IMG/VR virus record: IMGVR_UViG_3300038305_000186
Location: 1 to 20,892 of that record
Length of the DNA: 20,892 bases
Strand: one strand, 5' to 3'
Origin: a virus
The position numbers and the translations under genes were made by a program. Shown one piece after another: positions 1 through 20,892 of the stretch; positions within the stretch are counted from its first letter, which is position 1, and each line of letters begins with the position of its first letter. The notes under the pieces were generated by a model. That model was not told the DNA's origin and searched no databases. It worked only from the letters and a program-made list of their open reading frames with translations.

Positions 1-1166
1 GCAACTGTAGGTACTTCAATAGAACCATTTGCATGGCTCCCAGAGAAGTAAACAGGCTTGCCCCTGTCAAGTGTTGAGCTAGTATTGTTGTAAATGCGTT
101 GGTGTTCTTCAATACCTATTTCGTGAACTACACCTTGTACATCACTATGGTAGCTAAGTGTTTTATGGTTATTGTCGTACCACAACAAACCTTCCTGATA
201 AGAAGGATGCGCTGCTTGCGCCGCCAGTTCAATAGTCTGACTTACTTCAATAGTATCAGCGTCTACGTTACCTGTGAGATTACCAGTTACATTACCTGTA
301 AGATCTCCTGTAACATTACCTGTTACTGCACCCGTAAGGGGTCCTGAAAAAGCGTTTGCAGTTACGGTAGCCGTACTAGTTGTATCTACGTCTGAACGAA
401 GAAACTGAAGGCTATCTAAACCATCTAAGGTGTTAGCATCTGCTGCGCCCTCGACTACCAATGACTGAAAGGCAAAATTACCGTTACCATCAGTAACAAG
501 GTATTGTCCGTTAATTCCTTCAGTCACACCTAAATCAGTAATCGAGGTTGGTGTGCCTGAAATATTAGTGTAAGTAGTATAATATGAACCGTGTTGGCCA
601 TCAAGTTTATCAGCGTCTAAATCAGATCCAGCGCCATCAACATCTTTAATATCAGCTAGTAATGCAGATGTATTATAAAAATTGTTATAATCTAAATAGT
701 GTGTACCTTCCTGGCCATCTACTAAATCAGCATCAATGCCTGACCCCGCTCCGTCAACAGAGAGTAATCTATTCTTAACTGAGTTGGAATCTAAAGTTAC
801 ATTAATAATCGGATTAGGACCTATTATAGTAGTAGACCCAAAGGCTTCGCCTGTTAAACCAAGAATAGGATTTAAAGGGACGGTAGTTGTAATTGAAACA
901 CTTCCGAGATCGTTCATAGTCCCCGTACCCGTAACCGCGCCTGTAAGCGTGATAGTAGGGTCTGGAAGGTCGGTTATATTATCATAGTCTACAGAACCAG
1001 TTACCGTACCACTTACACTTAAGTCGCCTTGAACGGTAAGACTAGATGTAGTATCTGCTTGATCTGAACGAACATATTGTTCCCCAGAAGCGCCATCAAG
1101 TTTAGTGGCATCTATTTCTGCGGGAGTCGAATTAAGGAGATTCGACATATCTCTTGTTTTACTCAT
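1..1166 (-). CDS. Tail fibre protein, C-terminus beyond window
   Basis: The frame is open for 388 codons from the ATG at 1166-1164 to the window edge, so the C-terminal part is missing. An AGGAG ribosome-binding site precedes the ATG and overlaps the stop codon of the upstream chaperone gene. The protein is rich in Gly, Thr, Asn and Asp. It carries a recurring D-A-x-x-(L/V)-D-G motif (about residues 19-25, 145-151, 184-190 and 243-249), then a run of short TGN(V/L)TG-like repeats (about 276-302), typical of beta-rich trimeric fibres. A QEGLLWYDNNHKTLSY segment (about 324-339), followed by an RIYNNTSSTLDRGKPVYFSG-type segment, resembles the C-terminal knob region of many marine phage fibres. 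The inferred role is host recognition. The neighbouring chaperone and fibre genes support this. Confidence 0.8.
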   Translation of the reverse strand, partial: MSKTRDMSNLLNSTPAEIDATKLDGASGEQYVRSDQADTTSSLTVQGDLSVSGTVTGSVDYDNITDLPDPTITLTGAVTGTGTMNDLGSVSITTTVPLNPILGLTGEAFGSTTIIGPNPIINVTLDSNSVKNRLLSVDGAGSGIDADLVDGQEGTHYLDYNNFYNTSALLADIKDVDGAGSDLDADKLDGQHGSYYTTYTNISGTPTSITDLGVTEGINGQYLVTDGNGNFAFQSLVVEGAADANTLDGLDSLQFLRSDVDTTSTATVTANAFSGPLTGAVTGNVTGDLTGNVTGNLTGNVDADTIEVSQTIELAAQAAHPSYQEGLLWYDNNHKTLSYHSDVQGVVHEIGIEEHQRIYNNTSSTLDRGKPVYFSGSHANGSIEVPTV

Positions 1167-1176
1167 AACTCTTCTC

Positions 1177-1593
1177 CTATGTCAAAACGGTTGGAACACT
1201 CGGCCATTCTACGCTGGTTGGGAATGTTTCTTGTTCAGTAATATTTAATAAATTATTTCTATACGCAGTAACTTCTGTTTGTTCTAAAGCCGTTAAGCCA
1301 TCCCATCGTAGTGGGTTACATACGAAAGGGTCTACCTGCGTTGAAAGTAAAGAATCTCTTTGTCGTCGAATGCTTTTAGCACTTTCTACGTCTAATTGTT
1401 CTTGCGTAGGGGGAACGAAAGATTCGGCGTCAATAATTTCTTCTAACAAATAATTGTTATCGACAGTCTGATCGTCATCATCTGGATTTAAAGTGTAAGG
1501 AATCCAACCATAATGTGGGTGATCTATTTCACAATCAATCCAACCTTCGGCGTTAATATACTTTGCATTACGATAGCTAGGTTGTATAGACAT
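1177..1593 (-). CDS. Tail fibre assembly chaperone-like protein
   Basis: This 138-residue protein has the C-terminal signature of the phage tail assembly chaperone families: RRQRD at about 76-80, a W-D-G-L-T segment near 98, an AYRNNLLNIT-like helix, and then FP....WP..P. Such proteins help fibre subunits fold and trimerise and are not usually part of the virion. The N-terminal half, including a YGWIPYTL segment and an acidic DPDDDDQ-like patch, is less familiar. The gene sits between two fibre genes. Its ATG overlaps the upstream fibre stop codon by one base (TAATG), which suggests translational coupling. The family call is from memory of the motif and was not searched. Confidence 0.75.
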   Translation of the reverse strand: MSIQPSYRNAKYINAEGWIDCEIDHPHYGWIPYTLNPDDDDQTVDNNYLLEEIIDAESFVPPTQEQLDVESAKSIRRQRDSLLSTQVDPFVCNPLRWDGLTALEQTEVTAYRNNLLNITEQETFPTSVEWPSVPTVLT

Positions 1594-2594
1594 TATGAAA
1601 TCCTCGCGAATAATGTAAAACGCCCATAGTTAGCTGTTGAGTTGTCACCGCGATTAAGCGTACCCATTACTCGCCATGTGCCGCTTAACGGATCGTTACC
1701 TACGTAACAAACAGCGTTAATACCACCTGCCGCAGCATCAAATCCTGCAAATTCGTTAACTGAGTCTGCATTCAAACGAATATTAGCTGCTCTAATGTAA
1801 GACCCACTTAAAGTAGATCCAAAATTAGTATCGCCAGGTCCGCCACTAGAAGGGCCATTAACATAACCTAGCACATAAGAATTGATTTGTTCTTTGCCTG
1901 TAATAGGTGTAGAATCAGTAAAGATTTCTCGCCAACCTGGAGCGTAACCAGAACCTTGATCATTGTAAACAGCTATTTTCTTTGCACCCGTTCCAGTATT
2001 CGGTCGGGTGATTCTAACGTGTTTATATGTCCCACCCCAAGCTTCAATAACACAGCCTGCTAGCTCTAATGTACCAAGTGTATAATGTCCTGTTACAAGA
2101 TCACTATTACTTCCATAAGACCACGCGGTTTTAATTACAACATAATTATTTTGAAACGCATTATATTCATTAGTTAGTTCAGCAATAAAAGATGCAGTAC
2201 TAGCTGAGTTATTTAAATAAACATTATTATAAAAAGTAGCGTAATTAACACCTTGAACACCATCAAGCGTGTCAGCATCTAAGCCATTACCCGCACCTTC
2301 ATCTGCAACAGTTAAAACACGATTACCATTAATGTTAATATCTCCAGTACTATTAATATTTCCAGTACTATTAATATTTCCAGTAGGAGTAATATTACCA
2401 TTAGCGTCAATAGTAAAAAGAGTTGTCCCTTCTTTTACAATATTAAAACCGCCATTCTCATCTTGGTCGATAGTAAAATCTTTTAAATTTATTGCTGCAG
2501 TAACACTATCAACATCTTGAAGCCGTTGTGTAGTTTCGTAAGCCCAAGCATCTGTGTTATTATCGCCTGTAACTGGTGGTTTATTGATTGCCAT
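1593..2594 (-). CDS. Tail fibre / receptor-binding protein
   Basis: This 333-residue protein begins with a short segment (about 1-40) that could attach it to the tail. A repeat-rich stretch follows (about 63-90), in which NINSTG is repeated by 18-base DNA units. Next comes a GLDADTLDG..G.NYA.FYNN motif (about 103-124) shared with the fibre encoded downstream. The C-terminal part has a pattern like pyocin-knob or fibre-tip domains: an I.TAW..GS....TGHYTLGTLE stretch, then Y.HVRIT, then GWREIFTDSTPITG. The protein ends in WRVMGTLNRGD...GRFTLFARIS. The inferred role is adsorption to the host surface. The gene is coupled by a one-base overlap to the chaperone gene that follows it. Confidence 0.75.
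   Translation of the reverse strand: MAINKPPVTGDNNTDAWAYETTQRLQDVDSVTAAINLKDFTIDQDENGGFNIVKEGTTLFTIDANGNITPTGNINSTGNINSTGDININGNRVLTVADEGAGNGLDADTLDGVQGVNYATFYNNVYLNNSASTASFIAELTNEYNAFQNNYVVIKTAWSYGSNSDLVTGHYTLGTLELAGCVIEAWGGTYKHVRITRPNTGTGAKKIAVYNDQGSGYAPGWREIFTDSTPITGKEQINSYVLGYVNGPSSGGPGDTNFGSTLSGSYIRAANIRLNADSVNEFAGFDAAAGGINAVCYVGNDPLSGTWRVMGTLNRGDNSTANYGRFTLFARIS
2344..2397. repeat. 18-bp tandem repeat inside fibre gene
   Basis: Two identical 18-base units (2344-2361 and 2362-2379; CCAGTACTATTAATATTT on plus) are followed by a diverged third (2380-2397). They encode the NINSTG repeats of the fibre. Copy number changes would lengthen or shorten the shaft in frame. Confidence 0.9.
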
Positions 2595-2600
2595 TTTATT

Positions 2601-2876
2601 TTACCATTTAACCTTGTGCGACCAGTAGCGAGCGCTAAGCTTGCTTGGACTAGAATCTTGTGCGTTATGTCGGGCGTAGTAGGCTTTCTTCCTAGCTTTA
2701 CCCTTAGCAGATTTCGGGTTCTTCCCCTCACCGCTAACGCCTTGAGCGCCGAAGCGAATAAGCTTAATCTTATCACCTTCCTTAGCAAGGACCGCATGGC
2801 TCTTCTTAGGATGCTTAGGTGTTCTCTTCGGTTTGTTGTAACCACTAAAAGTTTCACCGCGATAAGTTATACTCAT
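2601..2876 (-). CDS. Small basic conserved phage protein
   Basis: This 91-residue, Lys/Arg-rich protein starts at the ATG at 2876 behind AAGGAG. It contains KLIRFGAQGV (about 38-47), a KSAKGKARKKAYYARHNAQ segment and a C-terminal S.KLSARYWSHKVKW. The combination of (I)RFG, ARH(N) and a closing YWS/A.KVKW is one I recall from small proteins found near structural or packaging genes in many marine and other tailed phages, where its function is unknown. The high positive charge suggests nucleic-acid contact, but nothing shows this directly. It lies between the structured leader (2911-3015) and the fibre gene, six bases before the fibre ATG. Confidence 0.75.
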   Translation of the reverse strand: MSITYRGETFSGYNKPKRTPKHPKKSHAVLAKEGDKIKLIRFGAQGVSGEGKNPKSAKGKARKKAYYARHNAQDSSPSKLSARYWSHKVKW

Positions 2877-2884
2877 TTTTTCTC

Positions 2885-3030
2885 TCCTTAAATTATGTAG
2901 GCAGTTTCCATTCGTACCTAGGAACCCTTGTCGGGTCGGATAAGTGAGTTCCGACTTCCACGAACGGCGTAACGCGACGCCTGCTCCGTAGGGGCTGTAT
3001 TACTTAACCCAGCCCAAGGTAATCTCTTAT
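2885..3030 (-). other. Structured untranslated stretch, unknown RNA
   Basis: This gap lies between the 48-codon gene and the 91-codon gene, and I see no credible reading frame in it. On the minus strand it can form several helices. GGGCTG/CAGCCC pairs 2992-2997 with 3010-3015. GGCGT/ACGCC pairs 2966-2970 with 2977-2981. GTCGGA/TCCGAC pairs 2935-2940 with 2950-2955. The last hairpin is enclosed by a longer two-part stem, 2921-2924 with 2956-2959 and 2911-2915 with 2960-2964. There is no U-run, so a simple terminator is unlikely. It could be a leader RNA, a processing site or an unknown ribozyme. No hammerhead core is present here. Confidence 0.5.
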
Positions 3031-3177
3031 TTAACCTGCGAAGTAATAAGTTACTAAAACAACAACAGCAGTCCATACGGACTCTTGTACTCCGCGAGGA
3101 ACATCAGCCCCAAAGAGTTTATCAACTCGTGGATCAAATGTTTCTGTTAGAAATTTTACAATTGCTTCTTTGTTCAT
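3031..3177 (-). CDS. 48-residue single-span membrane peptide
   Basis: An ATG at 3177-3175 opens a 48-codon frame ending in TAA at 3031-3033. Its ribosome-binding site (AAGGAG) lies inside the last codons of the holin gene, one base away, so translation is probably coupled to the holin. The N-terminal two thirds is charged and soluble-looking (VKFLTETFDPRVDKLFG). The C-terminus, about residues 35-47 (WTAVVVLVTYYFA), is one hydrophobic span. By position it may be part of the lysis cassette, for example an antiholin or second holin, but no family was recognised. Confidence 0.7.
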   Translation of the reverse strand: MNKEAIVKFLTETFDPRVDKLFGADVPRGVQESVWTAVVVLVTYYFAG

Positions 3178-3178
3178 T

Positions 3179-3628
3179 TTATTTCTCCTTTTTAGGACCA
3201 GCAAATTTATTCATTGCGACTCCGACTACTTTATCTAAATGGGGCGCTGCAAAGTAAAAGCCAAGGACTAACATCATAGCCCCAGTTACTTGTTCTCCGC
3301 CAGCCCGAATATTATCTGCAGTAGTAATTAATTGTTCCGTATAGTTTTCCATCCAAACAGAAATAGCGTCAAGTAACATTGCAAGAACATATTGAACTGC
3401 CCAAATAGTAGTTACTACCATAGCAATAAAACGCCTAGCAAGGTTTTGACCTTGAGTTCTTTCCATCCAACCAACTACCATTTGTCTTGCGGCTGCTCGT
3501 TCTTCAGCGCCAGCCTGAGCTTTTTCTTCGTCAGTATAAACAAGTGCATCTAAGCCGCTCGTAACTGCGCCGATTGTTTTACTCAAAGCTTTTTCAGAAC
3601 CAAATATTTTTCCGAATAGTCCCATCAT
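3179..3628 (-). CDS. Holin, GTA_holin_3TM-like
   Basis: This is a 149-residue protein if it starts at the ATG at 3628, which overlaps the endolysin stop codon as TAATG and has GGAG at a proper distance. A longer start at 3640 exists but lacks a good site. The N-terminus is amphipathic (GLFGKIFG). A charged, Ala-rich helix follows, then LARRFIAMVVTTIWAVQYVLAMLL (about 59-82) and VTGAMMLVLGFYFAAPHL (about 114-131) as membrane spans. The ARR(F)IAM stretch is typical of the three-span holins of gene-transfer agents and related phages. It would form the inner-membrane lesion that lets the lysin reach the cell wall. The adjacent M15 peptidase supports this. Confidence 0.75.
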   Translation of the reverse strand: MMGLFGKIFGSEKALSKTIGAVTSGLDALVYTDEEKAQAGAEERAAARQMVVGWMERTQGQNLARRFIAMVVTTIWAVQYVLAMLLDAISVWMENYTEQLITTADNIRAGGEQVTGAMMLVLGFYFAAPHLDKVVGVAMNKFAGPKKEK

Positions 3629-4017
3629 TAGTAACTCCATACTGTAGGTCGGGGTAACTTATCGTGACCCTCTACAGTGTCAAGATGCAAGAAACGACCT
3701 TCACCTTTTTGTTGTACGCCAATGCCTTTAAAATCAAAAACCATAGCTAATTGAAGTATTTCCCAAGCATTCTTTCTATCAACTGCAATATCAAAGGCTT
3801 TACCTGTAGTATGCGCGCCAACGCCACCACGAGCAGTCCTTGAAGCTTCTGCAGGATGATTGGGACACCTGTAACCCGAAGTAATCTTAATGGGCTTACC
3901 ATAAGTTTCTCGGAGTTGTTGGAGTTTCTCTAGTGTGGTCGCATCCATTTTGTTTGCGCCACAACATTTACAATCAAATTCTTCTTTAGAAAAATTAGGG
4001 TAGTCATCCCAGTTCAT
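3628..4017 (-). CDS. M15 family peptidase endolysin
   Basis: This 129-residue protein matches the peptidase M15A / D-Ala-D-Ala carboxypeptidase-like fold. It has an N-terminal FSKEEFDCKCCG segment, ITSGYRCP..H (about 45-54), then GAHTTGKAFDI (67-77) and GRFLHLD (107-113). His69, Asp76 and His111 are the expected zinc ligands, and Asp113 is in the usual H.D pair. Family members cut peptide bonds in peptidoglycan cross-links or stems. The small single-domain size is normal for phage endolysins that pair with a holin, and the holin gene follows with a one-base overlap. A second, unrelated cell-wall hydrolase is encoded on the other strand at 15735-16151. Confidence 0.9.
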   Translation of the reverse strand: MNWDDYPNFSKEEFDCKCCGANKMDATTLEKLQQLRETYGKPIKITSGYRCPNHPAEASRTARGGVGAHTTGKAFDIAVDRKNAWEILQLAMVFDFKGIGVQQKGEGRFLHLDTVEGHDKLPRPTVWSY

Positions 4018-4028
4018 TTTGTTGTCCT

Positions 4029-4973
4029 TTACGTTTTAAATGTTTTCTTTTTACCTTCCGCTGAAGCTACTTTAGTGCTTCTAGGGATTGTTAAATCAAT
4101 ATAAGGAGCATAAGGAGTGCTTTTCCCGTCTTTACCTTCAGGGGCGATTACACCTCCAAGATAACGTGCAAACGGATACGCAGAAGCAGTTGCAACTGAA
4201 CCAGCTAGTCCTGTTATTGCAGTTCCTGTCGGAGAAAAATCATAACGATCTTTAACTTTCCAATTACCTTTATTATCTTCAGAAACTTTAAATTGACCTA
4301 AAATAGTTTTAATATATCCAGGGGCATCCTTAATATCGTATCCCTGAGCAAAAATACTTTTAGTATTAAAAACATTATTTATCATAGAATAATCTAATTG
4401 TTTATTTTTAAATACTTTTTTAAATTCTTCTCTTTCGTTTTTACTACGACTTTTAAGAAATTCTTTTTGATTTTCTTTTGAATCATCACCATAAAAATAT
4501 TCTGCAGCCGTATCGATAGAAGTTAAAATTTCGGGTGTAAAAATGTCTGTATCTTTTTCGGTAAAAACTTTTGGAGGCGCCCCATTCTCAGCAGCGCGAT
4601 AGGCTTGTAATCCTTGAGTAAACATTCGTTTGTGTGGTTCTTCAAAAAGACTATTAAAAAAACCTTCTTTCTCTTTAATAACAGGTTTTGGCGCAGCCTC
4701 GATCTGGGGCCTAGGTACAGGTACTGGGATGTTAGTTTGTTCTAACATCGGAGGGAGATTAAGTACTTCTACTTTTTCTTTTGAAGGAAGCGGGATAGCG
4801 TTAGGTATTCCCTGAACTGGTACTGGAGGTAACCCAACGCTTAACGTATCGCCTACATATATTTTATTAATATCTTCGATATTATTTAATCGAACAAGAT
4901 CTTCTATTGAAATATTGTAATCTTGGGAGATTTGAGAAAGTGTATCACCACTCTTAACTTTTACTTGAGACAT
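4029..4973 (-). CDS. LysM-domain protein, probable virion or lysis-associated
   Basis: This is a 314-residue protein from the ATG at 4973, which follows a GGAGAAG ribosome-binding site. A TTG five codons earlier overlaps that site and is an unlikely start. The N-terminus (about 3-48) is a LysM domain: VKSGDTLSQISQDYNIS, then LVRLNN, then IYVGDTL. LysM binds glycan chains of peptidoglycan. A Pro/Val-rich linker follows (about 49-100), then a charged, mostly helical region. Near the C-terminus a small-residue-rich, hydrophobic segment (about 246-273) could touch membrane. No catalytic motif is visible. The gene is just upstream of the endolysin, so it may take part in wall binding or serve as a tail or internal protein. 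Confidence 0.7.
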   Translation of the reverse strand: MSQVKVKSGDTLSQISQDYNISIEDLVRLNNIEDINKIYVGDTLSVGLPPVPVQGIPNAIPLPSKEKVEVLNLPPMLEQTNIPVPVPRPQIEAAPKPVIKEKEGFFNSLFEEPHKRMFTQGLQAYRAAENGAPPKVFTEKDTDIFTPEILTSIDTAAEYFYGDDSKENQKEFLKSRSKNEREEFKKVFKNKQLDYSMINNVFNTKSIFAQGYDIKDAPGYIKTILGQFKVSEDNKGNWKVKDRYDFSPTGTAITGLAGSVATASAYPFARYLGGVIAPEGKDGKSTPYAPYIDLTIPRSTKVASAEGKKKTFKT

Positions 4974-5004
4974 ACTTATCTTCTCCAATACGTTTTACTT
5001 AAGG

Positions 5005-6867
5005 TTAGATTTCACACCCACCCGCTGTGCAAGCGAGGGTTTGTGCGCCTTCAGTGTTATCTTCCTTCTCGTACGCCACAAGATCGGCGAAGTTGATTTG
5101 CGAGGGGAAGGCTGCAAACGCTGCTTCGTAGTCTTCTTCGGAACAGTCTTGGTAAGGCGCTTGAGCATAGGTGTGGTCGCTATAGGGCAAGAATGAAATG
5201 CCCGAACACAAGTCGAAGTTGTCATAGACCCATGAACCAACTTCCAACCACTCTTCTTCTCGCACATAAATAGTAACGGAAGGTTTGTGTTCACACCAGT
5301 GCACGGCATACACCTTCCAGTTCTCGAGTTGTTCGATCGCGTTTTGTTCATTAGCTAAGATAGCTCCTTCAGGTGACTTAATGGGGAAACTAAAGATAGT
5401 AGTACTATCTGGTTTCATAGCGCAGGGTTCGTTGGGAACGCCTACGTCATTCAGAAAATCAGTGATAGGGTCTTTGTTATCTTGACGAACAGTACGAATA
5501 TAATACGGGGCAAAACGCCCGTGTATACCTGATGCAGAATTAACAAGCTGGGATACAGTGCCCGAAGGCTTAACACAAGTAATAGCTGTACTCTGAGGAA
5601 TACCCAAGAGAGCAGCCCATTGTTTATTCGTGTCGATAGCAACATTACGTAGTTCCTCTAGGAATTTCGGTTCTGGTTGCTGTAATAGTGGGCAGTCCTG
5701 GATTCCGGTGAGAGACACTCCGAGCAAAGACTCTTCGGCAGTATTGCGTTTCCACACACTTCGCAAGTAGGGAAGGTCTGTAAGGGTTGCTTGTAATGTT
5801 CCAAGAATTGTTGCCAACCGTACTTTGCGCTTGAGACTAGCCTTTGTATCTTCTTCACGGGCTACGACCTCACTAAGGTTGCAGAATTGGTTTGGTCGCA
5901 AAATAATTTCTGAGCATGGGTTTGTACCGAAGTCCCAGTCTGTTTCGCGGCGTCCGTTTTCTGCTGCTTTAGCTTTGGCGGCGACACGGCTGAATATACC
6001 CCGCTCACCAGATTTACTTTTAACAAGTGCTGTCCATTCATCTAAGAAAGTCTCCATATCAGGTTTAACTTCGTAACAGGCGCTATTATTAGCTAGCGCA
6101 CGATGTCCAAAGTGTTCCCACCAGTTACCGCTCTTAGCATCTCGAACTTGAGGATCGCCAATGTCTGAAAGCGAAATCATAGCGCTCCGACGTACACCGC
6201 CGACAACAATGATCTCACCAATCTTGCACATGATGTCATGGCATTCAATTGGGTTTAGCTTTCGTCCTGAAGCTCCTTTAAAAGTTCTATCGAGGAAACC
6301 CATGAGGTCCATAAGAGGAGCAGGACCGCTGGCACGTCCCCCCATTGTTTTAAGCCTAGCTCCTGCGGGGCGTACTTTTGAGTAGTCCCACTGGTGTACT
6401 TGACCAAGATATAAGTCGGCAATTTGTTTTCGGATGGCTTTAGCCCATCCTTCTTTAGAGTCTCCAACTACAATCTCCCGTTCCGTTTGTGTGAATGTAT
6501 CGTTCACAATGGGAAGCTTAGAAACAAATTTTGATTCGACACTGAAACCCACACCCGTCCCAGAGGCAAGAATGTAGAGAGCTTCGTCAAAAGCGCGAGG
6601 GGAATCAACGGCCACAAAACTACAATTAAAGCCAGCGACGTTATTCTTACGAAGAGCATCACCTGCGCTCCACATTGCACGCATAGATGGCATAACTTCC
6701 ATCTTGTCGATTGCATTGTAAAGTTCCTCGCTAGTATCCTTATCGAGCTTATCACCCCAGAAGTTTACGTAACGACTAACTGTTTCTTCCCAACTCTCGC
6801 GCTTACCAGAAGTTTCATCCCAGCGAGCGTAACGGGATAGGTGAATAAATTTTTGATATGTGTCCAT
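5005..6867 (-). CDS. nrdJ: Class II (B12-dependent) ribonucleotide reductase
   Basis: This 620-residue protein is an adenosylcobalamin-dependent ribonucleoside triphosphate reductase of the monomeric RTPR type, which reduces NTPs to dNTPs for phage DNA synthesis. The key residues are visible: Cys82 in FNCSF and Cys329 in QFCNL (the active-site redox pair), NPCSE at 316-320 with Asn316, thiyl Cys318 and Glu320, and the C-terminal shuttle pair Cys613/Cys618 in ACTAGGCE. VRPAGARLKTMGGRASGP (165-182) and a later VKPSGTVSQLV (432-442) fit the family. It is shorter than the roughly 740-residue Lactobacillus enzyme. It follows the glutaredoxin gene by seven bases, and that protein may be its reductant. 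Unusually, it lies in the packaging/lysis block rather than beside PolA. Confidence 0.93.
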   Translation of the reverse strand: MDTYQKFIHLSRYARWDETSGKRESWEETVSRYVNFWGDKLDKDTSEELYNAIDKMEVMPSMRAMWSAGDALRKNNVAGFNCSFVAVDSPRAFDEALYILASGTGVGFSVESKFVSKLPIVNDTFTQTEREIVVGDSKEGWAKAIRKQIADLYLGQVHQWDYSKVRPAGARLKTMGGRASGPAPLMDLMGFLDRTFKGASGRKLNPIECHDIMCKIGEIIVVGGVRRSAMISLSDIGDPQVRDAKSGNWWEHFGHRALANNSACYEVKPDMETFLDEWTALVKSKSGERGIFSRVAAKAKAAENGRRETDWDFGTNPCSEIILRPNQFCNLSEVVAREEDTKASLKRKVRLATILGTLQATLTDLPYLRSVWKRNTAEESLLGVSLTGIQDCPLLQQPEPKFLEELRNVAIDTNKQWAALLGIPQSTAITCVKPSGTVSQLVNSASGIHGRFAPYYIRTVRQDNKDPITDFLNDVGVPNEPCAMKPDSTTIFSFPIKSPEGAILANEQNAIEQLENWKVYAVHWCEHKPSVTIYVREEEWLEVGSWVYDNFDLCSGISFLPYSDHTYAQAPYQDCSEEDYEAAFAAFPSQINFADLVAYEKEDNTEGAQTLACTAGGCEI

Positions 6868-6874
6868 TTTTTAG

Positions 6875-7120
6875 TTACTCCGAGTAAACTGATTTATAAT
6901 AACCATTTGTAATATGTAGCTTGAGTTGATCGTACCCACCGATGTGTAGTCCGCCCTTCATAATTTGGGGAACCGTAGACCATTTCCGACTCTTAAACAT
7001 TTTTAGAGTTTCGGGATCTGAATCCACATCGATAAGCTCATACTCAAGATAGCTATCTTGGAGTAACTTTTCGGCTTTCTCACAATAGCCGCATGTGTCT
7101 TTTGTGTATATTGTATACAT
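6875..7120 (-). CDS. Glutaredoxin
   Basis: This 81-residue protein has the glutaredoxin layout: strand YTIYTKDTC, active site Cys10-Gly-Tyr-Cys13, the TVP cis-proline motif at 49-51 (STVPQI), and the GG(Y/F)D glutathione-side motif at 61-64. It would accept electrons from glutathione and reduce disulphides. The gene immediately upstream of the ribonucleotide reductase makes that enzyme the obvious partner, and phage genomes often pair the two. The start at 7120 is the first ATG and has GAGGA upstream. Length is normal for a phage glutaredoxin. Confidence 0.93.
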   Translation of the reverse strand: MYTIYTKDTCGYCEKAEKLLQDSYLEYELIDVDSDPETLKMFKSRKWSTVPQIMKGGLHIGGYDQLKLHITNGYYKSVYSE

Positions 7121-7143
7121 AGTGTCCTCTACTACGCGTACGA

Positions 7144-7539
7144 TTACTTGACGACAGTAAGTTTGGCGATCTCCGCTTCCAACTCTTCGTCAGATAAATC
7201 AGTCGTATTAATAGTCTGATTAACTTCTTGACGTTGTAGTTTGGGAGCTTCATATTCTGCAATAATAGCAGCAATACGAGTGGCTTCGCTTTTGTCACCT
7301 TCTTCAAGTGCTTCGTACATATTATAGCGTAGTACATCAAGGGCGCTGAATGCAGCTTCATCTTCCTTGAGGACCTTCGCTAGTTGTTCCATTTTCTCTT
7401 TGATCTCATCTCGAATAGCTTTGTTCTTCATACGAGTCTCATAGCCTTTCTGACGATATACCTCAGCCATTTCGGGTGACGTAATTGGTTTCAGATTAGA
7501 TAATGATTTATCTGAAACAGGGTGTTTACCTTTGCTCAT
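7144..7539 (-). CDS. Putative small terminase subunit-like protein
   Basis: This 131-residue protein is highly charged and mostly helical. The N-terminus (GKHPVSDKSLSNLKPI) resembles the segment that opens many small terminase subunits and related DNA-recognition proteins. The middle is a long coiled-coil-like helix region (about 25-105). The end, TTDLSDEELEAEIAKL, is a common C-terminal motif in TerS proteins, where it may contact TerL. It starts nine bases after the TerL stop codon, in the same transcript. TerS usually precedes TerL, so the order is unusual. No classical helix-turn-helix was recognised. A scaffold-like or other packaging accessory is the main alternative. Confidence 0.45.
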   Translation of the reverse strand: MSKGKHPVSDKSLSNLKPITSPEMAEVYRQKGYETRMKNKAIRDEIKEKMEQLAKVLKEDEAAFSALDVLRYNMYEALEEGDKSEATRIAAIIAEYEAPKLQRQEVNQTINTTDLSDEELEAEIAKLTVVK

Positions 7540-7548
7540 TTTCTTCTC

Positions 7549-9180
7549 CTATAACCAGTTGGTGTCGTCATTAACGAAACCGCTTGTGCGGTCTCTCCAT
7601 GAAACTCTATCTTTTGTAAGTTTATCTCTGTGAGTTCTCAATACTTCTAAGCCCATAGCGCAAGACATAACAGTATCATCGTTACAGCCTGACATAGCTT
7701 CCATCTTCCCAGAATCTTTGGATATGTAAGTTTTGAGTTCTCTGATAATTGTTGCTGAAGGTACACGAATATCATCTTCATTCACCGCATTCTGGAGTAA
7801 ACCAATAATCTGTGGCTTAGTCGCCATAGTAGTTTTAAACCCAGGTCTCACCCCTTCGGACGATGATAGGTCTGCTACTCTAGTTTGGTAATACAAGTTG
7901 ACGTAACGCATTTGATCTAGCCGCAATAACGTAGCTAGCCCAATACTATTCGATTCGACACATAATAAAGCATTATTATAATATCGACCTAAGTAAAAGA
8001 GTATCTCCCCAAACTCGGTGGGGTCTACTCGGTTGTTTCTATACATAGCTACAACTTCCCTATCGGGATTCATAACTACAGCGCAAGAATAATCTTTCCC
8101 AACGCCTTGAGCAACGTCAGCCGCAATAATAAAGGGCGTATCAAAATGAGGGAATTCCCAAATTTCTAACGAGCCTTCTTTCATCTCAGTAAACTCACCC
8201 GACATAGGGTTGAACTCTCTGAGTGCTTCTGGTTCCGTCGCTACTAAGTCTGCAAGTTTCTCTTGGTCGAACACAGTGTTACCTGAGACAACAAAAGCTT
8301 CTTGGGCGTTAGCTGGATATTCTTGCCGAAATTTATTTTCGCCGCCTTCCGCAATTTTTAAGCGTCGCCAGTAAAGCTGATTATTATCTAAATCATACTT
8401 CTCTACTAGTTCATCTTCTTCTACGGTCCGCTCAAATTCAGCGGGGGCTTCCCTTTGGTATTCCTCAGTCGCAAACCAAGGAATAAAAATTGGGATATAT
8501 TCATTCTCTCCATTGAGAGCGCCTTGAAAGAGCCGCCAGAATTCTCCTGACGCACCGTTAGCGGTAGACTCTAAGATTACTTCCGTACCATCGGCTTGGG
8601 GGATTCCTTGAAAAAGTCCAGCAAGGATCTTTTCATCGTGTGTCCAAAAACCAACCTCTGAAAGGTGTGCAATCGTAGGGGTAGTACCGCGTCCAGCTTC
8701 AGGCGCTCCAGCGGTGTAAAGGCGATAGCCCGACTTATTCTCTTCGAAAAGAATTTCTTTCGCATTTGACTTCTGTAAAGTAGGCCGAAAGCTGTCTGGC
8801 ATGTTTTCAATAATATTCCTAGACATACTAAATAGAGCATCCGACGTTGCGGCGTCGTGAGCCATCACTACCGACTTGGAGTAGGGGGTGAAGTATGTTT
8901 TCCAGAATACCCGCGCAGCGCAATAAGTAGAAATACCTTGCTGCCGCGCTTTGAGGATAATGGCGCGTACGCGGCCTGTCTCCTCTAGTTGTTTATTTAA
9001 AGCTTCTGTAATAAGCTTTTGGGGTTCGTTAAACGCAAACGACACAAAACCTTTAGAGGAATCCTTCGTGAGAATCTTAATGTTATCCTCACAGAACTTT
9101 TCAAAGTCTGTCTCGTATACCTTAGCGGAATCCCGTTTAGCTTTTTCCTGAAGAAGCTGAAGTGTCCTCTTATTCTTCAT
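7549..9180 (-). CDS. terL: Large terminase subunit (TerL)
   Basis: This 543-residue protein is the ATPase/nuclease that packages DNA through the portal. The N-terminal ATPase has the deviant Walker A KARQQGIST at 77-85 and a Walker B-like IAHLSEVGFW at 170-179 with Glu175. LESTANG at 203-209 is the coupling motif. The C-terminal RNase H-like nuclease has IIAADVAQGVGKDYS (351-365) with Asp355, LCVESNSIG (406-414) with Glu409, and GCNDDTVMSCA near 498-508 with Asp501/Asp502. Length and motif order are normal for TerL of the KARQQGxST type. The start at 9180 is the first ATG after the preceding gene and has a weak AAG-rich upstream sequence. It lies five bases from that gene's stop codon. Confidence 0.95.
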   Translation of the reverse strand: MKNKRTLQLLQEKAKRDSAKVYETDFEKFCEDNIKILTKDSSKGFVSFAFNEPQKLITEALNKQLEETGRVRAIILKARQQGISTYCAARVFWKTYFTPYSKSVVMAHDAATSDALFSMSRNIIENMPDSFRPTLQKSNAKEILFEENKSGYRLYTAGAPEAGRGTTPTIAHLSEVGFWTHDEKILAGLFQGIPQADGTEVILESTANGASGEFWRLFQGALNGENEYIPIFIPWFATEEYQREAPAEFERTVEEDELVEKYDLDNNQLYWRRLKIAEGGENKFRQEYPANAQEAFVVSGNTVFDQEKLADLVATEPEALREFNPMSGEFTEMKEGSLEIWEFPHFDTPFIIAADVAQGVGKDYSCAVVMNPDREVVAMYRNNRVDPTEFGEILFYLGRYYNNALLCVESNSIGLATLLRLDQMRYVNLYYQTRVADLSSSEGVRPGFKTTMATKPQIIGLLQNAVNEDDIRVPSATIIRELKTYISKDSGKMEAMSGCNDDTVMSCAMGLEVLRTHRDKLTKDRVSWRDRTSGFVNDDTNWL

Positions 9181-9184
9181 TTTC

Positions 9185-9439
9185 TTAACTCGTTAATAAT
9201 TCGTCAAAGTTGCCGCTGCGACCAAGATACCCAACTTTAATCTTGAGGGTAGCTGAGGCGATATATACAAACTGGGATCCACCGCTTTTATGCGAGTCAA
9301 ATTCAATAATCAAACCAGTAGTGGGACTAACATGCCAGTGACAGTCGTGGTCGATACCAAGGTAAGTATGCTGACCAGCTTTCGCTTCTTCAACGTCGGC
9401 TGCGCCTGTGTTTATAATTTTACATAGTAGAGTAGCCAT
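9185..9439 (-). CDS. Hypothetical protein, 84 residues
   Basis: I do not recognise this gene. It has a clear GGAGG ribosome-binding site before the ATG at 9439, and its reading frame is closely packed between the membrane/coiled-coil protein and TerL. The protein seems to be mostly beta (LLCKIINTGAADVEE, HWHVSPTTGLIIEFD, SQFVYIASATLKIKV). It has a TYLGIDHDCHWHV segment with several His/Cys/Asp residues that could bind a metal. There is no signal peptide or membrane span. A position just before TerL hints at a virion or packaging role, but the sequence alone does not show this. Confidence 0.65.
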   Translation of the reverse strand: MATLLCKIINTGAADVEEAKAGQHTYLGIDHDCHWHVSPTTGLIIEFDSHKSGGSQFVYIASATLKIKVGYLGRSGNFDELLTS

Positions 9440-9454
9440 TAGGTCTTCCTCCGT

Positions 9455-9685
9455 TTAGATTTTTCTTTGCTCATTTTCAAGTTTCTCCAATCTAGCTAAC
9501 CTACGTTCAATTTCAGTATTATGGAGATCAAAAAGAACTTCAACTTTTTTCTCTACTTGCAATACACGTTCATCCTGTTGCTCGTTGCGACCTTTTAATT
9601 CGGAAACCGTGCGAGAGATCCAGAAGACGAGAAATAAAATGGCGGTAATTTGAGGCCACCACTCTATAAATACTGTGCTGTCCAT
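9455..9685 (-). CDS. Small membrane protein with coiled coil (spanin-like?)
   Basis: This 76-residue protein is the first gene of the leftward block, behind a good GGAGG site. Residues about 7-25 (IEWWPQITAILFLVFWISR) form one membrane span. The rest is a highly charged heptad-rich helix (ELKGRNEQQDERVLQVEKKVEVL...RRLARLEKLENEQ). That layout fits an inner-membrane spanin subunit or a DUF2730-like phage membrane protein. No overlapping outer-membrane lipoprotein partner was found nearby, which weakens the spanin idea. It probably sits in the inner membrane with the coiled coil in the periplasm or cytoplasm. Confidence 0.65.
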   Translation of the reverse strand: MDSTVFIEWWPQITAILFLVFWISRTVSELKGRNEQQDERVLQVEKKVEVLFDLHNTEIERRLARLEKLENEQRKI

Positions 9686-9724
9686 ACGAGCCTCCGTATA
9701 TGTAGGTCCTCATATAACAAAATT

Positions 9725-9743
9725 TTCTTATAGGGACTTATAC
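9725..9743 (-). promoter_or_regulatory. Candidate phage promoter motif, leftward
   Basis: On the minus strand this reads GTATAAGTCCCTATAAGAA, identical over all 19 bases to the plus-strand copy at 13763. It lies about 40 bases upstream of the first leftward start codon and points into that block. See the entries at 12165, 13763 and 16427 for the other copies. The TATA(A/G)GAA ending recalls promoters of T7/SP6-type RNA polymerases, but which polymerase uses it is unknown. Confidence 0.6.
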
Positions 9744-9861
9744 TTTTATGTAGGATTTCTGTGGGGGTAGCTCTCTCTGTATAGAAAGGTATAGATTGTT
9801 GTTATGTACCTGCTTCTGGTTTCGTACCCCCTTCTTCCTTCTCTGGTTGTTTCTGGTGAGC

Positions 9862-9897
9862 CGCCCTCGTCTCCCGCTCCCTCCTCTTGCGAGGGCG
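9862..9897 (+). other. 8-bp hairpin in rightward leader
   Basis: CGCCCTCG at 9862-9869 pairs with CGAGGGCG at 9890-9897 around a 20-base pyrimidine-rich loop. No U-run follows, so it is not a typical terminator. It lies 50 bases before the first rightward start codon. GTC and CTGATG occur just after it, but a hammerhead core is not complete here. Confidence 0.55.
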
Positions 9898-9946
9898 TCT
9901 CTCCTGATGCAATCACGCGTCAACTCTCTCTTGAAAGGAGATTACT

Positions 9947-10102
9947 ATGTTACTTCGTTTATCAATCGTGATGGTTCTTTATTTCACTTTCGTTACTGGT
10001 ATTGCTATCGAATATACGTCTGCCAGTCCCGATCCTATCGTTATTATTACGTCTATCCTTGGACTAGTAGTAGCCCCGTTCATAACTGTATTGGAGGTTT
10101 AA
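9947..10102 (+). CDS. 51-residue membrane protein
   Basis: An ATG at 9947 behind GAAAGGAG opens a 51-codon frame ending in TAA at 10100-10102. Two hydrophobic stretches, about residues 4-21 (RLSIVMVLYFTFVTGIAI) and 30-48 (PIVIITSILGLVVAPFITV), suggest two membrane spans. They are joined by a short polar loop (EYTSASPD). It is the first gene of the rightward block, so it is probably expressed early. The family is unknown. Possible roles such as host takeover or superinfection exclusion are guesses from position only. Confidence 0.75.
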   Translation: MLLRLSIVMVLYFTFVTGIAIEYTSASPDPIVIITSILGLVVAPFITVLEV

Positions 10103-10252
10103 ATGTCTGAATTATTTGAGACGTACGATCGTTTGTATACTGCAGCGAAAGCTATTGGAGATACCGTCGCAATGAATAAGTATTCTGTCTTAATGGATCG
10201 ATTGCAAGATGTAATCATTGATGAAGGAGAATTGTTATGTACAAAGTTTTAA
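10103..10252 (+). CDS. 49-residue hypothetical protein
   Basis: This frame starts at the ATG immediately after the preceding TAA, with GGAGG inside the end of that gene as its ribosome-binding site. It runs 49 codons to TAA at 10250-10252. The protein is helical and amphipathic (MSELFETYDRLYTAAKAIGD...MDRLQDVIIDEGELL) with no membrane span or known motif. Its end overlaps the next gene by 16 bases, and the next gene's ribosome-binding site (AAGGAGA) lies within it. The close packing is the main reason to believe it is real. Confidence 0.7.
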   Translation: MSELFETYDRLYTAAKAIGDTVAMNKYSVLMDRLQDVIIDEGELLCTKF

Positions 10253-10545
10253 TACCAGAAGGCTATAAAACGTGGGGTGGTTACGATTCTTATTACCACG
10301 CCGTTAGATTTGATACCGAAGAACAAGCTTACGGTTTTGCCCTTGCCGCTCTTCATTACACACAAGTAGTACACGAGGAAATGTACTTTACTTTTACGGA
10401 CATATATATGTTAGATGTCAATACTGATAAACTCTTTCGCGCGACTAATTATGAAAGGAAAGAATTTAAAGGTCAAAGGAGTGTGCTATCGTTTGTGTGG
10501 GAAGAAGCTGATGAAGATGACGATTATCTTCGTTCCTGGTTTTAG
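10237..10545 (+). CDS. Hypothetical protein, 102 residues
   Basis: This is an acidic, aromatic-rich protein I do not recognise. It opens with YKVLIPEGYKTWGGYDSYYHAVRFDTEEQAYGFALAAL, which looks like an alpha/beta fold with a helix after the FDTEEQAY segment. It ends with a very acidic WEEADEDDDYLRSWF. No catalytic motif is visible. It starts 16 bases inside the preceding gene, behind AAGGAGA. The last base of its TAG stop codon is also the first paired base of the hammerhead ribozyme at 10545-10596, so its mRNA 3' end is probably made by ribozyme cleavage after 10565. Confidence 0.75.
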   Translation: MYKVLIPEGYKTWGGYDSYYHAVRFDTEEQAYGFALAALHYTQVVHEEMYFTFTDIYMLDVNTDKLFRATNYERKEFKGQRSVLSFVWEEADEDDDYLRSWF

Positions 10546-10596
10546 CCGAAACGCCTTAGGGCGTCTGTATAGGTGAACTCTATACACTGATGAGGC
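10545..10596 (+). ncRNA. Type II hammerhead ribozyme 1
   Basis: All core parts of a hammerhead are present in the type II order. Stem II 5' strand GCC (10545-10547) leads to GAAA (10548-10551). Stem III pairs ACGCC (10551-10555) with GGCGU (10560-10564) around UUAG. The cleavage base is C10565 in GUC. Stem I pairs UGUAUAG (10566-10572) with CUAUACA (10580-10586). CUGAUGA (10587-10593) and stem II 3' strand GGC (10594-10596) complete it. Stem II is short (3 bp) but may be extended beyond an internal loop (10538-10539 with 10601-10602). Cleavage would occur between 10565 and 10566. Two more copies downstream, with compensating stem changes, make chance unlikely. Activity was not tested. Confidence 0.93.
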
Positions 10597-10603
10597 AGTT
10601 CCT

Positions 10604-10635
10604 TAGTCATAAATCATGGAGAATTATTATGACAA
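10604..10635 (+). repeat. 32-bp leader repeat, copy 1
   Basis: Thirty-two bases, identical to 11105-11136, run from just after the ribozyme through the ATGGAGAATTATTATG ribosome-binding site into the second codon. The pair marks a duplicated ribozyme-plus-leader module. Confidence 0.9.
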
Positions 10636-11042
10636 CTTCTTATACAACTAAACACGGTAGAGGTTCTATAATGCACGACGTTGATGTCGAGCAGAACTCC
10701 GATAAGTCTTGGACTACCCTTCGAAGTGAAGAGTATGGGGCCGACCATACCTTCCAAGACTCTTGTAGCTCTGGAGAGGATTACGTTCGCTTTATGTCCT
10801 TATTCTCGCCAGAGGGCTTTCATAAAGGTAGCTACCTTCACTTCACTGATAGCGCTGTATCAGTATCCTTCGATACTAGTTCGGGTCACTTATCGGTTAT
10901 TGCGTTTCCGCAACACCCTCAGTATAAATCTTTCCCTCAAGCTGAGACTGAGATAGAACCGACTCCCCACGATCACCCACCAGCCCTTGGGAAGTTCATT
11001 GTGAGCCAATACGTTTATACAGCACCAGCTAGTAATGACTAA
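10629..11042 (+). CDS. Hypothetical protein, 137 residues
   Basis: I chose the ATG at 10629, eight bases after GGAGA. The longer frame from 10590 would start inside the CTGATGA core of the ribozyme and is not credible. The protein (MTTSYTTKHGRGSIMHDVDVEQ...) is rich in Ser, His, Asp and aromatic residues, looks mostly beta (SYLHFTDSAVSVSFDTSSGHLSVIAF), and has a Pro/His-rich segment near residues 109-117. No family was recognised. It lies between two hammerhead ribozymes, so its mature message should run from 10566 to 11063 and encode only this protein. A strong leader shared with the SSB gene suggests high expression. Confidence 0.75.
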   Translation: MTTSYTTKHGRGSIMHDVDVEQNSDKSWTTLRSEEYGADHTFQDSCSSGEDYVRFMSLFSPEGFHKGSYLHFTDSAVSVSFDTSSGHLSVIAFPQHPQYKSFPQAETEIEPTPHDHPPALGKFIVSQYVYTAPASND

Positions 11043-11095
11043 GCCGAAACGCCTTCGGGCGTCCGTAGGAAATGATCATCCTACGCTGACGAGGC
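11043..11095 (+). ncRNA. Type II hammerhead ribozyme 2
   Basis: It begins at the first base after the TAA stop codon. Stem II GCC (11043-11045) pairs with GGC (11093-11095). GAAA is at 11046-11049. Stem III pairs ACGCC (11049-11053) with GGCGU (11058-11062), closed by a UUCG tetraloop. The cleavage base is C11063. Stem I pairs CGUAGGA (11064-11070) with UCCUACG (11079-11085) around an 8-base loop. The core is CUGACGA (11086-11092), where C replaces U at the variable position 7. Five of seven stem I pairs differ from ribozyme 1 yet pairing is kept, which is strong covariation support. Cleavage is expected between 11063 and 11064. Confidence 0.94.
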
Positions 11096-11104
11096 AGATC
11101 CTCA

Positions 11105-11136
11105 TAGTCATAAATCATGGAGAATTATTATGACAA
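11105..11136 (+). repeat. 32-bp leader repeat, copy 2
   Basis: This is identical to 10604-10635 and carries the ribosome-binding site and first two codons of the SSB gene. It lies 10 bases after the ribozyme, against 8 for copy 1. Confidence 0.9.
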
Positions 11137-11585
11137 ACACAATCAAAACATCTATCATCCGCGACGTAACTCTTAACTACGCCTTCCTCGATACACCTCA
11201 CGCCCCTTTCGGTGGTGATCCAGTGTTCGACATCCAGGTTGTAGTACCTAAGAAACGTCGTAAGGAACTCGAAGCTTTCGGGAAGGTCCGTGAAGTTGAG
11301 GGTGGTGTTGCTATTAACATTAAGCGTTACGCTAAGGATGCTAAGGGTAAGGCCGTTAAGATCGATGTTGTTACTTCTACTAAAGAAGACTTCCGTGCTG
11401 AGTATGGTAGTGCTTCTTGTATTGGTAACGGTTCTAAGGGTGCTATTAAGGTCTTCACATATCCTCGTGGAGAACAAACTATCGCCCGTCTTTCTGCTGT
11501 CCAAGTGACTGAGCTTAAGAAATATGAGCCTACTACTATCGACTTCGATTCAGTTAAGACTGATGCAGTTGAAGAAGACTTTTAA
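11130..11585 (+). CDS. Single-stranded DNA-binding protein, first paralogue
   Basis: This 151-residue protein resembles T7 gp2.5-like / DUF2815-type SSBs that coat ssDNA during replication. It has an N-terminal IRDVTLNYAFLDTPHAPFGG..VFDIQVVV strand region, a basic patch (PKKRRKELEAFGK), the SCIGNGSKGAIKVFTYP turn at about 96-112, and LSAVQVTELKKY at 121-132. The acidic tail ends in Phe (VEEDF), the usual contact point for polymerase and other partners. The protein at 16714-17184 shares this layout. This copy is bracketed by hammerhead ribozymes 2 and 3, so its message should be excised as a single-gene RNA (11064-11608). The lysine codons AAG and other regular codon choices look like those of a highly expressed gene. 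Confidence 0.8.
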   Translation: MTNTIKTSIIRDVTLNYAFLDTPHAPFGGDPVFDIQVVVPKKRRKELEAFGKVREVEGGVAINIKRYAKDAKGKAVKIDVVTSTKEDFRAEYGSASCIGNGSKGAIKVFTYPRGEQTIARLSAVQVTELKKYEPTTIDFDSVKTDAVEEDF

Positions 11586-11640
11586 GTCGAAACTCCCTTC
11601 GGGGAGTCTACGTAGGATAGTCTCTACGTACTGATGAGAC
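11586..11640 (+). ncRNA. Type II hammerhead ribozyme 3
   Basis: It begins right after the SSB stop codon. Stem II GUC (11586-11588) pairs with GAC (11638-11640). This is a U-A pair where the other two have C-G, a clean compensating change. GAAA is at 11589-11592. Stem III is 6 bp, ACUCCC (11592-11597) with GGGAGU (11602-11607), with a UUCG loop. The cleavage base is C11608. Stem I pairs UACGUAG (11609-11615) with CUACGUA (11624-11630). The core CUGAUGA is at 11631-11637. The following gene starts 27 bases later with a different leader from those behind ribozymes 1 and 2. Cleavage is expected between 11608 and 11609. Confidence 0.94.
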
Positions 11641-11667
11641 AGACATCTCAATTGAAAGGAAACTGTT

Positions 11668-12057
11668 ATGTCGCGTTACAAAGAAATGGACATTGCAATC
11701 CAAACAATGATGCTAGCTAACCCTATCATCGATCCTCTCGCTAATGCTATTGAGGATGAACACCTTGAGCTTCACTACGAATTCTTGTTTGAACAGGGAG
11801 TCGATGAGTCTATCTTGGAGGTTATAGACGATGTTGTCTATAAATCTTTCTGGGAGAACCTCGTGGATAAGTTTGATGAGTTCTTCCTCGATAATGGTAT
11901 CGCCGTTCATACTTATGAGAACGATGATTATAAACTCTTAAGTAAAATCGAGAAGGTCTTAGTAGACCAAAGGTTTGCCTCTGCAATGATTGAAGATGCT
12001 AAGAAAGAGATACAACAACGTATCGATATGGCCATTCTTGATAGGCAGGCTAAATAA
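11668..12057 (+). CDS. Hypothetical acidic helical protein, 129 residues
   Basis: I do not recognise this protein. It is acidic and almost all helical by appearance: HLELHYEFLFEQGVDESILEVIDDVV, then FWENLVDKFDEFFLDNG, then KKEIQQRIDMAILDRQ. There are no cysteines and no obvious catalytic motif. The start at 11668 follows GAAAGGA. The gene lies directly after ribozyme 3, so the 5' end of its message would be the stem I hairpin of that ribozyme (from 11609). Its stop codon overlaps the ATG of a 23-codon membrane peptide by one base. Confidence 0.75.
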   Translation: MSRYKEMDIAIQTMMLANPIIDPLANAIEDEHLELHYEFLFEQGVDESILEVIDDVVYKSFWENLVDKFDEFFLDNGIAVHTYENDDYKLLSKIEKVLVDQRFASAMIEDAKKEIQQRIDMAILDRQAK

Positions 12058-12128
12058 TGCTTTGGATTATATTTCTTATAGTACTTTTCATTGACTTCAT
12101 ACTGTATGGTCTGAAGAAAAACCTGTAA
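12057..12128 (+). CDS. 23-residue membrane micropeptide
   Basis: ATG at 12057 overlaps the preceding stop codon (TAATG), and the frame runs to TAA at 12126-12128. The product is one hydrophobic helix, about residues 2-18 (LWIIFLIVLFIDFILYG), ending in the basic KKNL. Such a positively charged tail fits a small inner-membrane peptide with its C-terminus in the cytoplasm. Translation would depend on termination of the upstream gene. The short length leaves real doubt, but the composition and overlap are more than one expects by chance. Confidence 0.5.
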   Translation: MLWIIFLIVLFIDFILYGLKKNL

Positions 12129-12164
12129 CACTTTAAAAACCCAAAGCCCCCGATAGGCAACCCC

Positions 12165-12183
12165 GCAAGAGTCCCTATAAGAA
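12165..12183 (+). promoter_or_regulatory. Candidate phage promoter motif, rightward
   Basis: GCAAGAGTCCCTATAAGAA aligns without gaps to the copies at 9725, 13763 and 16427. It is the most diverged upstream of CCCTATAAGAA. It lies 36 bases after the micropeptide stop codon and 238 bases before the next gene, so a transcript from here would begin with the structured GC-rich region. The bases also form a small AGAGT/ACTCT hairpin, an alternative reading. Confidence 0.55.
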
Positions 12184-12420
12184 CTCTGCACAACCGCCTA
12201 CGAATGTCCTCCCTCCCCAAAGGAACGCTCTGAAGGGCCTCCCAATTACCTAGAAGGTCCCCTACGGGAGTCCTCCCGAACACCTCGAGGGGCTTCCTCT
12301 GGAGGTCCTCGGAAGGTTCTCTTAGGAAGGTGGGGTTATCGAGGGAAATTACGAGAATCCTGTAGGGAAATCCCTGTGGGGGCGACTAAAAAGCCAAGCT
12401 TGAAAGGAGCTTATTAAGTC
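12184..12420 (+). other. GC-rich, palindrome-filled gap without a gene
   Basis: I find no plausible gene in these 237 bases, only a GAAAGGAG ribosome-binding site near the end. The stretch is visibly more GC-rich than its neighbours and is crowded with short inverted repeats. Examples are CGGGA/TCCCG (12265-12269 with 12274-12278), CCTC/GAGG (12296-12299 with 12302-12305), CTTCC/GGAAG (12293-12297 with 12311-12315) and GGG/CCC (12365-12367 with 12372-12374). The words GTCCTC and GGAGG recur. It could be an untranslated RNA, a long leader or a replication origin. Frequent stop codons argue against a decayed gene. Confidence 0.5.
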
Positions 12421-12582
12421 ATGGAAATTAGTATTGAAAGATATTACTTCGAGAACATTCTTGAGGTACATGCGTATCTAGCTAGAGAAGAGCTAGAGGT
12501 ATACTGGGATGGGCCTGAAGAGTACCTTCGGATTACCGCTACAGACCCTGGGTATATGGTAGAACATTCAATGGTAACATAA
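12421..12582 (+). CDS. 53-residue hypothetical protein
   Basis: An ATG at 12421 follows GAAAGGAG by a rather long spacer. The frame runs 53 codons to TAA at 12580-12582. The protein is acidic with many aromatics: IERYYFENILEVHAYLAREELEVYWDGPEEYLRI. A helix followed by a strand seems likely. No family was recognised. It opens a run of small genes with zero to four base spacing that continues to 13768. The next ATG is the first base after its stop codon. Confidence 0.65.
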   Translation: MEISIERYYFENILEVHAYLAREELEVYWDGPEEYLRITATDPGYMVEHSMVT

Positions 12583-12759
12583 ATGCATACATACATAGTA
12601 AAACTAACAGACCACGATGGGAACATTGTGTACGATGAATGTAGCACTTACGAGCTAGCCTTGAGGGCTACCCATGGAGGTACTTTTGAGATTGTAAATG
12701 CAGTTTATTTTGACTCGAATTTGAAAAAATGGAAACTTATAATGGAAGAGAAAGTATAA
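12583..12759 (+). CDS. 58-residue hypothetical protein
   Basis: ATG at 12583 directly follows the preceding TAA. The frame ends in TAA at 12757-12759. The product (MHTYIVKLTDHDGNIVYDECSTYELALRATHGG...) looks like a small beta-alpha-beta unit, with strand TYIVKLTD, a helix around YELALRAT and a final strand near KKWKLIM. This resembles many tiny phage proteins of unknown use. It lacks a strong ribosome-binding site of its own and may rely on coupling to the gene before it. Confidence 0.6.
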   Translation: MHTYIVKLTDHDGNIVYDECSTYELALRATHGGTFEIVNAVYFDSNLKKWKLIMEEKV

Positions 12760-12763
12760 AGAA

Positions 12764-12958
12764 ATGAATAGACGTATAGATTATAATGATGAGAAAGCTA
12801 TGGAGATGGCTATTGAGCTTATCCTCATGAGAACACTTAATACAATTCGTCTGAGTGACTTAGAAGACGCACTTGAAATGGAGTTTGATGACTTCTGTAA
12901 TGCGTTAGATGTCTTTGAGAGTGTTCGTAAACAATATAAGCTAACGAAAGGATTTTAA
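12764..12958 (+). CDS. 64-residue hypothetical helical protein
   Basis: This is a small, acidic, helical protein: DEKAMEMAIELILMRTLNTI, then LSDLEDALEMEFDDFCNALDVFESVRKQY. Two or three helices with a turn around RLSDLEDAL could form a small helix-turn-helix-like fold, but basic residues are too few for confident DNA binding. It starts four bases after the previous gene, behind a GGAAGAG-like site, and the next ATG is the first base after its stop codon. Confidence 0.65.
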   Translation: MNRRIDYNDEKAMEMAIELILMRTLNTIRLSDLEDALEMEFDDFCNALDVFESVRKQYKLTKGF

Positions 12959-13129
12959 ATGTCAACCTTCTTTGGGTTAGTAGGGAGTATTGCATTCTTC
13001 CTCTTAATTGCTTGGATATTCCTAGCGATAATCTCAGGGGCTTTTGAGTTAATTGGATATCTATTGAATCCAGTACTTTTAATCTCCATTGGGGTAGCCT
13101 CTGTAGTACTAGCGTGGCTATTCTCATGA
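12959..13129 (+). CDS. 56-residue two-span membrane protein
   Basis: ATG at 12959 directly follows the preceding TAA, with AAAGGA inside the end of that gene as ribosome-binding site. The product is almost entirely hydrophobic, with spans at about 4-27 (FFGLVGSIAFFLLIAWIFLAIIS) and 35-55 (YLLNPVLLISIGVASVVLAWLF), and almost no charge. It should be an inner-membrane protein. A holin-like role is possible by composition, but it is not next to a lysin gene. It ends in TGA overlapping the next ATG (ATGA). Confidence 0.7.
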   Translation: MSTFFGLVGSIAFFLLIAWIFLAIISGAFELIGYLLNPVLLISIGVASVVLAWLFS

Positions 13130-13320
13130 GTAGGTGTGAAGATCTTGAGGTTGAGTATAAGAACCTAAAGGCAAACTCACCTTGCAAAGGTGTGTGCTGG
13201 ATAGAGCCTAACGGGGTTTGTTCAGGGTGCGATAGGAGTGCTAAAGAAATCAGGGATTTCGGAAAGCGTTTTATGGAATTACAATCAGAGATTAGGAGGC
13301 TGAAAGATGGTAATAATTGA
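13126..13320 (+). CDS. DUF1289-like four-cysteine protein
   Basis: I chose the ATG at 13126, which overlaps the preceding stop codon as ATGA. A GTG four codons earlier lacks support. The 64-residue protein has SPCKGVCWIEPNGVCSGCDRSAKEI, which matches the DUF1289 pattern (SPC..C......C.GC.R...EI). Cys20, Cys24, Cys32 and Cys35 could bind zinc or an iron-sulphur centre. The C-terminal half is a charged helix. DUF1289 proteins are common in proteobacterial chromosomes, where their function is unknown, so a phage copy may have been captured from a host. The end overlaps the metallopeptidase gene by 14 bases. Confidence 0.75.
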   Translation: MSRCEDLEVEYKNLKANSPCKGVCWIEPNGVCSGCDRSAKEIRDFGKRFMELQSEIRRLKDGNN

Positions 13321-13768
13321 TTACGAGTGGTCTTCGGATGGCGACCATAATGCCATTGAGAACTGGGCTACAGACTTTCTATGTCACCTAGACGACAGTC
13401 TATTTGATAAAGGAGTAGCCTCTAAGTATGTTAGCATTAAGATACGACACAATAATAACGATAGGATGGTAGGATATTGTCACGGGGACGAAGAGGAGGT
13501 TTACATAGAATTAGACGAAACACTAATAGGAGACGAAGACTACTTCAAGGAGACGCTAGCACACGAGCTAGTACATACCAAACAACTCCTGAAAGGAGAA
13601 CTAAAAGATAAAGAAGGGTTCAACGTAGTTTGGAAAGGAGAAGACTACATTAACCTAGGGCAAGCCCTAACGGAAGAGACATACAAAGCTCTTCCATGGG
13701 AAATTGAAGCGTACGCCCGACAAGAAGATTACACTCTCATACCGAATGAACCTTTCTTCGAGGTATAA
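13307..13768 (+). CDS. HExxH metallopeptidase-like protein
   Basis: This 153-residue protein has a zinc-binding HELVH at 86-90 inside FKETLAHELVHTKQLLKGEL. A downstream acidic candidate third ligand is Glu134 in LPWEIEAYARQ. The layout, with a strand rich in acidic residues ahead of the helix (EEEVYIELDETL), is that of small single-domain zincins related to SprT/WLM-like and other phage metallopeptidases. The substrate is unknown; host or phage proteins are possible. The gene starts within the end of the DUF1289-like gene, behind a GGAGG site. Its stop codon lies inside the promoter-like motif at 13763. Confidence 0.7.
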   Translation: MVIIDYEWSSDGDHNAIENWATDFLCHLDDSLFDKGVASKYVSIKIRHNNNDRMVGYCHGDEEEVYIELDETLIGDEDYFKETLAHELVHTKQLLKGELKDKEGFNVVWKGEDYINLGQALTEETYKALPWEIEAYARQEDYTLIPNEPFFEV

Positions 13769-13781
13769 GTCCCTATAAGAA
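13763..13781 (+). promoter_or_regulatory. Candidate phage promoter motif, rightward
   Basis: GTATAAGTCCCTATAAGAA, exactly the leftward copy at 9725-9743 read on its sense strand. It overlaps the stop codon of the metallopeptidase gene and lies about 115 bases before the next start. The matching downstream bases (AAG) give a CCCT/AGGG hairpin option. Confidence 0.65.
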
Positions 13782-13790
13782 AGGGGTCTC

Positions 13791-13860
13791 TAAGATATCC
13801 TTAAAGGATATTAAAGGGATTATTAAAAGAATAATAATAATAAGATATCCTTAAAGGATA
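13791..13860 (+). repeat. Two identical 20-bp hairpin-forming repeats
   Basis: TAAGATATCCTTAAAGGATA occurs at 13791-13810 and again at 13841-13860, 50 bases apart. Each can fold (ATATCC/GGATAT or ATCC/GGAT around TTAAA). The spacer is AT-rich and includes a TAA-like run (13828-13843). They sit in a 126-base gap without a gene, between the promoter-like motif and the next ribosome-binding site. They could be operator sites for a dimeric repressor or twin RNA hairpins. Confidence 0.8.
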
Positions 13861-13894
13861 CTCTTAGGAGCAAACCATCAACTGAAGGAGATTT

Positions 13895-14116
13895 ATGATG
13901 GACTACATTGATTCAATTGAGAAGGCCGCTGGATATTATCTTTGCGATCCTCTCCCAGAGAACTGGATGGACTTAGATGAAGATAAGCTTCATGCCCATC
14001 TAGAGAATTACGCATGGGAGCCATTTGAATATTACGATGGCGATAAACTGTGGGGTCTCATTGACGAACTCGCTGCAGACTTTAGGTATGTAGTTAATAT
14101 AGAAGGGACAAAATAA
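13895..14116 (+). CDS. Hypothetical acidic protein, 73 residues
   Basis: A double ATG (13895 and 13898) follows AAGGAG. The product is acidic and aromatic (MMDYIDSIEKAAGYYLCDPLPENWMDLDEDKLHAH...WEPFEYYDGDKLWGLIDELAADF), probably helical. No family was recognised. It is the first gene after the promoter-like motif and twin hairpins, and starts another closely packed run of small genes. Negative charge and small size recall DNA-mimic or antirestriction proteins, but that is only a resemblance in composition. Confidence 0.7.
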   Translation: MMDYIDSIEKAAGYYLCDPLPENWMDLDEDKLHAHLENYAWEPFEYYDGDKLWGLIDELAADFRYVVNIEGTK

Positions 14117-14117
14117 T

Positions 14118-14621
14118 ATGACTGACTATAAAGAAATGTTAATGACACTTAAGGATGACCAACTAGCAGTCCTAGAGGATGACCTACACAGTCTCCTCGA
14201 TCAATATGCAGATGAGATTCATTCTCTTGAAACTCAGATTGAAGATATCTGGAGTGAATACTCGTGGTACGACTCACAGACTGGAGATTATAACCTGAGT
14301 GGGAACGCTTATCACTACGAAGAGAACCTTCAAGGGGAAATTCGGAGTGTAGAAGAGAAGGTTGAAATAACTAGGAATCAGTTGAAGAATCTCCTAGATT
14401 CAAAGTTCGAAGCAAATGACGACCTATACTACGAAGCAATCGAGAATGGCTATGCTTATTACGGGCAAGAAGGGAATCCTTTGACTAAAACAGAATGGCT
14501 CTCCGAAAGAGCTACCTTAGACACTATCATTGAACATGCTAAGTTCGAATCAAATAACGACCTATACTACGCAGCAATGATGCTGAAGACTCTATTAAAG
14601 AAAGAGATAGATAATGAGTAA
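14118..14621 (+). CDS. Hypothetical coiled-coil protein with internal repeats
   Basis: This is a 167-residue acidic protein. The first half is a coiled-coil helix (LAVLEDDLHSLLDQYADEIHSLETQIEDI, later EIRSVEEKVEITRNQLKNLL). In the second half, KFEANDDLYYEAI (about 96-108) returns as KFESNNDLYYAAM (about 142-154), from a 38-base DNA repeat. The intervening IENGYAYYGQEGN is repeated nearly identically in the next gene. No enzyme motif is visible. It starts one base after the preceding TAA, and overlaps the next gene by eight bases. Function unknown. The repeats suggest a recombination-prone or modular origin. Confidence 0.7.
   Translation: MTDYKEMLMTLKDDQLAVLEDDLHSLLDQYADEIHSLETQIEDIWSEYSWYDSQTGDYNLSGNAYHYEENLQGEIRSVEEKVEITRNQLKNLLDSKFEANDDLYYEAIENGYAYYGQEGNPLTKTEWLSERATLDTIIEHAKFESNNDLYYAAMMLKTLLKKEIDNE
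14403..14578 (+). repeat. 38-bp internal direct repeat
   Basis: 14403-14440 and 14541-14578 match at 35 of 38 bases by eye, both in the same frame, and encode K-F-E-(A/S)-N-(D/N)-D-L-Y-Y. The copies are 138 bases apart within one gene. Confidence 0.85.
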
Positions 14622-14743
14622 AACCTACGAAGTAAATGTAACGGAAAATGTTAGTGGTTTCTTTCATGTCGAAGCGGAAAGTCCAGCTGAAGCTGCTTTC
14701 TTAATCGAGAATGGCTATGCTTATTACGAGCAAGAAGGGAATC
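14439..14743 (+). repeat. 40-bp direct repeat shared by two genes
   Basis: 14439-14478 and 14704-14743 match at 39 of 40 bases and encode IENGYAYY(G/E)QEGN in both genes, in the reading frame of each. The rest of the two proteins is unrelated by eye, so the segment seems to have been copied between neighbours recently. Confidence 0.9.
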
Positions 14744-15003
14744 ATTTCGATCTTGAGTATACTATTAGTGACCTTCGAGACCAAGAAGATTATGAAGACG
14801 TATACGACTACGATGAACATAAAGCTTTTGAGAAGGCTTACGCTGATGGTCGAAGCTTTCACGATGCACAAGGCCAACTCGAACTTAACGATGGGAAGCC
14901 TGCTTGGAATGATGGGAAGCCTGCTTGGAATGAAGCGCATCTCTTCGCCCTCAACTACGCTCGTGAAGAAACAGGATTAGGATTAAATGAACAAACAAAT
15001 TAA
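14614..15003 (+). CDS. Hypothetical protein with tandem DGKPAWN repeat
   Basis: This 129-residue acidic protein starts eight bases inside the previous gene. The N-terminus (KTYEVNVTENVSGFFHVEAESPAEAAFLIENG) has the strand-then-helix look of small phage proteins in which a short beta unit precedes a helix. IENGYAYYEQEGN (about 31-43) is shared with the previous gene at DNA level. DGKPAWN occurs twice in tandem (about 93-106) from a 21-base repeat. No function was recognised. The next gene's ATG lies 17 bases before its stop codon. Confidence 0.7.
   Translation: MSKTYEVNVTENVSGFFHVEAESPAEAAFLIENGYAYYEQEGNHFDLEYTISDLRDQEDYEDVYDYDEHKAFEKAYADGRSFHDAQGQLELNDGKPAWNDGKPAWNEAHLFALNYAREETGLGLNEQTN
14890..14931 (+). 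repeat. 21-bp perfect tandem duplication
   Basis: Two identical adjacent units (14890-14910 and 14911-14931) encode DGKPAWN twice. The lack of any difference points to a recent slippage or duplication event. Confidence 0.92.
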
Positions 15004-15121
15004 AAAAGACTTGCGCGTTCTAAGAAAACGTGCTATAAAACTACAAAACAATATGCACCCCAAGAAAGTCTCTATGGCAGAGGCTTTACGACTAGCGCAG
15101 AAAGGAACTGATAATGCGTGA
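14987..15121 (+). CDS. 44-residue basic protein
   Basis: ATG at 14987 lies within the end of the previous gene, and the frame ends in TGA at 15119-15121, overlapping the next ATG (15114) by eight bases. The product (MNKQIKKDLRVLRKRAIKLQNN...) is strongly basic and helical, unlike its acidic neighbours, and could bind nucleic acid. No clear ribosome-binding site is visible, and translation may be coupled. The overlaps on both sides support it being real, but the short length leaves doubt. Confidence 0.55.
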   Translation: MNKQIKKDLRVLRKRAIKLQNNMHPKKVSMAEALRLAQKGTDNA

Positions 15122-15500
15122 ACCTTATGAAGACACTATGAAACGTTTGAGTGAAGACGAGAAGCACTCTACTTATTGGTCGCACTCAGCTGCCCGACAT
15201 ACTCAAGAGTTTGAGCGGTCAGAAGAGCGTACCCAACAGGAAGAGCTAGCTGGGTCTATGCGTGCTGAAGCTATTAACAACGCACCGATCGATGAGCTTA
15301 ACGCTGAAATGGAAGCTGAAGCTTTCGAGGAAGACTTACTCAATGATATGCGTGGGACTCTTTTGAATGCCGTAAGTATCATTGACGATATCGTGGGTGA
15401 TTACATCCAAGATGAAACTCCTATTCGAGTAGGCTCTGTCATCTCGATTAAGGAACAACTACTCTGGGTGATGGACGCCCAAGAGAAACTTCGTAGCTAG
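15114..15500 (+). CDS. Hypothetical acidic protein, 128 residues
   Basis: The ATG at 15114 follows GAAAGGA. The protein is helical and acidic: YEDTMKRLSEDEKHSTYWSHSAARHTQEFERSEERTQQEELAG, then a segment rich in Ala and Glu (MRAEAINNAPIDELNAEMEAEAFEEDLLNDM), then a more mixed C-terminus (LLNAVSIIDDIVGDYIQDETPIRVGSVISIKEQLLWVMD). No known motif was found. It is part of the small-gene run 13895-16427 and is likely early or middle expressed. Confidence 0.7.
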   Translation: MREPYEDTMKRLSEDEKHSTYWSHSAARHTQEFERSEERTQQEELAGSMRAEAINNAPIDELNAEMEAEAFEEDLLNDMRGTLLNAVSIIDDIVGDYIQDETPIRVGSVISIKEQLLWVMDAQEKLRS

Positions 15501-15513
15501 AAAGGCTATTACA

Positions 15514-15735
15514 ATGAAACTACTTAAAACAATTTACAACATTATTACTAATACTAAATCTTACAGTACTCCTTCAGCTACTTGGCGGTATAACCCGCGA
15601 ACAGCTTTGATTACGCAAGAGTGTAAGAAAGCTAATATGAAAAAATCTATTATCGATTACTCACCTGACCATCGTACATGGCGTACGCATATTGAGCGAG
15701 TAGAGCGTAAAGCTCGTTGGATTGTTCGCGTTTAA
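15514..15735 (+). CDS. Hypothetical basic protein, 73 residues
   Basis: This small protein is Lys/Arg-rich ([17 protein letters not shown], later [32 protein letters not shown]). The basic, aromatic C-terminus could contact nucleic acid or membrane. The family is unknown. The start at 15514 follows a GAAAGG-like site 13 bases after the preceding gene. Its TAA stop codon overlaps the ATG of the SleB-type hydrolase (TAATG), so the two may be co-translated, which hints at a shared job such as lysis or wall processing. That link is inference. Confidence 0.65.
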
Positions 15736-16151
15736 TGCTTGAACCGCTATCATGTTTAGCTGCAGCGATTTACTTTGAAGCTCGTTCTGAGCCTTTCGAA
15801 GGACAAATCGCTGTAGCAAATGTTGTTCTTGAAAGAGTCGAAAGCAAACATTACCCTAACGATGTTTGTTCTGTAGTATATCAAGGAGAACATACCGAAG
15901 AAGGTCACCCGAAAAAGTACCGTTGTCAATTTACATTCTATTGCGACGGAATTGATGAGAAGATTACCCAAGCAAAGGCTTATCACGACTCAGTCGAGGT
16001 AGCTCAGCTTGCTTTGAATGGCATCGTATACGGACCGACTATCGGTGCTACACACTACCACACTACTGGTGTCAACCCCTACTGGATTAGTGATTTCGAG
16101 TACTCACACTTAGTTGGTACTCATATTTTCTATGTAGACGTTGACCGCTAA
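15735..16151 (+). CDS. SleB-type cell wall hydrolase
   Basis: I chose the ATG at 15735, which overlaps the previous stop codon. A TTG six codons earlier is less likely. The 138-residue protein has the Hydrolase_2 (SleB/CwlJ) pattern: [29 protein letters not shown] at about 7-35 with likely catalytic Glu15, [11 protein letters not shown] at 40-50, CQFTFYCDG at 64-72, then [14 protein letters not shown] near 104-117. Family members cleave peptidoglycan glycan strands or act in cortex lysis. There is no signal peptide. This is a second lysin, encoded with early-type genes on the strand opposite to the holin/M15 pair. It may act at infection, in superinfection control, or in lysis. Confidence 0.88.
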
Positions 16152-16184
16152 TCGAGTTTAATTCTAGTAAAAGGATATAATATT

Positions 16185-16427
16185 ATGGCTAAAAAACATC
16201 TTACAGTAGGCATTGATGTCTACACACGGAACATGGCTAAGGCTGCTGGTGATTGGGTTCGCCTTGTAGAGCATGGCGCTGAACCAAATCTTTACGTTAA
16301 TACTTGGAACGTCAAGACAGCTAATCTCTCTTTAAGTGGCTGTAACTTCAATCAAGAAGTCTGGGCTATTCTAGAAGGAATTCAAGATGATTCTGATTAT
16401 GAGGCTGACTCGAACGACTTTGAGTAG
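16185..16427 (+). CDS. Hypothetical protein, 80 residues
   Basis: I do not recognise this protein. It starts at 16185 behind AAAAGGA. The N-terminus is basic (MAKKHLTVGIDVYTRNMAKAAGDWVRLVEHG), the middle looks like beta strands (YVNTWNVKTANLSLSGCNF), and the C-terminus is acidic (EGIQDDSDYEADSNDFE). An acidic end with a closing F-E is reminiscent of SSB tails but the fold signature is missing. Its TAG stop codon overlaps the promoter-like motif at 16427. Confidence 0.65.
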   Translation: MAKKHLTVGIDVYTRNMAKAAGDWVRLVEHGAEPNLYVNTWNVKTANLSLSGCNFNQEVWAILEGIQDDSDYEADSNDFE

Positions 16428-16445
16428 CATAAGGCCCTATAAGAA
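16427..16445 (+). promoter_or_regulatory. Candidate phage promoter motif, rightward
   Basis: GCATAAGGCCCTATAAGAA matches the 13763 copy at 17 of 19 bases. It begins at the last base of a stop codon and lies 20 bases before the DUF3310 start, with the GAAGGAG ribosome-binding site just downstream. A transcript starting near its end would have a very short leader. Confidence 0.6.
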
Positions 16446-16465
16446 TACTGAAGGAGACTATTCTT

Positions 16466-16711
16466 ATGAAGAAAAATATTGACGATCATGTTAACCCTGC
16501 TCATTACAAGGAAATAATTCCTGGTTACGAGTATATGGACATGATGGAATATATGCTTGCAGACTTTCAGGGTGTAGAAGCACACCTGATGGGTCAAGTC
16601 TACAAGTATCTCATGCGTCTCGGTAAGAAAGACGCTAAAATACAGGATGCCAAGAAAGCAAAATGGTATCTCGACCGCTTAATCACAACCTATAAAACTG
16701 ATGGAGAATAA
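16466..16711 (+). CDS. DUF3310 protein
   Basis: This 81-residue protein has the DUF3310 pattern: an N-terminal VNPAHYKE (9-16), a central helix leading to LMGQVYKYLMRLGKK (about 41-55), and DAKKAKWYLDRLI (about 61-73). The same domain is seen in T7 gp1.7, a phage nucleotide kinase, but in stand-alone form its activity is not established. A role in nucleotide metabolism is plausible given the ribonucleotide reductase and the HAD nucleotidase in this genome. It follows a promoter-like motif, and the second SSB gene starts two bases after it. Confidence 0.88.
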   Translation: MKKNIDDHVNPAHYKEIIPGYEYMDMMEYMLADFQGVEAHLMGQVYKYLMRLGKKDAKIQDAKKAKWYLDRLITTYKTDGE

Positions 16712-16713
16712 AT

Positions 16714-17184
16714 ATGAGTGAAAGTAAAGTAATGATTGTACGTGACCTGAAAGCTTACTACCCAAAGCTGAAGAAGCCAGTAGCACCGTTTGGTACTGAG
16801 CAATTCGAGCTACAAGTACGGACTGAAGAAAGCTCAGAAGCTTTTAAGACTCTCACTGATTTAGGTGTGAAAGGTAAGCCACAAGAAGATGGTACGATCG
16901 CATTTAATCTTAAGCGTAAAGCAAAGAACCGCAAGGGTGACGAGAATGGCGCACCCGATGTAGTCGATGCAGCGCGGAAGCCGTTTGACGCTTCTATTAT
17001 TGGTAACGGTTCTGGCGTTAATGTCAAACTGTTTACCTACCCTTACGATGTTCAAGGGCGTAAAGGCACTGGCGTAATGTTGTCTGCCGTACAAGTCACT
17101 GATTTAGTTGAGTACAAACCAACAAACAACGTTGACTTTGATGCGGTAGAAGATACTACTGTAGGTGCTGAAGAAGACTTTTAA
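16714..17184 (+). CDS. Single-stranded DNA-binding protein, second paralogue
   Basis: This 156-residue protein shares with the one at 11130-11585 the order IVRDLKAYYPKL.KPVAPFG..QFELQV, then a lysine-rich KRKAKNRKG, then SIIGNGSGVNVKLFTYP (about 94-110), LSAVQVTDLVEYKP, DFDAV and an acidic tail ending EEDF. This is the gp2.5/DUF2815-like phage SSB layout. It seems the better match to a standard replication SSB, as it sits between DUF3310 and PolA. Outside the shared blocks the two proteins differ, so duplication is old or the copies were acquired separately. A strong UUCG hairpin follows its stop codon. Confidence 0.82.
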   Translation: MSESKVMIVRDLKAYYPKLKKPVAPFGTEQFELQVRTEESSEAFKTLTDLGVKGKPQEDGTIAFNLKRKAKNRKGDENGAPDVVDAARKPFDASIIGNGSGVNVKLFTYPYDVQGRKGTGVMLSAVQVTDLVEYKPTNNVDFDAVEDTTVGAEEDF

Positions 17185-17193
17185 TTCTTAATT

Positions 17194-17217
17194 GGGGATG
17201 GCTTTCGAGTCATCCCC
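17194..17217 (+). other. UUCG hairpin after SSB gene
   Basis: GGGGATGGCT and AGTCATCCCC form a 10-bp stem (one G-U pair) closed by a TTCG tetraloop, a very stable RNA hairpin. It begins nine bases after the SSB stop codon. No U-run follows (TACAAAGG), so it is more likely a 3'-end protection or attenuation element than an intrinsic terminator. Confidence 0.8.
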
Positions 17218-17232
17218 TACAAAGGACCTTAT

Positions 17233-17562
17233 ATGTCAGATGATAATGTAATTGAGTTTCCTAAATCAGAAGAAGTAAAGGACGCTGAAGAGCAATCGGA
17301 TATCTTCTTTGTTATGGCAGTTTATTTTGACCAGAACTTTAAGAAGCTATTCGAAGAACACGACAGTAAGCTACCTGAGTATATCGCATTGTTAACCCTC
17401 ACAGAGATAGTGATGTATCATATACAAGAAGGTTATGCTTATATTAAAGACGATGATGGAATGCTTCAGCTAGCAATGGCTGAGGGACTTCATGAAGAAC
17501 TTATTGAAGGAATGAAAGAACTCTCTATACTAGATGAAAGGGAAGAACATGATATACATTGA
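17233..17562 (+). CDS. Hypothetical acidic protein, 109 residues
   Basis: The start at 17233 follows an AAAGGA site. The protein begins MSDDNVIEFPK, an opening seen in many small phage and host proteins of unknown role, followed by an acidic linker. Two helices follow (IFFVMAVYFDQNFKKLFEEHD, then IALLTLTEIVMYHIQEGYAYI), then an amphipathic C-terminus (LAMAEGLHEELIEGMKELSIL). No membrane span or catalytic motif stands out. It lies between the second SSB and the nucleotidase gene, which overlaps its end by 14 bases, so a replication-linked role is possible. Confidence 0.7.
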   Translation: MSDDNVIEFPKSEEVKDAEEQSDIFFVMAVYFDQNFKKLFEEHDSKLPEYIALLTLTEIVMYHIQEGYAYIKDDDGMLQLAMAEGLHEELIEGMKELSILDEREEHDIH

Positions 17563-18043
17563 TGGTGACGGACCAATCCAAGACTTCGCTCAATGGATGG
17601 TTGATAATCATATTCCGTTGGGGTATGATCGCGGTGATACAGAAGCAATGTTCCACGAGAAGATTAATAATATCTTTTTACAATCGCCTAAAGCTAAGTA
17701 CTATAGTTATTTCAAACAAATGTATGATCTCTACCCCACAGGCTATATTAAAATCCTTACAGCGGTTGGAGATCATTGGCCTAACGCTGGGACTAAACAT
17801 ATCGCTAGCGTAAATAAAGTTGAGGCATTAAGACGTCTTGGTTTTGAAGTTAGCGACATCATCGTAGTTGATAGTGGTAAAGATAAAATTGCTTACGCTA
17901 TTAACACTGATAACACAGTTAACGTTTTATTTGATGATAAGTGGTCTACTATAGTTGAATGGGAAAAAGCAGGAGGACATGGTATGTTTGTACCAGAATG
18001 TTACTTACGCTTCGAGGAGGCAGGACATGCAGACAGAGCGTGA
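17549..18043 (+). CDS. HAD-like 5'-nucleotidase / phosphatase
   Basis: From the ATG at 17549 this is a 164-residue protein. An ATG at 17534 would add five residues before the first strand and is less likely. MIYIDGDGPI (1-10) is a HAD motif I with nucleophile Asp5 and Asp7. ILTAVGDHW (69-77) offers the motif II Thr71, SGKDK (109-113) a motif III lysine, and NVLFDDKWSTIVEW (125-138) the acidic pair Asp129/Asp130. This resembles the small 5'(3')-deoxyribonucleotidase branch of phage HAD proteins, which remove phosphate from nucleotides. It fits with the nucleotide-metabolism genes here. Its substrate is unknown. Confidence 0.72.
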   Translation: MIYIDGDGPIQDFAQWMVDNHIPLGYDRGDTEAMFHEKINNIFLQSPKAKYYSYFKQMYDLYPTGYIKILTAVGDHWPNAGTKHIASVNKVEALRRLGFEVSDIIVVDSGKDKIAYAINTDNTVNVLFDDKWSTIVEWEKAGGHGMFVPECYLRFEEAGHADRA

Positions 18044-18233
18044 TTTCCTTGGGGAGTCGTTTATAACCTATAAATGTTCTCGATGTCGGAAAGAGATTAT
18101 ATCTATGAAGATGTCTCTCGGCACTCGCACTTGTCCTCGTTGTAGTAATCCTGAAGAAATTAAACCTCCACAGCCAGAAGATATTTTGGCTTCATTAGAA
18201 CACAGAAAGGAAAATAGTAATGGAAATGGATAG
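18027..18233 (+). CDS. Zinc-ribbon protein, 68 residues
   Basis: I chose the ATG at 18027 behind GAGGAGG. A longer in-frame start at 17955 lies deep in the nucleotidase gene. The protein has two Cys pairs, YKCSRCRKE (Cys17, Cys20) and RTCPRCS (Cys36, Cys39), typical of a small zinc ribbon that binds nucleic acid or a protein partner. The C-terminus is an acidic, Pro-rich tail (EEIKPPQPEDI). It overlaps the nucleotidase gene by 17 bases at its start and the next gene by 14 at its end. A role near replication or transcription is plausible but unproven. Confidence 0.75.
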   Translation: MQTERDFLGESFITYKCSRCRKEIISMKMSLGTRTCPRCSNPEEIKPPQPEDILASLEHRKENSNGNG

Positions 18234-18429
18234 TAATCTAGCACAAATTCTTACAACTTATTACTTCGGTATAGTAGGATTTGTTATTGGTTGGGCAATG
18301 CCGCGAGGTCGTGCCTTAAAATATATTCAAATTAAATTCATTCAAGGGCTTCACGCCTTCTTTACTGATGAAGAAGAGTATGTAGTTAAAAAAGTAAATC
18401 GAGTAAGAGGCTCGAAGAAAGGAAAGTAA
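18220..18429 (+). CDS. Small membrane-anchored basic protein
   Basis: This 69-residue protein has one membrane span at about 10-27 (ILTTYYFGIVGFVIGWAM), followed by a basic region (PRGRALKYIQIKF), an acidic DEEEY, and a highly basic end (KKVNRVRGSKKGK). The inner membrane is the likely site, with the basic tail inside. No family was recognised. It overlaps the zinc-ribbon gene by 14 bases, behind a GAAAGGAAA site, and its stop codon is one base from the DNA polymerase start. A link between replication and membrane is conceivable but only inferred from position. Confidence 0.65.
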   Translation: MEMDSNLAQILTTYYFGIVGFVIGWAMPRGRALKYIQIKFIQGLHAFFTDEEEYVVKKVNRVRGSKKGK

Positions 18430-18430
18430 C

Positions 18431-20287
18431 ATGCGCTTATGTTACGACATTGAATGTGATGGGCTTGACCCTTCAACTGTCTGGTGTCTCGTTGCTATTG
18501 ACGTTGATAACGGTACTGAGTATTGTTTTAGCGATCATGACGGGGAATTAGATAGCATGTATGCTGGCATTGAATTGCTTAAGAAAGCTAGCAGCATTAT
18601 CGGACATAATATTATTGGTTTTGATAATGTAGTAATGAAGAAGCTTTATAATTGGTCACCGACTAACGAACAAAAGCTGTACGATACCTGGACTATGAGT
18701 CAGACTAACAATTACTTCCGAGGACATAAGCATGGCTTAGCTGCTTGGGGTAAGAAGTTAGAAGACAATAAGATTGTATTCGATGATTGGGAGCGATACT
18801 CAAAACGGATGCTAGAATATTGCATTCAGGATGTTAGACTTAACGTTAAAGTATGGAAGATATTAATGAAAGAGGTAGGGCAAGTAGCCGCTACTGCTTC
18901 TCAATATCCTAAATACCTCAGGGCAGAGCATGATGCAGCAGAATTCGAAGCAGCTACTCGTGTAAGCGGTTGGCGATTTGATTATGAAGGAGCGATATCT
19001 CTTGTTGAAGAACTTCAAACAGAAATGGGGGCCATTGAAAAACAAGTTGAACCAAAACTGGGTTTTCATAAAGAGTTTATCGATAAAGCCCCAAAGACTC
19101 CTAAGTATAAGAAGAACGGTGAGTATACAGCTACAACGGTTCGTATGCTTAGCGAGTACTTTGATAGGAATATTACTTCTTCTGACGCTCTTCTTTCTGT
19201 TCCTCCTATTAAATCTAATATGGAATTTCAGCGAGTACGTGAAGTTAAAACTAAACTCGGTAATCTCGAACAAGTAAAGGAGTATCTCTATGGATTGGGA
19301 TGGGAACCCGACGACTGGAATGTCAAACGACTTCCTTCCGGTGATTTTCAACGAACAGGCCCTAAGCTCACTAGTAGTTCACTGGAAAAGCTTGGAGATA
19401 TCGGTAGAGGTATCGACGAGTGGACTACTCTTCGATCACGCCTTAGCATTACACAAGGATGGATTAGAGATTCTAAACCTGATGACGCAGGTGTTAGGAG
19501 ACTCCACGGACGCGCTTGGAACATTGGAACACCTACATTCCGATGGCGGCATGAGGTTATCGCAAACCTTCCTGGAGCGGGTGAGCAATGGGGAAGACGT
19601 ATGCGTGCATTGTTTCTTCCAGAGCAAGATCATGTAGTAGTGGGTGCTGACTCTGCTGGTAATCAGTTTAGAGTGTTAGCTCACTTTATTGGTAATGAGG
19701 ATTTCACAAATGAAGTACTTAACGGAGACGTTCACCAGAAAAATGCTGACATTCTGGGATGCAGTCGTTCAGCGGCTAAGAGGTGGATCTACGCTTACCT
19801 ATTTGGAGCAGGCGCAGGTAAGCTTGGTCTATACCTTACTGGTAAAATGGACCCCAACGTCGGACAAAGGTCGAAAGATCAATACGCAGCTGCTATCCCT
19901 GGTCTCGCTGATCTTAAGCGAAGCCTCGAAAACCAATGGCAAAACTCTAAGAACGCTACTGGAAATGGATTTATCAAAGGACTCGGAGGTCAACGAGTTT
20001 ATGTTAAAGAGAACTACCAGACTCTCAACTACCTACTCCAATCCGCTGAAGCGGCTACAATGAAGATTGCTATCGGTTATATTAAGAAGCGTATTGCTGA
20101 AGAAGGAATTGAATGTGAACCTCGTTTAATGTATCACGATGAATTCCAATACTCTTGTAAGGCAGACCATGCTGATAAGCTAGGTGAGATCTTAGTAGAA
20201 GGCTTAACCGAAGCACCGAAGATTCTTGGTGTAAATATTATGTCGGGTGATTATGAAGTCGGCAATAACTTAGCGGAGACTCATTGA
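18431..20287 (+). CDS. polA: Family A DNA polymerase with 3'-5' exonuclease
   Basis: This 618-residue T7-like replicative polymerase has both domains. The exonuclease has YDIECDG (Asp6, Glu8), IIGHNIIGFDN (56-66) and YCIQDV (130-135, Asp134). The polymerase has motif A GADSAGNQFRVLAHF (405-419) with Asp407, motif B RSAAKRWIYAYLFGAG (446-461) with Arg446, Lys450 and Tyr454, and motif C YHDEFQ (568-573) with Asp570. Tyr454 matches T7 Tyr526 / E. coli position 762, the site that sets dideoxynucleotide discrimination. Unusually, the motif A glutamate used as steric gate (T7 Glu480) aligns with Gln412, and the second motif B tyrosine is Phe458. It is shorter than T7 gp5, so a thioredoxin-binding insert is probably absent. 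The next gene overlaps its stop codon by one base. Confidence 0.95.
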   Translation: MRLCYDIECDGLDPSTVWCLVAIDVDNGTEYCFSDHDGELDSMYAGIELLKKASSIIGHNIIGFDNVVMKKLYNWSPTNEQKLYDTWTMSQTNNYFRGHKHGLAAWGKKLEDNKIVFDDWERYSKRMLEYCIQDVRLNVKVWKILMKEVGQVAATASQYPKYLRAEHDAAEFEAATRVSGWRFDYEGAISLVEELQTEMGAIEKQVEPKLGFHKEFIDKAPKTPKYKKNGEYTATTVRMLSEYFDRNITSSDALLSVPPIKSNMEFQRVREVKTKLGNLEQVKEYLYGLGWEPDDWNVKRLPSGDFQRTGPKLTSSSLEKLGDIGRGIDEWTTLRSRLSITQGWIRDSKPDDAGVRRLHGRAWNIGTPTFRWRHEVIANLPGAGEQWGRRMRALFLPEQDHVVVGADSAGNQFRVLAHFIGNEDFTNEVLNGDVHQKNADILGCSRSAAKRWIYAYLFGAGAGKLGLYLTGKMDPNVGQRSKDQYAAAIPGLADLKRSLENQWQNSKNATGNGFIKGLGGQRVYVKENYQTLNYLLQSAEAATMKIAIGYIKKRIAEEGIECEPRLMYHDEFQYSCKADHADKLGEILVEGLTEAPKILGVNIMSGDYEVGNNLAETH

Positions 20288-20478
20288 TGCGAGAGCTTAC
20301 ACATTATATTAATCGTCTCTTCGAAACTGAAGAAGCGGGTAAAGAATGGGCTGAACGAAAAGCCCAATTACCTGCTATGCGCGGCTACGAAGTGCAGATG
20401 GGTTGGCGTAAGATTAAATACTCACCTGAAGAACCTGAAAAGTTTTCCGTATCTTTTACTAAGGAAGGAACAGTATGA
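20287..20478 (+). CDS. Small protein between PolA and exonuclease
   Basis: From the ATG at 20287 (TGATG overlap with the PolA stop codon) this is a 63-residue protein. A TTG one codon earlier is not needed. It opens with a helix (RELTHYINRLFETEEAGKEWAERKAQL) and ends with strands (YEVQMGWRKIKYS, then EKFSVSFTKEGTV). No family was recognised. It overlaps the exonuclease gene by four bases (ATGA), so it is in one translation-coupled set with PolA and the exonuclease. A role as a replication accessory is possible from position alone. Confidence 0.7.
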   Translation: MRELTHYINRLFETEEAGKEWAERKAQLPAMRGYEVQMGWRKIKYSPEEPEKFSVSFTKEGTV

Positions 20479-20892
20479 CTCATTTAATAATTGACGCCGA
20501 CAGTATGATTTATAAATCGTGCTTCAACGTAACAACTGTTGATGAGGCTTTCACTAAGTTTAATTCGAAGCTTAACTACCTCAAAGACGACTTGTGGACT
20601 GACGATATGGCTATCTACCTTAAAGGTGTAGAGAACTTTCGTGCAGTAGATTTTCCTTTGTACAAAGCTAATCGACCTAAGGCTGACCCTGCTTCTATCG
20701 TACCAGAGCTATATGCTTTGTTAGAGGAAGAAGAGATTGGGATTCAATCAGATGGTTGTGAGGCCGACGACTTAGTACGTACTGCTGGTCATGAATGCAC
20801 TATGAATGAAGACCCGTTTGTAATTGTTGGGATTGATAAGGATTTATTCTGTGACCCCTTCACTTATTACAATCCAGATAAGTCTGAACAGT
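20475..20892 (+). CDS. 5'-3' exonuclease (FEN/PIN-like), C-terminus beyond window
   Basis: The first 139 codons are present. The fold motifs of T7 gp6-like/FEN exonucleases are visible: HLIIDADSMIY at 3-13 with Asp7 and Asp9, YKANRP at 63-68 with Lys64 and Arg67, CEADDLVRT at 95-103 with Glu96, Asp98 and Asp99, and VIVGIDKDLF at 116-125 with Asp121 and Asp123. These acids bind the two metal ions. The enzyme would remove RNA primers and resect 5' ends during replication and recombination. It follows PolA in a coupled arrangement, as is common in phage replication modules. The right part is cut off by the window edge. Confidence 0.9.
   Translation, partial: MTHLIIDADSMIYKSCFNVTTVDEAFTKFNSKLNYLKDDLWTDDMAIYLKGVENFRAVDFPLYKANRPKADPASIVPELYALLEEEEIGIQSDGCEADDLVRTAGHECTMNEDPFVIVGIDKDLFCDPFTYYNPDKSEQ

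Follow-up and report, generated by a model that had tools for sequence, protein, structure and literature searches.

What might be the role of three hammerhead ribozymes that stand in a row among the early genes of a phage, each at the end of a reading frame? This question is raised by a viral DNA of 20,892 nucleotides (IMG/VR record IMGVR_UViG_3300038305_000186), referred to here as the window, by which is meant the whole stretch of DNA that was analyzed. Its source is a marine phage, probably one related to the roseophages. The minus strand of the window encodes terminase-like and ribonucleotide-reductase-like proteins and a LysM protein, and facing these genes is the early/replication region on the plus strand, at the end of which a family A DNA polymerase is encoded. 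It is argued below that the ribozymes are probably transcription-independent formers of mRNA 3'-ends, which would split the early operon and isolate the gene for a single-stranded DNA-binding protein (SSB).

Identity and architecture of the three hammerheads

A search with the Rfam hammerhead II model (RF02276) gave three matches on the plus strand of the window: copy 1 at 10544-10604 (34.0 bits, E 3.3e-7), copy 2 at 11042-11103 (41.7 bits, E 3.2e-9), and copy 3 at 11585-11648 (52.8 bits, E 3.9e-12), the E-values referring to this record alone. The gathering score of RF02276 is 37 bits. Copies 2 and 3 exceed this value, and copy 1 falls 3 bits short of it, which counts against the reading favored here. 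Copy 1 is classed as a hammerhead because of its core, its pairing, and its homology to copy 2, rather than on the basis of its score. Zero hammerhead II matches were obtained in 14 control genomes. No fourth hammerhead was found in the window, either by the Rfam search or by a motif script, and 3 of the 26 CUGANGA words in the window belong to ribozymes. The weak Rfam matches of the window to the microRNAs mir-9223 and mir-506 scored far under their own cut-offs and were set aside as chance. The features of the locus are as follows.

10237 to 10545, plus strand: gene upstream of hammerhead 1, 102 aa
10543 to 10545, plus strand: stop codon UAG of that gene, its G being the first base of stem II
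10545 to 10601, plus strand: hammerhead 1, type II, with stem II 10545-10547/10594-10596; GAA 10548-10550; stem III hairpin 10551-10564, loop UUAG; C17 at 10565, predicted cleavage after 10565; stem I 10566-10586; core CUGAUGA 10587-10593; pseudoknot of loop GAACU 10575-10579 with AGUUC 10597-10601
10597 to 10631, plus strand: leader after hammerhead 1, with Shine-Dalgarno GGAG and AUG
10629 to 11042, plus strand: gene between hammerheads 1 and 2, 137 aa
11040 to 11042, plus strand: stop codon UAA before hammerhead 2, adjoining stem II
11043 to 11100, plus strand: hammerhead 2, type II, with stem II 11043-11045/11093-11095; GAA 11046-11048; stem III 11049-11062, UUCG tetraloop; C17 at 11063; stem I 11064-11085; core CUGACGA 11086-11092; pseudoknot of GAUC 11074-11077 with GAUC 11097-11100
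11096 to 11132, plus strand: near copy of the hammerhead 1 leader, after hammerhead 2
11130 to 11585, plus strand: gene between hammerheads 2 and 3, Gp2.5-like ssDNA-binding protein
11583 to 11585, plus strand: stop codon UAA of the SSB gene, before hammerhead 3, adjoining stem II
11586 to 11644, plus strand: hammerhead 3, type II, with stem II 11586-11588/11638-11640; GAA 11589-11591; stem III 11592-11607, UUCG tetraloop; C17 at 11608; stem I 11609-11630; core CUGAUGA 11631-11637; pseudoknot of GUCU 11620-11623 with AGAC 11641-11644
11668 to 12057, plus strand: gene after hammerhead 3, 129 aa

In each copy stems I and III are closed by loops and stem II is open, which is the type II topology. 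The core letters GAA, A15.1-U16.1, C17, and CUGANGA are intact in all three, and a C-G pair closes stem II in each. The proposal of three type II hammerheads in the initial annotation is thus borne out by the complete cores and by the covariance model, which matches all three copies, copy 1 below its cut-off. The cut sites predicted there, after 10565, 11063, and 11608, are correctly positioned according to the motif and core reading. With such sites and intact cores, all three copies would be expected to cleave themselves. Stem I contains 8, 7, and 8 base pairs in copies 1, 2, and 3, respectively. Taken alone, the stem III segments of the window fold as hairpins of -7.1 to -9.1 kcal/mol and the stem I segments as hairpins of -5.7 to -8.5 kcal/mol. 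The 3-bp stem II is missing from the minimum-energy folds of copies 2 and 3, as calculated by a simple procedure that ignores the pseudoknot, and this point also weighs against the favored reading.

Covariation and the pseudoknot

Covariation within the stems, claimed earlier from the three copies, was evaluated with an alignment of 11 homologous ribozymes, 10 of which are distinct (alignment A1), and it is clearly present. Indeed, 96.5% of the cells in this alignment are paired versus 76.2% upon shuffling, and the covariation score is 0.619 versus 0.212 for the shuffled alignments (0 of 500 shuffles as high), with slid structures reaching at most 0.172. Two-sided changes occur in 43 cells, as compared to 12.2 in the shuffles, and are distributed over 11 of the 20 pairs, including all seven of the stem I pairs considered.

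Overlooked by the earlier reader was a pseudoknot of 4-5 bp, present in each copy, that joins loop I to the tail lying 3' of stem II. Its letters change in step from copy to copy, namely GAACU/AGUUC, GAUC/GAUC, and GUCU/AGAC. Of the 51 viral type II hammerheads with a large loop among the matches listed, 44 have a loop-tail pairing of at least 4 bp, versus 10.8 with shuffled tails. Another form of type II hammerhead in viruses, exemplified by L027, L030, L035, and L074, has a short loop I (mostly 3 nt) and often 4 bp in stem II; just 2 of 44 of these among the matches listed display the loop-tail pseudoknot.

That the three motifs are dead remnants of former ribozymes, as might be surmised from the score of copy 1, is scarcely credible in light of these data: the core is intact in the three copies and in all of the aligned homologues, nearly all cells are paired with many two-sided changes, and the pseudoknot has been kept.

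Genes surrounding the array

The placement of each copy at a stop codon, as first claimed in the initial annotation, is exact, with an overlap for copy 1 and direct abutment for copies 2 and 3. The product of the gene lying between hammerheads 2 and 3 matches phrog_112 (E 1.4e-7) and has an acidic tail ending in EEDF. No homologues of this SSB were found in bacterial genomes, and an AlphaFold model of it, for which four sequences were supplied, was of too low a confidence to be used (mean pLDDT 40.5). The start of the 137-aa gene at 10629 is common to a 75% identical homologue in contig L002. The 102-aa gene upstream of hammerhead 1 was not found in the relatives fetched, and the product of the 129-aa gene is 76-91% identical in contigs L001, L002, and L003. 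No intrinsic terminator, defined as a G+C-rich hairpin followed by a U run, was found near the three ribozymes. A scan for sigma-70-like promoters gave 5 sites versus 7.2 in shuffles, none of them inside the elements, although a promoter specific to the phage may be present.

The AUG of the CUGAUGA core (at 10590 in the window and 5962 in L001) shares its reading frame with the gene that begins 39 nt downstream, and ORF callers therefore start that gene inside the ribozyme. Such an in-frame core AUG is observed in copy 1 of the window, in Roseobacter phage CRP-7, and in the second copy of L001.

CRP-7 (MK613349) is the nearest cultured relative, and it shares its polymerase (40%) and SSB (36.5%) with the window phage. 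It carries one hammerhead II (570-633, 50.1 bits) that is 78% identical to copy 3 of the window over 59 bases. A 49-aa frame upstream ends in UAG, the G of which opens stem II, and directly following the ribozyme is gp02, a divergent paralogue of the Gp2.5-like kind that matches the second SSB of the window at E 6e-11 and phrog_112 at E 0.0018. The hammerhead of CRP-7 thus resembles the window copies in its stop overlap and its Gp2.5-like neighbor, and differs from them in being a single copy; the array is not conserved in this phage, which counts against the favored reading. Given that the one CRP-7 ribozyme precedes a Gp2.5-like gene, the linkage between ribozyme and SSB is probably older than the array. 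The hammerhead is not annotated in CRP-7, and no ribozyme is mentioned in that phage's own paper. Note that gp02 is annotated as 619-1116 in MK613349, with the start at 619 falling inside the ribozyme core. CRP-7 additionally contains a group I intron, on the minus strand at 16986-17196 (79.2 bits). It lies in the region of the ribonucleotide reductase, for which the annotation gives two genes separated by an ORF. With regard to the SSB itself, a second Gp2.5-like gene is located at 16714-17184 in the window and is ~42% identical to its paralogue at 11130-11585. Such a paralogous pair occurs in L001 as well, and CRP-7 likewise has two (gp02 and gp19); a hammerhead precedes only the first of the two genes.

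Probable exchange of gene cassettes at the ribozymes

Relatives of the SSB gene between copies 2 and 3 are encoded on four IMG/VR contigs, and a wider search for SSB loci with an alignment query returned the same four only. Hammerheads occur at matching places on all of them, numbering 3, 3, 2, and 1, the contig with one being that which stops inside the SSB gene. A ribozyme directly before and another directly after the SSB gene are kept in L001, L002, and L003. The slot of the 137-aa gene is variable: the 75% identical homologue fills it in L002, an unrelated 78-aa gene fills it in L001, and it is absent in L003. The L002 homologue was recognized by direct comparison, a viral scan with the 137-aa protein having given no relative.

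L003 contains one ribozyme where L002 has two flanking the 137-aa gene, and this ribozyme is a hybrid. Its 5' part, consisting of the stop flank and a stem III with the UUAG loop, corresponds to the first copy of L002, whereas its stem I, CUGACGA core, tail, and SSB leader correspond to the second; the left flanks of the hybrid and the first L002 copy are 93.5% identical. Since the ribozyme is a composite of the two, it is probable that an exchange inside a ribozyme brought the cassette in or removed it. At the DNA level, the window becomes similar to L001 and L003 again from 11036-11038 onward, which is the 5' edge of copy 2. The segment to the left of hammerhead 2, from 9830 to 11036, has little or no similarity to most of the relatives fetched and constitutes a hypervariable early segment unlike the DNA on either side.

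From the hybrid in L003, the unrelated gene occupying the same slot in L001, the resumption of similarity at a ribozyme edge, and the 83% identity of copies 1 and 2 over 95 columns with their leaders included, it could be supposed that the ribozyme-leader units persist mainly as recombination junctions for the swapping of early genes, with RNA cutting secondary. Selection for recombination alone, however, does not require two-sided pair changes with the core left intact, and 128 of the 184 contig strands with phage hammerheads, among the matches listed, carry one only. As an account of why these units persist, it appears unlikely.

Stop-codon placement across viral hammerheads

Viral hammerheads were gathered by pattern from viral contigs, which represent samples and are partly related to one another. 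Genes were called by a simple ORF rule, and position was expressed as that of the stop of the preceding frame with respect to the first base of the ribozyme. The interval accepted for the stop was first -12 to +4 nt and was widened to -12 to +9 nt after type I cases appeared in which the stop is the UGA of the core; the counts for types II and III hardly change between the two. Among the matches listed, a stop lies within -12 to +9 nt of the ribozyme edge in 57 of 81 type I and 81 of 107 type II hammerheads but in merely 4 of 88 of type III, and the corresponding numbers for a reverse-strand control are 4, 4, and 6 for types I, II, and III. When the same listed matches are counted by contig cluster, the values are 27/29, 42/51, and 2/25, respectively. 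Placement at a stop codon is thus general among the sampled viral hammerheads of types I and II. A pattern scan of bacterial genomes gave six type II hammerheads that pass the motif test, and all six are at stop codons; they are too few to be counted as a replicate.

Of 221 viral cases among the matches listed, 216 have 15 nt or more between the stop and the cut, the medians being 27 nt for type II, 51 nt for type I, and 37 nt for type III. The shorter cases include plainly wrong gene calls, as evidenced by negative distances. In types I and II, the upstream product ends in stem III by virtue of the ribozyme's own layout. A type III ribozyme is cut at its own 5' side and supplies no hairpin, and if the purpose is an upstream mRNA that ends in a hairpin, a separate one would be expected to lie between the stop and the cut. 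Indeed, the type III stop-to-cut stretch has a median folding z of -2.65, whereas the remaining stops on these contigs give 0.0 (p 3e-12, among the matches listed). In a test that dispenses with gene calls, the hairpin signal is located just upstream of the cut and is absent at other offsets. The extra hairpin is found in 15 of 25 type III contig clusters among the matches listed; the 10 without it, mostly with short gaps of about 17-23 nt, count against the favored reading. With the cut located ~20 nt or farther beyond the stop, the upstream mRNA would therefore end in a hairpin in most cases.

Genome compaction alone might also bring a ribozyme to a stop codon, in that it would simply fill the non-coding slot between the stop and the next ribosome-binding site. 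The distance to the next start codon is alike and short in all three types (medians of 23-27 nt), a base is shared with the stop in 25 of 93 type II hammerheads, and the UGA of the core CUGANGA serves as the stop of the upstream gene in 12 of 68 of type I (for example, L131, L177, L208, and L235), all among the matches listed. Type III hammerheads, on the other hand, are of the same size and in the same setting and yet do not lie at the stop, and their spacer, in the 15 clusters noted above, is a stable hairpin rather than random sequence. Compaction as the sole cause is accordingly quite unlikely, but it may contribute in part to the placement at stops, and this point, together with the simplicity of the ORF rule, counts against the favored reading.

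Proposed role in mRNA 3'-end formation

Under the favored reading, the three hammerheads would cut the early plus-strand transcript while it is being made, after 10565, 11063, and 11608. The view in the initial annotation of an early phage operon cut gene by gene is retained in this predicted form. The cut of a type II hammerhead falls between stems III and I, and for that reason the upstream mRNA would end in the stem III hairpin, ~20-23 nt past the stop, with a 2',3'-cyclic phosphate. The downstream piece would begin with the stem I hairpin and a 5'-OH, its ribosome-binding site being free. The following RNAs are predicted.

10566 to 11063, plus strand: predicted single-gene RNA between cuts 1 and 2, 498 nt
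11064 to 11608, plus strand: predicted single-gene SSB mRNA between cuts 2 and 3, 545 nt

Both the SSB gene and the swappable gene before it would in this manner become single-gene messages with protected ends. Cutting would replace terminators, and the RNA polymerase would continue into the next genes. The stop appears to be set such that the cut lies just beyond the terminating ribosome, and translation of the trimmed mRNA would therefore end normally. A terminating ribosome covers slightly more than ten nucleotides past the stop, so the trimmed message should be readable to its end. Exonucleases acting from the 3' side would meet a hairpin. Cleavage itself, its timing relative to ribosomes, the protection of the ends, and the effect on expression are inferred.

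The same end chemistry suggests another fate, in which RtcB, or the ribozyme acting in reverse, would join the ends of the RNA released by two cuts to give a circular mRNA such as that for the SSB. The 5'-OH and 2',3'-cyclic phosphate left by hammerheads are substrates for RtcB. Additionally, the 3' strand of stem II in one copy pairs with the 5' strand in the next (GGC with GCC from copy 1 to copy 2 and GGC with GUC from copy 2 to copy 3), and the ends of each piece could therefore rebuild a hammerhead. These shared letters may merely reflect duplication, however, and Perreault et al. (2011; PMC3088659), on examining tandem hammerheads for products that were spliced or circular, found none. 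Circularization is thus regarded as highly improbable.

Relationship to known systems

Type II hammerheads with the loop I/3'-tail pseudoknot were described by Perreault et al. (2011; PMC3088659), who also reported tandem hammerheads around single phage genes and proposed that single-gene mRNAs are formed. Their arrays (Fig. 3 of PMC3088659) include a triple around ardA in Agrobacterium tumefaciens and those of Clostridium scindens and Azorhizobium caulinodans. Cleavage of the prophage arrays was observed in vitro, and that of one array in E. coli (PMC3088659). The window copies have the same topology, core, C17 cut site, pseudoknot, and phage setting as the RF02276 hammerheads of that study and, apart from the low score of copy 1, differ from them in no essential respect. 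Likewise, the prophage arrays are tandem, surround single genes, and were proposed to cut out single-gene mRNAs; the window array differs in the gene isolated, which encodes a Gp2.5-like SSB and belongs to the early region of a CRP-7-related virus. Among the viral contigs, 20 of the 67 strands with type II hammerheads have two or more, and arrays of 2-10 hammerheads are seen, in both cases among the matches listed. In L357, L305, L027, and L041, for example, a single strand bears 5 to 10 hammerheads. The suggestion in the initial annotation that the layout is uncommon and such operon cutting not well described does not stand in view of the 2011 study and of viral arrays of up to ten among the matches listed, and for the same reasons the triple array was rejected as unique. 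The tandem array itself is of an already known kind (Perreault et al. 2011).

In the haloviruses HF1 and HF2, a mapped 5' RNA end lies within 3 nt of the cut of the hammerhead HHphage (PMC3088659). That ribozyme, as in the window, stands before an early phage gene, and it differs in its variant core, its single copy, and its archaeal virus. The promoter-stem-loop cassette (PeSL) of T4-type phages is a mobile short repeat between early genes, with a hairpin at the preceding stop and a promoter, and it marks junctions of gene exchange. The window elements resemble it in being short early-gene repeats with a hairpin at the stop and in lying at probable gene-exchange junctions; PeSL contains a promoter and no ribozyme, whereas the window elements contain a ribozyme.

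The words stop codon, terminator, ribosome, and exonuclease are absent from the main text of Perreault et al. (2011; PMC3088659), and a 2017 review (PMC6155905) considers the role of prokaryotic hammerheads an open question. No statement of the stop-codon rule was found in the largely open-access literature searched. As far as could be checked, the rule and the type III hairpin are the new part, and the interest of the finding comes from them.

Extended beyond this locus, the argument would make phage hammerheads a distinct class of mRNA 3'-end-forming element that cuts just after a stable hairpin, ~20 nt or farther beyond the stop, a generalization for which we see about equal chances of its being right or wrong. 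Types I and II supply their own hairpin and would therefore sit on the stop codon, and for type III a separate hairpin would stand between the stop and the ribozyme. The stop rule, the floor of ~20 nt from stop to cut, and the type III hairpin amount to a concrete, testable claim concerning the role of hammerheads, and CRP-7, a cultured phage with one ribozyme before an SSB gene, is suited to direct RNA mapping. If the generalization is true, these ribozymes would convert read-through early transcripts into single-gene messages protected at both ends, with the polymerase left unstopped.
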